From Phaeobacter italicus (GTDB taxonomy: Bacteria; Pseudomonadota; Alphaproteobacteria; Rhodobacterales; Rhodobacteraceae): 64,000 bases of DNA. The DNA lies in assembly GCF_001258055.1 (NCBI RefSeq), contig NZ_CVRM01000032.1, positions 1-64,000 on the forward strand. The letters are read 5' to 3'. The notes beneath the pieces were generated by a model. It was given only the letters and a program-made list of their open reading frames with translations, ran no database searches and had not been told where the DNA came from. A program made the position numbers and the translations under genes. Positions 1 through 64,000 of this stretch are shown piece by piece. Position 1 is the first letter of the stretch; every line of letters begins with the position of its first letter.

Positions 1-50
1 AATTCTCAGTGACAATTTATAGGGCTACCGGGTCAGTTCTCAGTGACAAT
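1..50. mobile_element. Probable terminus of an IS21-type insertion sequence
   Basis: The 14-mer TTCTCAGTGACAAT occurs twice, at 3-16 and 37-50, 34 bp apart in the same orientation. Read on the minus strand it gives TGTCACTGAGAACTGACCC, which resembles the short subterminal repeats at the ends of IS21-family elements. The repeats sit exactly where the minus-strand gene at 40-306 loses its expected continuation and stops. I infer that an element extends leftwards out of the window and that its tip lies near position 47-50. No transposase gene is visible here, so the family assignment rests on the repeat pattern alone. Confidence 0.5.
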
Positions 51-306
51 CAACACTGAAGTTGCCCTTGATGATCAGCTCTGCGCTGACCAGCTTTTCG
101 AGCGCTGTTCGGATCTGCTTTTCGCTCAGATAGGGGAACAACTCACCAAAAGCCGAGATCGAGTTGTAGGTCCAATACCGCCCGTCTCGAAGGTTACGGC
201 GATTGGCTCGGTTCTTCTCGATCCAGAAGGTGATGTTCTGGAAAATCACCGCTGCGTTCAGGCCAACACGTCCCGCGATTTCGGGATCAAAGCTATGGCG
301 GCTCAT
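40..306 (-). pseudogene. Truncated phage/plasmid-type winged-helix protein, N-terminal part only
   Basis: About 88 codons remain from the ATG at 306, which follows a G-rich stretch that could serve as ribosome binding site. The text (RVGLNAAVIFQNITFWI, then YLSEKQIRTALEKL) looks like the N-terminal winged-helix DNA-binding domain of phage replisome-organiser-like proteins. Such proteins are longer. Here the frame ends in SVDCH-stop, and these last codons come from the IS-like repeat at 37-50. It is therefore most likely a gene cut by insertion. Upstream, at 340-358, the 8-mer TTTTGTAC is repeated with 11-bp spacing, a possible operator. Function beyond DNA binding is not known. Confidence 0.5.
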
Positions 307-461
307 GATTGGCCCCCGAAATACGCACAAACGTGCGAATTTTGTACAGGTTTTGTACGAGAAATCGGCTGTTTCAGCCGATTACGCCGCGAAAGCCGAC
401 GGGACTTTCTGCACGCTTCCGCGCAACGTCCTGTAAATAAGCCATTTTTTTCAGGTAGTTT

Positions 462-538
462 TGGCGACCCCGGCAGGATTCGAACCTGCAACCTGCCCCT
501 TAGGAGGGGGCTGCTCTATCCAGTTGAGCCACGGGGCC
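462..538 (-). tRNA. tRNA-Arg (anticodon CCT)
   Basis: On the minus strand the sequence folds as a cloverleaf. The acceptor is GGCCCCG pairing with CGGGGTC, the T-arm contains GGTTCGAATCC, and the anticodon loop CTCCTAA gives CCT. The 3' CCA is encoded (462-464). The truncated phage-like gene and the IS end lie just beyond the tRNA 3' end. That is the usual side for integrative elements, so this tRNA may mark the border of an island. Confidence 0.95.
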
Positions 539-683
539 TGACTTGGGCCAGTGGTTTACGCGATAACAAATGACCCGTGGCAAAACAATCCTGACGAATT
601 GGTTTTCGCAGCGTCCGCGCCCCATTGTGCAGGTTGCTCTCTCTGCGCTAACCTGAACACAACAACAATGTGAGGCCATCGAC

Positions 684-1709
684 GTGACCACGGACAACAA
701 GCGCCCGCTCACCCTTCGTGATGTATCAGAAGCCACCGGTGTTTCCGAAATGACTGTCAGCCGCGTTTTGCGCAATCGTGGCGATGTCTCGGAAAAGACC
801 CGCCAAAAGGTTCTGACCGCAGCCAAGGAGCTGGGCTATGTCCCCAACAAGATCGCTGGTGCGCTGGCGTCGAACCGGGTGAACCTGGTGGCGGTCATCA
901 TTCCATCGCTCTCTAACATGGTGTTTCCCGAGGTTCTGACCGGTATCAACTCGGTTCTGGAAAACACGGATCTGCAGCCCGTTGTCGGTGTTACGGACTA
1001 TCAGCCGGAGAAGGAGGAGAAAGTCCTCTACGAGATGCTGTCCTGGCGGCCCTCTGGCGTCATCATCGCGGGTCTCGAACATACCGAGGCGGCGCGCGCC
1101 ATGCTCAATGCCTCTGGCATTCCGGTCGTTGAGATCATGGACACCGATGGCAAGCCGGTAGATGCGATGGTCGGCATTTCACACCGCCGCGCAGGCCGGG
1201 AAATGGCCAAGGCGATCCTGAAAGCGGGCTATCGCAACATCGGGTTCATGGGCACCAAAATGCCGCTGGACCACCGCGCCCGCAAACGGTTTGAAGGCTT
1301 CACCGAGGCACTCGCCAAGGAAGGCGTGGAGATCATGGACCGCGCTTTCTATTCCGGCGGGTCTGCGCTGGCCAAGGGCCGCGAGATGACGCAGGAGATG
1401 CTGGAACGCTCTCCTGAACTGGATTTCCTGTATTATTCCAACGACATGATCGGCGCAGGTGGCATGCTCTACCTGATGGATCAAAAGATCGACATTCCCG
1501 GTCAGATCGGCCTTGCCGGCTTTAACGGGGTCGAACTGTTGCAGGGGCTGCCACGGCAGCTGGCCACGATGGATGCCTGTCGTCTGGAAATCGGGCGCAA
1601 GGCGGCAGAGATCATTGCCGCACAGCTCGACAATCCGGATGCCGAGATCGAAAAACACGTGACCCTGACGCCCACGATCACCTTTGGTGACACGCTCAAG
1701 CGACGCTGA
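684..1709 (+). CDS. LacI-family transcriptional regulator, GntR (gluconate)-like
   Basis: The 341-residue product has a LacI helix-turn-helix at residues 9-55 (TLRDVSEATGVSEMTVSRVL, then GYVPNKIAGAL), followed by a periplasmic-binding-protein-like sensor domain to the end. The segments IIPSLSNMVFPEVL, EMLSWRPSGVI and GIPVVEIMD resemble E. coli GntR of the LacI family, which represses gluconate uptake genes. The GTG start at 684 gives the full N-terminus. The stop overlaps the ATG of the next gene (TGATG). No sugar or gluconate genes lie beside it, so its target is unknown; GntR-like is a resemblance, not a demonstrated ligand. Confidence 0.85.
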   Translation: MTTDNKRPLTLRDVSEATGVSEMTVSRVLRNRGDVSEKTRQKVLTAAKELGYVPNKIAGALASNRVNLVAVIIPSLSNMVFPEVLTGINSVLENTDLQPVVGVTDYQPEKEEKVLYEMLSWRPSGVIIAGLEHTEAARAMLNASGIPVVEIMDTDGKPVDAMVGISHRRAGREMAKAILKAGYRNIGFMGTKMPLDHRARKRFEGFTEALAKEGVEIMDRAFYSGGSALAKGREMTQEMLERSPELDFLYYSNDMIGAGGMLYLMDQKIDIPGQIGLAGFNGVELLQGLPRQLATMDACRLEIGRKAAEIIAAQLDNPDAEIEKHVTLTPTITFGDTLKRR

Positions 1710-2938
1710 TGGCGGTTGCGCGGCTGGACAACCGGGCCGCGCGGCGCCTGTTCATGGATCGGCATGCCCTGCTGGAGCAACCCAGCGGGCCAGCCAAGGG
1801 TGATGCGCTTCTGGATCTGATCACCCGGCTTGGGTTTGTTCAACTCGACAGCATCAATACCGTCGCCCGTGCCCATGACATGATCCTGTTTTCGCGCAGG
1901 CCCAGCTATCGGCCGGCAGCGCTGAAACGGCTCTATGAGCAGGACCACCAGCATCTGTTTGAGCATTGGACCCACGATGCCGCCGTTCTGCCGATGGAAT
2001 TCTACCCTCATTGGCACCTGCGGTTTCAGCGCGATGCAGAGGTTCTGCGCAAAAGATACCGCAACTGGCGACGCGACGGGTACGAGGCAAAGTTCCAGCA
2101 TGTTCTCGACCATATCCGAGAGCACGGCCCGGTCAGCTCTTCGGATGTGGGCAAGGATGAAAGGAAAGGCAGCGGTGGCTGGTGGGACTGGCACCCGTCA
2201 AAAACCGCGCTGGAATACCTGTGGCGTTCAGGCGCGCTGGCGGTGGTCGGGCGCAGTGGCTTTCAGAAACGCTACGATCTCAGCGAACGGGTCATCGACA
2301 CCCGTCACCTCCCCGCTCAAGGCTCCCCCGCGCCGCAGGATACGCTGGACTGGCTGTGCAACGCGGCGCTGGACCGGCTGGGCTTTGCCACCTCGGGAGA
2401 GCTGGCTGCCTTCTGGGCGACGGCCTCCCCCGCAGAATGTGCCACGTGGTGCAAACAGGCGCTGGCGGATGGGCAGATCGAACCGGTTGATATCACGCTC
2501 GCGGATGGCCGCAGTCGCCGCGTCTTTGCCCGCCCCGGCACTGTTGAACAGGCCGCCGCCCTGCCGCCACCACCCGGGCGGCTGCGCGTCCTCAGCCCAT
2601 TTGATCCGGCCCTGCGCGATCGCAAGCGCGCAGAGGGGCTGTTTGGCTTCCACTACCGGATCGAGGTTTTCACCCCTGCCGAGAAACGACGCTATGGCTA
2701 TTACGTTTTTCCGCTGATGGAAGGCGACCGTCTGGTCGGGCGCATCGACATGAAAGCCCACCGTCAGACAGGTGATCTGGCAGGCAGCCTGCATGTCACC
2801 GCCCTTTGGCCGGAACGCGGCGTCAAATGGTCCCCGGCACGACAAAATCGGCTGGAGGCCGAACTGGAGCGGGTCCGCCGTTTTGTCGACATGGAACGGG
2901 TGACATTTGCAAATGACTGGCAGCGCAATCCACTGTGA
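1709..2938 (+). CDS. YcaQ/AlkX-type winged-helix DNA glycosylase
   Basis: The 409-residue protein belongs to the HTH_42/YcaQ family. E. coli YcaQ (AlkX) is a DNA glycosylase that unhooks interstrand crosslinks and N7-alkylated bases. The family Q-x-D catalytic motif is present as QLD in GFVQLDSINTVARAH (residues about 43-57). Other family blocks are YEQDHQHLFEHWTHDAAVLP, HPSKTALEYLWRSG and VLSPFDPALRDR, with the expected C-terminal beta-rich region. Length matches the family. The start overlaps the stop of the LacI-type gene by one base, so the two are probably co-transcribed, although no functional link is known. Confidence 0.85.
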   Translation: MAVARLDNRAARRLFMDRHALLEQPSGPAKGDALLDLITRLGFVQLDSINTVARAHDMILFSRRPSYRPAALKRLYEQDHQHLFEHWTHDAAVLPMEFYPHWHLRFQRDAEVLRKRYRNWRRDGYEAKFQHVLDHIREHGPVSSSDVGKDERKGSGGWWDWHPSKTALEYLWRSGALAVVGRSGFQKRYDLSERVIDTRHLPAQGSPAPQDTLDWLCNAALDRLGFATSGELAAFWATASPAECATWCKQALADGQIEPVDITLADGRSRRVFARPGTVEQAAALPPPPGRLRVLSPFDPALRDRKRAEGLFGFHYRIEVFTPAEKRRYGYYVFPLMEGDRLVGRIDMKAHRQTGDLAGSLHVTALWPERGVKWSPARQNRLEAELERVRRFVDMERVTFANDWQRNPL

Positions 2939-2968
2939 TTTCGGCTCTAATCCGCGAAAAACTGCACC

Positions 2969-3409
2969 TTATGCGAGGTCAGGCCGCAGCAAGGGCTCGA
3001 TGACCGCGCGATAATCTGCGGGCGCTGGCTTGGCGCTAAAGTCGCTTGGCTCGATAAAGACGCAGACAAATTTGCCTTCAAAACACAGCGTGCCGTCCTG
3101 CCGTGCCTCTACCCGGAAGGTCACGGATTTCTGCCCCAAGGCCACGGGCCAGACAGAACAGGCCAGACGGTGGCGCGGTGTGACCGGGGACCGGAAATCG
3201 ATGCTCATATGTACAAAGGGCGTGCCGGTGCCGCGGTCCAGCTCCATCTGATACCAGCCGTCTCCATCCAGCTGATGTTCCCACCAGGCATCAATCGCCT
3301 GCAGCGCAAAACCCGGCAAATGACCGGTATAGGCAATGCGCGCCGGGTCACAATCGCCCCAGCCCACGCGGATTTCATGAACAAAATCGGTTGTCTGACT
3401 ATTGGTCAT
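2969..3409 (-). CDS. Hotdog-fold acyl-CoA thioesterase, 4-hydroxybenzoyl-CoA thioesterase-like
   Basis: A 146-residue hotdog protein. The motif VGWGDCDPARIAYTGH near residues 13-28 is the 4HBT signature, with the Asp in GDCDPA expected to be catalytic. PFVHMSIDFRSPV matches the central helix-strand region. It would hydrolyse a thioester of an aromatic or short acyl-CoA; the substrate cannot be read from sequence. I chose the ATG at 3409 because the GDCDPA motif then falls at the usual distance from the N-terminus; a longer frame from 3430 adds seven residues. It lies about 95 bp after the TRAP large permease on the same strand and may be the last gene of that operon. Confidence 0.8.
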   Translation of the reverse strand: MTNSQTTDFVHEIRVGWGDCDPARIAYTGHLPGFALQAIDAWWEHQLDGDGWYQMELDRGTGTPFVHMSIDFRSPVTPRHRLACSVWPVALGQKSVTFRVEARQDGTLCFEGKFVCVFIEPSDFSAKPAPADYRAVIEPLLRPDLA

Positions 3410-3504
3410 TCGGGATCTCACGTCTGGCAAGCGGGTTGGAAAAGGGAACGGCCACCCGTCGAACCAGTGGTCAGACAGATGGCCGCATGGGTCTGCAATA
3501 GGCC

Positions 3505-5010
3505 TCAGCGCATCAACATCAGCGGCAATAGCGTGATGATCGGAAAGGCCACCAAAATCACAACCCGGATCAGGTCGGAGGCGACAAAGAACATCACCGC
3601 CTTATAGGTATCGACCATGCGAGTGGTGCGATCCATCGCATTGATGACGAACAGGTTCATGCCAACCGGCGGGGTAATCAGGCCGACCTCGACCACGATC
3701 AGAACCAGAATGCCGAACCAGATGGCGACATATTCGGTCTCAAGCCGGTTCGCCATGCCCTTGGTCACGCGAATGCCCAGCTCTTTCATCTGCTCGCGGG
3801 TCAGTTCGGTGCCGGTGGCAATCGCCTCCTGGATCGAGGCGAGCATTTCAGCCCCCATCCCCTGCGGCACCCCTGCTTTCAACACCTCCATCGCGGCCTC
3901 AGCCTGCATCGCGGGCAGGTTCACCAGACCAAAATCCATCGCCGAAATGACAGGATAGAAAATCGGGATTGTCAGCAGGATCATCGACAGGCTGTCCATC
4001 AGGCAGCCGAACACCAGATAAAAGGCAAGGATCAGCATCAATACGACCCAGGGGCTCAACCCCTGTGAGACAACGAAATCAGCCAGTTCCTGCGGCACCT
4101 TGGTCAGGGCAAGGAACCCGTTGTAGAACCCGGCCCCCAGCACGATGAAAAAGATCATCGCGGTCGAGCGCGCCGTGACCATGAAGCTGTCGGTCAGGGT
4201 CTCGCGGTTAAGCCCGCCGTTCAGCCAGGCAATCAGCCCGGTCCCCAACGCGCCAACAGCCGCGCCTTCGGTCGGGGTGAACCAACCAAGGTAGATACCA
4301 CCAACGACAAGCCCAAAGACCAAGAGAACCGGCCAGACATGGAACAGCGCCGCAAACCGCTCGCCCCAGGGAACTGGCGGGCGGGTGCCGGCGCTTCCGG
4401 GAAAGACGCGAACGTAGATGGAAATTGCGATCACATAGCCGATGGCGGCCAGAATACCGGGAATGAAGGCGGCCAGGAACAGCTTGGCAATGTTCTGTTC
4501 GGTCAGGATGGCATAGATCACCAACACCACAGAGGGCGGGATCAGAATGCCCAGGGTGCCCCCCGCTGCCAGCGTCGCGGTCGAAAAACCACCAGCATAG
4601 CCATAGTTGCGCAGCTCAGGCAGGGCCACGCGCCCCATCGTCGCCGCAGTTGCCAGGGACGAGCCGCAGATCGCACCAAAGCCCGCACAGGCCCCGATGG
4701 CGGCCATGGCAACACCGCCCTTCTTGTGGCCAAGGAACCCCTCCGCCGCCTTGAACAGCGCAGTGGACATCCCCCCAAGTGTCGCAAAATGCCCCATCAA
4801 CAGGAACATCGGCACGATGGTCAGGGAATAGGACGAAAAGGTCGTGTAGGTCTCACTCTTCATCCGGCCAAAGGCCACCTGCGTGCCGTCGGTCACAATG
4901 ATCAGCCCGACCAGACCAACCAGAAACATCGACAGGCCGATAGGCACCCGCAGGAAAATCAGCATCATCAGGACGGGAAAAGAGGCAATCCCGATTTCAA
5001 GCGCAGTCAC
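3505..5010 (-). CDS. TRAP transporter large permease subunit (DctM family), with an extra internal segment
   Basis: An inner-membrane permease of the tripartite ATP-independent periplasmic family, which drives solute uptake with an ion gradient. Many hydrophobic helices are visible. Family blocks include GACAGFGAICGSSLATAATM (about 106-125), GTLGILIPPS (151-160), FTPTEGAAVGA (244-254) and IGLITPPVG-type EVGLITPPVGMNLFV (441-455). At 501 residues it is longer than the usual roughly 430. The excess is one polar block of about 65 residues (about 362-426) between FYPVISAMDFG and AIWFGILVL, which are normally almost adjacent. It overlaps the small-permease gene by 4 bp (ATGA). Substrate unknown. 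Confidence 0.9.
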   Translation of the reverse strand: MTALEIGIASFPVLMMLIFLRVPIGLSMFLVGLVGLIIVTDGTQVAFGRMKSETYTTFSSYSLTIVPMFLLMGHFATLGGMSTALFKAAEGFLGHKKGGVAMAAIGACAGFGAICGSSLATAATMGRVALPELRNYGYAGGFSTATLAAGGTLGILIPPSVVLVIYAILTEQNIAKLFLAAFIPGILAAIGYVIAISIYVRVFPGSAGTRPPVPWGERFAALFHVWPVLLVFGLVVGGIYLGWFTPTEGAAVGALGTGLIAWLNGGLNRETLTDSFMVTARSTAMIFFIVLGAGFYNGFLALTKVPQELADFVVSQGLSPWVVLMLILAFYLVFGCLMDSLSMILLTIPIFYPVISAMDFGLVNLPAMQAEAAMEVLKAGVPQGMGAEMLASIQEAIATGTELTREQMKELGIRVTKGMANRLETEYVAIWFGILVLIVVEVGLITPPVGMNLFVINAMDRTTRMVDTYKAVMFFVASDLIRVVILVAFPIITLLPLMLMR

Positions 5011-5591
5011 TGTTCGCCCTCCACGCCGTCCCAGACAAGGATGCGGCCAGTCATGAATTCAATCGTACGTACGGCGGCCATGTAGATGCCCACCAATGCG
5101 GCCACGCCGGCCGCGACAAGGCTGGCGGCATAGGCCCACCAGACCGGAAACTCGAGCAGGAAAGACGTCTCGCCGTTTTGGAACTTGCTCAGCGTGCCTG
5201 CCCCCAGGCGGACTGCAATCAACACCAGAACAGCGGCAAAAACGATTTCCGTCACCATCCGCAGGAACCGTTTGGCGCCCCTCGGAAAACTGTTGGTGAC
5301 AATATCCACCGATGCATGGCCGGCGGTGATCTGACACAGCGGCAAAAACGCAAAGATCGCAAAGGCGACACCGGCCTCGACAATCTCGAAATCCCCGTTG
5401 ATTGGTCCGACACCGATGGCGATCAGCCATTCGGCCAGATCCGGCGCGATGCTCTGCATCAGGGCGCCATGCAGCCCCCCGTTCAAGAGACGCCCGGCAA
5501 TCGACAGACATGTCAGCAGGATCAGCAGCGACAGCACAACGCCGCCCACCATGGCCATTGTTCTGGCCAGTCCCATCATCAGCTTGTGCAT
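5007..5591 (-). CDS. TRAP transporter small permease subunit (DctQ family)
   Basis: A 194-residue protein with four hydrophobic segments (about residues 10-32, 66-86, 105-125 and 148-170), the DctQ topology. It pairs with the large permease encoded immediately downstream (4-bp overlap) and with the binding protein encoded 66 bp upstream. Sequence between DctQ proteins is poorly conserved, so the call rests on length, topology and position between dctP- and dctM-type genes. Confidence 0.88.
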   Translation of the reverse strand: MHKLMMGLARTMAMVGGVVLSLLILLTCLSIAGRLLNGGLHGALMQSIAPDLAEWLIAIGVGPINGDFEIVEAGVAFAIFAFLPLCQITAGHASVDIVTNSFPRGAKRFLRMVTEIVFAAVLVLIAVRLGAGTLSKFQNGETSFLLEFPVWWAYAASLVAAGVAALVGIYMAAVRTIEFMTGRILVWDGVEGEQ

Positions 5592-5657
5592 GAAAAGCCT
5601 ACCCTTTCAGGTGGGGTGGACCCGCAAAAGCAGCAGGTCCACCGGTCGTGCGCTCAG

Positions 5658-6701
5658 TTAGTTGTGCTGAGCGGTGTATTTGTCGATCAGATACGTGGCC
5701 TGCTCAAGCAGCGCGTCACCATCGACGCCTTTTGCTTTCATATCATCGAGCCACTGCTGATAGATCGGCTGTGCCGCTTCACGCCAGATCGCTGTCTGCT
5801 CTTCATCCAGCGTGATGACATTGTTGCCCTCATCCAGCGCAAACTCGCGCGATGGACCATCCGCATCGGCCATGGTGCCGCCCGCAAAGACAGAGAATTC
5901 CAAACCCGAGTTTTCATCCACGGCCTTTTTCAGGTCGTCCGGCAGGCTCTCATATTTGTCTTTGTTCATCGCCAGAACAAAGGTCAGCGTGTAAAGCGCG
6001 CGACCAGTGAACTCGGTGTGGTTTTCAACCAGCTCCGGCACTTTCAGCGCAGCGGTAACTTCCCACGGGATGGTGGTGCCGTCGATCACACCCTTGGACA
6101 GCGCTTCCGGGATAGCCGGAACCGGCATGCCCACCGGGGTTGCCCCCAACTCTGTCAGCAGCGCGTTCACCGAACGGCCACCACCGCGGATTTTCATGCC
6201 GCGCAGGTCATCAGGTGTTTCAACCGGCTCAGAGGTGTGAATGATGCCGGGGCCGTGCACCCAGGTGCCAAGGATTTTCACATCCTTGAACTCGCCATCT
6301 TTCATGTGCTCTTCGAACATTTCCCAATAGGCATGCGACGCCGCGCGCGCATTGGTCATCATGAACGGCAGTTCGAAAACTTCGGTCGAGGGGTAGCGGC
6401 CAGGCGTATAGCCCACCACGGTCCAGACGATATCCGCCACACCGTCAATGGCCTGGTCCATCAACTCTGGTGGTTTGCCACCCAGCTGCATGGAAGGATA
6501 GCGGTCAATCTTGATGCGGCCATCGGACGAGGCCTCCACCTTGTCCGCCCAGACGTCCAGAATCAGCTTGGGCACATTGGCCTGAGCCGGCAGAAACTGG
6601 TGCAGCTTCAGCGTCACCTCCTGCGCCATGGCGGACGTCGCGCCCATCGCCATGAGAGCAACGGCCCCAGCCGCGCCAAGTAGCTTTCTCCGAGTGGTCA
6701 T
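5658..6701 (-). CDS. TRAP transporter substrate-binding protein (DctP family)
   Basis: The 347-residue periplasmic receptor captures the solute and delivers it to the permease. A signal peptide (TTRRKLLGAAGAVALMAMG, cleavage near SAMAQ) has a twin-arginine-like RRKLL start. GTWVHGPGIIHTSEPV, MKIRGGG and IDGTTIPWEV are typical DctP blocks, and the Arg of MKIRGGG is the expected carboxylate-binding position. I chose the ATG at 6701 because AGGAAACAC precedes it directly and the signal peptide then begins correctly; the open frame runs 34 codons further without support. First gene of dctP-dctQ-dctM. The ligand is probably an organic acid, as for the family. Confidence 0.9.
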   Translation of the reverse strand: MTTRRKLLGAAGAVALMAMGATSAMAQEVTLKLHQFLPAQANVPKLILDVWADKVEASSDGRIKIDRYPSMQLGGKPPELMDQAIDGVADIVWTVVGYTPGRYPSTEVFELPFMMTNARAASHAYWEMFEEHMKDGEFKDVKILGTWVHGPGIIHTSEPVETPDDLRGMKIRGGGRSVNALLTELGATPVGMPVPAIPEALSKGVIDGTTIPWEVTAALKVPELVENHTEFTGRALYTLTFVLAMNKDKYESLPDDLKKAVDENSGLEFSVFAGGTMADADGPSREFALDEGNNVITLDEEQTAIWREAAQPIYQQWLDDMKAKGVDGDALLEQATYLIDKYTAQHN

Positions 6702-6978
6702 GTGTTTCCTCCCTCTGACCCTATGTCTTTTCTCAACTATCGCGCTCAGATGTCTCTGATGCAACAAACCCAACGCGCCCGCCAAAGCATCGCCCACAGC
6801 CAAATGCGCCCCCTGACACCTTCAGCTATTAGGTGCACTTGTAACCATCAACAGATGATTATGCATTTCTGCCGCATGATTTTTCAAACATACTTGGCTG
6901 AGCTCGCTTTCTGAAACAAAAATACGTTACAGAAATACATTCGCAACAAAAATATGGATACGTAAAAATACGTCCCGC
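6702..6978. other. AT-rich intergenic region upstream of the TRAP operon
   Basis: This 277-bp gap is clearly richer in A and T than its surroundings, especially 6830-6975. It contains three copies of ATACGT close together near 6920-6975. It should carry the promoter of the dctP operon (read leftwards). The short open frame at 6702-6914 on the plus strand has no recognisable protein content and is not called. Confidence 0.4.
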
Positions 6979-7674
6979 TCACGACGGCGACAATGACAGC
7001 CGGACATTGCCCAGCCCCGTGATGCCGCCCTCAATTCGGTCCCCTGCCACCACAGGCCCGACACCAGCGGGCGTTCCGGTCATGATCAGATCCCCGGCCC
7101 GCAGATCGTAGAACCCAGACAGGTGGCATAGAATTTCTTCGACCGACCAGACCAGCTCTGCCAGCGTTGCGTCTTGGCGCGGTTCATCATTGACCGTCAG
7201 CCAGATTCGCTGATCAGCAACCGGCCCCCACTCTGCAGCCGGCGTCAGCGGCGCAAAGACGCTGCCCGCCTCCAGATCCTTCCCAAGGCTCCAGGGACGC
7301 TGTTTCTTGCGCTCGCTGAGCTGCAGATCGCGGCGCGTCATATCCAGCGCGCAGCCATAGCCGAAAATGGCTGCACGGGCCGCGGTTGGCGAAACCTCTG
7401 AAAGGGGGCGACCAATCGCAACCACCAGCTCCATCTCGTGATGAAAATTCTCTGTCCCCTTGGGATAAGAGACCTCCGCCCCGCTCAACACCGCGTTGGC
7501 TGCGGATTTGGTGAAATAGAACGGCTTTTCGCGATCGACCTCGACCCCCATCTCGGCCGCATGGGCAGCATAGTTGCGCCCCACACAAAAGATTCGGCCA
7601 ATCGGAAATCCGCTCTCCTGACCCTCAACCGGAATCACGGGAATCGCAGGCAGCTCAAACATTGGCGATACCAT
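6979..7674 (-). CDS. Fumarylacetoacetate hydrolase-family protein
   Basis: About 231 residues of the FAH fold, as in fumarylpyruvate or acylpyruvate hydrolases. Recognisable are RIFCVGRNYAAHAAEMG (about 27-43), the metal-binding HHEMELVVAIGRPL (acidic residues of E-M-E), GCALDMTRRDLQ, WSLGKDLEAG and the C-terminal GDLIMTGTPAGVGPV. It would cleave a C-C bond of a small 3-oxo-acid from aromatic breakdown, but the exact substrate is open. AAGGAG lies six bases before the ATG at 7674. It is co-oriented with the TRAP genes, with a 277-bp gap, so co-regulation is possible but not shown. Confidence 0.85.
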   Translation of the reverse strand: MVSPMFELPAIPVIPVEGQESGFPIGRIFCVGRNYAAHAAEMGVEVDREKPFYFTKSAANAVLSGAEVSYPKGTENFHHEMELVVAIGRPLSEVSPTAARAAIFGYGCALDMTRRDLQLSERKKQRPWSLGKDLEAGSVFAPLTPAAEWGPVADQRIWLTVNDEPRQDATLAELVWSVEEILCHLSGFYDLRAGDLIMTGTPAGVGPVVAGDRIEGGITGLGNVRLSLSPS

Positions 7675-7892
7675 CACAGGCTCCTTACCTCTGGAACAAA
7701 GCCGACAACCGCCCGCAGGCCGCGCCGCTTCGTGTTAGCGCTCGCCGCACCCTAGCAACCCAGAGAGGCCCCCGCGACCACAGAGCCACGAAAACACAGG
7801 ATTTTTGCAGGAAAACACTGAGAAACACCCAGCAGCTGCTGCTGCTCTGGTCAACAGATCATCTGGTGGTTTTCAGTGGTAAAGGGAGGAAG

Positions 7893-7968
7893 TGGTGAGC
7901 CGTGCAGGATTCGAACCTGCGACCCACTGATTAAAAGTCAGTTGCTCTACCAACTGAGCTAACGGCCC
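7893..7968 (-). tRNA. tRNA-Lys (anticodon TTT)
   Basis: The minus-strand sequence begins GGGCCGTTAGCTCAGTTGGT and carries the loop CTTTTAA (anticodon TTT) and the T-arm GGTTCGAATCC. The acceptor GGGCCGT pairs with ACGGCTC, followed by discriminator A and an encoded CCA (7893-7895). Confidence 0.96.
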
Positions 7969-8179
7969 ACTTCTTCATCGGAACATTGTGTCGTTCCTTG
8001 CTCGCTCTTTAAGGACATAATCCAGAAGGATCAAGCACTTAATTTGCTTCGGAACGTTGTGTCTGTGTCAGTCACCGTGTCCCGATAGGCGGCGTATCTA
8101 GGGGTATGCGCAGGAACGGTCAACCCCTTTTTTCAACTTTCTTGCCACAAGACTGGATTCATCTTCGGCGGGGGTCTAT

Positions 8180-9025
8180 ATGCCCGAAATGACCACAGCA
8201 TCCGACACCCGCCTGCCCTTTATGAAGATGCACGGCCTTGGCAATGATTTCGTTGTCGTGGACGCGCGCGATCAGTCCTGGGACATCACCCCGGCCATGG
8301 CCGAGGGAATCGCGCATCGACAGATGGGCATCGGCTTTGATCAGCTGACGGTCATTACCAAAGGCGACGAAGACGCTCATCTGACGTTCTACAACGCGGA
8401 CGGGTCGACCTCCGGCGCCTGCGGCAATGCCACCCGCTGTATCGCCCGCTATCTGCTGGATGAAAGCGGCAAACCTAAACTGCGCCTGACCACGGATCGC
8501 GGCCTCCTTCTGGCGGAAGATGTCGGAAACGGGCTCACATCCGTCAACATGGGTCAGCCCCAGCTTGACTGGCAGGACATCCCGCTGGCCGAGGATGTCG
8601 ATACGCTCGAACTCCCCATCGAAGGGACCCCGACAGCCACGGGCATGGGCAACCCCCACTGCACCTTCTTTGTGGAGAATGCGGAGGTGATTCCCCTGGC
8701 CGAGTTTGGCGCCCGTTACGAACATCATCCGCTTTATCCCGAACGCACCAATGTGCAGGTCGCCCATGTGGTTGGCCCCGATCATCTGCGGATGCGCGTC
8801 TGGGAACGCGGTGTCGGCATTACACTTGCCTCCGGCTCCTCCTCCTGTGCCACCGCCGTGGCCGCTGTGCGTCGCGGACTGACCGGGCACAAGGTGCAGA
8901 TCGATCTGGACGGGGGCACCCTCTGGGTCGACTGGCGTGACGATGGTGTCTGGATGACCGGACCCACCATGCATGTGGCCGATGGCCATTTTACCCGCGA
9001 ATTCCTTGAAAGCCTCACCAAGTGA
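8180..9025 (+). CDS. dapF: Diaminopimelate epimerase
   Basis: Converts LL- to meso-diaminopimelate for lysine and peptidoglycan synthesis in the cytoplasm, using two cysteines as acid and base without a cofactor. The 281-residue product shows the N-terminal KMHGLGNDFVVVDAR, Cys81 in ADGSTSGACGNATRC and Cys223 in ASGSSSCATAVAAV, plus GMGNPHCTFF. Both catalytic cysteines are present and length is normal. The stop overlaps the GTG start of mtaB, so the pair forms one transcript. Confidence 0.96.
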   Translation: MPEMTTASDTRLPFMKMHGLGNDFVVVDARDQSWDITPAMAEGIAHRQMGIGFDQLTVITKGDEDAHLTFYNADGSTSGACGNATRCIARYLLDESGKPKLRLTTDRGLLLAEDVGNGLTSVNMGQPQLDWQDIPLAEDVDTLELPIEGTPTATGMGNPHCTFFVENAEVIPLAEFGARYEHHPLYPERTNVQVAHVVGPDHLRMRVWERGVGITLASGSSSCATAVAAVRRGLTGHKVQIDLDGGTLWVDWRDDGVWMTGPTMHVADGHFTREFLESLTK

Positions 9026-10287
9026 CCAACACCCCCAAGTTCACAACACTCGGTTGTCGGCTGAACGCCTATGAAACCGAAGCCATGAAGGAGCTGAGCC
9101 AGCAGGCTGGGCTTCAGAATGCGGTCGTGGTGAACACCTGCGCCGTCACCGCGGAGGCTGTGCGCAAGGCCCGCCAGGAGATTCGCAAGCTGCGCCGTGA
9201 AAACCCGGATGCGCCAATCATCGTCACCGGCTGCGCGGCTCAGACCGAACCGGAAACCTTTGCCGCGATGGAAGAGGTCACACAGGTCATCGGCAACACC
9301 GAGAAAATGCAGCCAAAGACCTGGCAGCAGATCGCCAAGGGCCCGGATTTCATTGGCACAACGGAAAAGGTGCAGGTGGATGACATCATGTCGGTCACCG
9401 AAACCGCGGGCCATCTGATTGATGGCTTCGGCACCCGCAGCCGCGCCTATGTGCAGGTCCAGAACGGTTGCGATCACCGCTGCACCTTCTGCATCATCCC
9501 CTATGGTCGGGGCAATTCCCGGTCTGTCCCCGCAGGCGTGGTGGTCGATCAGATCAAGCGCCTGGTGGACAAGGGGTTCAACGAGGTGGTGCTCACCGGT
9601 GTTGATCTCACGTCCTGGGGCGCAGACCTTCCCGCCACGCCAAAGCTGGGCGATCTGGTGATGCGCATCCTGAAACTGGTCCCGGATCTGCCACGCCTGC
9701 GGATCTCATCGATTGATTCGATCGAGGTGGATGAGAACCTGATGCAGGCCATCGCCACCGAATCTCGTCTCATGCCGCATCTGCATCTGTCACTGCAGCA
9801 TGGCGACGACCTGATTCTGAAACGCATGGCCCGCCGCCACCTGCGCGACGATGCCATCCGCTTTACGGAAGAGGCCTCGCGCCTGCGCCCTGATATGACC
9901 TATGGGGCCGATATCATTGCAGGGTTCCCCACCGAAACCGACGCGCATTTTGAGAACTCGCTCAAATTGGTGAAGGACTGCAATCTCACCTGGCTGCACG
10001 TCTTCCCTTACTCCAAACGCGAAGGCACCCCAGCGGCCCGCATTCCCAATCAGGTCAATGGCACCGTGATCAAGGACCGCGCCGCCCGGCTGCGGGCCGC
10101 AGGTGATGCGCAGGTGCAGGCCCATCTCGCCGCCCAGGTCGGGCGGACCCATCACATCCTGATGGAAAACCCCCATATGGGTCGCACGGAACAGTTTTCC
10201 GAGGTGACCTTTGCCACACCCCAGATCGAGGGGCAGATCGTCACCGCAACGCCCACTGGCATTCAGGGCGCCCAGCTGACAGTCTAG
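9022..10287 (+). CDS. mtaB: tRNA (t6A37)-C2 methylthiotransferase MtaB
   Basis: A radical-SAM enzyme that makes ms2t6A at position 37 of tRNAs reading ANN codons. The 421-residue protein has the UPF0004 cysteines Cys12 (LGCRLN), Cys40 (NTCAVT) and Cys71 (TGCAAQ), which bind the auxiliary 4Fe-4S cluster. The radical-SAM triad is Cys150, Cys154 and Cys157 (NGCDHRCTFCIIPYGRG). The short LGCRLN form favours MtaB over MiaB or RimO. The GTG start at 9022 lies inside the stop of dapF, giving a 4-bp overlap. A C-terminal TRAM-like region follows residue about 350. Confidence 0.93.
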   Translation: MTNTPKFTTLGCRLNAYETEAMKELSQQAGLQNAVVVNTCAVTAEAVRKARQEIRKLRRENPDAPIIVTGCAAQTEPETFAAMEEVTQVIGNTEKMQPKTWQQIAKGPDFIGTTEKVQVDDIMSVTETAGHLIDGFGTRSRAYVQVQNGCDHRCTFCIIPYGRGNSRSVPAGVVVDQIKRLVDKGFNEVVLTGVDLTSWGADLPATPKLGDLVMRILKLVPDLPRLRISSIDSIEVDENLMQAIATESRLMPHLHLSLQHGDDLILKRMARRHLRDDAIRFTEEASRLRPDMTYGADIIAGFPTETDAHFENSLKLVKDCNLTWLHVFPYSKREGTPAARIPNQVNGTVIKDRAARLRAAGDAQVQAHLAAQVGRTHHILMENPHMGRTEQFSEVTFATPQIEGQIVTATPTGIQGAQLTV

Positions 10288-10333
10288 ACCGGGATCCAGC
10301 ACCACAAAGCAGGACAGGAAAGGGGCCCCAAGC

Positions 10334-10855
10334 ATGGCGCGCATTCTCTTCCTCCACGGCCCGTCCAGCAGCGGCAAATCCACGTTGGCGGCTGCCATAC
10401 GTGCAAAGTCGGCAACACCCTTCCTGCACCTCTCGATCGACCATCTGCGCGACAGCGGCGCTTGGCGTCCTGACGCCTATGCCGACTGGCCTGCCGCGCG
10501 ACCTGCTTTCTTTGATGGCTTCCATCGCATGCTCGCAGGCTTTGCCGACGCGGGGTGCGATCTGATTGTGGAGCATATTCTCGACACCGTCGGCTGGCAT
10601 ACCCAGTTGCAGACGCTCTTTGCCCCGCATGACGTGCTTTTTGTCGGCCTTACACCCTCCCTCGCTGCGCTCACGCAGCGCGAGGCAGCACGGGGAAACA
10701 GGCCCATCGGCAGCGCCGCACGGGATGCGGCCCATGTTCATGACGGATTGCACTACGACCTGACGTTTGACGGCAGCACCCCGGTCGAGGACATGGCGCA
10801 GCTGCTCCTGACCCATCTGGACGGGCCCAGGCCTCGCTCCCGGTTCTTCAGCTGA
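10334..10855 (+). CDS. Chloramphenicol phosphotransferase-like P-loop kinase
   Basis: A 173-residue P-loop protein with Walker A GPSSSGKST at residues 9-17 and an acidic HLSIDHLRD near 32-40. VEHILDTVGW and EAARGNRPIGSA match the layout of chloramphenicol 3-O-phosphotransferase-like proteins. The founding enzyme of Streptomyces venezuelae inactivates chloramphenicol, but most proteobacterial relatives are uncharacterised small-molecule kinases, so resistance should not be assumed. It starts at an ATG after GGAAAGGGG, 46 bp downstream of mtaB. Confidence 0.75.
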   Translation: MARILFLHGPSSSGKSTLAAAIRAKSATPFLHLSIDHLRDSGAWRPDAYADWPAARPAFFDGFHRMLAGFADAGCDLIVEHILDTVGWHTQLQTLFAPHDVLFVGLTPSLAALTQREAARGNRPIGSAARDAAHVHDGLHYDLTFDGSTPVEDMAQLLLTHLDGPRPRSRFFS

Positions 10856-10944
10856 TCCCCCACAGCAACTGCCACCTCCGGCCCGGCGGGTCCCGGCTGT
10901 CCACCTGCCCCCACACTTGGTACGGCGTCACCCCCCGGGGGCGT

Positions 10945-10973
10945 TTTCATCTTTCCGCAAATACTCCGGGGTG
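10945..10973 (-). repeat. Dispersed intergenic repeat, divergent copy
   Basis: Read on the minus strand, CACCCCGGAGTATTTGCGG followed by AAAGATGAAA matches the general form of the elements at 27163, 35765 and 35927 (GC-rich start, GGxGTATTT or GGATATTT core, purine-rich GAAGA tail). It lies beyond the petC terminator. It is the least similar of the four copies. Confidence 0.4.
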
Positions 10974-11015
10974 AATGCCCGCAAGGGCAGAGGGGCAGCG
11001 CCCCTTCTGTCAGCG

Positions 11016-11052
11016 GCAAAAAGAAACCCCCGCAAAGGTCATTTGCGGGGGT
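11016..11052 (-). terminator. Rho-independent terminator of petABC
   Basis: Inverted repeat ACCCCCGCAAA (11026-11036) and TTTGCGGGGGT (11042-11052) with a five-base loop. On the minus strand it is followed by TTTCTTTTTG. It lies 28 bp after the petC stop. Confidence 0.88.
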
Positions 11053-11079
11053 GTCGATCTTGTCGGAAGGAAAACCGAC

Positions 11080-11871
11080 TTAGCTGGTTTTCTTGCCTTT
11101 GTGCGGTGCCCACAGACGCTTGTTGGTCAGATAAAGCAGAACCGACAGAACCGTCAGGAACAGAACACCCACGAAACCGGCCTGCTTGCGCGCCATCATC
11201 TTGGGTTCAGCCGTCCACATCAGGAAGGCCGACACGTCCTTGGACAGGCTCTCCAGATCGTTCGGTGCGCCGTCGATGAATTCGACCTGCTCATCCGACA
11301 GCGGCGGTGCCATAGAGATCCAGCCACCGGGGAAGGCAGTGTTCTCATAGAAGGTGGTGCCAGCTTCTTCCTTGGTTTCGCCAGTGTAGCCCGCCAGCAG
11401 CGACGCGATGTATTCTGCGCCACCCATGCCTTTGAACATCTGGTTCAGACCCAGGCCGTAAGGACCGTGGAAGCCCGCGCGGGCCTTTGCCATCAGAGAC
11501 AGGTCAGGTGCGCCAGCGTTGTTGTTTTCCGGGAAGTGGTCGGTCGGGATCGCAGGGCGATCTTCGTCCAGTTCCGGATCATAAACGCTGAAGTTGTCAG
11601 CCGCGTAGGCGCGGACCTGATCTGCAGGCAGATTCGGGCCACCTTCATCAGACAGAGTGCGGATCGGCACCTGCTTCAGACCGTGACATGCTGCGCAGAC
11701 CTCGGTGTAGATCTGCAGGCCGCGCTGCAGCTGGTTGGTGTCGTAGGTGCCGAACGGACCCTCAAAAGAGAAGTCGTAGTCTTCGACATGGCCTGCCCCG
11801 CCTGCCGCAAAAGATGCGGCAGGAACGAGCGCCAGAGCGAAGGCGGCACCGGTTGCAAGTTTTTTCAACAT
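11080..11871 (-). CDS. petC: Cytochrome c1 of the bc1 complex
   Basis: The membrane-anchored c-type haem subunit of ubiquinol:cytochrome c oxidoreductase, passing electrons from the Rieske protein to cytochrome c. The 263-residue precursor has a signal peptide ([20 protein letters not shown]) and haem motif CAACH (Cys59, Cys62, His63). The [16 protein letters not shown] region should hold the axial Met. One C-terminal membrane helix ([18 protein letters not shown]) precedes a basic tail. I chose the ATG at 11871 because it follows GAGAAGGACAG and starts the signal peptide; the frame can only be extended upstream from a TTG. Third gene of petABC, 18 bp after petB. Confidence 0.95.
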
Positions 11872-11889
11872 GGTTGCTGTCCTTCTCAA

Positions 11890-13224
11890 TTACTCAGCAG
11901 GAGTGGCGTCGCCGCCAGCAGACTTGCCGTAGTGTGCATCGAAATCTGCTTCGATGGTTTCCGGCGTCGCAATCGGCTTCTCGATCACACCCAAGAGCGG
12001 CAGGATCACCAGGAAGTAAGCGAACCAGTAGGCCGATGCGATCAGCGAGAAGGAGGCATAGGGCTCTTCCGCAGGCATCGCACCCAGCCACATCAGGGCA
12101 AAGAAGTCGATGACCAGCAGCAGGAACCACCACTTGAACTGCGGACGGTAACGGCCAGAACGCACGCGGCTGGTGTCCAGCCAAGGTGCCAGTGCCATCA
12201 CAGCAATCGCGCCGAACATCGCCAGAACACCAAAGAACTTGGCGTCGATGATGCCACCGGTCACGAAGGACGCGATCTGCACAACCCAGACTTCAGAAGT
12301 GAAGGCACGCAGGATCGCGTAGAACGGCAGGAAGTACCATTCCGGAACGATGTGCGCAGGGGTCTGCAGCGGGTTGGCTTCGATATAGTTATCCGGGTGG
12401 CCCAGGTAGTTCGGCATGAAACCGACGATGGCCCAGAAGATAACCAGAACAACGGCCAGACCCAGGAAATCCTTGATCACGAAGTACGGCCAGAACGGCA
12501 GAGTATCTTTTGCCGCGTCTTCCTTGGAGGTGCGACGCACTTCAACACCGGTCGGGTTGTTGTTGCCAGTGGTGTGGAACGCCCAGATGTGAACGATCAC
12601 GAGGCCAGCAATCACGAACGGCAGCAGATAGTGCAGCGAGAAGAAGCGGTTCAGGGTCGCGTTGTCCACGGCCGGACCGCCAAGAAGCAGGGTCTGGATC
12701 GGCTCACCGATGAACGGAATCGCGCCAAACAGGCCGGTGATAACGGTTGCACCCCAGAAGGACATCTGACCCCAGGGCAGAACGTAACCCATAAAGGCGG
12801 TGCCCATCATCATCAGATAGATCAGCATGCCGATGATCCATGTGATCTCGCGCGGGGCCTTGTAGGAGCCGTAGTACAGACCACGGAAGATGTGGATGTA
12901 GACCGCGATAAAGAACAGCGAGGCGCCGTTGGCGTGCAGATAGCGGATCATATAGCCGCCATTCACGTTGCGCATGATGTGCTCAACAGAGGCAAAAGCC
13001 AGATCCACATGCGGGGTGTAGTGCATCACCAGGATGATACCGGTGACGATTTGCAGGGCCAGACAGAAGGCCAGAACGATACCCCAGATCCACAACCAGT
13101 TCAGGTTCTTGGGCGTGGGGATCATGATTGTGTCGTAGATCAGGCCGACGATGGGCAGACGGCTGTGAAGCCACTTCTCGCCACCGGTTTTCGGCTCGTA
13201 ATGATCGTGCGGAATGCCGGACAT
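11890..13224 (-). CDS. petB: Cytochrome b of the bc1 complex
   Basis: The 444-residue integral membrane subunit holding haems bL and bH and both quinone sites. Eight membrane helices are expected. Visible family elements are [20 protein letters not shown] (first haem ligands), [17 protein letters not shown], the second pair of histidines in [11 protein letters not shown] and [11 protein letters not shown], and the Qo-site signature [13 protein letters not shown]. Like other proteobacterial cytochrome b it is a full-length, unsplit form. The ATG at 13224 follows GGGAGG. Confidence 0.97.
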
Positions 13225-13235
13225 GTGTGCCTCCC

Positions 13236-13796
13236 TTATCCCAGTTGGATGGTCGTTGCGTCAATGAACTCCGCAGTCGGAACCGGGAGGTTCTCGGGCG
13301 CGGGGCCTTTGCGGATACGACCAGCGGTGTCGTAGTGCGAACCGTGGCAGGGGCAGAACCAGCCATTGAACTCGCCTGCACCATCACCGAGCGGCACACA
13401 GCCGAGGTGGGTACACACACCCATCATGACCAGCCATTCACCGGCGTCATCAAGGGTGCGGTTTTCGTCAGATGCATCCAGACCCGGCTTGTTCGCGTTG
13501 CGGTCCAGCTGATCGGGCAGTTCTGCCAGATCGACAGCACGCGCTTCGTCGATTTCTTCTTGGGTACGACGGCGAATGAACACCGGCTTGCCAAGGAACA
13601 TGACAGAGATCTGGGTCCCGACTTCCACGCCGCTCACGTCCACGATGATCGAGGACAGAGCCTGAACGTCAGCCGAGGGGTTCATCTGGTTGACCAGGGG
13701 CCAAATAGCGGCACCCGCAGTCACTGCCCCGGCGCCAGCAGTGGCGTAGTAGAGGAAATCTCTCCGGGTTCCTTCGTTGTCTTCTGCGTGGGACAC
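13236..13796 (-). CDS. petA: Rieske iron-sulfur protein of the bc1 complex
   Basis: The 186-residue subunit oxidises quinol at the Qo site. An N-terminal twin-arginine signal-anchor is seen ([20 protein letters not shown]). The 2Fe-2S ligands are Cys128 and His130 (CTHLGC) and Cys148 and His151 (CPCHGSH), with Cys133 and Cys150 positioned for the usual disulfide. The GTG start at 13796 is preceded by GGAG at a suitable distance. First gene of petABC. The candidate regulators petP and petR lie 12 kb away rather than next to the operon. Confidence 0.96.
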
Positions 13797-14118
13797 GAGG
13801 TTTTCTCCAATTCCAGCGCCCGTTTAGGGCAAACATGCGCATTCACTGCGCTCAAGACACAGTGACTCATCGCGGGTATCTAACGGGGAGAAGGGCTTTC
13901 GTCCAGCGGTCATAGACGCGCAGATGGACGCAGCCTCAAGTAATTGCATGGAACTGTTGCAAACTGGATCACATATTTGCAGCGATCCGGCCCATTTCAA
14001 GGGACGCGGGGGGCAAGATCTTTGCCTGCCCCACCATTTCAGGCGCGAATCGTCCTGTCACGTGGCCTGTTGCGGGATGGCGACAGCCACGCCACCCCGA
14101 TCCGGATGAACAGCTCGC
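13797..14118. other. Intergenic region upstream of petABC
   Basis: A 322-bp gap between the petA start and the stop of the SDR gene, both on the minus strand. It must contain the petABC promoter and the 3' end of the SDR transcript. I see no protein-like frame and no clear -35/-10 pair. GGGGGCAA (14009-14016) and TTGCCTGCCCC further on could form an imperfect hairpin behind the SDR gene. Confidence 0.35.
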
Positions 14119-14826
14119 TCAGAGCTCGACACGCACCTCATGCATCCACAGTTTTGGCGGGCGCGACAGCATGAAAACAACAACATCCGCCAGATCATCC
14201 GGCTCGGTAAAGATGTGGTTGGGCACGTCTTCGTCTGCCTTGGCGAACATGCCGGTGTTGGTGCCGCTCTGATAAAGCCCCGCAACCCGGACACCGGTTT
14301 CGGCCTCATCCACCTTCAGCACATCGGTAAAGCCCCGCACGCCGTATTTGGTGGCAGAATAAACCGACTGCCCCGCCTGCGCCACAACACCCGATTTCGA
14401 CGCAACATTCAGGATCGCGGCCTCTTCCTGCTGCCGCAGAACCGGTAGCACATGGCGGGTCAGCTGCATCAGAGCGGTCAGATTGGTCTGTACCGTCGCC
14501 ACCAGCATGTCGGCATCAATGCTGTCCAGCGGACCCGCCTTGTGCCAGATGCCCGCATTGTTGATCAGGATATCCATGCCGCCAAAATCATCCAGCATCG
14601 CCGCAGCGGCCTGTTCGATTGCCGCCGCATCGGTCAGATCCGCCGCATAGGCCCGTGCCTCTGCGGCACCGCGCGCCTTGCACTCGGCCACCACCGCATC
14701 CAGACGCGCCTGATTGCGCCCCACAATCGCGATGGCGCAGCCCTGATCTGCCAGTTTCAGGCAGATGTGGCGCCCGATACCATCGCTGCCACCGGTCACA
14801 ATGACCCGCTTTCCTGTCAAATTCAT
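14119..14826 (-). CDS. SDR-family NAD(P)-dependent oxidoreductase
   Basis: A classical 235-residue short-chain dehydrogenase/reductase. The cofactor motif is TGGSDGIG (residues about 11-18), then NNAG at about 89-92, Ser in ILNVASKSG and the YSATK active-site pair (Tyr and Lys) near 156-160. AAKGAG-type AAGGAG precedes the ATG at 14826; the frame continues upstream over 160 codons into the FMN riboswitch region on the other strand and is not coding there. Substrate unknown. No adjacent pathway genes. Confidence 0.85.
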   Translation of the reverse strand: MNLTGKRVIVTGGSDGIGRHICLKLADQGCAIAIVGRNQARLDAVVAECKARGAAEARAYAADLTDAAAIEQAAAAMLDDFGGMDILINNAGIWHKAGPLDSIDADMLVATVQTNLTALMQLTRHVLPVLRQQEEAAILNVASKSGVVAQAGQSVYSATKYGVRGFTDVLKVDEAETGVRVAGLYQSGTNTGMFAKADEDVPNHIFTEPDDLADVVVFMLSRPPKLWMHEVRVEL

Positions 14827-14925
14827 CGCTGTCTCCTTTTCCGCAGACCATGCAGTCGGGCCCGCTGTCTTTCTGTCGCCGCGACACTCTTGATCTTGCG
14901 GGCGCAAATTGGCAATGCTCACCCT

Positions 14926-15067
14926 GTTCTCAGGGCGGGGCGGAATTCCCCACCGGCGGTAAGCGGGCCAGTCCCGCAAGCCCGCGAGCGGCTTCCATGT
15001 ATTTGGAAGTGTCAGCAGATCTGGTGCAACTCCAGAGCCGACGGTCATAGTCCGGATGGAAGAGAAC
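14926..15067 (+). promoter_or_regulatory. FMN riboswitch (RFN element)
   Basis: The conserved RFN blocks are all present. GTTCTCAGGGCGGGG opens the element and pairs through its first bases with GAGAAC at 15062-15067. CCCCACCGGCGGTAA, AGCCCGCGAGCG, the long stretch ending CTGGTGCAACTCCAGAGCCG, and GGTCATAGTCCGGATG follow in order. It lies 84 bp before the ribH start, so it should lower ribH expression when FMN is abundant. Two copies of GGGTGACGTGT (15083-15093 and 15118-15128) and the palindrome-like ATCACTCGTGAT lie between it and the gene and may form the expression platform. Confidence 0.96.
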
Positions 15068-15151
15068 GTGTGACAGGGCCACGGGTGACGTGTGCCCTTA
15101 TCACTCGTGATCGCCTTGGGTGACGTGTCAAACCTATAGGAGTTATCGATC

Positions 15152-15589
15152 ATGACACACACCCGTTTCGCGTTTATCAGAGACCGCTGGCATGCGGACA
15201 TCGTGGATCGCGCGCTGGATGGTTTCCAGGAGCTGATCCCGGCTGAGCAAATCGACGTGTTCGACGTTCCCGGTGCATTTGAAATGCCCTTGCTCGCCAA
15301 AGAGCTGGCCAAGACCGGCAAATACTCGGCCATCGCCTGTGCCGCCTTTGTGGTGGACGGCGGGATCTATCGCCACGATTTCGTCGCGCAGGCCGTCGTG
15401 GATGGCCTGATGCAAGCCGGGATGGAAACCAACGTGCCGGTCCTGTCCGTGTCCCTGACACCGCACCATTATCAGGAAACCGATCACCACAACGCCATCT
15501 ACCGCGCGCATTTCGTCGACAAGGGACGTGAAGCCGCAAACGCTGCGCTGATGATCACCAAAACCCGCCAAGAGGCGCTCGGCGTTTAG
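15152..15589 (+). CDS. ribH: 6,7-dimethyl-8-ribityllumazine synthase, RibH2-like
   Basis: Condenses 5-amino-6-ribitylamino-uracil with 3,4-dihydroxy-2-butanone 4-phosphate, the penultimate step of riboflavin synthesis. The 145-residue product carries VPGAFEMPLLAKELAKTGKY, CAAFVVDGGIYRHDFVAQAV and VSLTPHHY. The wording (GGIYRHDFV in place of the usual GATxHxDxV) resembles the RibH2 type of Brucella and Mesorhizobium, a decamer. It stands alone behind an FMN riboswitch, outside a rib operon. AGGAG precedes the ATG. Length is normal. Confidence 0.92.
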   Translation: MTHTRFAFIRDRWHADIVDRALDGFQELIPAEQIDVFDVPGAFEMPLLAKELAKTGKYSAIACAAFVVDGGIYRHDFVAQAVVDGLMQAGMETNVPVLSVSLTPHHYQETDHHNAIYRAHFVDKGREAANAALMITKTRQEALGV

Positions 15590-15609
15590 GCCCCTTCCGG
15601 GGCGAAGGC

Positions 15610-16302
15610 CTATCCCAGATAGGCCTTCAACGCAGGCGGCGGATTGTCCAGCAAATCAGCCGTCGGCATAGGCGGATGCGCAGTGCCATCCGCCACCAAG
15701 ACCACCTGATCCGCAATCCGACGCGCATCTGCGGGATCATGGCTGACCATCAGGACAGTGGCCCCGGTTTCCTCTGCCAGCTCTGCCACAAGATCCAGCA
15801 TCTCGACCTTGAGAGCAGGCCCCAGCGCCGCGAAAGGCTCGTCCAGCAGCAGCAGATCGCGCCCCTGCACCAGCACTCGCCCCAGCGCCACGCGGCTTTG
15901 CTGACCCCCGGACAGGGCGGCCGGCTTGCGCTCTTCCATACCCCGAAGGCCGACCCGGGCGATTGCCGCGCGCACCCTGTCCTGTTCCTCGCGGCTCAGC
16001 CTGAGGTTCGGGCGGATCCCCAGCCCCACGTTCTGCGCCACGCTCAGATGTGGGAACAGGTTGCCATCCTGAAACAGCATCGCAATCGGGCGCTGCCCCG
16101 GTGCCACGTTCGTCAGCTCCTGCGCTTTCCAGCTGAGCTTGCCTTCGGAGATCGGAACAAACCCGGCAATCGCTTCGATCAGTGTGGTTTTCCCGGCACC
16201 GGACGGGCCGATCACCGCGATCCGGCGACCTGCGTCGATCTCCAGATCAGCAGCAAGGCGAAAGCTGCCATTTTCCAACAGACAGCGATCAAGTTTCAGC
16301 AT
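15610..16302 (-). CDS. thiQ: Thiamine ABC transporter, ATP-binding protein
   Basis: The 230-residue ATPase powers thiamine or thiamine-phosphate uptake. Walker A is GPSGAGKTT (about 34-42), the Q-loop lies in AMLFQDGNLFPHLSV, the signature is LSGGQQSRVALGR, Walker B is LLLLDEPF and the switch His is in MVSHDPADA. The ATG at 16302 was chosen because it begins a normal ABC N-terminus (LKLDRCLLENGSF); it overlaps thiP by 14 bp. Identity as ThiQ follows from synteny thiB-thiP-thiQ under a TPP riboswitch. Confidence 0.93.
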   Translation of the reverse strand: MLKLDRCLLENGSFRLAADLEIDAGRRIAVIGPSGAGKTTLIEAIAGFVPISEGKLSWKAQELTNVAPGQRPIAMLFQDGNLFPHLSVAQNVGLGIRPNLRLSREEQDRVRAAIARVGLRGMEERKPAALSGGQQSRVALGRVLVQGRDLLLLDEPFAALGPALKVEMLDLVAELAEETGATVLMVSHDPADARRIADQVVLVADGTAHPPMPTADLLDNPPPALKAYLG

Positions 16303-17869
16303 GTCGGCGACCTCCCCGGTCGAGAATGTAGAACGCCCCCATCGACAGGCACAAAAGCAACAGCGCCCCACCCGATGCTGCCTCCATCCGGTAGGCCCCC
16401 ATCAGGCGATAGACCTGCAGGGGCAGCGTCGCGGTTTCGCTGTCCGCAAAAAGCGCGATAACCCCGAGATCCCCCATCGACAACGCAGCCGCCAACCCGG
16501 CGGCAAACCCGATCTGAGGCCGCATCCGTGGCAGCAGAACCCGACGGATAAAATCCCACCCCCGCACATCCAGCGAGAGCGACAGGCGCCCGTATCGTGA
16601 CAGGATTTCGCGGGTGCGCGGCACCAATATGCGCAGCGCGAAGGGCAACGACATCAGCGCGTTGACAAGGGCCGTGACCGGCAGCGCCAGCGCAAAGGGG
16701 TCTGCAATGGGATAGATCACAACAAACAGGCCAGTACCGATCACCAGCGGTGACACCGCCAACCCAAGGAGGCCGGCCATCTCGACCAGCGCACCACCTC
16801 CGCGGGCAGAGCCCAGCGCCACGGCCACCGCCATCGGCAGCGCCATCATCACCAGCACCCCGGTGCTGACTGCTGAAATCACGACAGAGTTTGCAGCCGC
16901 TGACCAGATTGCCGCCGCTGACCGCCCCCCCATCGCCGCCAGCCCCGGCACGCCGGCCAAGACAATCGCGCTTAGCGGCAGGATCAGGAACAAGGCTGCG
17001 GCACAGATCCAAAGGCTGTCCCAAAGACGCGCCGCAGGGGTTTGCCCATCCCAGCGCCGCAACGAACGGTCCAATCCGGTGCCAAAGCCTTCGCCGGTTG
17101 CGACCCGCAGCGCGACAATGGCCGCCGCCCCCGTCAGCACCAGCTGCACCCCCGACAAAAGCGCCGCGCGCCCCAGATCGAAATCAAATCGAAACGCCTG
17201 ATAGATTGCCAGTTCAATAGTGGTGGCACGGGGTCCGCCCCCCAGTGTCAGCGCCACCGCAAAGCTCGACAGGCAGATGGCAAAGACAACCGCCAGCGCG
17301 CCGGGCACCACCTGCCGCAGCATCGGCGCTTCCAGCAGGCGCCACATGGCGCGCGGATCCGCATTGATCTGCGCCGCCAGACGAAACCGTTCTGCTGGGA
17401 TCTCCTGCCAGCCCTGCAAAATCAGACGGGTGGCCAGCGGCAAGTTGAAAAACACATGCGCCAGCACGACCCCGTGCAGGCCATAGATCTGGATCGGTTC
17501 AAAACCGAATACCGCCAACGCATCGCTCAGCCAGCCAGAGCGGCCAAAAACTGCGAGAATACCAAGGATCGCCACGATCACCGGCAGGATGAAGGGTGCA
17601 CCCATCAAGGCAATCAGAAAACGCCGGCCCGGAAATCGCCGTCGCGCAAGGGCCCGGGCAACCGGGACGGCCAGCGCAACGCTCACACCGGCAGAGAGGA
17701 TCGCCTGCACAACCGTAAAGCGGATTGCAGCCCAGTCGGCAGGGCCGATGCCCCGCCCCACCTCGGCGCGCCAGACCACAGCGGCCAGCGCCCCAAGGAT
17801 AAGCGCCGCCACACATGCGGCGACGCCCAAACCCCAGCGGGATCTTAGCGGCTGAGCGCGCTCAGCCAT
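16289..17869 (-). CDS. thiP: Thiamine ABC transporter, permease protein
   Basis: A 526-residue permease with two fused binding-protein-dependent transport domains. The EAA-like loops are near residues 160-190 (GWQEIPAERFRLAAQINAD) and 425-450 (RTREILSRYGRLSLSLDVRG). About twelve membrane helices are predicted from the hydrophobic pattern. Size and fusion are typical of ThiP. The gene overlaps thiB by 25 bp upstream and thiQ by 14 bp downstream, indicating a tightly coupled operon. Confidence 0.93.
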   Translation of the reverse strand: MAERAQPLRSRWGLGVAACVAALILGALAAVVWRAEVGRGIGPADWAAIRFTVVQAILSAGVSVALAVPVARALARRRFPGRRFLIALMGAPFILPVIVAILGILAVFGRSGWLSDALAVFGFEPIQIYGLHGVVLAHVFFNLPLATRLILQGWQEIPAERFRLAAQINADPRAMWRLLEAPMLRQVVPGALAVVFAICLSSFAVALTLGGGPRATTIELAIYQAFRFDFDLGRAALLSGVQLVLTGAAAIVALRVATGEGFGTGLDRSLRRWDGQTPAARLWDSLWICAAALFLILPLSAIVLAGVPGLAAMGGRSAAAIWSAAANSVVISAVSTGVLVMMALPMAVAVALGSARGGGALVEMAGLLGLAVSPLVIGTGLFVVIYPIADPFALALPVTALVNALMSLPFALRILVPRTREILSRYGRLSLSLDVRGWDFIRRVLLPRMRPQIGFAAGLAAALSMGDLGVIALFADSETATLPLQVYRLMGAYRMEAASGGALLLLCLSMGAFYILDRGGRRHAET

Positions 17870-18822
17870 TCTTCCAGCGCCATATCACGCAGATCTGCTG
17901 CGTCATTCTCGGTCAGCAGCAGCGATTTCTCTGGCGAGATGAGGGTTTCAAACCCTTCGGGCAGCCCCTCTGCCGGGGTCACGGCCGGGTACATCCAGTT
18001 GGTGGTCGGAATGATCGACTGGAACGCATCCGACACCATGAAGGCCAGGAACTGATCTGCCAGTTCCGGCTGATCGGTTGCCGCCAGCTTGCCGGCCACT
18101 TCCACCTGCATGTAGTGCCCTTCGTCAAAGGCAGCAGCTGCCTTGCTGGCGTCTTCCTCTGCGATCAGGTGATATGCGGGAGAGGTGGTGTAAGAGAGCA
18201 CCATATCCGCCTCACCTTCCAGGAACAGACCATAGGCCTCGGACCAGCCCTTGGTGACGGTCAGCACGTTATCGGCCAGACCTTCCCAGATTTCCGGCGC
18301 CTTGTCGCCATAGGCTGCCTTGACCCACATCAGCAGGCCCAGACCGGGGGTCGAGGAACGGGGATCCTGAATCACGATTTTCAGATCGCTCGCCGCCAGT
18401 TCGCCAAAGTTCTTGGGCGCGGTGGCGTCTGCGTTGTGCACAAAGGCAAAGTAGCCCCAGTCATACGGAGCAAAAGTGGTGTCTTCCCACGCGAAAGGCA
18501 GTGCGTAATCGGCGCTGACGGCATGGTCAGCAAACAGGCCGGTGGCTTTGGCCGCAGAAGTGAGGTTGGTATCCAGCCCCAGCACCACATCCGCGTCAGA
18601 ACGCGCACCTTCCAGTTTGATCCTCGCCAGCAGGGCTGCGCCGTCACCGGCCCCGACCAGTTTCAGGTCACAGCCGCATTCCGCTTCAAAGGCCTTTTCA
18701 ACCGCAGGGCCCGGGCCCCAGTCGGAGACAAAGCTGTCATATGTGTAGACGATCAGTTCGGGCGTATCGGCAAATGCCGCTGTTGCGCCCAGCATGCCTG
18801 CTGCAAAAGCAAGATGTTTCAT
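17845..18822 (-). CDS. thiB: Thiamine ABC transporter, periplasmic binding protein
   Basis: The 325-residue binding protein has a signal peptide (MKHLAFAAGMLGATAAFADT) and the ThiB start of the mature chain (LIVYTYDSFVSDWGPGPAVE). LDTNLTSAA, PYDWGYFAFVHN, DPRSSTPGLGLLMWV and SYTTSPAYH match the family. I chose the ATG at 18822 for the signal peptide; the open frame continues upstream through the riboswitch but is not coding. First gene of thiBPQ. Confidence 0.95.
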   Translation of the reverse strand: MKHLAFAAGMLGATAAFADTPELIVYTYDSFVSDWGPGPAVEKAFEAECGCDLKLVGAGDGAALLARIKLEGARSDADVVLGLDTNLTSAAKATGLFADHAVSADYALPFAWEDTTFAPYDWGYFAFVHNADATAPKNFGELAASDLKIVIQDPRSSTPGLGLLMWVKAAYGDKAPEIWEGLADNVLTVTKGWSEAYGLFLEGEADMVLSYTTSPAYHLIAEEDASKAAAAFDEGHYMQVEVAGKLAATDQPELADQFLAFMVSDAFQSIIPTTNWMYPAVTPAEGLPEGFETLISPEKSLLLTENDAADLRDMALEEWLSALSR

Positions 18823-18867
18823 GGCATCCTCCAATGCGGCGACGGGCAAGGGTGGAATGCTGTCCAA

Positions 18868-18950
18868 AACCTTCCCTCCGCCGGTTCTAGCCGGTTCAGG
18901 TTCTACGGGTTTGATCTCAGCGTCTGCGACGCACCCCGAGGTGACGCGGA
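18868..18950 (-). promoter_or_regulatory. TPP riboswitch (Thi-box)
   Basis: On the minus strand the conserved order is CCTCGGGGTGC, then GCTGAGATC, ACCCGTAGAACCTGAACCGG and ACCGGCGGAGGGAAGG. This includes the CUGAGA pyrimidine sensor and the ACCUGA pyrophosphate-side motif. It ends about 45 bp before the thiB start and should repress thiBPQ when thiamine pyrophosphate is plentiful. Confidence 0.95.
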
Positions 18951-19255
18951 CCCTAGGCAGAGGTGCACCAAAACACAAGCATCCCCGACAACTGGTCCGT
19001 GACTTCGGCCTGCCCGGCAACACGACAGCGCGGAAATACGGCAGATTTCGGCCAAAAGATCAGTCAGCACCTCTGACCAAATGTTTCGCGTGCGAAACAT
19101 TGGGGGAGTCTGCCTGTCCTTTCTGCGGGGTTAATATCTGCGGCGAGAGGTGGGGCCCTGTCACAGGAAACCCCTTGAGACAGCGGCCTGCGACCGCTAA
19201 GCACTCCCGCAGCATCAGGGTCGCGTGATCAGGCCCGACAAAGGAGAGCGCATCC
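18951..19255. other. Intergenic region between the TPP riboswitch and aroC
   Basis: About 300 bp without a gene. It must hold the thiB promoter (leftward) and the aroC promoter (rightward). The one striking element is the 22-bp palindrome at 19080-19101, listed separately. I see no RNA gene or protein-like frame. Confidence 0.4.
19080..19101. promoter_or_regulatory. 22-bp palindrome, candidate operator upstream of aroC
   Basis: AATGTTTCGC (19080-19089) and GCGAAACATT (19092-19101) are perfect complements around a GT centre. Total length and symmetry suit a homodimeric helix-turn-helix regulator. It lies 155 bp before the aroC start and about 130 bp upstream of the TPP riboswitch on the other strand, so either gene could be the target. 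Confidence 0.5.
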
Positions 19256-20362
19256 ATGTCGATGAACAGTTTTGGCCATTTGTTCCGCGTCACCACCTGG
19301 GGCGAAAGCCACGGACCCGCGCTTGGCGCAACCGTCGACGGCTGCCCGCCGAATGTGCCGATCGAGCCCGAGATGCTGCAGCACTGGCTGGACAAACGTC
19401 GCCCCGGTCAGAACAAGAACATGACCCAGCGCAACGAACCTGATGCGGTGAAAATCCTCTCTGGCGTGTTCGAGGGCAAATCCACCGGCACCCCCATTCA
19501 GCTGATGATCGAAAACACCGATCAGCGCTCCAAGGATTATGGCGACATCGCCCAGACTTTCCGTCCGGGGCATGCCGACATCACCTATTTCCAGAAATAC
19601 GGCAACCGCGATTACCGCGGCGGTGGTCGCTCCTCTGCCCGCGAGACCGCGGCGCGCGTCGCTGCGGGGGGCGTTGCCCGCGAAGCGATCAAGACGTTGG
19701 TTCCTGGCCTGGAGATCAAGGGCTACATGACCCGCATGGGGGAGATGGAAATCGACCGCAGCCGGTTCGACTGGGACGCGATTGATCAGAATGATTTCTG
19801 GATTCCTGATGCTGCCGCTGTTCAGGACTGGGAAGACTACCTGCAAACACTGCGCAAAGCGCATGATTCCGTGGGCGCCGTGATCGAGGTCGTCGCCCGT
19901 GGCGTGCCCGCAGGCATCGGCGCGCCCATCTATGGCAAGCTGGACACCGACCTTGCCGCCGCGATGATGTCGATCAACGCCGTCAAGGGCGTCGAGATTG
20001 GTGAAGGCATGAATGCGGCAGTCCTGAAGGGGTCGGAAAACGCTGACGAGATCTTCCTCGGCAATGACGGCGCTCCGGTTTACTCGTCCAACCATGCAGG
20101 TGGTATCCTCGGCGGGATTTCCACCGGTCAGGATGTTGTGGTGCGATTTGCTGTCAAACCGACTTCTTCGATCCTGACCCCGCGCCAGTCGATCCGCAAA
20201 GACGGCAGCCCAGCTGAAGTCATTACAAAAGGTCGCCATGACCCCTGTGTCGGCATTCGCGCCGTGCCCGTCGCTGAGGCGATGATGGCCTGTGTGATCC
20301 TGGACCACCTGCTGCTGCATCGCGGGCAGATTGGGGAAAATCAGGGTCAGATCGGCGGCTGA
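19256..20362 (+). CDS. aroC: Chorismate synthase
   Basis: Converts EPSP to chorismate, the last step of the shikimate pathway, using reduced FMN. The 368-residue protein starts [20 protein letters not shown] and contains the signatures [20 protein letters not shown] and the C-terminal [20 protein letters not shown]- and substrate-binding His residues are present in GESHG and GRHDP. The ATG at 19256 follows GGAGAG. Single gene, length normal. Confidence 0.97.
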
Positions 20363-20392
20363 TAAAATCCTCGAAAAAGGACGACCCTGCCC

Positions 20393-20423
20393 TTGAAGCT
20401 CTAGTGACTAGAGCAATTACCTT
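20393..20423 (+). promoter_or_regulatory. MerR-type metal-responsive promoter
   Basis: A -35 element TTGAAG (20393-20398) and a candidate -10 TACCTT (20418-20423) are separated by 19 bp, the over-long spacing typical of MerR-regulated promoters. The spacer is filled by the 17-bp palindrome GCTCTAGTGACTAGAGC (20398-20414), similar in form to CadR/PbrR operators (CTATAGTxxCTAxAG type). It lies 30 bp before the cation transporter gene. No MerR-family gene occurs beside it or elsewhere in the window. Confidence 0.7.
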
Positions 20424-20452
20424 GGTCTCGAATCGAAAAGAGGACAGGTAAA

Positions 20453-21085
20453 ATGGCAGGTTGCTGCAATCACAACGCGCGCTTTGACGGCGTTTCGGCA
20501 GATTACAAACGCAGGCTCTGGCTGGTCATTGCGATCAACGCCGCGATGTTTGCAGTCGAAATGGGGGCTGGGCAGATGTCCGGCAGTCAGGCGCTGAAGG
20601 CCGACGCGCTGGACTTTCTGGGCGATGCGCTCACCTACGGTATTTCCCTCGCCGTGATCGGCGCGACCCTGCGCACCCGTGCGCTGGCAGCGCTCGGCAA
20701 GGGGGTCAGCCTGCTGTTGATGGGAATCTGGGTTTTCGGCTCTACCGTCTATCAGGTATTCTACGTCGGCGTCCCGCAGGCAGAGATCATGGGGGTTATC
20801 GGTTTCATGGCGCTGGCGGCGAATCTGATCTCGGTCATGCTGCTGGCCCGCTACAAGGACGGCGACGCCAATGTGCGCTCTGTCTGGCTGTGTTCGCGCA
20901 ATGATGCCATTGGCAATGTCGCGGTAATGATCGCCGCGCTGGGGGTCTGGGGCACGGCCACTGGCTGGCCGGACCTTGTGGTTGCGGGGATCATGGCAGG
21001 TCTGTTCCTGAACTCTGCCTTTCAGATCCTCACGCAAGCTGTGCGGGAGTGGCGCGAGGAAGAGGCGCACGCCCACGCGCACTAA
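20453..21085 (+). CDS. Cation diffusion facilitator-type metal exporter
   Basis: A 210-residue membrane protein with about six helices and no long cytoplasmic C-terminal domain, unlike FieF/ZitB (about 300 residues). Metal-site candidates are Asp54 and Asp58 (DFLGD in helix 2, like FieF DxxxD) and Cys147 with Asp151 (CSRND in helix 5, where FieF has HxxxD). The N-terminal CCNHN and C-terminal HAHAH could bind metal in the cytoplasm. The MerR-type promoter in front supports export of a heavy metal such as Zn, Cd or Pb. The specific ion cannot be read from sequence. Confidence 0.8.
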   Translation: MAGCCNHNARFDGVSADYKRRLWLVIAINAAMFAVEMGAGQMSGSQALKADALDFLGDALTYGISLAVIGATLRTRALAALGKGVSLLLMGIWVFGSTVYQVFYVGVPQAEIMGVIGFMALAANLISVMLLARYKDGDANVRSVWLCSRNDAIGNVAVMIAALGVWGTATGWPDLVVAGIMAGLFLNSAFQILTQAVREWREEEAHAHAH

Positions 21086-21132
21086 CCCGCCTGCAGCGCC
21101 CGTCCCGCCCCCGCCGGGCCGGGCGTTGCCCC

Positions 21133-22641
21133 TCAAGCAAACAGCCCCGCATATTCCTCGCGCAGGGCTTTTTTCTGCACCTTGCCCATTGTGTTGCGTG
21201 GCAGCGCATCCAGCAGGATGATTTCCTTGGGCTGTTTGAACCTGGCCAACTGGCCTGAGAGCGCGGCCGTTATCGCTTCCGCGCTGGTGCCCTCACCCTC
21301 CGGCACCACCACAGCGACCACCGCCTCGCCGAAATCCGGATGCGGCACGCCGATCACTGCGCTTTCAAGAACCCCGGGCAGGTCATCAATCAGGCTCTCG
21401 ACCTCCTTGGGGTAGACATTGAAGCCACCGGTGATGACCAGATCCTTCTGTCGCCCGACAATGGTAACGTAGCCGTCGGCGTCGATCCTTGCCATGTCAC
21501 CCGTGATGAACCAGCCGTCCGCCTGCAGTTCCTCGGCTGTCTTTTCTGGCATCTGCCAATAGCCCTGAAACACATTCGGGCCGCGCACTTCCAGCACGCC
21601 GATTTCGCCGGTTGGCACCTCGCCCCCCTCTTTCATCACCCGCGCCTCCACGCCCGGCAGAGGAAAGCCCACGGTGCCTGCGCGACGCTCGCCCTTGTAG
21701 GGGTTCGACGTGCTCATATTGGTTTCGGTCATCCCGTAGCGTTCGAGAATACGGTGACCAGTCCGCATCTCCCATTGTTCGTGGGTATCGACCAACAGGG
21801 GAGCAGAGCCGGAGATGAAAAGGCGCATATTGGCGGCACGCTCGCGCGTCAGCCGCGGATCGGCCAGAAGGCGGGTGTAAAAGGTCGGCACCCCCATCAA
21901 CGCCGTCGCGCCCGGCATGGCGTTCAGAATCGCCTCACCATCAAACCCCGGCAGGAACACCACCGACGCCCCGGACAAAAGCGCCACATTGGTCGCCACG
22001 AACAGCCCGTGGGTGTGAAAGATCGGCAGGGCATGGATCAGCACATCATCTGACGTGAACTGCCAATAATCCCGCAGGGTGAGCGAATTGGAATAGAGGT
22101 TGGCATGGCTGAGCATGGCCCCCTTGGACCGCCCCGTCGTGCCGGAAGTATAAAGAATCGCCGCAAGATCATCTGCCTCCCGCGCCACCGGGTCAAAACC
22201 GCCCTGACCATCTGCCAAAACACTGAGCGTGCCCTGCCCGTTCCTGTCGAGCGTGACAATCTCTGCCGCGCCTGCCACCTCGCGCAGACCGGTTTCGCGA
22301 TCCGGATCACACACAAAGACACGCGGTGTTGCGTCTGCGATGAAATAAGCAACCTCTGCATCGGTGTAGGCCGTGTTGAGCGGCAGGAAAATGGCGCCGG
22401 CCATGACAGTGCCAAGGTACAGCTCAATCGCGGCAAGCGATTTGTGAACCTGCACCGCCACCCGATCACCCGGTTCCACTCCACGTGAAACAAGTGCCGC
22501 AGCCATCTGTTCTGCGCGGGCAAAAAGCGCACCAAAAGTGACATCACCGCCAGCCGTCTTGGGCTGGGTGGCAAACACCGCGTCTTCACGCCCGACAGAG
22601 GCGGCGCGCAAATGCTGGATCAGGGGGTTGGCATCATACAT
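21133..22641 (-). CDS. matB: Malonyl-CoA synthetase
   Basis: An AMP-forming acyl-CoA ligase of 502 residues that activates malonate to malonyl-CoA. The P-loop-like motif YTSGTTGRSKGAMLSH (about 157-172), the GMTETNM block, GDMARIDADGYVTIVGR and the C-terminal Lys in PRNTMGKVQKKALR are all present. VPTFYTRLL and the ERYGMTETNMSTSNPY region are typical of MatB; other small dicarboxylates remain possible. GGAGAG precedes the ATG at 22641, and the longer frame lacks support. Divergent from an EamA exporter. Confidence 0.85.
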   Translation of the reverse strand: MYDANPLIQHLRAASVGREDAVFATQPKTAGGDVTFGALFARAEQMAAALVSRGVEPGDRVAVQVHKSLAAIELYLGTVMAGAIFLPLNTAYTDAEVAYFIADATPRVFVCDPDRETGLREVAGAAEIVTLDRNGQGTLSVLADGQGGFDPVAREADDLAAILYTSGTTGRSKGAMLSHANLYSNSLTLRDYWQFTSDDVLIHALPIFHTHGLFVATNVALLSGASVVFLPGFDGEAILNAMPGATALMGVPTFYTRLLADPRLTRERAANMRLFISGSAPLLVDTHEQWEMRTGHRILERYGMTETNMSTSNPYKGERRAGTVGFPLPGVEARVMKEGGEVPTGEIGVLEVRGPNVFQGYWQMPEKTAEELQADGWFITGDMARIDADGYVTIVGRQKDLVITGGFNVYPKEVESLIDDLPGVLESAVIGVPHPDFGEAVVAVVVPEGEGTSAEAITAALSGQLARFKQPKEIILLDALPRNTMGKVQKKALREEYAGLFA

Positions 22642-22702
22642 TGGAACTCTCTCCTTGCGGGTAGGGCGACCTTGGACACTGCGGGCTGGAAAAATCAACC
22701 CG

Positions 22703-22720
22703 TTGCACTTTCCGGTGCAA
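22703..22720. promoter_or_regulatory. Inverted repeat in the matB/EamA divergent promoter
   Basis: TTGCAC (22703-22708) and GTGCAA (22715-22720) form perfect six-base arms around six bases. They lie between two divergent genes, 62 bp from the matB start and 18 bp before the exporter start. They could be an operator; the short arms mean chance is not excluded. Confidence 0.35.
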
Positions 22721-22737
22721 GGGCGCAGGGTCTGCGC

Positions 22738-23673
22738 ATGTCGAGTTCCTTAACATCGCATCAACCGGGCCGCGCCATTGCGCTGAAGGTCGCAGCCATT
22801 GGCCTGTTCACAGGTCTGTCGGCCATCATCAAGGCGACATCCGATGTTGTCCCTGCTGGTGAAGCGGTGTTCTTTCGATCGTTTTTCGCAATTCCCGTTA
22901 TCCTGGTGTGGCTTGCCATGCGCAAGGAACTGGGCCGCGGACTGCGCACCGCGCATCCGGGCAAGCATTTTCTGCGCGGTCTTCTGGGCACAACCGCGAT
23001 GGGAATGACGTTCATGGGGCTGGGGATGCTGCCGCTGCCTGAGGTGACGGCGATTGGCTATGCCACGCCGATTTTCACACTGATTCTGGCCGCGCTGCTA
23101 CTAGGTGAGCGGATCCGTCTGATCCGTATCACCGCCGTTACCATTGGCCTGATCGGGGTTCTGGTGATGCTATGGCCTCGGCTGGGGGGCGGTGATCTGG
23201 GAGATGCGGCAACGCTGGGGGCCATCCTGATCCTGATCGCAACGGTGGCCCGCGGGCTGGTGCAAATACATATCCGCCGGATGGTGATGACAGAGCACAC
23301 CGCTGCCATCGTGTTCTATTTCTCCCTGACAGCCTCGCTGCTGTCACTGTGCACGCTCCCCTTTGGGTGGGTCTGGCCTGATCCGGCCACGCTTGCCCTG
23401 TTGATCAGCGCGGGACTGGTAGGTGGGGTTGCGCAGATATTGGTGACGTCGTCCTACCGCTTTGCACCCGCGTCGATGCTGGCACCTTATGATTATTCAT
23501 CAATGCTGTTTGCCATTGTGCTGGGGTATGTCTGGTTCAACGAACTGCCGACGCTCGTCATGCTGGCGGGGGCGGGGCTGGTGATTGTCGGCAATGTTCT
23601 GGTGATCTGGCGCGAAAGCCGCCTGGGCCTGGAACGTGGCAAGGCGCGCGCCGTCACCGACCCCAAAGGCTGA
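22738..23673 (+). CDS. EamA/DMT-family transporter
   Basis: A 311-residue protein with ten hydrophobic helices in two repeated EamA halves (about residues 15-145 and 160-295). The end of the first half shows IGYATPIFTLILAALLLGERI, and the second half has LAPYDYSSMLFAIVLGYVWFNELP. These exporters move metabolites out of the cell; the substrate is unknown. The start at 22738 fits the first helix; the frame is open upstream over the promoter region. The matB neighbour gives no clear substrate hint. Confidence 0.85.
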   Translation: MSSSLTSHQPGRAIALKVAAIGLFTGLSAIIKATSDVVPAGEAVFFRSFFAIPVILVWLAMRKELGRGLRTAHPGKHFLRGLLGTTAMGMTFMGLGMLPLPEVTAIGYATPIFTLILAALLLGERIRLIRITAVTIGLIGVLVMLWPRLGGGDLGDAATLGAILILIATVARGLVQIHIRRMVMTEHTAAIVFYFSLTASLLSLCTLPFGWVWPDPATLALLISAGLVGGVAQILVTSSYRFAPASMLAPYDYSSMLFAIVLGYVWFNELPTLVMLAGAGLVIVGNVLVIWRESRLGLERGKARAVTDPKG

Positions 23674-23717
23674 ACCGCCGCAAACCGGCAGCTGGCTCAT
23701 GCGCCAGTCGCCTGGGG

Positions 23718-24218
23718 TCAGGTTGCCCCCATCCGGGAGCGCAGGGCATTCACCCGGTCGCGCAGATCCAGCAGCTCTTCCAGATCGCCCCCCATACCCT
23801 CAACGATGCAGGCGGTGATCTCTCCCGCTTTGGCGGCCCGCTCTGCACCTGTTTCTGTCAGCTCCAGCAACCGGCTGCGATCATCCTGTGGATTGGGAAC
23901 ACGTCGCAGCAGCTCTGCCTCCTCCATCCTTTTCAGAAGAGGGGTAAGGGTGTTGGTCTCAAGATCCAGCTGCTGGCCAAGCGCCTTGATGGTCTGACCG
24001 GGATTGTGCCGAAGCGAGATCAGGACAAGATACTGCGGATAGGTCAGCCCAAGGGGCGCGAGGAGCGGGCGGTATAGCCGGGTCAGCGCATGGTTGGCGG
24101 AATAGATCGCAAAACACAGCAGGTCGGAAATTTCAGGTCCATCCGGCGGTATGGCCGGTTGGTTTTGCTGTCCCTGAGCGGGGGCATGGCTGATGGGTTT
24201 GTTCGGCGTCTGGGTCAT
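23718..24218 (-). CDS. ohrR: MarR-family peroxide sensor OhrR
   Basis: A 166-residue MarR-type repressor. Cys35, in SDLLCFAIYSANHALTRLY, is at the position of the sensing cysteine of OhrR, which is oxidised by organic hydroperoxides to release DNA. The winged-helix core runs from LTYPQYLVLISLRH to DDRSRLLELTETG. An unusually long, Gln- and Pro-rich N-terminal tail (about 25 residues) precedes it. Divergent from ohr with a 133-bp shared promoter region, the classical arrangement. Confidence 0.9.
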   Translation of the reverse strand: MTQTPNKPISHAPAQGQQNQPAIPPDGPEISDLLCFAIYSANHALTRLYRPLLAPLGLTYPQYLVLISLRHNPGQTIKALGQQLDLETNTLTPLLKRMEEAELLRRVPNPQDDRSRLLELTETGAERAAKAGEITACIVEGMGGDLEELLDLRDRVNALRSRMGAT

Positions 24219-24256
24219 TTTATTGATTTAGGTCGCACACGATGCGTCCGCAACAC

Positions 24257-24301
24257 TTGACGTTCGACACAGACGCCCCACTTTATGTCGTGCACGATAT
24301 A
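24257..24301 (+). promoter_or_regulatory. ohr promoter with OhrR-operator candidate
   Basis: TTGACG (24257-24262) and CTTTAT (24281-24286), 18 bp apart, form a plausible sigma70 promoter. The palindrome TCGTGCACGA (24288-24297), flanked by TATG and TATA, immediately follows the -10 element. That is where a repressor such as OhrR would block transcription. Confidence 0.5.
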
Positions 24302-24351
24302 AATATGCGAGGCGCCGCCCGCATGCCACCCCGACAGGAAAGGATCCTGAT

Positions 24352-24780
24352 ATGAGCGTTTCACCCGTCTATACCGCATTTGCCACTGCCACCGGCGGTC
24401 GCGATGGCAAGGCCACCATTCAGGGCAGCGATCTGGTGATTGATCTGGATCCGCCCAAGGAAATGGGCGGCAAAGGCGAAGGCAACAACCCAGAGCAGCT
24501 CTTTGCGGCCGGCTATGCGGCCTGCTACATCGGCGCCATGAAATTCGCGACCAGCCAGAACGATCAGCTGGCAAAAGTGCCAAATGACGTCTCGGTTGCA
24601 GCCGAAGTTGGCATCGGTCCCCGCGATGAGGGCGGGTTTGGCCTGGTTGTCACCCTCAAGGTTGCCCTGCCCGGCCTCAGCCCGGAAGAAGCACAGGCCG
24701 TTGCGGATGCGGGTCACAAGATCTGCCCCTATTCCAACGCGGTGCGTGGCAATGTGGTTGTGACCACCGAACTGGTCTGA
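24352..24780 (+). CDS. ohr: Organic hydroperoxide resistance protein
   Basis: A thiol peroxidase of the OsmC/Ohr fold, 142 residues, reducing fatty-acid and other organic hydroperoxides with lipoylated protein as reductant. The catalytic pair is Cys58 (GYAACYIGAM) and Cys125 (GHKICPYSNAVRGN). The N-terminal YTAFATATGGRDGKA is typical of Ohr rather than OsmC. AGGAAAGGATC precedes the ATG. Regulated by the divergent OhrR. Confidence 0.95.
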   Translation: MSVSPVYTAFATATGGRDGKATIQGSDLVIDLDPPKEMGGKGEGNNPEQLFAAGYAACYIGAMKFATSQNDQLAKVPNDVSVAAEVGIGPRDEGGFGLVVTLKVALPGLSPEEAQAVADAGHKICPYSNAVRGNVVVTTELV

Positions 24781-24801
24781 GACCTACCCATCCGAATACG
24801 G

Positions 24802-24836
24802 CCCCCACCTGCCTTTCAGGCAGGTGGGGATTTAAA
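24802..24836 (+). terminator. Rho-independent terminator of ohr
   Basis: CCCCACCTGCC (24803-24813) and GGCAGGTGGGG (24819-24829) form an 11-bp stem with a short loop, followed by ATTTAAA. It lies 22 bp after the ohr stop. Confidence 0.85.
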
Positions 24837-24839
24837 CAG

Positions 24840-24868
24840 AAAAAGCGCGGAGACATCTCCGCGCTTTT
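24840..24868. terminator. Bidirectional terminator between ohr and ilvE
   Basis: AAAAGCGCGGAGA and TCTCCGCGCTTTT are perfect complements with A- and T-rich edges on both sides. It can therefore end the ilvE transcript on the minus strand as well as read-through from ohr. Confidence 0.88.
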
Positions 24869-24892
24869 GCATTTTCCGAAACTGGGCCGCGA

Positions 24893-25759
24893 TCAGCTGC
24901 GCACCAGTTCCTCATATGCTTTGGCGATCTCCTGGGTCAGCTCTCCGACTTCAAAACGGTGCGGACCAATCTCGCCAACCGGTGTGACCTCGGCTGCGGT
25001 GCCTGTCAGCCAGCATTGTTCAAACCCATCCAGCTCTTCCGGCATGATGTGGCGTTCATGCACGGTGATGCCGCGGTCTTTCAGCATGCCGATCACGGTC
25101 TGACGGGTGATGCCATTCAGGAAGCAGTCGGGCTTTGGTGTGTGAACCTCGCCGTCCTTCACGAAGAAGATGTTTGCGCCGGTCGCCTCTGCCACATAGC
25201 CGCGATAGTCCATGAACAGCGCATCCGAGCAGCCCTTGGCCTCCGCCTTGTGCTTGGAGATGGTGCAGATCATGTAGAGACCCGCCGCCTTGGCGTGAAC
25301 CGGGATGGTTTCCGGGCTTGGGCGTTTCCATTCTGCGATGTCGAGCTTGGCACCCTTCATCTTGGCGTCGCCGTAGTATGCGCCCCATCCCCAGACCGCG
25401 ATGGCCATGCGGACCGGGTTTTTCGCCGACGCGACACCCATGTCTTCGCCAGAACCACGCCAGACGATTGCACGCACATACGCGTCCTGCAGGCCAGAGG
25501 CCTTCAGCGTTTCTTCCTTTGCCGCCTCGATCTGGTCGACGGTATAGGGCATCGGCATATCCAGCGCCTCTGCGCTGGCGATCAGACGCTCGGAATGCTC
25601 GCGGCTCTTGAAGATTTTGCCGTTGTAGGCGCGCTCACCCTCAAAGACGGAGGAGGCATAATGCATGGCATGGGTCAGGATGTGGACCTTGGCATCACGC
25701 CATTCGACCATCTCGCCATCCATCCAGATCAAACCGTCACGATCTTCGTATCCCGCCAT
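24893..25759 (-). CDS. ilvE: Branched-chain amino acid aminotransferase
   Basis: A PLP-dependent class IV aminotransferase of 288 residues, transferring amino groups between glutamate and the 2-oxo acids of Leu, Ile and Val. Features include THAMHYASSVFEGERAY, the region VHAKAAGLY with the expected PLP Lys, FMDYRGYVAEATGANIFFV and LTGTAAEVTPVGEI. AAGGAGG precedes the ATG at 25759. Its promoter carries the 25-bp element shared with gltD; a -35 TTGACA and a TATCGA-like -10, 17 bp apart, are visible on the minus strand within and just below that element. Confidence 0.93.
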   Translation of the reverse strand: MAGYEDRDGLIWMDGEMVEWRDAKVHILTHAMHYASSVFEGERAYNGKIFKSREHSERLIASAEALDMPMPYTVDQIEAAKEETLKASGLQDAYVRAIVWRGSGEDMGVASAKNPVRMAIAVWGWGAYYGDAKMKGAKLDIAEWKRPSPETIPVHAKAAGLYMICTISKHKAEAKGCSDALFMDYRGYVAEATGANIFFVKDGEVHTPKPDCFLNGITRQTVIGMLKDRGITVHERHIMPEELDGFEQCWLTGTAAEVTPVGEIGPHRFEVGELTQEIAKAYEELVRS

Positions 25760-25870
25760 GGCGCACCCTCCTTAAGCCTCGCCCAATTTTCAAATGTTGC
25801 GCCAATTACGACCGGTCCGGACATAAAGTTGCGCTAAACCTGCGATTCGATACATCTTCAGACTTGGAAT

Positions 25871-25895
25871 GTCAACAAGGCTGACTTAAAATGAC
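25871..25895 (-). promoter_or_regulatory. Shared 25-bp element, ilvE/petP promoter copy
   Basis: This 25-mer (GTCAACA-AG-GCTGAC-T-TAAAATGAC on the plus strand) matches the element at 55498-55522 upstream of gltD at 22 of 25 positions. Read towards ilvE it ends in TTGACA (complement of 25870-25875), a good -35 hexamer. Seventeen bases further is TATCGA. A regulator bound here would therefore overlap the ilvE -35 region. It also lies 24 bp before the petP start on the other strand. Confidence 0.6.
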
Positions 25896-25918
25896 CCAAG
25901 CACAAAAGGGAGACACCC

Positions 25919-26431
25919 ATGGCAGAAGGGCGACCAGGGCAGGGATTTGGCGGCGAAAGCCTGCTGTTTCTGACGGATGAGCAGTTGCGGCAAGGCATTG
26001 AGGCAATGTTCTTTGCCTATCGCGGGTTCACAGCAGATCCGGACCGGATCCTGGCCGAGATGGCCTATGGGCGCGCGCACCACCGGGCGATCCACTTTAT
26101 CAATCGCGCACCTGGCACGACCGTCAACAATCTCTTGTCGATCCTGGGTGTCACCAAGCAATCGCTCAACCGGGTGCTGCGTGCCCTGATCAGCGACGGG
26201 CTGGTTGAAAGCCGCGTGGGTGTGACCGACAAACGCGAACGCCATCTGTTTCTGACGGACAAGGGACGTGCGCTGGAAACCAGCCTGTCGGATGCGCAGC
26301 GCGCCCGCATGCGCGCCGCGTACAAGGATGCAGGCCCAGAGGCAGTGCAGGGTTTCAAACGGGTTCTGGAAGCAATGATGGATTCCGACATGCGTCGCGC
26401 CTATGCGAAATTGCGGGAGACCGGCGCATGA
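25919..26431 (+). CDS. petP: MarR-family regulator, PetP-like
   Basis: A 170-residue winged-helix protein of MarR type. ATVNN-like TTVNNLLSILGVTKQSLNRVLRALISDGLV is the recognition region and GVTDKRERHLFLTDKGRALE the wing. It overlaps the response regulator gene by 4 bp. The pair matches petP-petR, which in Rhodobacter capsulatus lies beside the bc1 operon and affects its expression; the name rests on that gene pair and overall resemblance. GGGAGA precedes the ATG. petABC lies 12 kb away here. Confidence 0.75.
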   Translation: MAEGRPGQGFGGESLLFLTDEQLRQGIEAMFFAYRGFTADPDRILAEMAYGRAHHRAIHFINRAPGTTVNNLLSILGVTKQSLNRVLRALISDGLVESRVGVTDKRERHLFLTDKGRALETSLSDAQRARMRAAYKDAGPEAVQGFKRVLEAMMDSDMRRAYAKLRETGA

Positions 26432-27129
26432 GCAATTTCGATTCCCATCTGCTGATCGTCGACGACGATGAGCGCATTCGTGGCCTGTTGAAGAAATTCC
26501 TGATGCGCGCCGGTTTTCTGGTGACCGCAGCGCGTGATGCTGCCCATGCGCGTCGGGTGCTGTCAGGGCTCGATTTCGATCTCATCGTGATGGATGTGAT
26601 GATGCCCGGCGAAGATGGCATCTCTCTGACCCGCGCGCTGCGCGAAACCATGAGCACGCCGATCCTTTTGCTGACCGCAAAGGGAGAGACCGAGGATCGT
26701 ATTGAAGGGCTGGAAGCGGGCGCGGATGACTATCTGGCGAAACCCTTTGAGCCCAAGGAGCTGTTGTTGCGGATCAACGCGATCCTGCGCCGCATGCCTG
26801 AACCCACGGCCAAGGACGCAGCCCCCAAGGTCCTGCATCTGGGGCCGATCCGCTATGACATTGAACGCGGCGAGATGTGGCAGGGTGAAGAGCTGATCCG
26901 TCTGACCGGCACCGAAAGCCAGCTGATGAAGATCTTTTCCGCCTGCCCCGGTGAACCGGTCAGCCGCACCAAACTGGTCGAAGATCTGGGGCGCGACCGC
27001 GGTCAGGCACAGGAACGCGCTGTTGATGTTCAGATCACCCGTCTGCGTCGCAAGATCGAACCCAACCCCAAACAGCCGCAATATCTGCAGACGGTGCGGG
27101 GCGCGGGTTATATGCTGGCACCGGATTAA
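26428..27129 (+). CDS. petR: OmpR-family response regulator, PetR-like
   Basis: The 233-residue protein has a receiver domain (residues about 5-120) with acidic pocket VDDDE, phosphorylation site Asp56 (LIVMDVMMP) and the Lys of YLAKPFEP. A C-terminal OmpR winged helix (about 135-230) includes TGTESQLMKIF, RAVDVQITRLRRKIEPNP and TVRGAGYML. No histidine kinase gene lies nearby, as with the R. capsulatus petPR pair. ATGA overlap with petP. Confidence 0.82.
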   Translation: MSNFDSHLLIVDDDERIRGLLKKFLMRAGFLVTAARDAAHARRVLSGLDFDLIVMDVMMPGEDGISLTRALRETMSTPILLLTAKGETEDRIEGLEAGADDYLAKPFEPKELLLRINAILRRMPEPTAKDAAPKVLHLGPIRYDIERGEMWQGEELIRLTGTESQLMKIFSACPGEPVSRTKLVEDLGRDRGQAQERAVDVQITRLRRKIEPNPKQPQYLQTVRGAGYMLAPD

Positions 27130-27162
27130 GCCACCAGACCTGCAACCACCACGCGGCGCTTT

Positions 27163-27197
27163 GAGCCCCTGGCGGGGATATTTCTGGCAAAAGGAAA
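27163..27197 (+). repeat. Dispersed intergenic repeat copy
   Basis: GAGCCCCTGGCGGGGATATT, then TCTGGCAAAAGGAAA, matches the copies at 35765 and 35927 (core GGCGGGGATATTT plus a GGC/CAG purine-rich tail). It lies 34 bp after the petR stop, in the same orientation. Confidence 0.5.
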
Positions 27198-27209
27198 CGG
27201 GGGGCCCTG

Positions 27210-28136
27210 ATGACGACTGCCTTGATCACCCATGCTGACTGTCTGAACCACGTGACACCCGATGGCCACCCAGAGCGCGTGGCCCGTCTGGAGCATGTGC
27301 TGCACGCCCTGGAAGGACTTGCGCTGAAACGGGTCACCGCGCCGATGGCCGCGGAAGACGACATCCTGCGCATTCATCCGGCCAGTTACCTCGCTGATCT
27401 GCGCAATGCTGTGCCACAGGACGGTCGCGTACAGCTGGACGCGGATACATATATGTCACCGGGATCGCTGGATGCGGCCTTTCGCGCGGCGGGGGCTGTC
27501 GTGCGCGCGGTGGATATGGTGCTCAGCGGCGAGGTGCAAAACGCCTTTGCCGCCGTGCGCCCGCCCGGGCATCACGCCGAAACCGACACCGCAATGGGGT
27601 TTTGCCTGTTCGGCAATGCCGCGCTTGCCGCCAAACATGCGCTGGATCACCACGGTCTGGCCCGTGTGGCGGTGGTGGATTTTGATGTGCACCACGGCAA
27701 TGGCACGCAGGATCTGTTGTGGGACGAACCACGCGCGCTGTTCATTTCCAGCCAGCAGATGCCCCTTTGGCCCGGATCGGGCCGACCAGAGGAAGACGGC
27801 GCCCATGGCCAGATCCTGAACCTGCCCCTACCACCCGGCTCGGGCGGCGTGCAGATGAAGGCCGCCTATGTCGATCAGGCCTTTCCACGCTTGCGGGCCT
27901 TTAAACCCGAGCTGATTATTATTTCTGCAGGTTTTGACGCCCATCAGGATGATCCATTGGCCGAACTGGCCTGGAGCACAGAGGATTTTCGCTGGCTGAG
28001 CCGCGAACTCTGCTCTCTCGCACAGGAGCTTTGCGGGGGTCGTATCGTCTCGACTTTGGAGGGCGGATATGATCTGAACGCCCTGGCCGCATCGGCCAAG
28101 GCCCACGCGGAAGAACTGATAGAGGCAGGCACATGA
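27210..28136 (+). CDS. Histone deacetylase-family protein (acetylpolyamine/acetoin-utilisation type)
   Basis: A 308-residue zinc-dependent deacetylase of the arginase/HDAC fold. Active-site blocks are [20 protein letters not shown] (His-His pair, about residues 117-136), [12 protein letters not shown] (Zn-binding Asp and His) and [13 protein letters not shown] (third Zn ligand), plus EGGYD near the end. Bacterial members remove acetyl groups from small molecules such as polyamines or from proteins; the substrate is unknown. It overlaps xseB by 4 bp and heads the xseB-ispA-dxs operon, an arrangement recalled from related alphaproteobacteria. Confidence 0.9.
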
Positions 28137-28390
28137 CCGACACCACCAGTCCCGAAACCCCCGTTGAAGAACTGAGCTTTGAGCAGGCGATGCGCGCGCT
28201 TGAAACTGTAGTGGATCAGCTGGAGCGCGGTGACGTGGCGCTGGATGCGTCTATCGCCCTTTATGAACGTGGCGCAGCCCTCAAGAAACGCTGCGAAGAT
28301 GAGCTTAAGCGGGCTGAGGAAAAAGTGGCTGCGATCACGCTTGACGCCAAGGGCGCACCGACCGGCACCCAGCCGCTGGATGCCGGCTGA
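28133..28390 (+). CDS. xseB: Exodeoxyribonuclease VII small subunit
   Basis: An 85-residue helical protein that associates with XseA to form ExoVII, a single-strand nuclease. The family signature [24 protein letters not shown]-type text spans residues 12-36, followed by [20 protein letters not shown] and a coiled-coil tail. ATGA overlap with the deacetylase gene, and 3 bp before ispA, the common xseB-ispA-dxs order. Confidence 0.94.
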
Positions 28391-28393
28391 GAC

Positions 28394-29278
28394 ATGGCTG
28401 CTGCTGCAGATGCACAGAGCCGCCCGTTTGCGCAGGCTCTGAAAGAGGCACAGTCCCGGATCACGGCCCATATGGAGGCCCGGCTGGGTGGGAATGACCC
28501 GCTGCATGCCGCGATGCGTTACGCCATTACCGGCGGCAAGATGCTGCGCGGATTTCTGGTTCTGGAAAGCGCACGCCTGCACGGTGTTGACGATGATGCA
28601 GCACTTGAGGCCGCGCTGGCGATCGAGTGCATTCATGCCTATTCGCTGGTGCATGATGATCTGCCCTGCATGGATGACGACGATCTGCGTCGCGGCCAGC
28701 CCACTGTGCACAAGAAATGGGATGAGGCGATGGCGGTTCTGGCTGGTGACAGCCTGCAGACCTTTGCCTTTGAACTGCTGGCCGACCCCAAGATCGGTCC
28801 CCATGCACTGGTGCTTATCCGCGGACTGGCCCAATCCTCTGGCAAGGATGGCATGGTGTCCGGACAGATGCTGGACATTGCTGCGGAAACCGCCACCACG
28901 CCACTGGATCTTGATCAGATCACACGGCTGCAAAACCGCAAGACGGGCTGCCTGATTTCCTGGTCTGCCACTGCGGGCGCGGTCATGGCTGGCGCGGATG
29001 AGGCACCGCTGCGACGCTATGCCGATGCGCTTGGCCTTGCTTTTCAGATTGCCGACGACATCCTTGATGTAGAAGGCGATGCCGCCAAGGTCGGCAAGGC
29101 GGTCCGCAAGGATGCGGATGCAGGCAAAGCCACATTTGTTTCGCTCTTGGGGCTGGACGCTGCCAAGGATCGCGCCAGAACCTTGATGGAACAGGCTTGT
29201 GATGCGCTGAGCCCGTATGGCAGTGCCGCCGAAACCTTGAAGGAAGCCGCGCGCTTCGTTATCTCGCGCGATAGCTGA
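28394..29278 (+). CDS. ispA: Polyprenyl (farnesyl) diphosphate synthase
   Basis: A trans-prenyltransferase of 294 residues, condensing IPP with DMAPP or GPP to make farnesyl diphosphate for quinone tails and undecaprenyl phosphate. The first aspartate-rich motif is in [15 protein letters not shown] (about 83-97) and the second in [13 protein letters not shown] (about 217-229). [10 protein letters not shown] and the KTG of QNRKTGCLI are present. Chain length is inferred from family and operon with xseB and dxs; a geranylgeranyl-type product is possible. Confidence 0.9.
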
Positions 29279-29325
29279 GCCGCACAATGCGTGCACCGCC
29301 AAAGCAACACGCCCAAGGAGCTGCC

Positions 29326-31254
29326 ATGTCAGACCGGCCCCAGACCCCTCTTCTGGATCAGATCACCCGCACTGCGGATCTGAAATCCTTGAGCGATGCG
29401 CAGCTGACGCAGGTCGCGCAGGAACTGCGGCAGGAAACAATTTCCGCCGTCTCAGTGACTGGTGGACATCTGGGCGCAGGTCTGGGGGTCGTCGAGCTGA
29501 CCACCGCGCTGCACGCGGTGTTTGACACACCGCGGGACAAGATCATCTGGGATGTTTCGCACCAGTGCTATCCGCACAAGATCCTGACTGGACGGCGCGA
29601 CCGCATTCGCACCCTGCGGATGAAGGACGGGCTGAGCGGCTTTACCAAACGTTCGGAATCACCCTTCGATCCTTTTGGCGCCGCGCATAGCTCTACCTCG
29701 ATCAGCGCGGCGCTTGGTTTTGCGGTGGCGCGCGACCTGGGCGGTGTAATCCCCGAGGGCAATGGCGATGCGATTGCCGTCATTGGCGACGGGTCGATGT
29801 CGGCCGGCATGGCGTTTGAGGCGATGAACAACGCAGGCCATCTGGGCAAGCGGCTGATTGTCATTCTGAACGACAACGAGATGTCGATTGCCCCCCCCGT
29901 TGGGGCGCTGTCGTCCTATCTGTCGCGGCTTTATGCCGAGGAACCGTTTCAGGAGCTGAAGGCGGTGGCCAAGGGCGCTGCCTCCTTGCTGCCGGAACCC
30001 TTCCGCGAAGGTGCCAAGCGCGCCAAAGACATGCTGAAGGGCATGGCCGTTGGCGGCACTTTGTTTGAAAGCCTGGGCTTTTCCTATCTCGGGCCGATTG
30101 ATGGCCACGATATGGACCAGCTGCTGCCAGTGCTGCGCACCGTGAAGGCTCGTGCCACCGGTCCGATCCTGATCCATGTGCTGACGAAGAAGGGCAAGGG
30201 TTATGCCCCGGCGGAACGCGCCCGCGACAAGGGCCATGCCACTGCCAAATTCGACATGGTGACCGGTGAACAGAAGAAAGCGCCCTCAAACGCGCCCTCC
30301 TATACCGCTGTCTTTGGCAAGGAACTGGTGCGGCTGGCGGCCGAGGATGACAAGATCTGCGCCGTCACCGCAGCGATGCCCGATGGCACCGGCCTGAACC
30401 TGATGGCCGAACGCTACCCCTCGCGCACCTTTGACGTCGGCATCGCAGAACAGCATGGCGTCACCTTTGCCGCCGCGCTGGCCGCTGGCGGGATGAAACC
30501 GTTCTGCGCGATGTATTCCACATTCCTGCAGCGCGGTTATGACCAGGTGGTGCATGACGTGGCGATCCAGCGCCTGCCGGTGCGCTTTGCCATCGACCGT
30601 GCGGGTCTGGTGGGCGCGGATGGGGCAACCCATGCGGGCAGTTTCGACATTGCCTATATGGCAAACCTGCCCGGCATGGTGGTGATGGCCGCCGCCGATG
30701 AAGCAGAGTTGGTGCATATGACAGCCACCGCTGCGGCCTATGATGACGGCCCCATCGCCTTCCGCTATCCACGGGGTGAGGGCGAAGGCGTCGATATGCC
30801 AGAGGTGCCTGAGGTCTTGGAAATCGGCAAAGGCCGGATGATCCAGAACGGCAAACGCGTGGCGATCCTGTCGTTCGGCACCCGTCTGGGCGAAGTCAAA
30901 AAGGCCGCCGAGGCGTTGTCTGCCAAGGGGATCACCCCAACCATCGCGGACGCCCGTTTCGCCAAACCGCTGGATCGCGACATGATCCTGAAGCTGGCTG
31001 CCGATCACGAAGCACTCATCACCATCGAAGAGGGCGCAGTCGGGGGCTTTGGCTCACACGTGGCGCAGCTTCTGGCGGAGGAAGGCGTCTTTGATAGCGG
31101 GCTGAAGTTCCGCTCCATGGTGCTGCCCGACACCTTCATCGATCAGGCCAGCCCGGCGGACATGTATGAGATCGCGGCGATGAACGCGCCGCAGATCGAA
31201 GCCAAGGTGCTGGAGGTTCTGGGCGTGGCGACGATTGGAGAGAAACGGGCCTAA
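29326..31254 (+). CDS. dxs: 1-deoxy-D-xylulose-5-phosphate synthase
   Basis: A thiamine-diphosphate enzyme of 642 residues making DXP from pyruvate and glyceraldehyde 3-phosphate, the entry to the MEP isoprenoid pathway. Present are [16 protein letters not shown], the ThDP/Mg motif [18 protein letters not shown] through [21 protein letters not shown], the Glu of [14 protein letters not shown] and [14 protein letters not shown]. The ATG at 29326 follows AAGGAGCTGCC; the frame opens 13 codons earlier without support. Last gene of the operon, meeting the next gene tail to tail. Confidence 0.97.
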
Positions 31255-32138
31255 ACCCCCGTCGTCTCCTGCGGGGGAACGAAGGTTTCCAGATCTTCGG
31301 CAGCGCGGACGGCGCGCAGGCCTTCGCGGTAGCTGGGGTAGAGCAGATCCACCCCCAGATCATCTTTGATGCGCTGGTTTCTGACGCGCTTGTTCTCGCC
31401 ATAGAAGCTGCGCGCCATAGGCGTCATGCCGGCCTCATCAAAGGGGACTTCGGCAGGGACAGGCAGGCCCAGCAGCTCGGCCGCAAAGCCCAGCACATCC
31501 TGCGGCGGGGCGGGATCATCATCACAGAGGTTGTAGATCGCACCGGGATCGGGCCGCGCAATCGAAGCGGCAAGAACCTGTGCGATATCATCGACGTGAA
31601 TGCGCGAAAACACCTGTCCCGGCTTCACGATGCGCCGCGCCTTCCCTGCCATCAGCTTGGCAAACGGGCCGCGACCGGGACCATAGATCCCTGCGAGACG
31701 AAAGATATGCAGTGGCAGGTCGGGAATGGTCTGCCAACCTGTTTCCGCCGCAGCGCGCCAGCGGCCACGCTGGCTGGACGGGGTGACGGCGGTGTCCTCA
31801 TCCACCCAGGCGCCATCATGGTCGCCATAGACCGCAGTGGTCGAGAGATAGCCAACCCATTCCAGCGTATCGCCCTGCGCTGCCTCTGCCAGAGCGTCGG
31901 CCAGGTCGTTCAACACCGGGTCCCCCTCTGCGGTTGGCCCGACGGACGACAGGATATGGGTCACCCCATCCAGAGAAAGGGGGGCACCGGGCCAGGTGAT
32001 CAACTCGACCCCGTGGACGGGCACGGCATCATCTGCTGATCGGGTGGTGCCAATAACCTTCCAGCCCGCCTGAAGCAGCTGGGGGGCCAATGCGCGGGCA
32101 GTATAGCCAAATCCAAGACAGAGCAGTGTTTTTGTCAT
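31251..32138 (-). CDS. NAD(P)-binding epimerase-like (extended SDR) protein
   Basis: A 295-residue Rossmann protein with an atypical nucleotide motif ([13 protein letters not shown], residues about 6-18). [32 protein letters not shown] and [12 protein letters not shown] identify the YeeZ-like branch of extended SDRs. The usual YxxxK is degraded. Function unknown. The last 4 bp overlap the 3' end of dxs on the opposite strand. The start at 32138 fits the Rossmann fold. Confidence 0.8.
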
Positions 32139-32211
32139 GCCCCATAGATGCGCGCGGGCCTGTTTGGGTGCAAGGGTTGATTCCTCTGCCGATTGCGCAT
32201 TTGCTGGGTCC

Positions 32212-32847
32212 ATGGACAAAAAACCGATTGATGTGGATGCAGCATACGGGCTTGCGGGCCCGGAGCAGTCGCGTGCCCTTTATGCAGATTGGGCAGAGAC
32301 CTACGACAGCGGCTTTGCGAGCGAAACAGACTACATCCTGCCCGAACAGGTCGCGTTGGTTTTTGCGGCCGCTGGTGGCAGGGGGCCGGTTCTCGATGTG
32401 GGGGCCGGTACTGGATTATGCGGGGTTGCCCTTGCAAAGCAGAACCTTGGCCCGATTGACGCCACCGACATCAGCCCCGACATGCTGGCACAGGCGCTGC
32501 GCAAGGATGTGTATCGCGATGTGATCGAAGCCGACCTGACAGAGGGTATCCCGGTGCCACAGGGGGCCTATTGCGGTTTGGTATCCTCTGGCACCTTCAC
32601 CCATGGCCACGTCGGACCGGAGGCCTTGCCAACCCTCCTGCGGGTGGCTCGTCCTGACGCGATTTTCGCCCTGGCCATCAACGCGCGGTTTGCGGCGGCC
32701 TCCGGTTTTGACGACGCGTTGCACCGCTTGCAACGCGGTGGCTGGATCAGGGATCTGCGGTTGCCGGAAGTGGCAATCTACGGCTCTGCGGCCAAGGGCA
32801 TCCATCGCGCGGACACTGCCCTTGTCGCTGTATTTGCAAAGGTCTGA
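32212..32847 (+). CDS. Class I SAM-dependent methyltransferase
   Basis: A 211-residue protein with motif I VLDVGAGTGLCGVALAK (about 60-76), motif II-like IDATDISPDMLAQA and GLVSSGTFTHGHVGPEAL in the motif IV region. The initial LYADWAETYDSGF is typical of small-molecule or cofactor methyltransferases, but the substrate cannot be assigned. Start at the ATG at 32212. It is flanked by convergent or divergent genes, so it is probably its own transcription unit. Confidence 0.82.
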   Translation: MDKKPIDVDAAYGLAGPEQSRALYADWAETYDSGFASETDYILPEQVALVFAAAGGRGPVLDVGAGTGLCGVALAKQNLGPIDATDISPDMLAQALRKDVYRDVIEADLTEGIPVPQGAYCGLVSSGTFTHGHVGPEALPTLLRVARPDAIFALAINARFAAASGFDDALHRLQRGGWIRDLRLPEVAIYGSAAKGIHRADTALVAVFAKV

Positions 32848-32855
32848 GACGGCGA

Positions 32856-33653
32856 TCAGCGCCCTTTCCACACCGGATCGCGTTTTTCGGCAAAAGCGCG
32901 CGCACCCTCCAGCTGATCCTCGCTATCATAAAGCACATCAACACTGCGCAACTGGCGTTTGGTGATCCGGTTCATGGCGTCCTGGAATTTGCTGTCCTCG
33001 GCATCGCGCACGATTTCCTTGATTGCGGCGTAGACCAGCGGCGGGCCAGAGGCCAGGAGACGGGCCAGTTCCCAAGCGCGATCCATCAGCTGGTCCGCTG
33101 CCACGATCTCATTCACCAGCCCCCAGCGGTTGGCCTCTTCTGCATCAAACCAGCGCCCGGTGAGCAATAGCTCCATCGCGATGTGATAGGGAATGCGTTT
33201 GGGCAGTTTCACACTGGCTGCATCCGCCACGGTGCCAGAGCGGATTTCCGGCAGCGCAAAGGTGGCATGATCGGCAGCAATGATCATGTCCGCAGACAGG
33301 GCCAGCTCCAGCCCGCCGCCACAGGCGATCCCGTTCACCGCGGCAATCACCGGCTTGTTCATGTCGCGCAGCTCCTGCAATCCACCGAACCCGCCGACAC
33401 CATAGTCGCCATCCACCGCATCACCGTCAGCCGCCGCTTTCAGATCCCAACCGGGGCAAAAGAACTTCTCTCCCCCACCCGTCAGGATTGCCACCCTGAG
33501 GTCAGGATCGTCGCGGAAATCGCGGAAGACCTCACCCATGACCTTGCTGGTCGCCAGATCAATGGCGTTGGCCTTGGGTCGGTCCAGCGTCACTTCCAGA
33601 ATGGCGCCGTCGCGGCGGGTTTTCACGGGGCTGCTGCCGGTGTCTTCACTCAT
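32856..33653 (-). CDS. Enoyl-CoA hydratase/carnitinyl-CoA dehydratase-like
   Basis: A crotonase-superfamily protein of 265 residues. Features are the N-terminal LDRPKANAIDLATS, the oxyanion-hole segment GGGEKFFCPGWDLKAAADGD, NGIACGGGLELALSADMIIA and PEIRSGTVADAASVKLPKRI. The latter two read like E. coli CaiD, which hydrates crotonobetainyl-CoA to carnitinyl-CoA. AGGAGGAG precedes the ATG at 33653. It is the last of a minus-strand cluster of CoA enzymes, 50 bp after the acyl-CoA ligase. Substrate inferred only. Confidence 0.78.
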   Translation of the reverse strand: MSEDTGSSPVKTRRDGAILEVTLDRPKANAIDLATSKVMGEVFRDFRDDPDLRVAILTGGGEKFFCPGWDLKAAADGDAVDGDYGVGGFGGLQELRDMNKPVIAAVNGIACGGGLELALSADMIIAADHATFALPEIRSGTVADAASVKLPKRIPYHIAMELLLTGRWFDAEEANRWGLVNEIVAADQLMDRAWELARLLASGPPLVYAAIKEIVRDAEDSKFQDAMNRITKRQLRSVDVLYDSEDQLEGARAFAEKRDPVWKGR

Positions 33654-33703
33654 GTCGTCTCCTCCTGGCATGTGGCATGCCTGTCTGTTTTCAAGCCGCA
33701 GCC

Positions 33704-35734
33704 CTAGTATTTCCGCCGCATCAGCGCATCCGCGGCCACGGCATCTGTTGGCGTGCACAGAAGCGGGTTGATCTCGATCTCCTCCAACCCCAGCGCATTC
33801 TCAAGCACATAGGCCTCAACCGCGCGGATGGCCGCCATGAGAGCCTCGCGATTGGCAGCGGCAGCGCCACGATACCCGTCGAGCAACCGTGACACCCGCA
33901 GGCTGTTGAGCGCGGTTTCAAGATCCGCCTCAGACGCAGGCAATAGAACCGATGCGCTGTCCTGCAGGACTTCGGTCAGCGTACCACCCGCTGCAAGGGT
34001 CATGACAAACCCGTGGGCCGGGTCCTTGACCACACCGATCAGCAGCTCTGCCACCGCACCTGTCACCATTTCCTCGATCAGGAAACTGCGGGCCGGCATG
34101 TCATGTGCTGCATCGCTGACCGCCTGACCTGAGGTCAGGTTCAGCACAACGGCTCCTGCCTCAGTCTTGTGGGCGACCCCTTCTCCCTTGAGAACAACAG
34201 GGAAGCCGAGATCAACAGCCACGGCCCGTGCGTTGGTGGCCGAGATGGCGCGTTTGGAATGCGGCACCCGCAACCCATAGGCCGAGAGCTGACGCTTGGC
34301 CTCGGCTTCGGGGATCAGATCGGGCTCTACTGTGGCTGTCGGCAACAACAGCGGCTCCGGTGGTTCGGGCAGACACAGGCTTGCCGCTTCGCAGGCAGCA
34401 ATTGCTTCTGTCAGCCCGGAAAACGGAACTACACCGGCCTCCATCAGCCGGGCTGCGACCTCCTCTGGCATGAGTTCGGGAAGGGTTGCGATGAAACCGG
34501 CGTTGGCGCCGGTCCGCTCCCGCGCTGCGATCATTGCAGCAATGGTACATTCCCAGTCAGACGCATCACAGCGATCCCCGCGCGGAAAATCGGCAATCAG
34601 CATGGTCATCGCCAGTTGCGGATCCATCATCGCAGCGAAGGCGTTGGTCATCGCCTCGGTGTCGCGCCAGATATAGGTGTGATAATCAAGCGGATTGGCC
34701 AGCGCCACCATCGGGCCGAGCGCGGCGCGCAGATCGGTTTTCTGGCGGTCATTCAGGGGTGGAAACGCCACCCTGCGCGCATGAGCGGTATCCGCGGCCA
34801 GGCTTGCCTCGCCCCCCGAACAGCTGATGGTCGCAATACGGTTCGAGGGCAGACGCCCCGTTACATGCAACAGCTTCAGCGTCTCCAGGAAAGACGACAG
34901 ATCATCCAGACGCGGAATACCAAATCGCGACAGCAAAGCCCCTGCCCCCGCGTCGCCGCCCGCAAGCGAGGCGGTATGAGAAACCGTTGCGGCCTGGGCC
35001 TCGGCCGACTTGCCAACCTTCAGGGCGATGATGGGCTTGCCCAATGCGCGGGCACGGGCGGCAAGTGCCTCAAAGGCGCGCAGATCACCAAACCCCTCGA
35101 TATGCAGACCCAGCGCAGTGACCCGGTCGTCCTCCAGCAGCGCCTCGCCAATTGCAGCAATGCCCGATTGTGCCTGATTGCCCGCAGTCACCACATAGGC
35201 CAGCGGCAGGCCACGCTTCTGCATGGTCAGGTTGATTGCGATGTTGGAGCTTTGAGTGACCAGGGCCACGCCTGTCTCAGCCCGCTGGCCGCCATGCTGG
35301 TCCGGCCACAAAAGCGCACCGTCCAGATAGTTGATGAAGCCATAGCAATTGGGGCCGAGGAAGGGCATATCGCCCGCCGCATCTAACAGCTGCGCCTGCA
35401 AATCAGCCCCTTCGGCGTCCTCTGCTGCGGCTTCCAGAAAACCGGACGCAAAGCACACTGCCCCGCCAGCCCCGCGCGCCGACAGCGCCCGCACCACGTC
35501 GATCGTGGCAAAGCGGTTCACCCCGACAAAGGCCGCATCTGGTGCCTCTGGCAGACTGTCCACGTCTTTGAACGCAGGCAGGCCCGCAACCTCTTCGGCC
35601 TTGGGGTGGACGGGCCAGATGGTGCCCCCGAACCCCATCTTCTGGCACTGCTCGATCACCAAGCGGCACCAGGCGCCACCACCGATCACAGCTATGGATT
35701 TGGGACGGAAAAGGCGGGAAAGGTCGCGTGTCAT
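33704..35734 (-). CDS. Acetate-CoA ligase (ADP-forming)-family acyl-CoA synthetase
   Basis: The 676-residue protein fuses an N-terminal CoA-binding Rossmann domain (about 1-125; SIAVIGGGAWCRLV), a succinyl-CoA-ligase-like middle (about 145-440; GVALVTQSSNIAINL, KVGKSAEAQAATVSHTASLAG) and a C-terminal ATP-grasp domain (about 455-676; GFPVVLKGEGVAHKTEAGAV, LEEIEINPLL). The fused alpha-beta order matches ADP-forming acyl-CoA synthetases that link a free acid to CoA. Neighbours (acyl-CoA dehydrogenase, hydratase) suggest it activates the acid degraded by this cluster. The acid is unknown; a carnitine- or butyrobetaine-like compound is a guess from context. Confidence 0.82.
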   Translation of the reverse strand: MTRDLSRLFRPKSIAVIGGGAWCRLVIEQCQKMGFGGTIWPVHPKAEEVAGLPAFKDVDSLPEAPDAAFVGVNRFATIDVVRALSARGAGGAVCFASGFLEAAAEDAEGADLQAQLLDAAGDMPFLGPNCYGFINYLDGALLWPDQHGGQRAETGVALVTQSSNIAINLTMQKRGLPLAYVVTAGNQAQSGIAAIGEALLEDDRVTALGLHIEGFGDLRAFEALAARARALGKPIIALKVGKSAEAQAATVSHTASLAGGDAGAGALLSRFGIPRLDDLSSFLETLKLLHVTGRLPSNRIATISCSGGEASLAADTAHARRVAFPPLNDRQKTDLRAALGPMVALANPLDYHTYIWRDTEAMTNAFAAMMDPQLAMTMLIADFPRGDRCDASDWECTIAAMIAARERTGANAGFIATLPELMPEEVAARLMEAGVVPFSGLTEAIAACEAASLCLPEPPEPLLLPTATVEPDLIPEAEAKRQLSAYGLRVPHSKRAISATNARAVAVDLGFPVVLKGEGVAHKTEAGAVVLNLTSGQAVSDAAHDMPARSFLIEEMVTGAVAELLIGVVKDPAHGFVMTLAAGGTLTEVLQDSASVLLPASEADLETALNSLRVSRLLDGYRGAAAANREALMAAIRAVEAYVLENALGLEEIEINPLLCTPTDAVAADALMRRKY

Positions 35735-35764
35735 TGTCTTGCGGTTCCGCAGGCTGAGAGTTCG

Positions 35765-35800
35765 GGAGCCTCCGGCGGGGATATTTTCAGCCAGAAGAAG
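35765..35800 (+). repeat. Dispersed intergenic repeat copy
   Basis: GGAGCCTCCGGCGGGGATAT followed by TTTCAGCCAGAAGAAG. It faces the inverted copy at 35927-35960; together they fill most of the gap between the acyl-CoA ligase and the SelW-like gene. Confidence 0.6.
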
Positions 35801-35926
35801 CGTAGGGTTTCATTAACCAGAATCGGCAACGCTGATTGCGCGGTACAGGCGGGGACGCCGATGACCGCGCCAGGAGAAGGCCCCCGGTTGCGGCGTTGCC
35901 CTCCGGGGGCTGGATCTGGTTTCACT

Positions 35927-35960
35927 CTTCTTCTGGCCTTCAAATATCCTCGCCGAAGGC
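35927..35960 (-). repeat. Dispersed intergenic repeat copy, inverted
   Basis: Minus-strand reading GCCTTCGGCGAGGATATTTG then AAGGCCAGAAGAAG. Its core (GGCGxGGATATTT, GGCCAGAAGAAG) matches the copy at 35765. It begins 18 bp after the stop of the SelW-like gene, in the same orientation. A GCCCCCG and CGGGGGC pair at 35879-35909 could form a further hairpin behind it. Confidence 0.6.
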
Positions 35961-35977
35961 GAAAAAACTGCTGGGTT

Positions 35978-36286
35978 TCAATGTGCCGGCCGGTCGAGAT
36001 GGCCCAGATCCCGGTCCGGGTCAATCCGGTCGCGCACCAGGGTTTTCAGCGCCTTCACATCCGGAAAACCGCCGTCGCGTTTGCGTTCCCAGATCAGATC
36101 ACCGTCCAGTCGGATTTCGAACACACCACCCATGTGACCGGGGATCAGGGTGACTCCCCCCAGTTGATCCTGGAATGTCTGCAACAATTCCTGTGCCATC
36201 CAGCCCGCGCGCAGCAGCCAGTTGCAGCCGATGCAGTAGGTGATGGTCACATTGGGTTTCACAGCCTGTGGTGCGGTTTGGGTCAT
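35978..36286 (-). CDS. SelT/SelW/SelH (Rdx)-family selenoprotein-like protein, cysteine form
   Basis: A 102-residue thioredoxin-like protein with the redox motif CIGC (residues about 18-21) in TITYCIGCNWLLRAGWMAQE and the family strand GVFEIRLDGDLIWERKRDGGFPDVKALK. Selenoprotein W relatives carry CxxU; here the second position is a plain Cys codon, so no selenocysteine is needed. Role unknown. It sits 3 bp after the acyl-CoA dehydrogenase gene, a probable translational coupling. Confidence 0.9.
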   Translation of the reverse strand: MTQTAPQAVKPNVTITYCIGCNWLLRAGWMAQELLQTFQDQLGGVTLIPGHMGGVFEIRLDGDLIWERKRDGGFPDVKALKTLVRDRIDPDRDLGHLDRPAH

Positions 36287-36289
36287 GGA

Positions 36290-37453
36290 TCAGCCTCCGA
36301 CGGCGCGCAGCATCTCGCGGCTGATGATGTGCCGCTGGATTTCACTGGTGCCTTCCCAGATACGCTCCACCCGCGCGTCGCGCCAGATGCGTTCCAGCGG
36401 CAGTTCATCCATCAATCCCATGCCGCCATGAATCTGGATCGCCTCATCGGCGACAAAGGCCAGCATCTCGGTCGCCTTCAGCTTGGCCATCGACATGTCG
36501 CTTTCGGTGACGGTGCCCTGATCGAATTTCCAACCGGCTTCCCAGGTCAAGAGGTTCGCCGCCTTCAGTTCCAGCGCCATATCGGCGAGCTTGAAGGACA
36601 CACCCTGAAACTTGCCGATTTGCTGGCCGAACTGTTTGCGCTCGGCGGCGTAGTCGATCGAATGCTGCAAGGCACGGTCTGCGCGACCAAGGCAGGTGGC
36701 GGCCACTTGCAGGCGGGTCGCGCCCAGCCAGGTGTTGGCAACATCGAACCCCTTGTCGACCTCGCCCAGAATGGCCGAGGACGGCAGGCGGCAGTCGTCG
36801 AATTCCAGCACCGCGTTGGTATAGCCGCGGTGGCTGACGTTGCCGTAGCCGTCGCGCACCTCAAAACCCGGCGTGCCCTTGTCGACAAAGAAGGCAGTGA
36901 TCTTCTTCTTCGGCCCGCGCGGGGTGTCCTCGATCCCGGTGGCCATGAAGCAGATCGCGAAATCGGCGATATCGGCGTGGCTGATGAAATGCTTGGTGCC
37001 GTTCAGGATCCAGTCATCGCCGTCCTGGCGCGCCGTCGCCTTCATGCCGCGCAGGTCCGAGCCCGCGTCCGGCTCTGTCATCGCCAGACAGTCCCACTTC
37101 TCGCCTTTCATACAGGGGAACAGGTATTTTTCCTTCTGCTCCTCGGTGCCTGCCAGCAGGATGTTCGATGGCCGCGCCACGCCGGTCCAGTGCAGCGCAT
37201 AGTTGGCGCGGCCCAGTTCCTTTTCATACATCAGCCAGCTCAGCGTATCGAGGCCGGCACCTCCTACCTCCTCTGGCATGTTGGCGGCATAAAGCCCTGC
37301 CTCCATCGCCTTTTTCTGCACATCGCGGATCACGTCCATGTCCAGGTGGCCGGTGCGTTCGATCTCCGCCTCGTGGGGGTAGAGCTCTTTCTCCACAAAG
37401 GCGCGGGTGGTTTCCACGATCATGGCCTGTTCTTCGGTCATTGCGAACTGCAT
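36290..37453 (-). CDS. Acyl-CoA dehydrogenase
   Basis: A 387-residue FAD enzyme that makes the alpha,beta-double bond in an acyl-CoA. Signatures are CLAMTEPDAGSDLRGMKATA (about 123-142), GTKHFISHAD, the FAD segment RKQFGQQIGKFQGV, IQIHGGMGLMDELPLERIWRD and the catalytic Glu region IWEGTSEIQRHIISREML. Promoter-proximal gene of the cluster with a ligase and CaiD-like hydratase, divergent from a GlxA-type regulator. The substrate is not readable; a CaiA-like role is possible from context. Confidence 0.9.
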   Translation of the reverse strand: MQFAMTEEQAMIVETTRAFVEKELYPHEAEIERTGHLDMDVIRDVQKKAMEAGLYAANMPEEVGGAGLDTLSWLMYEKELGRANYALHWTGVARPSNILLAGTEEQKEKYLFPCMKGEKWDCLAMTEPDAGSDLRGMKATARQDGDDWILNGTKHFISHADIADFAICFMATGIEDTPRGPKKKITAFFVDKGTPGFEVRDGYGNVSHRGYTNAVLEFDDCRLPSSAILGEVDKGFDVANTWLGATRLQVAATCLGRADRALQHSIDYAAERKQFGQQIGKFQGVSFKLADMALELKAANLLTWEAGWKFDQGTVTESDMSMAKLKATEMLAFVADEAIQIHGGMGLMDELPLERIWRDARVERIWEGTSEIQRHIISREMLRAVGG

Positions 37454-37473
37454 CGGTCCCTCCCGTCAGGGTA

Positions 37474-37517
37474 ATTCTGTTGACTTGCCCCTGAGCGTAG
37501 GTCTGGATGAACAGAAT
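37474..37517. promoter_or_regulatory. Spaced inverted repeat in the divergent promoter of the acyl-CoA cluster
   Basis: ATTCTGTT (37474-37481) and AACAGAAT (37510-37517) are perfect eight-base complements with 28 bp between them. They fill the 87-bp gap between the acyl-CoA dehydrogenase and the AraC-type gene. A dimeric regulator binding both arms would control either gene. TTGACT at 37480-37485 could be a -35 hexamer for the regulator gene. Confidence 0.5.
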
Positions 37518-37540
37518 ATCATGCACTATCGGACATCATC

Positions 37541-38497
37541 GTGCCAAAATGGAAGAAACAACACGCTGCAACGCAGCAGATTGACCTTTTGCTGTTTGAT
37601 CAGTTTTCGGGCCATTGCCTTGCCAATACCGTCGAGCCACTCCGCGCGGCAAATGGCTTTGCTGGACGCGATCTCTATTCCTGGCGGTTCCTGACCCTTT
37701 CAGGTGCGCCTGCCGTGTCATCCGCCGGCATGGAAGTTATCGCGCAGAGGGCACTGGCGCGGGCTGAGGGTGATATGCTCATCGCGATGCCGAGCTATGG
37801 CTATCTGCGTCACGCAACCGATGCGACGGCGCGGGGGCTGCGGGCTGCTGCCGCCCGATACCGTGTGATGGCGGGTTTTGATACTGGCGCCTGGCTTCTG
37901 GCCGCTGCCGGATTGCTGACGGGCTATCGCGCCACCATTCACCGCGCCGAGATGGAGGAGTTCACCGACTGCTTTCCCGAGGTGGACGCCAGCCAGCAGC
38001 GCTATCTATGGGATCGTGACCGGTTGACCTGTTCAGGAGCGATGTCTGCCTTTGACAGCATTCTTGACATGATCGGACAGCAACACGGTCAGGCGCTGCG
38101 CCTGGATGTTGCCGATCTATTCATGAGCGCAGACCCGGAGCCGACATCTGGCAGCAACCTTTCCAGCACGCCCTTGCGCAGCACCACTGTGGCGCGGGCG
38201 GTCAAGGTGATGGAGGACAATCTGGAGAACCCCCTGCCCCTGACCGACGTGGCCCGCCAGACCGGGCGCAGCCTGCGCGAGCTGGCCCGCCGGACACAGG
38301 CAGAATTGGGCGTGACGCCACAGGGACTGTATCGCCATTTTCGTCTGAAACGGGCGAAACGCCTCGTGTTAGAGACGGAATACAGCGTCGCGGAGATTGC
38401 CCTCCGCTGCGGCTATGAAAACCCAAGCGCGCTGACACGGGCGTTTCGGACAGAGTTTCAGACAACGCCCCGACAGTTGCGCAGCGCACGGCGCTGA
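37541..38497 (+). CDS. GlxA-family AraC-type transcriptional regulator
   Basis: The 318-residue protein has an N-terminal DJ-1/PfpI-like sensor domain (about 12-195; IDLLLFDQFSGHCLANTVEPLR) and a C-terminal AraC double helix-turn-helix (about 215-316; LTDVARQTGRSLRELARRTQ, then SVAEIALRCGYENPSALTRAF). GlxA-type regulators such as CdhR of Pseudomonas control carnitine or glycine-betaine use. The start is a GTG at 37541. Divergent from the acyl-CoA dehydrogenase cluster, which is the likely target. Confidence 0.85.
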   Translation: MPKWKKQHAATQQIDLLLFDQFSGHCLANTVEPLRAANGFAGRDLYSWRFLTLSGAPAVSSAGMEVIAQRALARAEGDMLIAMPSYGYLRHATDATARGLRAAAARYRVMAGFDTGAWLLAAAGLLTGYRATIHRAEMEEFTDCFPEVDASQQRYLWDRDRLTCSGAMSAFDSILDMIGQQHGQALRLDVADLFMSADPEPTSGSNLSSTPLRSTTVARAVKVMEDNLENPLPLTDVARQTGRSLRELARRTQAELGVTPQGLYRHFRLKRAKRLVLETEYSVAEIALRCGYENPSALTRAFRTEFQTTPRQLRSARR

Positions 38498-38610
38498 CCA
38501 TCGGCGGCGCATCGCTGATACCGATCTTATGGTTTCACAAAAAAGAGCTATTGTTTGCGCTAGACCTGAAGGGGCCTTGCGCTTGCTCAGGTAATCAGAA
38601 CAATTGGCAC

Positions 38611-40413
38611 ATGACAGATATCGCATTCCCAAGCTGGCCCGATGTAGCCCCCCAGTTGATCGAAGTTGCGGCAGGTCGCCGCCCGGCGGATACGGTGATC
38701 CGCAAGGGGGTCTGGGTCAATGTTCACACCCGTGAACTCCTCCCCGATCATGACATTGCCATAAGCGCAGGACGTATTGCCTATGTCGGGCCTGACGCGG
38801 GCTATTGCACCGGTCCCGACACCGAGGTGATCGAGGCAAACGGGCGCTACATGATGCCCGGCCTGTGTGATGCGCATATGCACATCGAATCCGGCATGCT
38901 GACCCCAGCAGAATTTGCCCGCGCTGTGATCCCCCATGGCACCACCTCGATGTTCACCGACCCGCATGAAATCGCCAATGTGCTGGGCCTTGAAGGCGTG
39001 CGGCTGATGCATGACGAAGCGCTGCTGCAGCCGGTCAATATCTTTACCCAGATGCCAAGCTGTGCGCCCTCTGCGCCAGGGCTGGAAACCACCGGCTACG
39101 AGATCTCGCCCGAAGATGTTGGCGAGGCGATGAACTGGCCGGGGATCATCGGCCTTGGCGAGATGATGAACTTTCCCGGTGTTGCCAATGGCGACCCCAA
39201 GATGCTGGCCGAAATCGCCGCGACCCAGCGCGCAGGGAAAACCGTTGGCGGGCATTATGCCTCTCCTGACCTTGGCCCTGATTTTGCGGCTTATGTGGCG
39301 GGCGGCCCGGCTGATGATCACGAAGGCACCTGTGAGGCAGATGCCATTGCCCGCATGCGCCAAGGTATGCGCGCGATGGTGCGGCTGGGATCGGCCTGGT
39401 ACGATGTTGAGGCGCAGATCACCGCGATCACCGAAAAGGGTCTGGATCCGCGCAACTTCATCCTGTGTACCGATGATTGCCATTCCGGCACGCTCGTCAA
39501 CGATGGCCATATGAACCGGGTTGTGCGTCACGCGATCGACTGCGGCTGCGACCCCTTGGTTGCCATCCAGATGGCCACGATCAATACAGCCACCCATTTC
39601 GGTCTTGAGCGAGAGCTGGGCTCTATCACGCCGGGCCGCCGGGCAGATGTGATTTTGACCTCTGACCTTAAGTCCTTGCCCATCGAGGTGGTGGTGGCGC
39701 GGGGCCAGATCGTGGCCGAGGCCGGAGAAATCAAAGTGGACTGCCCGCACCTCGACTGGCCAGACAGCGCCCGAGGCACAGTCCATCTGGGCCATGAGTT
39801 GTCCGCACGTGATTTTGAGATCAGCGCACCTGAAGGGGCCAACGCGGTCACTGCAAATGTGATTGGGGTCGTCGAGAACCAGGCCCCCACCAAAGCCCTT
39901 CAGGCGGAATTGCCGGTGGTTGACGGGCTGGTCGAGGGCAGTGGCGACGTCTGCCAGATTGCCCTTGTCGAACGGCATCGGGCAACCGGCGGCGTGACCA
40001 ACGCCTTTGTCTCCGGGTTTGGCTATTCCGGCAAAATGGCGATGGCCTCGACCGTGGCCCATGACAGCCATCATATGATTGTCGTCGGAACCGATCGTGC
40101 ACAGATGGCGCTGGCCGCGAACCGGCTGGCCGAGGTCGGTGGAGGCATCACCATTTTCCGCGAGGGGCAGGAGCTGGCATTGGTTGAACTGCCGATTGCC
40201 GGGCTGATGTCCGACAGCCCCGCAACCGAGGTCGCCGCCAAGGCGCAGAAGATGGTCGACGCGATGGAAGCCTGTGGCTGCACGCTGAACAATGCCTATA
40301 TGCAACATTCCCTGCTGGCGCTTGTCGTCATCCCAGAGCTGCGTATTTCCGACCTTGGACTGGTCGACGTTCGCAGCTTCAAGAAAATTCCAGTGATCGA
40401 GCCGCTTTCATGA
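38611..40413 (+). CDS. ade: Adenine deaminase
   Basis: A 600-residue amidohydrolase that converts adenine to hypoxanthine and ammonia in purine salvage. Metal and catalytic blocks are MPGLCDAHMHIESGMLTPAEFA, GTTSMFTDPHEIANVLG, GLGEMMNFPGVANGDPKML, GHYASPDLG, CTDDCHSG and the C-terminal GFGYSGKMAMASTVAHDSHHM. The ATG at 38611 gives the normal N-terminus. It overlaps the AMP nucleosidase gene by 4 bp, so adenine released from AMP is passed to the next step within one operon. Confidence 0.95.
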   Translation: MTDIAFPSWPDVAPQLIEVAAGRRPADTVIRKGVWVNVHTRELLPDHDIAISAGRIAYVGPDAGYCTGPDTEVIEANGRYMMPGLCDAHMHIESGMLTPAEFARAVIPHGTTSMFTDPHEIANVLGLEGVRLMHDEALLQPVNIFTQMPSCAPSAPGLETTGYEISPEDVGEAMNWPGIIGLGEMMNFPGVANGDPKMLAEIAATQRAGKTVGGHYASPDLGPDFAAYVAGGPADDHEGTCEADAIARMRQGMRAMVRLGSAWYDVEAQITAITEKGLDPRNFILCTDDCHSGTLVNDGHMNRVVRHAIDCGCDPLVAIQMATINTATHFGLERELGSITPGRRADVILTSDLKSLPIEVVVARGQIVAEAGEIKVDCPHLDWPDSARGTVHLGHELSARDFEISAPEGANAVTANVIGVVENQAPTKALQAELPVVDGLVEGSGDVCQIALVERHRATGGVTNAFVSGFGYSGKMAMASTVAHDSHHMIVVGTDRAQMALAANRLAEVGGGITIFREGQELALVELPIAGLMSDSPATEVAAKAQKMVDAMEACGCTLNNAYMQHSLLALVVIPELRISDLGLVDVRSFKKIPVIEPLS

Positions 40414-41876
40414 CAACAGTAAAAACCCCACAACTTCCTGCCGCTGAGGAATTCACCGACGCGGCCGCAGCCGTCGCCCGTCTGGAGCAGCTTTATTCGG
40501 AGGCGACACAGTTCCTGTGCACCGAATTCTCCAGCGTGATTGCCGATGGCGCCGCAGTACCGCACCGCATCCGCGCCTATTACCCGGAGATCCGCTTTAC
40601 CACCTCGTCGTTTGCACAGGTGGATAGTCGGCTCAGCTATGGGCATGTGTCAGCGCCCGGCACCTATGCCACGACGGTGACACGCCCGGATCTGTTTCGT
40701 CATTATTTGACCCAACAGATCGGCCTGTTGATCCGCAATCATGGCCAGCCTGTCACCATTGCGGTCTCGGACACACCAATCCCGGTGCATTTTGCTGTCG
40801 CCTCAGACCCCAATCTGACCGTCCCGCAAGAGGGGGCGGCAGGCTTTACCCTGCGCGATGTGTTCGATGTGCCGGATCTGGCGACCACCAACGATGACAT
40901 CGTGAACGGCACCTATCAGGCCAGCGACAACACCGGGCCGCTCTCGCTGTTTACGGCGCAGCGCATCGACTATTCGCTGGCCCGCCTGTCGCACTATACG
41001 GCGACGGATCCACAGCATTTCCAGAACCATGTGCTGTTCACCAACTACCAGTTCTACGTCGCGGAGTTCGAGGCCTATGCCCGCGCCCAGCTGGCTGACC
41101 CGCAGTCAGGCTACATCAGCTTTGTCAGCACCGGCGACCACGAGATCACCCATGCGGATGCCGAAATCCCGCCAACCACCAAACTGCCGCAGATGCCGAC
41201 CTACCACCTGAAGCGGGAAGACGGCAGTGGCATCACCCTGGTGAACATCGGCGTCGGCCCGTCCAACGCAAAAACCGCCACGGACCACATCGCCGTATTG
41301 CGCCCGCATGCGTGGTTGATGGTTGGCCACTGTGCCGGTCTTCGCAATACGCAAACCCTGGGGGATTTCGTGCTTGGCCACGGGTATCTGCGCGAGGACC
41401 ACGTGCTGGACGACGATCTGCCGATCTGGACCCCGATCCCCGCGCTTGCGGAAATTCAGGTCGCGCTGGAAAATGCCGTTGCTGAGGTGACCGAACTGGA
41501 AGGTTATGATCTGAAACGGATCATGCGGACCGGTACCGTTGCCACCATCGACAACCGTAACTGGGAATTGCGCGACCAATCCGGCCCGGTCCAGCGGCTA
41601 TCACAGTCCCGCGCCATCGCGCTGGATATGGAAAGCGCAACAATCGCGGCCAATGGATATCGCTTCCGCGTGCCATACGGAACGCTGCTGTGCGTGTCGG
41701 ACAAACCCCTGCATGGTGAGCTGAAACTGCCAGGCATGGCATCTGATTTCTACCGCACGCAGGTTGCGCGGCATTTGCAGATCGGGATAAAGGCGATGGA
41801 ACAGTTGCGCGGCATGCCACTTGAGCGTTTGCACAGTCGAAAACTGCGCTCCTTCGACGAAACAGCCTTTCTTTAA
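40410..41876 (+). CDS. amn: AMP nucleosidase
   Basis: A 488-residue protein hydrolysing AMP to adenine and ribose 5-phosphate. It has the N-terminal AMP-nucleosidase-specific domain (about 1-180; RAYYPEIRFTTSSFAQVDSR, YGHVSAPGTYATTVTRPDLF) and a phosphorylase-like catalytic domain (about 270-470; NIGVGPSNAKTATDHIAVLR, MVGHCAGLR, LDMESATIAANGYRFRVPYG). ATGA overlap with ade. Together they can turn surplus AMP into hypoxanthine and ammonia. Confidence 0.95.
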   Translation: MTTVKTPQLPAAEEFTDAAAAVARLEQLYSEATQFLCTEFSSVIADGAAVPHRIRAYYPEIRFTTSSFAQVDSRLSYGHVSAPGTYATTVTRPDLFRHYLTQQIGLLIRNHGQPVTIAVSDTPIPVHFAVASDPNLTVPQEGAAGFTLRDVFDVPDLATTNDDIVNGTYQASDNTGPLSLFTAQRIDYSLARLSHYTATDPQHFQNHVLFTNYQFYVAEFEAYARAQLADPQSGYISFVSTGDHEITHADAEIPPTTKLPQMPTYHLKREDGSGITLVNIGVGPSNAKTATDHIAVLRPHAWLMVGHCAGLRNTQTLGDFVLGHGYLREDHVLDDDLPIWTPIPALAEIQVALENAVAEVTELEGYDLKRIMRTGTVATIDNRNWELRDQSGPVQRLSQSRAIALDMESATIAANGYRFRVPYGTLLCVSDKPLHGELKLPGMASDFYRTQVARHLQIGIKAMEQLRGMPLERLHSRKLRSFDETAFL

Positions 41877-41931
41877 GGCGAGTTTTCCACCGAAATCTGC
41901 CAAAAACCCCTATTTTGTTGGGCTAAATGCT

Positions 41932-41957
41932 ACACAATGCGTTGTGTTACGACACAA
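41932..41957. promoter_or_regulatory. Three phased half-sites upstream of the HU gene
   Basis: ACACAA (41932-41937), TTGTGT (41942-41947) and ACACAA (41952-41957) alternate in orientation, each separated by four bases, so the half-sites repeat every 10 bp, one helical turn. The block ends 61 bp before the HU start, where a promoter is expected. It looks like an operator for a multimeric regulator, or possibly for HU itself. Confidence 0.55.
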
Positions 41958-42018
41958 CATAACGCTAAGGTTACGCGATGAGGCCCCATAACTCGGGCAG
42001 TGACAAGGAGACCTAAGA

Positions 42019-42306
42019 ATGTCCAAACCGATGACCAAGACCCAGCTTGTTGCCGCTCTGGCTGAAGAAATGGGCAGCGACAAGAAAGCCGCCGGCGCCG
42101 CTCTGGATGCCGTTTGCGCGCTGATCACCCGCGAAGTTTCCGGCGGTGGCGCAGTGACCCTGCCCGGCGTTGGCAAGATCTACTGCCGCGAGCGCCCTGA
42201 GCGCGAAGTGCGCAACCCCGCGACCGGTGAGAAGTTCACCAAAGAAGCGGACAAAGTCGTGAAAATGACCATCGCCAAAGCGCTGAAAGACAGCGTGAAC
42301 GGCTAA
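42019..42306 (+). CDS. HU-family DNA-binding protein
   Basis: A 95-residue nucleoid protein. MTKTQLVAALAEEMGSDKKAAGAALDAV is the helical dimerisation part. VTLPGVGKIYCRERPEREVRNPATGEKFTKEADKVVKM covers the beta arm with the RNPATGE signature. Compared with HupB it has a Cys in the arm region and a slightly shifted motif, so it may be a secondary HU paralogue. AAGGAGAC precedes the ATG; a terminator follows directly. Monocistronic. Confidence 0.9.
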   Translation: MSKPMTKTQLVAALAEEMGSDKKAAGAALDAVCALITREVSGGGAVTLPGVGKIYCRERPEREVRNPATGEKFTKEADKVVKMTIAKALKDSVNG

Positions 42307-42334
42307 GTTCACATCACGACCAAGATTGTGTTGC

Positions 42335-42364
42335 GGGTCGCCTTTCAGGCGGCCCTTTCTTTTT
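42335..42364 (+). terminator. Rho-independent terminator of the HU gene
   Basis: GGGTCGCC and GGCGGCCC (one T-G pair) form a stem with loop TTTCA, followed by TTTCTTTTT at 42356-42364, 29 bp after the stop codon. Confidence 0.85.
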
Positions 42365-42443
42365 GCCCGGTCTTGCGCAGCTATGGACATCATCCGCGCG
42401 TCGCTTCAGGGTCACGCCATTAGATCGGCAGGGAGAGACGGCC

Positions 42444-43373
42444 ATGGATCTGCGCGCATTGGCGATGGGGCTTGCATTTGCCTTCATGTGGTCGTCGGCC
42501 TTTACGTCGGCCCGGATCATTGTGGCGGATGCCTCGCCGCTTTATTCGCTGGCGTTCCGCTTCCTGATTTCCGGTTTGATCGGGGTCGCCGTTGCCCGGT
42601 ATCTCGGGCAGAGCTGGCGCCTGACCCGCGGCCAGATGAAGGCCACAATCGTTTTCGGGATCTGCCAGAATGCCCTCTATCTTGGGCTCAATTTCGTCGC
42701 GATGGAAAGCATCGAAGCGTCACTGGCTGCGATCATCGCATCAACCATGCCGATGCTGGTCGCAATTGCGCTGTGGGCGGTTTACGGCGAACGCCTGCCC
42801 CGGCTCGGCGTGGCCGGGTTGATTGCCGGGGTCATTGGCGTTGCACTGATCATGGGGACGCGCATCAGCGCCGGTGTGGATCTCTTTGGTGTCATGCTTT
42901 GCGGCATTGGCGTGCTGGCCCTGACGCTGGCGACCCTTGCCCTGCGTGGGGCAACATCTGGCGGCAACTACATGATGGTCGTTGGCCTGCAGATGTTGAT
43001 CGGTTCAGCAGTTCTGTTTGTCGTTGCCCCGATGGTTGAAACCTTCCGGCTGGAACCCAGTTGGCCGCTCGCCCTCGCCTTTGTTTACACCACGCTCGTG
43101 CCGGGGCTGACCGCGACCTTTATCTGGGTTCTGCTGCTGAACCGGATCGGTGCGGTGCGCGCGGCAACGTTCCACTTTTTGAACCCGGTTTTCGGCGTTG
43201 CGGTGGCCAGTGTTCTTCTGGGGGAGCGGCTGGGTGTTCTGGATCTGGTCGGTGTCGCCATTGTCACCTTTGGCATTCTGGCGGTGCAGCTTGCCCGCCA
43301 AAAGGCCCAAGTCGATGCAGCCACCACGGCCACCAGAACCCTGCCAGAGGCGCCCGGCCGGGCCCGCCCCTGA
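42444..43373 (+). CDS. EamA/DMT-family transporter
   Basis: A 309-residue membrane protein with ten hydrophobic helices and two EamA repeats: AFMWSSAFTSARIIVADASP in the first half, VYTTLVPGLTATFIWVLLLN, then FHFLNPVFGVAVASVLLGERL in the second. It is a metabolite exporter of unknown substrate and only loosely like the EamA gene at 22738. The ATG at 42444 follows GGGAGAG; the longer open frame lacks support. A proline- and arginine-rich tail closes the protein. Confidence 0.85.
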   Translation: MDLRALAMGLAFAFMWSSAFTSARIIVADASPLYSLAFRFLISGLIGVAVARYLGQSWRLTRGQMKATIVFGICQNALYLGLNFVAMESIEASLAAIIASTMPMLVAIALWAVYGERLPRLGVAGLIAGVIGVALIMGTRISAGVDLFGVMLCGIGVLALTLATLALRGATSGGNYMMVVGLQMLIGSAVLFVVAPMVETFRLEPSWPLALAFVYTTLVPGLTATFIWVLLLNRIGAVRAATFHFLNPVFGVAVASVLLGERLGVLDLVGVAIVTFGILAVQLARQKAQVDAATTATRTLPEAPGRARP

Positions 43374-43475
43374 CGCGGGCAGCCAAACACGGTCGCGCGA
43401 GGTCATGAAATAGCGCTTTGCTTTTTCTGCCCCCTGCCCCCATTTACTGACAAACGCCAAAGATCGGAGGACAAG

Positions 43476-43925
43476 ATGCGCAGCTATTCCAAAGACCCCG
43501 ACGCCATTGCGGCCCTCTCGGAAGAAGAATTCTACGTCACCCAGCAATCGGGCACAGAACGTCCCGGTACTGGCAAACTGCTCTACAACAAAGAACCCGG
43601 CATCTATGTGGATATCGTTTCGGGAGAGCCATTGTTTGCCTCGTCCGACAAATATGAATCCGGATGTGGCTGGCCCAGCTTTACCAAGCCGATCGAGCCC
43701 GCCCATGTTCAGGAGCTTGAGGATCGCACCCACGGGATGATCCGCACCGAGGTCCGTTCTTCCCATGGCGACAGCCATCTCGGCCATGTGTTCCCCGATG
43801 GGCCGCGCGACCGTGGCGGCCTGCGCTATTGCATCAATTCCGCCTCTCTTCGCTTTGTGCATCTCGACGACATGCAGGCAGAAGGTTACGGCGACTATAT
43901 CGACCAAGTGGAGGATAGATCATGA
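43476..43925 (+). CDS. msrB: Peptide methionine (R)-S-oxide reductase, zinc-less type
   Basis: A 149-residue repair enzyme reducing methionine-R-sulfoxide with a catalytic Cys in [25 protein letters not shown] and [11 protein letters not shown] are conserved. The two CxxC pairs that bind structural zinc in most MsrB are absent: the first site reads VSGEPLF and the second [12 protein letters not shown]. This matches the known zinc-less MsrB class. AAGATCGGAGG precedes the ATG. It overlaps msrA by 4 bp. Confidence 0.93.
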
Positions 43926-44443
43926 GCACCGCAACTGAACGGGCCGTTCTGGCCGGTGGGTGTTTCTGGGGTATGCAAGACCTGATCCGCAAGCGTCCGG
44001 GCGTCATCAGCACGCGCGTAGGCTACAGCGGCGGTGACGTGCCCAACGCAACCTACAAGAACCACGGCACTCATGCCGAGGCGATCGAGATCATCTTTGA
44101 TCCTGCCCAGACCAGCTATCGCACGCTGCTGGAATTCTTCTTTCAGATCCACGACCCAACCACCGTGGACCGCCAGGGCAATGACATCGGCACCAGCTAT
44201 CGCTCTGCAATCTTTTTCGTCGATGAGACGCAAAAGCAGATTGCAGAAGACACCATCGCCGATGTGAACGCCTCTGGAATCTGGCCCGGCAAGGTCGTCA
44301 CCGAACTGGCACCTGTGGGCGACTTCTGGGAAGCCGAACCAGAGCATCAGGACTATCTTGAGCGGCTCCCGAATGGCTACACCTGCCACTTCCCCCGCCC
44401 CGATTGGGTCCTGCCCAAACGCAGCGAGACGGCCGCCGAATAA
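43922..44443 (+). CDS. msrA: Peptide methionine (S)-S-oxide reductase
   Basis: A 173-residue enzyme reducing methionine-S-sulfoxide. The active-site motif GGCFWG is at residues 12-17. [27 protein letters not shown] and [20 protein letters not shown] are conserved. ATGA overlap with msrB, so both sulfoxide epimers are handled by one transcript. A strong terminator follows. Confidence 0.95.
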
Positions 44444-44453
44444 GCGCCCCAGC

Positions 44454-44485
44454 AAAAAGCCCCGCCAAACGGCGGGGCTTCGTCA
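44454..44485. terminator. Bidirectional terminator between msrA and the hydantoinase gene
   Basis: AAGCCCCGCC (44457-44466), loop AAAC and GGCGGGGCTT (44471-44480). An A-run precedes it, giving a T-run on the minus strand, so it serves the convergent hydantoinase gene best; on the plus strand the T-rich tail is weaker. Confidence 0.85.
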
Positions 44486-44501
44486 TTCTCAGAATGCAAA
44501 A

Positions 44502-46508
44502 TCAGGCGTGGGCGATGCGGGGTCGGCCGCTGGCCTCTACGGTCAGAAATGCCTCAACAAAGACATCACGCGCCTCGACCCTTGCGGTGCGAATATCCCG
44601 CTCGATCTGGGTGGCGATATCCTCGGCTCCGGCCTCTTCGGCGGCTGCAGTGGCTTCTCCGTGAAGATGCGCTTCAAGCAGGTTCAGCGCCTCCTCCGGG
44701 GTGGAAAAATCCTGCGGCCCGTCATCCAAATGGACGCGGAATTTGCCCTCAGCCGGAGAGGTCACCGTTCCGCTGCGGCGCATGGTGATGCGACCGACGA
44801 CAGCCCCGATTGCATTCGCAACCCCCGCATGTTCAGGCAGGATCATGTTGCAATGCAGCCGCGCGCCCACCGCGGGATAGTAGCTGGGGGCGGACGCGCC
44901 GAGACCAACCACGTCCACGTTCAGCCCACTTTGCAGGGAAATCAGACCGCGATGGCCTTTCAACCCACGCTGCATCAGAACATGGCGCGCCAGCTGATCA
45001 GGCGGCGGGCCGAACGGGCTGCTTTCTTCCGCAAATGCAGTCTCTAACAAGGTCAAAGCGGTCTGCTCGGTCATTTGGTCGATGATGATCTGCGCCAGTG
45101 ACGGCGCATCCGGCGCAAGGCGATCCCCCGAGCCAACACGACGGCGGGCAAACAGAGTAAGAGCCTTTTCAGCTGCCTCCCTGTCCCAGGCAGACAGGCG
45201 GCCAAGAACGTGGCTCGCATCGGACGGAGTGATGGCGGAGACCTGCACCAGCCCTCGATCCACCAGCCGCATCAACGCAGTTTGTTCGATCCGGCTTTGC
45301 AGGATTGCCCCAGTGGGATGGGTGGCGTCACCAATCCGCTCCAGAATGCGCGCATCGCGATCGGCAAGGCCAACAGCGGACTGTCCGGGCACCGCACGCA
45401 CGAACTGGCCGTCATATTCACCGACTGTGGACGCGCGCAACTGCGTATCCAGTGCCGCGTGCACCACATCCGGTGCCGTCATTGCAACCAGAGACACCGG
45501 CAAAACCCGGCGAGGGCCAAGCGTGACCCCACCGTCCATGCCGCTGGTCACCAGATGGACCTGACTATCGCCGCCAAGGCCAGAGGTGCGCATCGCAACC
45601 GCCTCGACCATCGTGCGATACCCGCCGACCTGCGCCCCTGCAGGGTCGATCTTGGGCTTGCCGTTTTCGATCAGGGCCACGTCGGTCGTCGTACCGCCGA
45701 TATCACTGACCAGCGCCCGCTCCACACCCGTCAACCACCGTGCACCAACCAGCGAAGCGGCAGGGCCGCTCAGGATGGTTTCGATCGGGCGTGCGCGCGC
45801 TTGTTCCGCCGACATCAGTGCACCATCGCCACGCACAACCATCATCTGCGCAGCAATCCCCAGCTCTGACAGCCGCGTCTCTGCCCTGCCGATCAACCGG
45901 TCAATCATCCCGATCAGCCGGGCATTCAAAACCGCAGTCAGCGCCCGTTTCGGCCCATTCAGCCGCGCAGAGAGCTGATGGGAGCAAGTGACGGGAATGC
46001 CGGTTTCTTCGGTGATGATGCGCGCCACCTCCAATTCATGCGCGGGATTGCGGGTGGCGAACAGACCTGCCACCGCAAAGCCGCTGACGTGGGCTGCCTC
46101 GGTTTGCAGAAAACTGCGAAGAGCGGCTGTATCCAGTGGCGCCGCCTCCCCGCCTGCGTGGTTGTGGCCGCCTGCAAGAACCAGCGCCGGATCGCCCTTG
46201 AGCGCGTCGCGCAGACCGTGCCGATCCAGATCTGCCTCGGCAAAGCCGACATAGATCAGCGCCACGCGTCCGCCCTGACCTTCAACCAGCGCATTGGTTG
46301 CCAATGTCGTCGACAACGCCGCCAGCGTGACCTCGGATGGTGACACTCCAGCCTCAGACAACACCGCCTCAACCGCTTTGCCGACACCAATCGCCAGATC
46401 TTGCCGGGTTGTCAGGGATTTCGCCGTGGCAAGAACATGTGTCTCATCACGGATCAGCACCGCATCGGTATAGGTTCCGCCGGTATCGACCCCCAAAAGC
46501 AGTGTCAT
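44502..46508 (-). CDS. Hydantoinase/oxoprolinase-family protein (HyuA-like)
   Basis: A 668-residue ASKHA-fold enzyme. N-terminal GVDTGGTYTDAVLI is the first phosphate motif; SDIGGTTTDVALIENGKP (about 268-285) starts the second ATPase half; LGASAPSYYPAVG lies in the C-terminal region. Members hydrolyse 5-oxoproline or hydantoins with ATP, usually together with a HyuB partner. No hyuB-like gene is adjacent, so it may act alone or with a distant partner. The shorter C-terminal domain also fits an uncharacterised single-subunit branch. Confidence 0.88.
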   Translation of the reverse strand: MTLLLGVDTGGTYTDAVLIRDETHVLATAKSLTTRQDLAIGVGKAVEAVLSEAGVSPSEVTLAALSTTLATNALVEGQGGRVALIYVGFAEADLDRHGLRDALKGDPALVLAGGHNHAGGEAAPLDTAALRSFLQTEAAHVSGFAVAGLFATRNPAHELEVARIITEETGIPVTCSHQLSARLNGPKRALTAVLNARLIGMIDRLIGRAETRLSELGIAAQMMVVRGDGALMSAEQARARPIETILSGPAASLVGARWLTGVERALVSDIGGTTTDVALIENGKPKIDPAGAQVGGYRTMVEAVAMRTSGLGGDSQVHLVTSGMDGGVTLGPRRVLPVSLVAMTAPDVVHAALDTQLRASTVGEYDGQFVRAVPGQSAVGLADRDARILERIGDATHPTGAILQSRIEQTALMRLVDRGLVQVSAITPSDASHVLGRLSAWDREAAEKALTLFARRRVGSGDRLAPDAPSLAQIIIDQMTEQTALTLLETAFAEESSPFGPPPDQLARHVLMQRGLKGHRGLISLQSGLNVDVVGLGASAPSYYPAVGARLHCNMILPEHAGVANAIGAVVGRITMRRSGTVTSPAEGKFRVHLDDGPQDFSTPEEALNLLEAHLHGEATAAAEEAGAEDIATQIERDIRTARVEARDVFVEAFLTVEASGRPRIAHA

Positions 46509-46607
46509 TCATCATCCTCCTGTTCGCACCATCCCGCCTAGCGAAGCAAAAGCGGCACCGCATGTCTGGAAGCGGCATTCTACTGGACGTGCTGAGAAAA
46601 GCGTTGG

Positions 46608-47660
46608 CTAAGCAAGTTGCGCCGCAGCCCAGCGGGCGGCATCGGCAACCGTTGGATCCGGGTCCGTGGTCAGCGATTGGGCAACGGCGCGCAACTCCGG
46701 CTGAGCAGAGTTGCCAATCGCATACAAGACGTTGCGCACAAACCGATCCCGGCCGATCCGTTTTATCGGCGAGCCCGAAAACAACGCACGAAACGCCGCG
46801 TCGTCCAAAGTGGCCAGCTCTGCCAGTTTCGGCGCGGTAAACTCGGGTCGGGCCTCATAGCGGATGTCGCTCGCCGCGACGGCAAACTTGTTCCAGGGGC
46901 AGGCCGCAAGGCAATCATCGCATCCATAGATCCGGTTGCCCAGTTTGCTGCGCAGTTCCTCGTCAATCGGACCTTTGTGTTCGATGGTCAGGTAGGAAAT
47001 GCAGCGGCGGGCATCGAGCTGATAAGGCGCCGGAAAGGCATCGGTGGGGCAGGCTGCAATACAGGATCGACAGGATCCGCAGTGGTCGCGCTCTGCAGGG
47101 TCGGCCGGTAGGTCCAGCGTTGTGAAAACAGACCCTATAAAGGCCCAATTGCCCCAATCCCGACTGACCAGATTGGTGTGCTTCCCCTGCCAGCCAAGCC
47201 CCGCTGCCTGCCCCAGCGGCTTTTCCGGCACCGGCGCCGTATCCACAAAAACCTTTACCTCGGCTTCATGGCCCAGCTTCTGGGCTTCGGCGATCAACCA
47301 GCGCGCCAGCCGCTTGAGCCGTTTTTTCACAAGGTCATGATAATCCTTGTTTCGGGCATAAACCGAAATGGCCCCGCGATCGGGCTGCCCCACGATTTCC
47401 ATCGGATCGACGTCAGGGGTATAGCTTTCGGCCAGCATGATGACCGAACGCGCCTCTGGCCACAGTTGTGCGGGATCACCACGCCAGTGGCTCCGCTCCT
47501 CCATCCAGGCCATCTGTCCATGATAGCCCGCGTCCAGAAAGGCCTGCAGCCGATCCGGCACCTCAGGCACATCCCAGGGTCGGCAGATCCGGCAGGACAC
47601 AAAGCCCTCGGCCAGGGCTTGCGCCACCAGTTGATCCTTGAGACTGGAATGATCCGTCAT
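46608..47660 (-). CDS. queG: Epoxyqueuosine reductase
   Basis: The 350-residue cobalamin and iron-sulfur enzyme performs the last step of queuosine synthesis in tRNA (positions 34 of His, Asp, Asn and Tyr tRNAs). [63 protein letters not shown] and [16 protein letters not shown] give the cobalamin region and both 4Fe-4S clusters. A HEAT-like C-terminus ([12 protein letters not shown]) is present. Length is normal. Same strand as the fzlA-like gene upstream. Confidence 0.95.
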
Positions 47661-47725
47661 CGGGCGTTACGTCCTTGGCTCACGCGGCGCGAACCGCACC
47701 GGCGGCAGCTGCAGACATTGTCTTA

Positions 47726-48391
47726 TCAAAAATCGAGATCTGCGTAATGGGGCGGTGGGCTGAAACCCGGAATCTGATCCGCGAGGATAGAGCGGAAGGC
47801 CGGGCGGGATTTGATCTTGGCGTACCAGTCCTTGACGACAGCCGACCGATTCCAATCCACATCAGAGATATAGTCCAGCGACGACAGATGCGCAGCAGCC
47901 GCAAAGTCGGCAAGGGTCATCTGATCCCCCGCCAGCCAGCGTCGGTGATCGAGCAACCACGCCAGATAGTCGAGATGATATTTGATCGCCCGCGCCCCGG
48001 CCTTGACGTTGCTGCTGTCGGGATAGCCCTGCCCGGTCACCTTTTTGTTGACCCGTTCATAGAGCAGCTTTGATGTCACCTCGTTGTGGAACTTGTCGTC
48101 AAACCAATTGACCAGCCGACGCACCTCGTAGCGGCCATCGGGATCGCTCGGCATCAGAGAGGGCTCGGGGCGGGTTTCTTCGAGGTACTCGCAAATCGCC
48201 GCACTTTCGGCCATCAGCTTCCCATCCAGTCGGATCACCGGAACCTTGGCCGCGGGGTTACGGCGCAGAAAATCCGCCTCCTTTTCCCAGTAGCGTTCCT
48301 CGACCAGCTCAACCTCGATGCGCTTTTCCGCAAGCGACAGCCGTACTTTTCGGCAGAACGGGGACAGGGGCACGTGATAGAGGCGGGCCAT
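47726..48391 (-). CDS. fzlA: GST-fold protein, FzlA-like (FtsZ-binding cell-division factor)
   Basis: A 221-residue protein with an N-terminal thioredoxin-like half (MARLYHVPLSPFCRKVRLSL, NPAAKVPVIRLDGKLMAESAAI) and a helical C-terminal half. The extended C-terminal tail PPPHYADLDF and the block ERVNKKVTGQGYPDSSNVKAG read like FzlA, the alphaproteobacterial GST homologue that binds FtsZ and controls constriction in Caulobacter. Plain glutathione transferase activity is the alternative. The adjacent mtgA (septal peptidoglycan polymerase) fits a division role. Gene name by resemblance only. Confidence 0.72.
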   Translation of the reverse strand: MARLYHVPLSPFCRKVRLSLAEKRIEVELVEERYWEKEADFLRRNPAAKVPVIRLDGKLMAESAAICEYLEETRPEPSLMPSDPDGRYEVRRLVNWFDDKFHNEVTSKLLYERVNKKVTGQGYPDSSNVKAGARAIKYHLDYLAWLLDHRRWLAGDQMTLADFAAAAHLSSLDYISDVDWNRSAVVKDWYAKIKSRPAFRSILADQIPGFSPPPHYADLDF

Positions 48392-48458
48392 GGGTCGTCA
48401 GGTCTCCTGTTGCGTGTGGTCGGGGGTCAGACAGCAATGCCCCGAAGCGCAGGAAGTT

Positions 48459-49229
48459 TCAATCCTCGAAACAGGCCGCGCGGCCATCTGCGCGAATGGT
48501 GGCCGCCCCGTCCATGATCTGCGCCGCACGCTTGCGCATGAAGGCGGATGGTTTTGCGGCAGAGCGGTCCTTGGGGTTGGGCAGGACAGAGGCCAGAAGC
48601 GCGGCCTGGCGCGGGCTCAGCTCATCCGGGCCAACGCCGAAATAATGCCGGGCTGCGGCCTCGGCTCCGAAAACACCCTCGCCCATTTCAGCGACGTTGA
48701 GATAGACCTCAAGGATACGCCGCTTGCTCCATACTGCTTCGACCATCGGGGTCATCAGTGTTTCAAGCGCCTTGCGGATCCAGCTGCGCCCCTGCCAGAG
48801 AAAGACATTCTTGACCACCTGCTGCGAGATCGTCGACGCCCCACGCTGACCACCTTCTGCGATGGCCTTGCGAATGGCCTCGGCATCCAATCCCCAATGC
48901 TGGCAGAACCGCGCATCTTCAGCCGCGACCACGGATCGCGCCAGCACTGGCGCCATTGCTTCGATCGGCATCCATTCGCGATCAATGTCGCCCAGGCGGC
49001 GGTATTCGGACCAGATGGTGAATGTGGTGGGCGGGTTGACCACCGAAAACAGCAGGATCGGCAGCAACATGACTGCAACGCCGACAAGCGCGGCGCGGCC
49101 GATCCAGCGTTTGGCCAGACGGCCCGGTGAAATATCAGGGCGCGCCTTTGCCTTGCCCGCTGATTTCCCGCGCGCCTTGGTCTTCTTGGAAGAGCCCGAT
49201 TTTCCGCCTGTTTTTGCTGCCTTCGCCAT
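48459..49229 (-). CDS. mtgA: Monofunctional biosynthetic peptidoglycan transglycosylase
   Basis: A GT51 enzyme of 256 residues polymerising lipid II into glycan strands at the inner membrane. After a basic, Lys-rich cytoplasmic leader (about 1-40) comes one membrane helix (ALVGVAVMLLPILLFSVV). The catalytic Glu is in ARSVVAAEDARFCQHWG, and QRGASTISQQVVKNVFLWQGRSW, KRRILEVYLNVAEMG and GAEAAARHYFG complete the domain. The ATG at 49229 was chosen for the basic leader; an upstream start adds 16 residues. Confidence 0.93.
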   Translation of the reverse strand: MAKAAKTGGKSGSSKKTKARGKSAGKAKARPDISPGRLAKRWIGRAALVGVAVMLLPILLFSVVNPPTTFTIWSEYRRLGDIDREWMPIEAMAPVLARSVVAAEDARFCQHWGLDAEAIRKAIAEGGQRGASTISQQVVKNVFLWQGRSWIRKALETLMTPMVEAVWSKRRILEVYLNVAEMGEGVFGAEAAARHYFGVGPDELSPRQAALLASVLPNPKDRSAAKPSAFMRKRAAQIMDGAATIRADGRAACFED

Positions 49230-49326
49230 AGCCTCTCTATACGGCAGAGTGGCGTCCTGCTCCAACCGGGAAATCAAGCCGCCTGCAAGAGATCGCCAAA
49301 GCAGGCATCAGACATGCATCTTGATG

Positions 49327-49361
49327 TGAAAAGGCCCCGACCGTTGAAACCGTCGGGGCCT
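49327..49361 (-). terminator. Rho-independent terminator of gltB
   Basis: AGGCCCCGAC and GTCGGGGCCT form a 10-bp stem (outer part 49332-49361), followed on the minus strand by TTTTCACAT. It lies 32 bp after the gltB stop. Confidence 0.88.
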
Positions 49362-49392
49362 GTCCAAGGCAATGCAGAGGAGGTGGCGGGGC

Positions 49393-52300
49393 CTATTCCG
49401 CCGGTACGGCTGCTACGTCCAGTGTCAGGGGCTGGGGCAGCTTGTCCAACATCTCGGTCGGGCAAACCTGCAAGAAGTTCGCTTTCTCGCTCTCCCAGTG
49501 CTGGAGAATATCAGCGGCCTTGCGGCTGCCGGTTTCTGCCAGATGACGCTCGACCAGTCCTTTGAGCTGCTGTTCCCAATGCTCCACGCCAACCTGGCAG
49601 GTGACGAGGGATTCCATGTTCATCAGCGTCTCGGCCTTGCCTTCCGGGTCGTAGATATAAGCCATGCCACCGGTCATACCTGCACCAAAGTTGGCGCCAA
49701 TAGAGCCGAGGATCACCGCGACACCGCCGGTCATGTATTCACAACCGCAGGCACCACAGCCTTCGACCACCACGCTGGCACCGGAGTTGCGGACCGCGAA
49801 GCGTTCACCGGCACGACCTGCCGCAAAGAGATAGCCATCGGTTGCACCATAAAGGACGGTGTTGCCAACGATGGTGTTCTCGCTTGCTGTCAGCGGCGAT
49901 GCCATCGGCGGACGTACCACAATGGTACCACCGGACAGACCCTTGCCGACGTAGTCGTTCGCATCGCCCGAAACCTCCAGCTTGAGCCCCGGCGCTGCAA
50001 AGGCACCAAGAGACTGACCAGCAGAGCCCTGCAGCTTTACCGTCAGGTGGTCGGGCTGCAGCGTGTTGCGCATGCCAAAGTTGCGGACAATGTGGCTGGA
50101 TGTACGGGTGCCCACGGTCCGATGTGTGTTCTGAACCGCATAGGACAGCTGCATCTTTTCCCCGTCCTGCAGGAAGCGGGCGGCATCGCGCACGATTTCC
50201 TTGTCCAGAGTGTCCGGCACAGCATTGCGTTCACGATCACGGTTGTAGTCGATGTCATGCGCACCATCGACGGTGATCAACATCGGGTTGAGGTCCAGAT
50301 CATCAAGATGTGCCGAACCACGGGACACCTGCGCCAGCAGATCCGCCCGACCAATCACCTCGTCCAGAGAGCGCGCGCCGATTGAGGCGAGGATCTCGCG
50401 GACTTCCTGTGCGTAGAAGGTGATGAGGTTCACAACCTTGTCCGCGTTGCCGGTGAACTTGCCGCGCAGGGCTTCGTCCTGGGTGCAGACACCAACGGGG
50501 CAGGTGTTGGACTGGCACTGGCGCACCATGATGCACCCCATTGCGATCAGCGCCGCGGTGCCGATGCCGTATTCTTCGGCCCCCAGCATTGCGGCCATCA
50601 CGATGTCACGACCCGTCCGCAGACCACCATCGGTCCGCAGGGTGACCCGATCACGCAGGTTGTTCATCGCCAGAACCTGATGCGCCTCGGTCAGGCCCAT
50701 CTCCCACGGCAGACCCGCGTATTTGATCGAAGTCGCCGGTGACGCGCCGGTGCCACCGTTGTGGCCCGAAATCAGGATGATGTCGGCCTTCGCCTTGGCA
50801 ACGCCCGCAGCAATGGTGCCAACGCCGGAAGACGCCACCAGTTTCACCGTCACCTTGCAGCGCGGGTTGATCTGCTTCAGGTCATAGATCAGCTGCGCCA
50901 GGTCCTCGATCGAGTAGATATCGTGGTGCGGCGGCGGCGAGATCAGCGTCACACCCTTGGTGGAGTGGCGCAGACGGGCAATCAGGTCGGTGACCTTCAT
51001 CCCCGGCAGCTGGCCGCCTTCACCGGGCTTGGCGCCCTGGGCTACCTTGATTTCCAGCTCTTCGCACTGGTTCAGGTATTCGGCTGTCACACCAAAGCGG
51101 CCCGACGCCACCTGCTTGATTTTCGCAGACGGGTTGTCGCCGTTCGGCTCCGGAACGAAGTGCGCCGGATCTTCACCGCCCTCACCAGAGTCGGACTTGG
51201 CGCCGATCCGGTTCATTGCCACGTTCAGCGTCTTGTGCGCCTCGGGGCTCAGCGCGCCCAAGGACATGCCCGGTGTCACGAACCGTTTGCGGATCGAAGT
51301 GATCGATTCCACTTCCTCAATCGGTACGGCCTTGCCCAGCGGCTTGATCTGCAGCAGGTCGCGCAGGTGGATCGGCGGGTTCGATTGCATTTTCGCCGAG
51401 TACTGCTTCCACAACTCATAAGAGGCGCGGTTGCAGGCCATCTGCATCATATGCATGGACGTCGCTTCCCAGGCGTGGGTCTCGCCGGACTTGCGGGCTT
51501 TGTAGAAGCCGCCGATTGGCAGGACATCCTGGGCACCCAACCATGCCTTGGCGTGGATTTCTTCCAGCTTGGTTTGAATACCTGTCACACCGATACCGGA
51601 AATCCGCGAGATCATGCCGGGGAAGTATTCCGCACACATCGCGCGCGAAAGGCCAACCGCCTCAAAGTTCAAGCCACCGCGGTAAGAGGAAATCACCGAG
51701 ATCCCCATCTTGGCCATGATCTTCAACAGGCCCTGGTCGATCGCTTCACGGTAGCGGGCGACGTTCTCGGTCAGGCTGCCGTCCAGCAGGCCGCGCTCGA
51801 TACGGTCGGCGAGCGAATCCTCGGCCAGGTAGGCGTTCACAACGGTTGCGCCACAGCCAATCAACACCGCGAAATAATGCGGATCGATGCATTCAGCAGA
51901 ACGTACGTTGAGCGAGCAGAAGGTACGCAGCCCCTTGCGGGTCAGATGCGAATGCACGGCAGAGGTGGCCAGGATCATCGGCATCGCAACCTTGTCAGCA
52001 TTGGAATGCTGATCGGTCAGAACGATGTGGCCGGCCCCCGAGCTGACGGCCTCTTCGGCTTCGGCGCGGATACGGGCGAGTGCGGCGCTCAGGCTGCCCT
52101 GGCCAGGTTCAAAGCTACAGTCGATCTCTGCCAGAGGTGCGTTCAGGTTTTCGACCAGTTCGTCCCACTGGGCGTTGCCGACAAAGGGGCTCTCAAGGAC
52201 GATGATCTCAGTCTGGGAGCTGTCCTCGTCCAGTACGTTTTTCAGGTTACCAAAGCGCGTCTTCAGCGACATCACGCGATATTCACGCAGGCTGTCGATC

Positions 52301-53925
52301 GGCGGGTTCGTCACCTGAGAGAAGTTCTGACGGAAAAAGTGGCTCAGCGGGCGGTACATCTTGGACAGAACAGCCGACGGGGTGTCATCGCCCATCGAGG
52401 CCAGCGTTTCCTTGCCATCCTCAGCCATCGGCGCGAGGATCTGTTCCAGCTCTTCGATGGTGTAACCGGCAGCGACCTGACGGCGACGCAGCTCATCGCC
52501 GCTGAACAGCGCCTTTTCAGTGACTTTCGCAAGGGTGCTGTCGAGATCGTTGATCTTCTGAACCCAATCACCAAACGGCAGCGCAGCAGCCAGTTTGTCC
52601 TTGATTTCGGTGTCGTGGAACAGCTTGCCCTTTTGCATGTCGACGGCCAGCATCTGACCGGGGCCAAGCGCGCCTTTTTCGACAACGGTGGCCTCGTCAA
52701 TCGGGACCATCCCCGCCTCAGAGCCCGCAATCACAAGCCCATCACCGGTCACGACATAACGCATCGGGCGCAGACCGTTGCGATCAAGGCCCGCACAAAC
52801 CCAGCGACCATCCGTCATCGCCAGCGCAGCAGGGCCGTCCCACGGTTCCATAACGGAGTTGCAGTAGGAATACATATCCCGCCAGGCTTGCGGCAGTTCC
52901 ACCGCCTGCTTGGACCAGCTTTCGGGCACCAGCATGGTTTTAGCCATCGGCGCAGAACGGCCCGCCCGCACCAGAACCTCAAACACCGAATCCAGCGCAG
53001 CAGAGTCGGACGAACCGCTCGCCACGATCGGCTTGATGTCCTCGGCGTAGTCGCCAAAGGTGGACGAGGCCATGCGGATTTCGTGGCTCTTCATCCAGTT
53101 CAGGTTGCCCTTGAGGGTATTCACCTCGCCGTTGTGGGCCAGCATGCGGAACGGCTGAGCAAGCCACCACTGAGGGAAAGTGTTCGTGGAATAGCGCTGG
53201 TGGTAGATCGCAAAGGCGCTTTCGAACCGCTCGTCCATCAGGTCGGGGTAAAAGACTGCAACCTGCTCTGCGAGCATCATGCCCTTGTAGATGATCGACC
53301 GGCAGGACAGGGATGCGATGTACAGCTGACCAACCTGCGCAGCAGCGGCCGCTTTTTCGATCCGACGGCGGATAACATAAAGCTCGCGCTCAAAGGTTTC
53401 TTCGTCCACACCTTTGGAGTTGGAGATCAGGATCTGCTCGATCTCCGGACGGGTCGCATTTGCTTTTTCGCCCAGGCAGGTCACATCGACCGGCACATGG
53501 CGCCAGCCGTAGATGTAATAGCCCATCCGCAGAACTTCTGTTTCCACGATGGTCCGGCAGCGCTCCTGCGCGCCGAAGTCGGTGCGCGGCAGGAAGACCT
53601 GACCAACGGCCAGCAGCTGATCTTCGCGTGGCTCGTGGCCAGTGCGGCGGACCTGATCATAAAAGAAAGGTGCCGGAATTTGCACGTGGATGCCCGCGCC
53701 ATCGCCGGTCTTGCCGTCGGCATCAACTGCGCCGCGGTGCCAGATTGCTTTCAGCGCGTCGATACCCGCCTCGACAACCTTCCGGCTGCGTGCGCCATCG
53801 ACGGACACCACAAGGCCAACCCCGCAGGACGAATGCTCTTCTTCCTCGGCATAGAGACCGTTTTCGGCCATCCACTTGCGCTTGGCTTCTTCGGCGCGTG
53901 CCCAGTCTGCATCAAATTTTGTCAT
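49393..53925 (-). CDS. gltB: Glutamate synthase (NADPH), large subunit
   Basis: The 1510-residue flavoenzyme converts glutamine and 2-oxoglutarate to two glutamates. A short propeptide precedes catalytic Cys34 (EEHSSCGVGLVVS), the glutamine amidotransferase nucleophile after processing. The central domain and FMN-binding synthase domain (about 850-1220; ISPPPHHDIYSIEDLAQLIY, ISGHNGGTGASPATSIKYAG) follow. The 3Fe-4S cysteines are in CIMVRQCQSNTCPVGVC, and a GXGXG beta-helix closes the chain. GGGAG precedes the ATG at 53925. Downstream of gltD by 64 bp. Length is that of the family. Confidence 0.97.
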   Translation of the reverse strand: MTKFDADWARAEEAKRKWMAENGLYAEEEEHSSCGVGLVVSVDGARSRKVVEAGIDALKAIWHRGAVDADGKTGDGAGIHVQIPAPFFYDQVRRTGHEPREDQLLAVGQVFLPRTDFGAQERCRTIVETEVLRMGYYIYGWRHVPVDVTCLGEKANATRPEIEQILISNSKGVDEETFERELYVIRRRIEKAAAAAQVGQLYIASLSCRSIIYKGMMLAEQVAVFYPDLMDERFESAFAIYHQRYSTNTFPQWWLAQPFRMLAHNGEVNTLKGNLNWMKSHEIRMASSTFGDYAEDIKPIVASGSSDSAALDSVFEVLVRAGRSAPMAKTMLVPESWSKQAVELPQAWRDMYSYCNSVMEPWDGPAALAMTDGRWVCAGLDRNGLRPMRYVVTGDGLVIAGSEAGMVPIDEATVVEKGALGPGQMLAVDMQKGKLFHDTEIKDKLAAALPFGDWVQKINDLDSTLAKVTEKALFSGDELRRRQVAAGYTIEELEQILAPMAEDGKETLASMGDDTPSAVLSKMYRPLSHFFRQNFSQVTNPPIDSLREYRVMSLKTRFGNLKNVLDEDSSQTEIIVLESPFVGNAQWDELVENLNAPLAEIDCSFEPGQGSLSAALARIRAEAEEAVSSGAGHIVLTDQHSNADKVAMPMILATSAVHSHLTRKGLRTFCSLNVRSAECIDPHYFAVLIGCGATVVNAYLAEDSLADRIERGLLDGSLTENVARYREAIDQGLLKIMAKMGISVISSYRGGLNFEAVGLSRAMCAEYFPGMISRISGIGVTGIQTKLEEIHAKAWLGAQDVLPIGGFYKARKSGETHAWEATSMHMMQMACNRASYELWKQYSAKMQSNPPIHLRDLLQIKPLGKAVPIEEVESITSIRKRFVTPGMSLGALSPEAHKTLNVAMNRIGAKSDSGEGGEDPAHFVPEPNGDNPSAKIKQVASGRFGVTAEYLNQCEELEIKVAQGAKPGEGGQLPGMKVTDLIARLRHSTKGVTLISPPPHHDIYSIEDLAQLIYDLKQINPRCKVTVKLVASSGVGTIAAGVAKAKADIILISGHNGGTGASPATSIKYAGLPWEMGLTEAHQVLAMNNLRDRVTLRTDGGLRTGRDIVMAAMLGAEEYGIGTAALIAMGCIMVRQCQSNTCPVGVCTQDEALRGKFTGNADKVVNLITFYAQEVREILASIGARSLDEVIGRADLLAQVSRGSAHLDDLDLNPMLITVDGAHDIDYNRDRERNAVPDTLDKEIVRDAARFLQDGEKMQLSYAVQNTHRTVGTRTSSHIVRNFGMRNTLQPDHLTVKLQGSAGQSLGAFAAPGLKLEVSGDANDYVGKGLSGGTIVVRPPMASPLTASENTIVGNTVLYGATDGYLFAAGRAGERFAVRNSGASVVVEGCGACGCEYMTGGVAVILGSIGANFGAGMTGGMAYIYDPEGKAETLMNMESLVTCQVGVEHWEQQLKGLVERHLAETGSRKAADILQHWESEKANFLQVCPTEMLDKLPQPLTLDVAAVPAE

Positions 53926-53989
53926 ATCATTGCTCCCGTTCCGGTGGGCGGCCCTGCAAGGGCTGCGCCTGCCCGGTAGAATATCTGTC

Positions 53990-55435
53990 TTACTCAGCGG
54001 CGATGCTGCTGGCGGCGGCGTCAAAGCGGCTCAGGATGGCGTCGGCACAATCACGGCCGTCCTTGATGGCCCAGACCACCAGCGACGCGCCACGTACGAT
54101 GTCACCCACGGCGTAGACCCCGTCGAGCTCGGTCGCGCCGGTCTGGAAGGCTGCTTTGATCGTGCCCCAGCGGGTCACAGGCAGTTCAGGCTGGTCCCAG
54201 AGGGTCGGCAGGTCTTCCGGCTCAAACCCAAGCGCCTTAATCACGAGATCGGCTGGTTCGATGTAGTCAGCGCCTTCGATCACTTCGGGGGCCTGACGGC
54301 CGGATGCATCCGGCTGGCCCAGACGCATTTTCTGCACCATCACGCCCGCAACCTTGCCGCCCTCATCGGTGAAGCCCTTGGGCGCCGACAGCCATTCGAA
54401 CACCACGCCTTCTTCCTCGGCGTTTTGGGTTTCCCGCTGCGAGCCCGGCATATTGGCGCGGTCACGGCGATAGAGACATTTGACAGAGGTCGCGCCCTGA
54501 CGAATTGAGGTCCGCACGCAATCCATCGCGGTATCACCGCCACCGATCACTACAACGCGCTTGCCATCGGCGTTCAGCGTGCCGTTGTCGAATTCCTCGA
54601 TGCTGTCACCAAAGTTCGACGCTTTGTTCGATACGGTCAGGAAATCAATCGCCTTGACGATGCCGGTGGCACCGGAGCCCGGCATTTCCAGATCGCGGGA
54701 TTTGTAGACACCCGTCGCGATGATGACGGCATCATGTTTCGCGCGGATATCGTCAAAGGAGATATCCTGTCCGACGTTGCAGTTCATTATGAACTCAACC
54801 CCACCATCAGCCAGCAGCTGATTGCGGCGCATCACCACGTCCTTTTCCAGCTTGAACCCCGGAATCCCGTAGGTGAGCAGCCCGCCAGCGCGGTCGTAAC
54901 GATCATAGATGGTGACCTTAACACCTGCGCGACGCAGCATGTCAGCTGCCGCCAGACCGCCGGGACCTGCGCCGATGATCCCTACGGACTCGCTGCGTTC
55001 CTGCGCCGGTTTGATCGGCTGCACCCAGCCCTGATCCCAAGCGGTATCGGTGATGTATTTCTCCACCGCGCCGATGGTCACGGTACCGTGGCCGGATTGT
55101 TCGATCACACAGTTTCCTTCGCACAGGCGGTCCTGCGGGCAGATGCGGCCACAGATCTCTGGGAAGGTATTGGTCGCCTGGCTGGTCTCATAGGCCTCTT
55201 GCAGGCGGCCTGTCGCCGTCAGGCGGAGCCAGTCGGGGATATTGTTGTGCAGCGGGCAGTGTGACTGACAATAAGGGACACCACACTGGCTGCAGCGGCT
55301 TGCCTGTTCCTCGGCCTTGGCGGCCGCGAATTCAGCGTAGATTTCGTTGAAATCTTCCTTGCGATCCTCTGCGGCCCGCTTGTTGGGCATGTCGCGATCG
55401 ATCTGCACGAATTTGAGCATCGGTTGCTTGGCCAC
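53990..55435 (-). CDS. gltD: Glutamate synthase (NADPH), small subunit
   Basis: The 481-residue FAD protein passes electrons from NADPH to GltB. N-terminal 4Fe-4S cysteines are in SRCSQCGVPYCQSHCPLHN and CGRICPQDRLCEGNC. The FAD site is GIIGAGPGGLAAADMLRRAG (about 151-170), the NADPH site VVVIGGGDTAMDCVRT (about 288-303), and GVYAVGDIVRGASLVVWAI ends the FAD fold. GTG start at 55435 with GGAG upstream. First gene of gltDB, whose promoter contains the 25-bp element shared with ilvE. Confidence 0.96.
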   Translation of the reverse strand: MAKQPMLKFVQIDRDMPNKRAAEDRKEDFNEIYAEFAAAKAEEQASRCSQCGVPYCQSHCPLHNNIPDWLRLTATGRLQEAYETSQATNTFPEICGRICPQDRLCEGNCVIEQSGHGTVTIGAVEKYITDTAWDQGWVQPIKPAQERSESVGIIGAGPGGLAAADMLRRAGVKVTIYDRYDRAGGLLTYGIPGFKLEKDVVMRRNQLLADGGVEFIMNCNVGQDISFDDIRAKHDAVIIATGVYKSRDLEMPGSGATGIVKAIDFLTVSNKASNFGDSIEEFDNGTLNADGKRVVVIGGGDTAMDCVRTSIRQGATSVKCLYRRDRANMPGSQRETQNAEEEGVVFEWLSAPKGFTDEGGKVAGVMVQKMRLGQPDASGRQAPEVIEGADYIEPADLVIKALGFEPEDLPTLWDQPELPVTRWGTIKAAFQTGATELDGVYAVGDIVRGASLVVWAIKDGRDCADAILSRFDAAASSIAAE

Positions 55436-55497
55436 GGGACGGACTCCATGTTGGGCTGGCTGCGATTTCTGGTCTATCGGAGCGGAGCGAATTAAAA

Positions 55498-55576
55498 GTC
55501 AACATTGCTGACCTAAAATGACAGCAGTTACCTGCCTGATACCCTCTCTGGCGGAAATGTACAGAAATTTTAGGTC
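55498..55576. promoter_or_regulatory. Shared 25-bp element, gltD/uppP promoter copy, with inverted second half-site
   Basis: The 25-mer at 55498-55522 matches the ilvE/petP element (25871-25895) at 22 of 25 positions. Its GACCTAAAAT (55510-55519) recurs as perfect complement ATTTTAGGTC at 55567-55576. Read towards gltD the element ends in TTGACT, a possible -35 hexamer 63 bp before the gltD start. The position between divergent gltD and uppP and the reuse near ilvE suggest a shared nitrogen or amino-acid regulator. Confidence 0.6.
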
Positions 55577-55673
55577 CGTATCGGCCATAAAACCACAGAG
55601 CTCAATAAAATCAATGGATTTACACAGAAAGCGATCTTTGCGATCCCTTCGGAACATATAGCGGACGGTCATC

Positions 55674-56480
55674 ATGCCCCTTTTCCAACTGATCCTCATC
55701 GCCCTGATTCAGGGAATTACCGAGTTTCTGCCGGTCTCCTCCTCCGGACACCTCATTTTGCTGCCTGGCCTGACAGGGCTGGAGGACCAGGGGCAGGTGA
55801 TCGACGTCGCTGTCCATGTTGGCACCCTTGCCGCTGTTGTCCTTTTCTTCTGGAAGGACGTGCGTGAGGGACTGATAGGCCTGCCCCGTGCCCTCACCGG
55901 CAAGACAGATACGCCCGGCGCGCAACTGGCGATGGGGCTGATCATCGCAACCATTCCAACTGTTCTGTTTGGTGCGTTCCTGCATTTCTCCGGGCTCAGC
56001 GATGCCCTGCGCTCCATCACCGTTATCGGCTGGACGATGTTGGGGTTTGGAATCGTGCTGTATTTTGCCGACAAATTCGGCCGCACAGGCAAAACGGTTG
56101 AGGACTGGAGACCCAAAGACGCGCTGATCATGGGGCTGTGGCAGATGCTGGCGCTGATTCCCGGCACCTCGCGGTCAGGCATCACCATCACCGGCGCTCG
56201 GCAGCTGGGCTATGCGCGACTGGATGCGGCACGGATCTCCATGCTCATGTCGATCCCCACAATCATCGCCTCCGGTGTATTGCTCGGCGCAGAAGTCGCC
56301 ATCGAAGCCAATGCCAACGTCCTGCGAGACGCTGCCATTGCTGCCGGGTTGTCGATGCTGGCCGCGCTGGCGGCGCTGGCCCTCATGATGCGGCTTCTGC
56401 GGTCCGTCAGTTTCACGCCATACGTAATCTACCGAGTGATCCTTGGCCTCGTCCTGCTGAGCATCGCCTATCAGGGCTGA
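55674..56480 (+). CDS. uppP: Undecaprenyl-diphosphatase (UppP/BacA)
   Basis: An integral membrane phosphatase of 268 residues recycling undecaprenyl diphosphate to the monophosphate carrier for peptidoglycan and LPS. The two active-site motifs are ITEFLPVSSSGHLIL (about 16-30) and PGTSRSGITITGARQLGYAR (about 162-181). Eight hydrophobic helices are expected. The ATG at 55674 fits; divergent from gltD. Confidence 0.96.
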   Translation: MPLFQLILIALIQGITEFLPVSSSGHLILLPGLTGLEDQGQVIDVAVHVGTLAAVVLFFWKDVREGLIGLPRALTGKTDTPGAQLAMGLIIATIPTVLFGAFLHFSGLSDALRSITVIGWTMLGFGIVLYFADKFGRTGKTVEDWRPKDALIMGLWQMLALIPGTSRSGITITGARQLGYARLDAARISMLMSIPTIIASGVLLGAEVAIEANANVLRDAAIAAGLSMLAALAALALMMRLLRSVSFTPYVIYRVILGLVLLSIAYQG

Positions 56481-56509
56481 GCCCCCGCATCACAAAGCCA
56501 GCTCAACAA

Positions 56510-56541
56510 AAAAAGGCGCAGGATGATCCCGCGCCTTTTTC
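56510..56541. terminator. Bidirectional terminator between uppP and the NDUFA9-like gene
   Basis: AAAAAGGCGC and GCGCCTTTTT flank a short inner stem (GG and CC around ATGAT). A-run on one side and T-run on the other allow function on both strands, ending the two convergent genes. Confidence 0.87.
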
Positions 56542-56560
56542 ATTCAGTTCCGTCAGAAAG

Positions 56561-57550
56561 TCAGAGGTCATTCCGCAGGTTGCGGGCCGAATCCATGATA
56601 TCGTCGTACTGACCCGCCGGGCGGAATTTCCAGAGGTAGTCAGGCAGCACCGACCCTGCGGTCACGGGACGAATACCAAGATCCTCGAACCCCTTGGCAT
56701 CTGCCGAGACAACATTGTCCAGCTTCAGGTTCTTGAGCTGATCACGCGTCAGCATCTTGTTTTCGATCAGCTGGAAGCTCACGAATTGCAGAAGGTCAAA
56801 ACCAAGGGCAACCAGCTTGGCAATCGGCCCCGGCAGCGAGACCACCAGACGACGACGGTTGATGACATCCAGCATCTGCTGCATCAGCGCACCAAAGCTC
56901 TTCACCTCGGGACCGCCCAGTTCGTAAACGCCAGCAGCGGCCTTACCGGTCAGGGCAGCGACAGCAGCCTTGGCCACATCATCAACATAAACCGGCTGGA
57001 ATTTCGTGTCCGCATGCGCGATCGGAAGCAGTGGCGACAAACGGGTCATGCCGGCAAAGCGGTTAAAGAACTGATCCTCAGCGCCAAAGATGATGGAAGG
57101 GCGCAGGATAACTGCGTTCGGCTGATGCTTCTGCACCGCGGTTTCACCTGCGGCTTTGGTGCGGGCATATTCGCTTGCGCCGTCAGCATCTGCACCGATG
57201 GCGGACACATGCACCATGTTGGTGATGCCCTGCTCTGCTGCGCTTCGCGCGATGCGCTCTGCGCCTTCGGTCTGCACAGCATCAAAGGTGTTCTTGCCCA
57301 CCTCGTTCAGAATACCCACGCAGTTTACAACCGCATCAGCACCCTGCATCACAGCCGCGACGGATGCATCATTGCGAATGTTGCACAAAACCGGCTCTAC
57401 CTGGCCCGGAACACCATATGGCTTGACGAACATGGCTTCGTTGGGGCGGCGAACGGCGACGCGAACACGCCAGCCTTCCTTGGCCATGCGGCGTGCGATG
57501 TAACGGCCGACAAAACCGGACCCGCCATAGATCGTGACCAGTTTGGACAT
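56561..57550 (-). CDS. NDUFA9-like (complex I accessory) NAD(P)-binding protein
   Basis: A 329-residue extended/atypical SDR. The nucleotide motif is TIYGGSGFVGRYIARRM (about 6-22), then VVNCVGILNEVG, VHVSAIGADADGASEYARTKAAGE (YxxxK) and LRPSIIFGAEDQFFNRFAG. Alphaproteobacterial members of this family are close to mitochondrial NDUFA9, an assembly or stabilising subunit of complex I. The C-terminal third is longer than plain SDR. A free-standing role in quinone or other redox metabolism is the alternative. Confidence 0.83.
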   Translation of the reverse strand: MSKLVTIYGGSGFVGRYIARRMAKEGWRVRVAVRRPNEAMFVKPYGVPGQVEPVLCNIRNDASVAAVMQGADAVVNCVGILNEVGKNTFDAVQTEGAERIARSAAEQGITNMVHVSAIGADADGASEYARTKAAGETAVQKHQPNAVILRPSIIFGAEDQFFNRFAGMTRLSPLLPIAHADTKFQPVYVDDVAKAAVAALTGKAAAGVYELGGPEVKSFGALMQQMLDVINRRRLVVSLPGPIAKLVALGFDLLQFVSFQLIENKMLTRDQLKNLKLDNVVSADAKGFEDLGIRPVTAGSVLPDYLWKFRPAGQYDDIMDSARNLRNDL

Positions 57551-57734
57551 CTTTTGGCTCCTACATTAGCTGTTGACCCGATTTACCGCCCCAAGCCCAA
57601 CGGAACAAGGCGCAAATCGCCCTAGCGCGTCTCAATCGTGACAGCATCGCGAAATAATTGATGTCATATTGCCGCGCCTGACGGCAAAGCTAACTTTATT
57701 GTCGTGAAAGAGAAGTGAACTGAGAGCACAACGC

Positions 57735-58157
57735 ATGAATCCAAGCGCAGAAACCGTGGCCCCCGCAGACCGAGACCTGATTTTGGCCAGCGTCGAGAGT
57801 CAGAAGATGGAGCTCGACCAGTTTGTATCCCTGTTTTACGCCAAATTCTTTGAGCGCTGCCCGGACACCCGGCCAATGTTCCCCCACGACATGTCCCTGC
57901 AGGAAGAAAAACTGCTCATGTCGCTCACTCACATCATAGAGGCGTTGGAGCACCCGGCGAAACTGCGGCTGATTCTGCTGGATCAGGGGGAACGCCACAA
58001 AGCCCTGCAAATCAACGACGATCACTTTGCAGGTTTCATCGACAGCTTTACCGGCGCACTGAAAGACACGCTGCAGGAGGATTGGTCCGAGGAAACCCGC
58101 CAGGCGTGGCTCCGTTTTCTGCAATATGTGGCCTATCAGATGGGGTTTCTGAAGTAG
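57735..58157 (+). CDS. Single-domain globin
   Basis: A 140-residue globin, similar to the globin domain of flavohaemoglobins but without the reductase part. FYAKFFERCPDTRPMF covers the B-C helices, and RHKALQINDDHFAGF contains the expected proximal His (R-H, F helix); GALKDTL, then WSEETRQAWLRFLQYV are the G-H helices. It may bind oxygen or nitric oxide. No NO-stress partner gene is adjacent. The ATG at 57735 follows GAGAAG. Confidence 0.85.
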   Translation: MNPSAETVAPADRDLILASVESQKMELDQFVSLFYAKFFERCPDTRPMFPHDMSLQEEKLLMSLTHIIEALEHPAKLRLILLDQGERHKALQINDDHFAGFIDSFTGALKDTLQEDWSEETRQAWLRFLQYVAYQMGFLK

Positions 58158-58236
58158 CCAAAAGTCCAGCCCTGATCGGTGGCGACGACCAAGTGCAGGA
58201 AAACACAGGAACCCGCCAAAACGCTGCATTTTCCGT

Positions 58237-58265
58237 TTGACGCCCCTTTCGGTTCTGCGTATACG
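58237..58265 (+). promoter_or_regulatory. Promoter of tRNA-Leu copy 1
   Basis: TTGACG (58237-58242), 17 bp, TATACG (58260-58265). A GC-rich discriminator (CCCCCTC) follows, as expected for stringently controlled stable-RNA promoters. Confidence 0.8.
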
Positions 58266-58281
58266 CCCCCTCACGACACCT

Positions 58282-58368
58282 GCCCAGGTGGCGGAATTGG
58301 TAGACGCGCTAGCTTCAGGTGCTAGTGTCCGTATGGACGTGGAGGTTCGAGTCCTCTCCTGGGCACCA
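58282..58368 (+). tRNA. tRNA-Leu (anticodon CAG), copy 1
   Basis: 87 bases including CCA. GCCCAGG pairs with CCTGGGC; the D-arm has GGCGGAATTGGTAGACGCG typical of leucine tRNAs. The loop TTCAGGT gives CAG, a long variable arm (TGTCCGTATGGACG) follows, then GGTTCGAGTCC. Confidence 0.96.
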
Positions 58369-58522
58369 TATCCCCGACATCGTTAGACCAACGCAGCGCC
58401 AGAAATGGCGTTTTGATCCTTTTGTGGAATCGATCTAACGATTTGGGCTTGCTCAATAATTCCTGCCATCTCCCCGCGCCCAAGCGCGTTTGCTGGAAAA
58501 ATCGCCGAGCTGCATTTTCCAT

Positions 58523-58551
58523 TTGACGCCCCCTTTGGTTCTGCGTATATG
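58523..58551 (+). promoter_or_regulatory. Promoter of tRNA-Leu copy 2
   Basis: TTGACG (58523-58528), 17 bp, TATATG (58546-58551). The -10 differs from copy 1 by one base (TATACG) and is closer to consensus in the AT content. Confidence 0.8.
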
Positions 58552-58567
58552 CCCCCTCACGACACCT

Positions 58568-58654
58568 GCCCAGGTGGCGGAATTGGTAGACGCGCTAGCT
58601 TCAGGTGCTAGTGTCCGTATGGACGTGGAGGTTCGAGTCCTCTCCTGGGCACCA
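58568..58654 (+). tRNA. tRNA-Leu (anticodon CAG), copy 2
   Basis: Identical to copy 1 over all 87 bases, including the encoded CCA at 58652-58654. Confidence 0.96.
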
Positions 58655-58856
58655 TATCCCCGACATCGATGGATAATGACAATAGCGCCTCTGGGCGGCT
58701 TTTGTCTGTGCCAGATCGACCGCTTCCACCCCCTCAGCCATGACAGGGTTTCTGCCCCTGAAGCCAACCCGCAGCAGCTGCGAGAGTTGAGTTTGGCAGA
58801 AGGAAAGCCTATTTCGGTCGCAAACCTATTGCATCCGCAAGACAAAGGACCGCGTT

Positions 58857-59471
58857 TTGGCCAATCATCTGTATCAAAATGACCTGCCCGATGGGCTTGA
58901 TCTCGGCCCTGTGGTCGCCATCGATTGTGAAACGATGGGGCTAAACCCACACCGTGATCGGCTGTGCGTGATCCAGATGTCCGGCGGCGACGGCAATGCG
59001 CATATCGTTCAGGTGGCCAAAGGCCAGACCGAGGCCCCAAACCTGTGCCGCATGCTTGAGGATCCCAATGTGCTGAAGCTGTTCCACTTTGGCCGCTTTG
59101 ACATTGCCGCAATGTATCACGCCTTTGGCGCATTGGCGGCACCCGTCTACTGCACCAAGATCGCAAGCCGTCTGGTTCGCACCTACACGGATCGCCATGG
59201 GCTTAAAAACCTGACGCAAGAGCTGATCGGCGTCGACATCTCCAAACAGCAGCAAATGAGCGACTGGGGCGCAGCACAGCTGAGCGATGCACAGCTGGAT
59301 TACGCAGCCTCTGATGTCTTGCATCTGCACCGCTTGCGTGCAGCGCTGGACAAACGTCTGGATCGCGAAGGGCGAACCGAAATGGCTCAGGCCTGCTTTG
59401 ACTTCCTGCCGATGCGTGCAAAGCTCGATCTCGCTGGCTGGCCTGAAACAGACATCTTTGCACACTCATGA
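58857..59471 (+). CDS. Ribonuclease D-type 3'-5' exonuclease
   Basis: A 204-residue DEDDy exonuclease, probably acting on tRNA or other RNA 3' ends. The motifs are VAIDCETMGLNPHRD (Asp and Glu), LFHFGRFDIAAM (Asp) and LDYAASDVLHLHRL (Tyr and Asp). It lacks the HRDC domains of long RNase D, as in the short alphaproteobacterial form. The TTG at 58857 is taken as start because AAGGA lies seven bases before it and it begins the conserved N-terminus. ATGA overlap with kdsD. Confidence 0.87.
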   Translation: MANHLYQNDLPDGLDLGPVVAIDCETMGLNPHRDRLCVIQMSGGDGNAHIVQVAKGQTEAPNLCRMLEDPNVLKLFHFGRFDIAAMYHAFGALAAPVYCTKIASRLVRTYTDRHGLKNLTQELIGVDISKQQQMSDWGAAQLSDAQLDYAASDVLHLHRLRAALDKRLDREGRTEMAQACFDFLPMRAKLDLAGWPETDIFAHS

Positions 59472-60439
59472 ACAGCGCCGAGACATTCCTCGCCACCGCG
59501 CGACAGGTCATCACCGATGAAGCCAAGGCGCTTGACGCCCTGGCCGACGCTCTGGATTCGCGTTTTGCCGACGCCGTTGAACTGGTTTTGAAGGCAAAGG
59601 GCCGGGTGATCGTCAGCGGCATCGGAAAATCGGGCCACATCGGGCATAAAATTGCTGCGACTTTGGCATCGACCGGGACGCCCGCCTATTTTGTCCACCC
59701 TGCCGAGGCGAGCCACGGCGATCTGGGCATGGTATCGCAGGACGACGTTGTCTTGGCGATTTCCAATTCGGGCGAAGCTCCGGAGCTGGCCAACCTGCTC
59801 GCCTTTACGCGCAGATTTGGCATTCCGTTGATCGGCCTGTCCAGCCGGATGGACAGCACCCTGATGAAAGAGGCCGATGTCCACCTGCAAATCCCCGCAA
59901 TGGGAGAGGCCTGCGGCTTTGGCATGGTGCCGTCGATTTCGACCACTTTGACCCTCGCCATTGGGGATGCGCTGGCCATTGCGCTGATGAAGCACCGTGA
60001 TTTTCGCCCAGAGAATTTCCGCGCCTTTCATCCCGGTGGCAAACTTGGCGCGCGCCTGTCACGGGTCAGCGACCTGATGCACGGCGATGATGCCCTGCCC
60101 CTGGTCCGGCAGGACACGCCAATGTCCGATGCCCTTATCGAAATCAGCCAAAAGGGATTTGGCGTCTCTGGCGTGGTCAATGACGATGGCACGCTGATCG
60201 GTATCATCACCGACGGTGACCTTCGCCGCCACATGGATGGCCTGTTGGATAAAACAGCGGCAGATGTGATGACCGCCAATCCAACCACCATCGCATCCGA
60301 TTCAATGGCCGAAGAAGCCGTGGCGATCATGAACGAACGCAAGATCACCTGCCTGTTCGTCGTTGATCCTGAGGCCAAAGACGGCGTTGCCAGAGGTCTC
60401 TTGCATATCCACGATTGCCTGCGCGTCGGCCTGGGCTAG
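59468..60439 (+). CDS. kdsD: Arabinose-5-phosphate isomerase (KpsF/GutQ family)
   Basis: Makes D-arabinose 5-phosphate from ribulose 5-phosphate for Kdo synthesis in LPS. The 323-residue protein has an N-terminal SIS sugar-isomerase domain (about 30-170; VIVSGIGKSGHIGHKIAATL, ISNSGEAPELANLL, HGDLGM) and two C-terminal CBS domains (about 205-320; TDGDLRRHMDG). ATGA overlap with the rnd-like gene upstream and 12 bp before lptC, an LPS operon. Confidence 0.94.
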   Translation: MNSAETFLATARQVITDEAKALDALADALDSRFADAVELVLKAKGRVIVSGIGKSGHIGHKIAATLASTGTPAYFVHPAEASHGDLGMVSQDDVVLAISNSGEAPELANLLAFTRRFGIPLIGLSSRMDSTLMKEADVHLQIPAMGEACGFGMVPSISTTLTLAIGDALAIALMKHRDFRPENFRAFHPGGKLGARLSRVSDLMHGDDALPLVRQDTPMSDALIEISQKGFGVSGVVNDDGTLIGIITDGDLRRHMDGLLDKTAADVMTANPTTIASDSMAEEAVAIMNERKITCLFVVDPEAKDGVARGLLHIHDCLRVGLG

Positions 60440-60451
60440 GGGTCATCGCGG

Positions 60452-61051
60452 ATGGACGGTTATTCACGCCTTGTCGCCTATCTGAAGGTCTTGCTGCCGC
60501 TCACGGCGCTGGCGCTGATGTCGACCGTTTTCCTGTTGTCTCGTGGTGTCGAAACCGACGCTGTCATTCCCTTTGCCCAAAAAGACCTGAAGGACCGCAC
60601 CAGCGGGCAGCAGATCACTGCGCCTTTCTTCTCTGGCACAACCACGCAAGGGGACGAAATCATGGTCACGGCCCAGTCCGCGCGTCCGGGCGGGGCGAAT
60701 GGACCTGCAACCGCGATCGACCTGCAGGCCGAAATCCGCATGGCCGAGGGCGGCACGATACACGTCAGCTCGGACATCGGGGAATTACGTCCCGAAAAGG
60801 AAATCGCAAGCTTTCGCGGTGATGTTGAGATCCTCTCCAGCGACGGCCTGCGGGTCACAACGCAAGAGCTGAATGCGGCGCTGAACGGTGTCAAAGCAGA
60901 CAGCCCTGGCCCCGTCGAAGCCCGTGGCCCCATTGGCACACTTACCGCCGGTGCCATGGAGATTGACACAAAAACCGAAAACGGGCCGGTACATATGGTT
61001 TTCAACAAAGGGGTCAAACTGCTATACGACCCGCAACAATCGGAAAGATAA
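60452..61051 (+). CDS. lptC: LPS export ABC transporter periplasmic protein LptC
   Basis: A 199-residue protein with one N-terminal membrane helix (YLKVLLPLTALALMSTVFLLSR) and a periplasmic beta-jellyroll (IMVTAQSARPGG, FRGDVEILSSDGLRVTTQEL). It joins the inner-membrane LptBFG to LptA. Sequence conservation in LptC is low; the call is strengthened by position between kdsD and lptA-lptB. Confidence 0.9.
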   Translation: MDGYSRLVAYLKVLLPLTALALMSTVFLLSRGVETDAVIPFAQKDLKDRTSGQQITAPFFSGTTTQGDEIMVTAQSARPGGANGPATAIDLQAEIRMAEGGTIHVSSDIGELRPEKEIASFRGDVEILSSDGLRVTTQELNAALNGVKADSPGPVEARGPIGTLTAGAMEIDTKTENGPVHMVFNKGVKLLYDPQQSER

Positions 61052-61054
61052 CCT

Positions 61055-61555
61055 GTGTTGTATCTGCGTGTTTTGATGTTCTGCCTGCCGTTTGCCCTGC
61101 TGTCAGCGGGGGTTTCTGCGCAGAACGCCTCTATCGCCTTTGGTGCGGTTAAGGCTGATCCATCCCTTCCGGTGGAGGTGACAGCAGATGCGCTGGACGT
61201 AAACCAGCAGGATGGCTCTGCCCGGTTTGTTGGCAATGTGATCATCATTCAGGGCGTGATGCGCCTGTCAGCGGATGATGTGCTGGTGATCTACAAACAG
61301 GACGATGGCGGCAAGACCGGTGTCGAACGGCTGGAAGCAGCTGGCAATGTCATCCTAGTCAACGGCCCGGACGCAGCCGAAGCAGACAAGGCGGAATACA
61401 CCATCGATTCCGGCACCGTCGTCATGACCGGCAATGTCCTGCTGAGCCAGGGCACCGGCACGCTGACATCGAACCGTCTGGTCGTGAACCTGACCACCGG
61501 CACCGCCAGCATGTCCGGGCGCGTCAAGACGATCCTGAACGGCGGATCAGACTGA
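61055..61555 (+). CDS. lptA: LPS transport periplasmic protein LptA (OstA-like)
   Basis: A 166-residue protein with signal peptide ([20 protein letters not shown]) and repeated OstA beta-strands ([23 protein letters not shown]-like, [28 protein letters not shown]). It forms the bridge carrying LPS across the periplasm. The GTG at 61055 is three bases after the lptC stop, so translation is probably coupled. It overlaps lptB by one base. Confidence 0.93.
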
Positions 61556-62313
61556 TGGCGAAACCAACGCTTACAGTGACTGAAGGCAGCTCTGGCCTGC
61601 GTATCGAAAAGCTGCGCAAGTCCTACAGCAAGAAGGTCGTGATCCGCGATGTTTCGATGTCGCTGGACCGCGGTGAGGTCGTCGCTCTTCTTGGGCCGAA
61701 CGGATCTGGCAAGACAACCAGCTTTTACGCGATCGCGGGGCTCGTTTTTCCCGAAGCCGGAACCGTGACCATCGACGGGCAGAACGCAACAACACTGCCG
61801 ATGTATCGCCGGGCGCGGATGGGTATCGGATATCTGCCGCAGGAGATGTCGATCTTCCGTGGTCTGTCGGTAGAGGACAACATCTCTTCTGTTCTGGATA
61901 TCGCGGTCAAACACCCCCACAAGCGTCGTGAACGGCTGGAAGAGCTGCTTTCCGATTTCTCGATCGAACACCTGCGCCGCGCACCTGCGCTCGCTTTGTC
62001 GGGCGGGGAACGACGCCGGGTCGAGATCGCACGCTGCCTTGCTGCAGATCCCAAATACCTCTTGCTGGATGAACCTTTCGCCGGTGTGGATCCTATTTCT
62101 GTCGGCGATATCCGGCATCTGGTAGGTGATCTGAAAAAGCGTGGAATTGGCGTGCTCATCACCGACCACAATGTCCGCGAGACGCTGGAAATCGTCGATC
62201 GCGCCTATATCCTGCACGACGGCAAGGTGCTGATGTCCGGCACCCCGTCCGAAGTTGTGGACAACGAGAATGTTCGCCGCGTCTATCTGGGCGATAATTT
62301 CCGGATTTCCTGA
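61555..62313 (+). CDS. lptB: LPS export ABC transporter ATPase LptB
   Basis: A 252-residue ATPase. Walker A is [10 protein letters not shown] (about 46-55), [18 protein letters not shown] the Q-loop and coupling region, [15 protein letters not shown] the signature, [18 protein letters not shown] Walker B, and [10 protein letters not shown] the switch His. It powers LPS extraction with LptF and LptG, which are not in the window. Last gene of the kdsD-lptC-lptA-lptB operon. In many alphaproteobacteria rpoN follows here; it does not in this genome. Confidence 0.96.
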
Positions 62314-62319
62314 TCGCTC

Positions 62320-62337
62320 TCGGCGCAATTGCGCCGA
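62320..62337. promoter_or_regulatory. 18-bp perfect palindrome after lptB
   Basis: TCGGCGCAATTGCGCCGA reads identically on both strands. It lies 7 bp after the lptB stop, in a 281-bp gap before hpf. There is no following T-run, so it is not a standard terminator; it may be a protein-binding site or a weak hairpin. The rest of the gap shows no gene. Confidence 0.45.
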
Positions 62338-62594
62338 TTCGGCCACGGCGCCCCGTCTCTGTTGTCAGAATTCGGTAACCGATTAACGCCGATTTGCATT
62401 GACTCTGCCGCCTCGTTGTCATGGAATTGACGCATGGCAAACTTGCAGTCCGACGCTGTCCTCGCTCCAGCCTTGTTGACAAGGCCCAGACGAATGCGAC
62501 CGACTGATTTGCCTAAATCCCTCTTTCAAAACTGAATTTTCGGCCGGGCTTGGCCTGGCCTGGGTTTTGGAAGTCTTTTTGTGAAGGAGATCAC

Positions 62595-63158
62595 ATGCGT
62601 TACCAGATCAGCGGAAAACAGATCGACATTGGCGAAGCTCTGCAATCCCATGTGCAGACTGAGCTTGGAGCGGCAGTCGAGAAATATGCTGAACGCCCCA
62701 CCGACGCCAACGTCGTGTTTTCAAGGTCTGCGCATGAGTATGTTTGTGAAACGACCGTTCACCTGTCGACCGGTCTGACCGCGCAAGCAAAAGCGCATGC
62801 CACTGAAATTTATGCAGCATTTGAAGCCTGCAACGAAAAGATGGAAAAGCAGCTGCGTCGCTACAAGCGCCGCCTGAAGGACCATCACCGCGAGCGGAGC
62901 GAGCCGGTTGAACTCTCCGGCGCGAGCTCTTATATCCTCGCCTCTGAAGACGCTGGCGCCGAGTCTGAACCAGAGTCCCTGCAGCCGATCATCGTCGCCG
63001 AGATGGAAACCAAAATTCCGTCTCTGTCCGTCGGTGAAGCCGTGATGCAGATGGAACTGGCAGGCGCACCCGTGCTGGTGTTTCGAAACGAAGGCAAGGA
63101 CGGCCTGAATGTCGTCTATCGCAGGGATGACGGAAACATCGGTTGGATCGATCCGTAA
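62595..63158 (+). CDS. hpf: Ribosome hibernation promoting factor, long form
   Basis: A 187-residue protein. The N-terminal S30AE domain (about 1-100; RYQISGKQIDIGEALQSHVQ, HATEIYAAFEACNEKMEKQL, RRYKRRLKDH) binds the decoding site of idle ribosomes. The C-terminal domain (about 128-187; AVMQMELAGAPVLVFRN, NVVYRRDDGNIGWIDP) mediates 100S dimer formation. GAAGGAGA precedes the ATG at 62595. Followed by ptsN, the usual pair. Confidence 0.94.
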   Translation: MRYQISGKQIDIGEALQSHVQTELGAAVEKYAERPTDANVVFSRSAHEYVCETTVHLSTGLTAQAKAHATEIYAAFEACNEKMEKQLRRYKRRLKDHHRERSEPVELSGASSYILASEDAGAESEPESLQPIIVAEMETKIPSLSVGEAVMQMELAGAPVLVFRNEGKDGLNVVYRRDDGNIGWIDP

Positions 63159-63201
63159 ACCCGGCTTTGGCCACATCTGAGCTGAGCGGAGCAGTAAGAG
63201 A

Positions 63202-63666
63202 ATGCAAATTTCTGACATCCTGAAACCGGAGGCCGTCCGTGTCTTTGGTGCTGCCTCCAGCAAAAAGCGTCTCTTTCAGGAGATCGCTGATGTGGCTCAG
63301 CTTGCCTATGGTCTGTCTTCTCAGACCACGGTCGAGGCTCTCCTGGATCGCGAGAGCCTTGGCCCCACCGGTGTAGGGCACGGCGTTGCCCTGCCCCACG
63401 CCCGCCTTGATGGGCTGGACAAGGTGGTCGGTGCCTTTGTCAAACTGGACAACCCTTTGGAATTTGGTGCTGTGGATCGCCAGCCGATCGACATTGCCTT
63501 TGCCCTGTTTGCCCCCGAAGACGCAGGCGTCGAACATCTGAAAGCTCTTGCTCTGGTGTCGCGCACGCTGCGGGAACAGAGCTTTTGCACCAAGCTGCGT
63601 GCAAACCCGGATCCGGCCACACTTTATACCATTTTGACCGAAAACCAGTCGGTTCAGGCCGCCTGA
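63202..63666 (+). CDS. ptsN: PTS IIA-like nitrogen regulatory protein PtsN
   Basis: A 154-residue EIIA-Ntr protein that receives phosphate from NPr; His66 in GHGVALPHARLDGL is the phosphorylation site. LLDRESLGPTGVGHG and PIDIAFALFAPED are conserved. It signals nitrogen and potassium status. Downstream of hpf by 43 bp, probably co-transcribed. Confidence 0.95.
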   Translation: MQISDILKPEAVRVFGAASSKKRLFQEIADVAQLAYGLSSQTTVEALLDRESLGPTGVGHGVALPHARLDGLDKVVGAFVKLDNPLEFGAVDRQPIDIAFALFAPEDAGVEHLKALALVSRTLREQSFCTKLRANPDPATLYTILTENQSVQAA

Positions 63667-63688
63667 TCCGACAGACGGTCAAAGCTGC

Positions 63689-64000
63689 TCAGCCGCGCCA
63701 CTCAGAGAATCCAAAAAGCAGGTAGTCGCGCTGATAGACAGCTGCGATTTTCTCTTCCAGTTCCGTATCGTGAATGTCGGCAAGCCCGTATGGCTGATCC
63801 GTATCGCTGCTATTGCCAACCTCAACAGCATCATGGCCGACCCAGCGCGCAAGGTCCGGCAAAGCCGTGGCCAACTCGTCCTCGCGCAGGATAACGTCTG
63901 GCGACTGGACCGTTGCAAACCCGGCCAGCGTCTGCGCCTGCGACGCCCAGGATGCGTCCGTGCGAAACCCGGTCTGCCCGGCCAGATTATTGCCGATCAC
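63689..64000 (-). CDS. NodH-like sulfotransferase, C-terminal part
   Basis: The last 103 or so codons of a minus-strand gene that continues beyond the right edge of the window. NLAGQT, FATVQSPDVILREDELATAL and the closing ELEEKIAAVYQRDYLLFGFSEW resemble the C-terminus of the Rhodobacterales proteins annotated as NodH/sulfotransferase. The catalytic 5'-PSB loop would lie outside the window, so activity cannot be judged. It is convergent with ptsN. Confidence 0.65.
   Translation of the reverse strand: MIGNNLAGQTGFRTDASWASQAQTLAGFATVQSPDVILREDELATALPDLARWVGHDAVEVGNSSDTDQPYGLADIHDTELEEKIAAVYQRDYLLFGFSEWRG

Follow-up and report, generated by a model that had tools for sequence, protein, structure and literature searches.

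A palindromic element at the ilvE and gltD promoters of Alphaproteobacteria as a predicted operator of the MarR-family protein PetP

Autoregulated divergent operators of the MarR, MexR and OhrR type are an already known kind of regulatory arrangement. In Escherichia coli, the feast/famine regulator Lrp acts on gltBDF and ilvIH through sites that are 15-bp palindromes, and the sites of OmpR-type regulators are usually direct repeats. Two related systems are the PetP/PetR pair of Rhodobacter capsulatus, where PetR is described as needed for bc1 expression (the reference cited for the pair is Tokito and Daldal, 1992), and NtrC, which controls gltBD in some alphaproteobacteria (PMC5343134). No link of the R. 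capsulatus pair to ilvE or gltD was found in passages of PMC5343134, PMC12421884, PMC9603854 and PMC3616918, and neither ilvE and gltD as PetP targets nor a regulon joining the three is named in the titles and abstract openings of the open-licence PMC literature among the matches listed.

Here we describe a conserved palindromic element from a 64,000-nucleotide stretch of Phaeobacter italicus DNA (the window; positions 1 to 64,000 of contig NZ_CVRM01000032.1, to which the coordinates below refer unless a locus is given), which on sequence evidence probably serves as the operator for PetP, the MarR-family product of a gene divergent from the branched-chain amino acid aminotransferase gene ilvE. 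With the MarR/MexR/OhrR-type systems, PetP shares the MarR fold, the position of the regulator gene beside a palindromic operator and the overlap of that operator with divergent promoter elements (on the petP side, those of a predicted promoter); it differs from them in that its predicted targets are an amino-acid biosynthesis gene, ilvE, and, through an unlinked copy of the site, glutamate synthase, an association that is kept class-wide. Like the E. coli Lrp regulon, the proposed PetP regulon would join branched-chain amino acid genes to glutamate synthase, but the predicted regulator is of the MarR type, with few sites per genome under the strict patterns used. PetP and PetR are the same kinds of adjacent regulators as their R. 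capsulatus counterparts, the likeness being one of name, and the name petP was given in the earlier note and here by position and family. NtrC has the target gltBD in common with the predicted PetP regulon but belongs to a different family. If the prediction holds, a conserved MarR protein gains an operator and targets, and, throughout a large class of bacteria, the step that supplies glutamate would be connected to the transamination of branched-chain amino acids.

Two copies of the element and the promoter region between ilvE and petP

The two copies, GTCAACAAGGCTGACTTAAAATGAC at 25871-25895 and GTCAACATTGCTGACCTAAAATGAC at 55498-55522, are identical at 22 of 25 bases, with mismatches at positions 8, 9 and 16; the former lies between the divergent genes ilvE (minus strand) and petP (plus strand), the latter between gltD (minus) and uppP (plus). 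The coordinates, the layout of the mismatches and the divergent settings agree with an earlier note on this DNA, and the gene families at both loci were checked with NCBIfam and Pfam. By itself, a 22/25 pairwise match is near the chance level and is weak evidence, since the window contains two more non-tRNA pairs with the same degree of similarity. Altogether, the same-strand 25-mer pairs with at least 22/25 identities in the window form nine clusters, one of which is the ilvE/gltD pair; another is a pair within petP, a third matches a place in gltB to position 32996, and the remaining six are tRNA genes or repeated tRNA flanks (these six were assigned by reading, with ARAGORN backing two tRNA-Leu genes in the 58.2-58.7 kb clusters and the 469/7900 pair being named by eye). 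The two tRNA-Leu (CAG) genes (58282-58368 and 58568-58654) are tandem, with starts 286 bp apart and repeated upstream flanks. In shuffled sequence, the consensus pattern of the two sites, which was derived from those same sites, has an expected count of 0.00 for the window. Thus, we accept the element as real because it is conserved elsewhere, not because of the pairwise match. A scan of the P. italicus genome with the full 25-mer yielded just the two known places and one with 3 mismatches, so the full-length element was dropped as the functional unit in favor of a shorter palindrome.

The core of the element is the palindrome GTCARY-NNN-RYTGAC; both copies read GTCAGC-NNN-GTTGAC on the minus strand, an imperfect palindrome with A/T-rich flanks. 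Between ilvE and petP, this predicted operator (25871-25885, minus strand GTCAGC-CTT-GTTGAC) occupies a fixed position within the family's ilvE promoter: one of its halves plus one base makes up the -35 box TTGACA (25870-25875, minus strand), and the -10 box TATCGA, recognized from the sequence and the family alignment, is located at 25847-25852 (minus strand). The proposed target, ilvE, occupies 24893-25759 on the minus strand (NCBIfam/Pfam). On the plus strand, petP (25919-26431), which encodes the proposed binder, a MarR-family transcription factor by Pfam, AlphaFold2 and Foldseek, is followed at its 3' end by petR (26428-27129), the gene for an OmpR-type response regulator (NCBIfam/Pfam). 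A second MarR-type gene (23718-24218, minus strand), divergent from an Ohr-like gene (24352-24780, plus strand), lies near ilvE and petP; both were named by eye.

The layout of this region was compared across 80 named petP loci, the best 80 of 549 confirmed candidates among the relatives. In all 80, ilvE is divergent from petP with a counterpart of the site between them, petR comes after petP, and the top match to TTARGTCAGCNNNGTTGAC in the DNA upstream of petP has 0-4 mismatches; the distance from the site to the petP start ranges from 28 to 75 bp, with a median of 31. The family consensus at ilvE is AgttTAnGTCAGcgTTgTTGACATTCCAAG, followed by the -10 box TATCGA, and a TAT[AC][GA]A hexamer is found 17 bp past TTGACA in 74 of the 80 loci (the search missed the hexamer in 6). 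The description of the element in the earlier note as ending with a -35-like hexamer toward the minus-strand gene stands at ilvE, where the spacing to the -10-like hexamer is the 17 bp just given, but probably fails for TTGACT at gltD (see below). In the opposite direction, TTGGAA (25864-25869, plus strand), within the family-conserved ATTCCAAG block, and TAAAAT (25887-25892, plus strand) are the predicted -35 and -10 elements of petP; together, TTGGAA-N17-TAAAAT (25864-25892) resembles a petP promoter in which the palindrome would occupy the 17-bp spacer.

Co-occurrence of the site with petP and its counterpart at gltD

The distribution of the site was assessed in a sample of 115 alphaproteobacterial genomes, nearly all one per family, which were searched for ilvE and petP; for the 81 genomes besides P. 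italicus with an ilvE match, the upstream DNA was taken and the petP profile was run on it. A petP match was detected upstream of ilvE in 54 of the 81 genomes; in 53 of them, petP and ilvE are on opposite strands. The core, with at most one mismatch in the 350 bp upstream of ilvE, is present in 48 of the 54 genomes with a petP match as against 2 of the 27 without (Fisher p 4e-13, a value that, like the other Fisher value given below, overstates independence because genomes of one class share ancestry), and mononucleotide-shuffled ilvE upstream regions reach this level at 0.9%. Among the six petP matches without a site, two (G201 and G172) are weak and doubtful as petP, and four (G236, G219, G189 and G147) are neither. 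In genomes that lack petP but keep petR next to ilvE, the site is either lost (G178, G238) or degenerate, with one mismatch (G151, G173). A matrix derived from ilvE sites reaches p <= 0.05 in 5 of the 27 petP-less ilvE upstream regions, which is above chance; two of these are the degenerate sites in G151 and G173. When petP is located away from ilvE, a near-site is found beside it in G136 and none in G165, G159, G150 and G208.

The second copy of the predicted operator (55498-55512, minus strand GTCAGC-AAT-GTTGAC) precedes gltD (53990-55435, minus strand; NCBIfam/Pfam), the proposed target, which encodes the glutamate synthase small subunit and is followed by gltB (49393-54024, minus strand; named by eye). 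The divergent neighbor on the other side is uppP (55674-56480, plus strand), the gene for undecaprenyl-diphosphate phosphatase (NCBIfam/Pfam). A counterpart is located upstream of gltD in the relatives: the best WAGGTCAG-N5-YTGACTTTT window lies 79-90 bp upstream of the start of the gltD match, with 0-2 mismatches, in 30 of 30 family genomes, these being the 30 best gltD matches among 120 family genomes (29 were used for the consensus), to which the pattern itself was fitted by eye. An alignment of 29 gltD promoters contains a conserved -10-like TAaa.a about 22 bp beyond TTGACT, and the -10 element is ambiguous in the window itself; given this spacing, TTGACT is unlikely to be a standard -35 box.

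Because the gltD pattern was fitted to its own loci, a matrix trained solely on 47 ilvE sites from outside the family served as the independent test; it was run on the 350 bp upstream of gltD, with p values from dinucleotide shuffles. In the 29 class genomes with the best gltD matches after P. italicus, all of which have a petP match and one of which (G146) belongs to the family of the window, the matrix reaches p <= 0.05 in 20, finds no significant site in these 350 bp in the other 9, and scores above the coding stretch of the same gene in all 29. It was further run on 20 of the remaining 23 gltD-bearing genomes (G150, G198 and G208 being outside the run), where p <= 0.05 was obtained in 7 of the 8 genomes with petP, 1 of the 10 petP-less genomes and 1 of the 2 that are ambiguous. 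Combined, and leaving out the ambiguous G172 and G201, a gltD site is present in 27 of 37 petP-bearing versus 1 of 10 petP-less genomes (Fisher p 5e-4). A good gltD site is present in the petP-less genome G185, and the pattern identifies a gltD-upstream site in G198, an incomplete genome without a petP match. The conservation at the ilvE and gltD promoters of relatives that the earlier note called for is thus found, in 80/80 named loci and 48/54 class genomes for ilvE and in 30/30 family and 27/37 class genomes for gltD, and its suggestion that a single regulator of amino-nitrogen metabolism uses the element as its operator is consistent with these counts.

PetP as the predicted binder and the alternatives

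PetP scores above the Pfam cut-offs for both MarR_2 (43.3 bits, cut-off 27) and MarR (26, cut-off 24.6). Its AlphaFold2 model (pLDDT 87.4), in which a helix at residues 80-92 is followed by a two-strand wing, has MarR-family proteins as its top Foldseek matches in the PDB; a sequence search found no close relative with a solved structure (best E 7e-07). In 39 sequences drawn from within the family and across the class, T79, K80, Q81, S82, L83, R85, V86 and L87, which are at or in the predicted recognition helix, are invariant, as would be expected if the DNA site is likewise conserved. The conserved divergent neighbor and the co-loss of site and gene favor PetP as the binder.

From this combination we infer that PetP binds the site, represses ilvE and petP and affects gltD in a direction that can be proposed from the position of the site there. 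In a PetP dimer, each of the two recognition helices (residues ~80-92) would contact one half of wTwAnGTCARY-NNN-RYTGACnTwA. Since one half-site is the ilvE -35 box, bound PetP would block RNA polymerase at ilvE, and because, in the P. italicus family, the predicted petP promoter on the other strand has the site as its spacer, PetP may also repress its own gene there. The copy at gltD would put glutamate synthase (gltDB) under PetP, so that the supply of glutamate and a glutamate-dependent branched-chain transaminase would be controlled jointly. At gltD, the palindrome is about 5 bp further from the -10 element than at ilvE and might lie just upstream of a weak -35 element, an activator-like position, which would be compatible with activation by PetP. 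The ligand is perhaps an amino acid or a 2-oxo acid. A broader and considerably more speculative possibility is that PetP regulates amino-nitrogen metabolism throughout the class and functionally parallels enteric Lrp, to which it is unrelated. In this reading, PetP would repress ilvE and petP and switch glutamate synthase, probably with the reverse effect given the activator-like position of the gltD site, and in some lineages its control would extend to glnD, a LysE-type exporter and indolepyruvate oxidoreductase.

Among the alternatives, an Lrp/AsnC-type regulator binding the palindrome at ilvE and gltD, as proposed in the earlier note, is unlikely, even though the targets match the enteric Lrp regulon, the 15-bp length of the palindrome is suitable and 17 AsnC-domain matches are present in the P. 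italicus genome. Against this, the presence of the site follows the adjacent petP in the class comparison (48/54 versus 2/27), and none of the 17 AsnC-domain loci has the core with at most one mismatch within ~3 kb around, a result that bears on autoregulation alone. Similarly improbable is a further, unlinked transcription factor whose distribution parallels that of petP by chance: such a factor would fit the sites that persist without petP (at ilvE in G151 and G173, at gltD in G185), but the conserved divergent neighbor and the co-loss favor PetP. Binding by PetR, whose gene follows petP in all 80 named loci, appears very unlikely given that the element is a palindrome rather than a direct repeat, and that where petR is kept beside ilvE without petP the site is nevertheless lost or degenerate. 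Finally, that there is no operator and the two copies are chance look-alikes of two strong -35 regions is scarcely credible: the window does hold two further non-tRNA pairs of equal similarity, but the palindromy, the class-wide conservation and the transfer of the ilvE matrix to gltD speak against it, and conservation beyond the -35 hexamer contradicts it.

Other occurrences of the motif

When the 115 class genomes were scanned with TNNGTCARYNNNRYTGACNNA allowing no mismatches, 48 genomes were matched at 61 places (hand count), compared with 2 control places. By their coordinates, 38 of the 61 fall in the interval between ilvE and petP, 6 precede gltD or gltB, and 17 are elsewhere; several of the latter are inside coding sequence, and single places occur just upstream of glnD (G133), a LysE-type exporter gene (G165) and an indolepyruvate ferredoxin oxidoreductase gene (G203), each in one genome and possibly a chance match. 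A homologue of cysteine/cystathionine synthase (G206, L328) was rejected as a target, the site being beyond the 3' end of the gene.

With TTARGTCAGCNNNGTTGAC and one mismatch allowed, 68 of the 120 family genomes were matched at 88 places (a hand count in which the palindrome may be counted on both strands), versus 15 control places in 12 genomes. In 38 family regions, picked for matches unlike the commonest ilvE form and hence no random sample, the site is upstream of ilvE in 14, upstream of gltD in 6 and elsewhere in 18 (hand count). These 18 include L132, where the site is downstream, not upstream, of gltD and was left out of the gltD promoter sites, and two PetP-like sites upstream of a PLP-type aminotransferase gene (L134, position 2500; L124, position 2542); in one of these two cases the site also precedes a divergent gene for a GntR-type regulator (both kinds of gene were named by eye). 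Sites at unrelated or coding positions were seen, for example, at L135, L136, L162, L174, L331-L333, L335 and L337.

Within the genus, the strict core identifies, by coordinates and neighbors, the ilvE site in 7 of 7 genomes, the gltD site in 6 of 7 (it is absent from G120, which is 92% complete) and a plasmid-type site in 6 of 7. A looser version of the core, GTCA-N7-TGAC flanked by an outer T and A, gives 4-6 places in each of the 7 genomes versus 0-5 control places and was set aside as too noisy for extending the regulon. The plasmid-type sites, comprising two on the P. italicus contig G000:C12 with no obvious tie to amino-nitrogen and their counterparts in the genus, were considered as a third target and excluded because they overlap a separate, longer palindrome whose core also adjoins a ruvB-like gene in two relatives.

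This 32-bp palindrome, which contains TGTTTCGC-AC-GCGAAACA (with an AT center in one copy), overlaps a PetP-like palindrome at L114 2682-2713 and 11827-11858 on G000:C12, a contig that resembles a plasmid and carries genes for replication and partition (identified by eye). The 32-bp palindrome may be a partition site or another operator site. It is also present in L129, L176 and L179, and its core alone in L172 and L177. On the same contig, an IS66-type transposase cluster (L114 2909-4993, by eye) adjoins a 23-bp palindrome with perfect 10-bp arms (L114 2707-2729).
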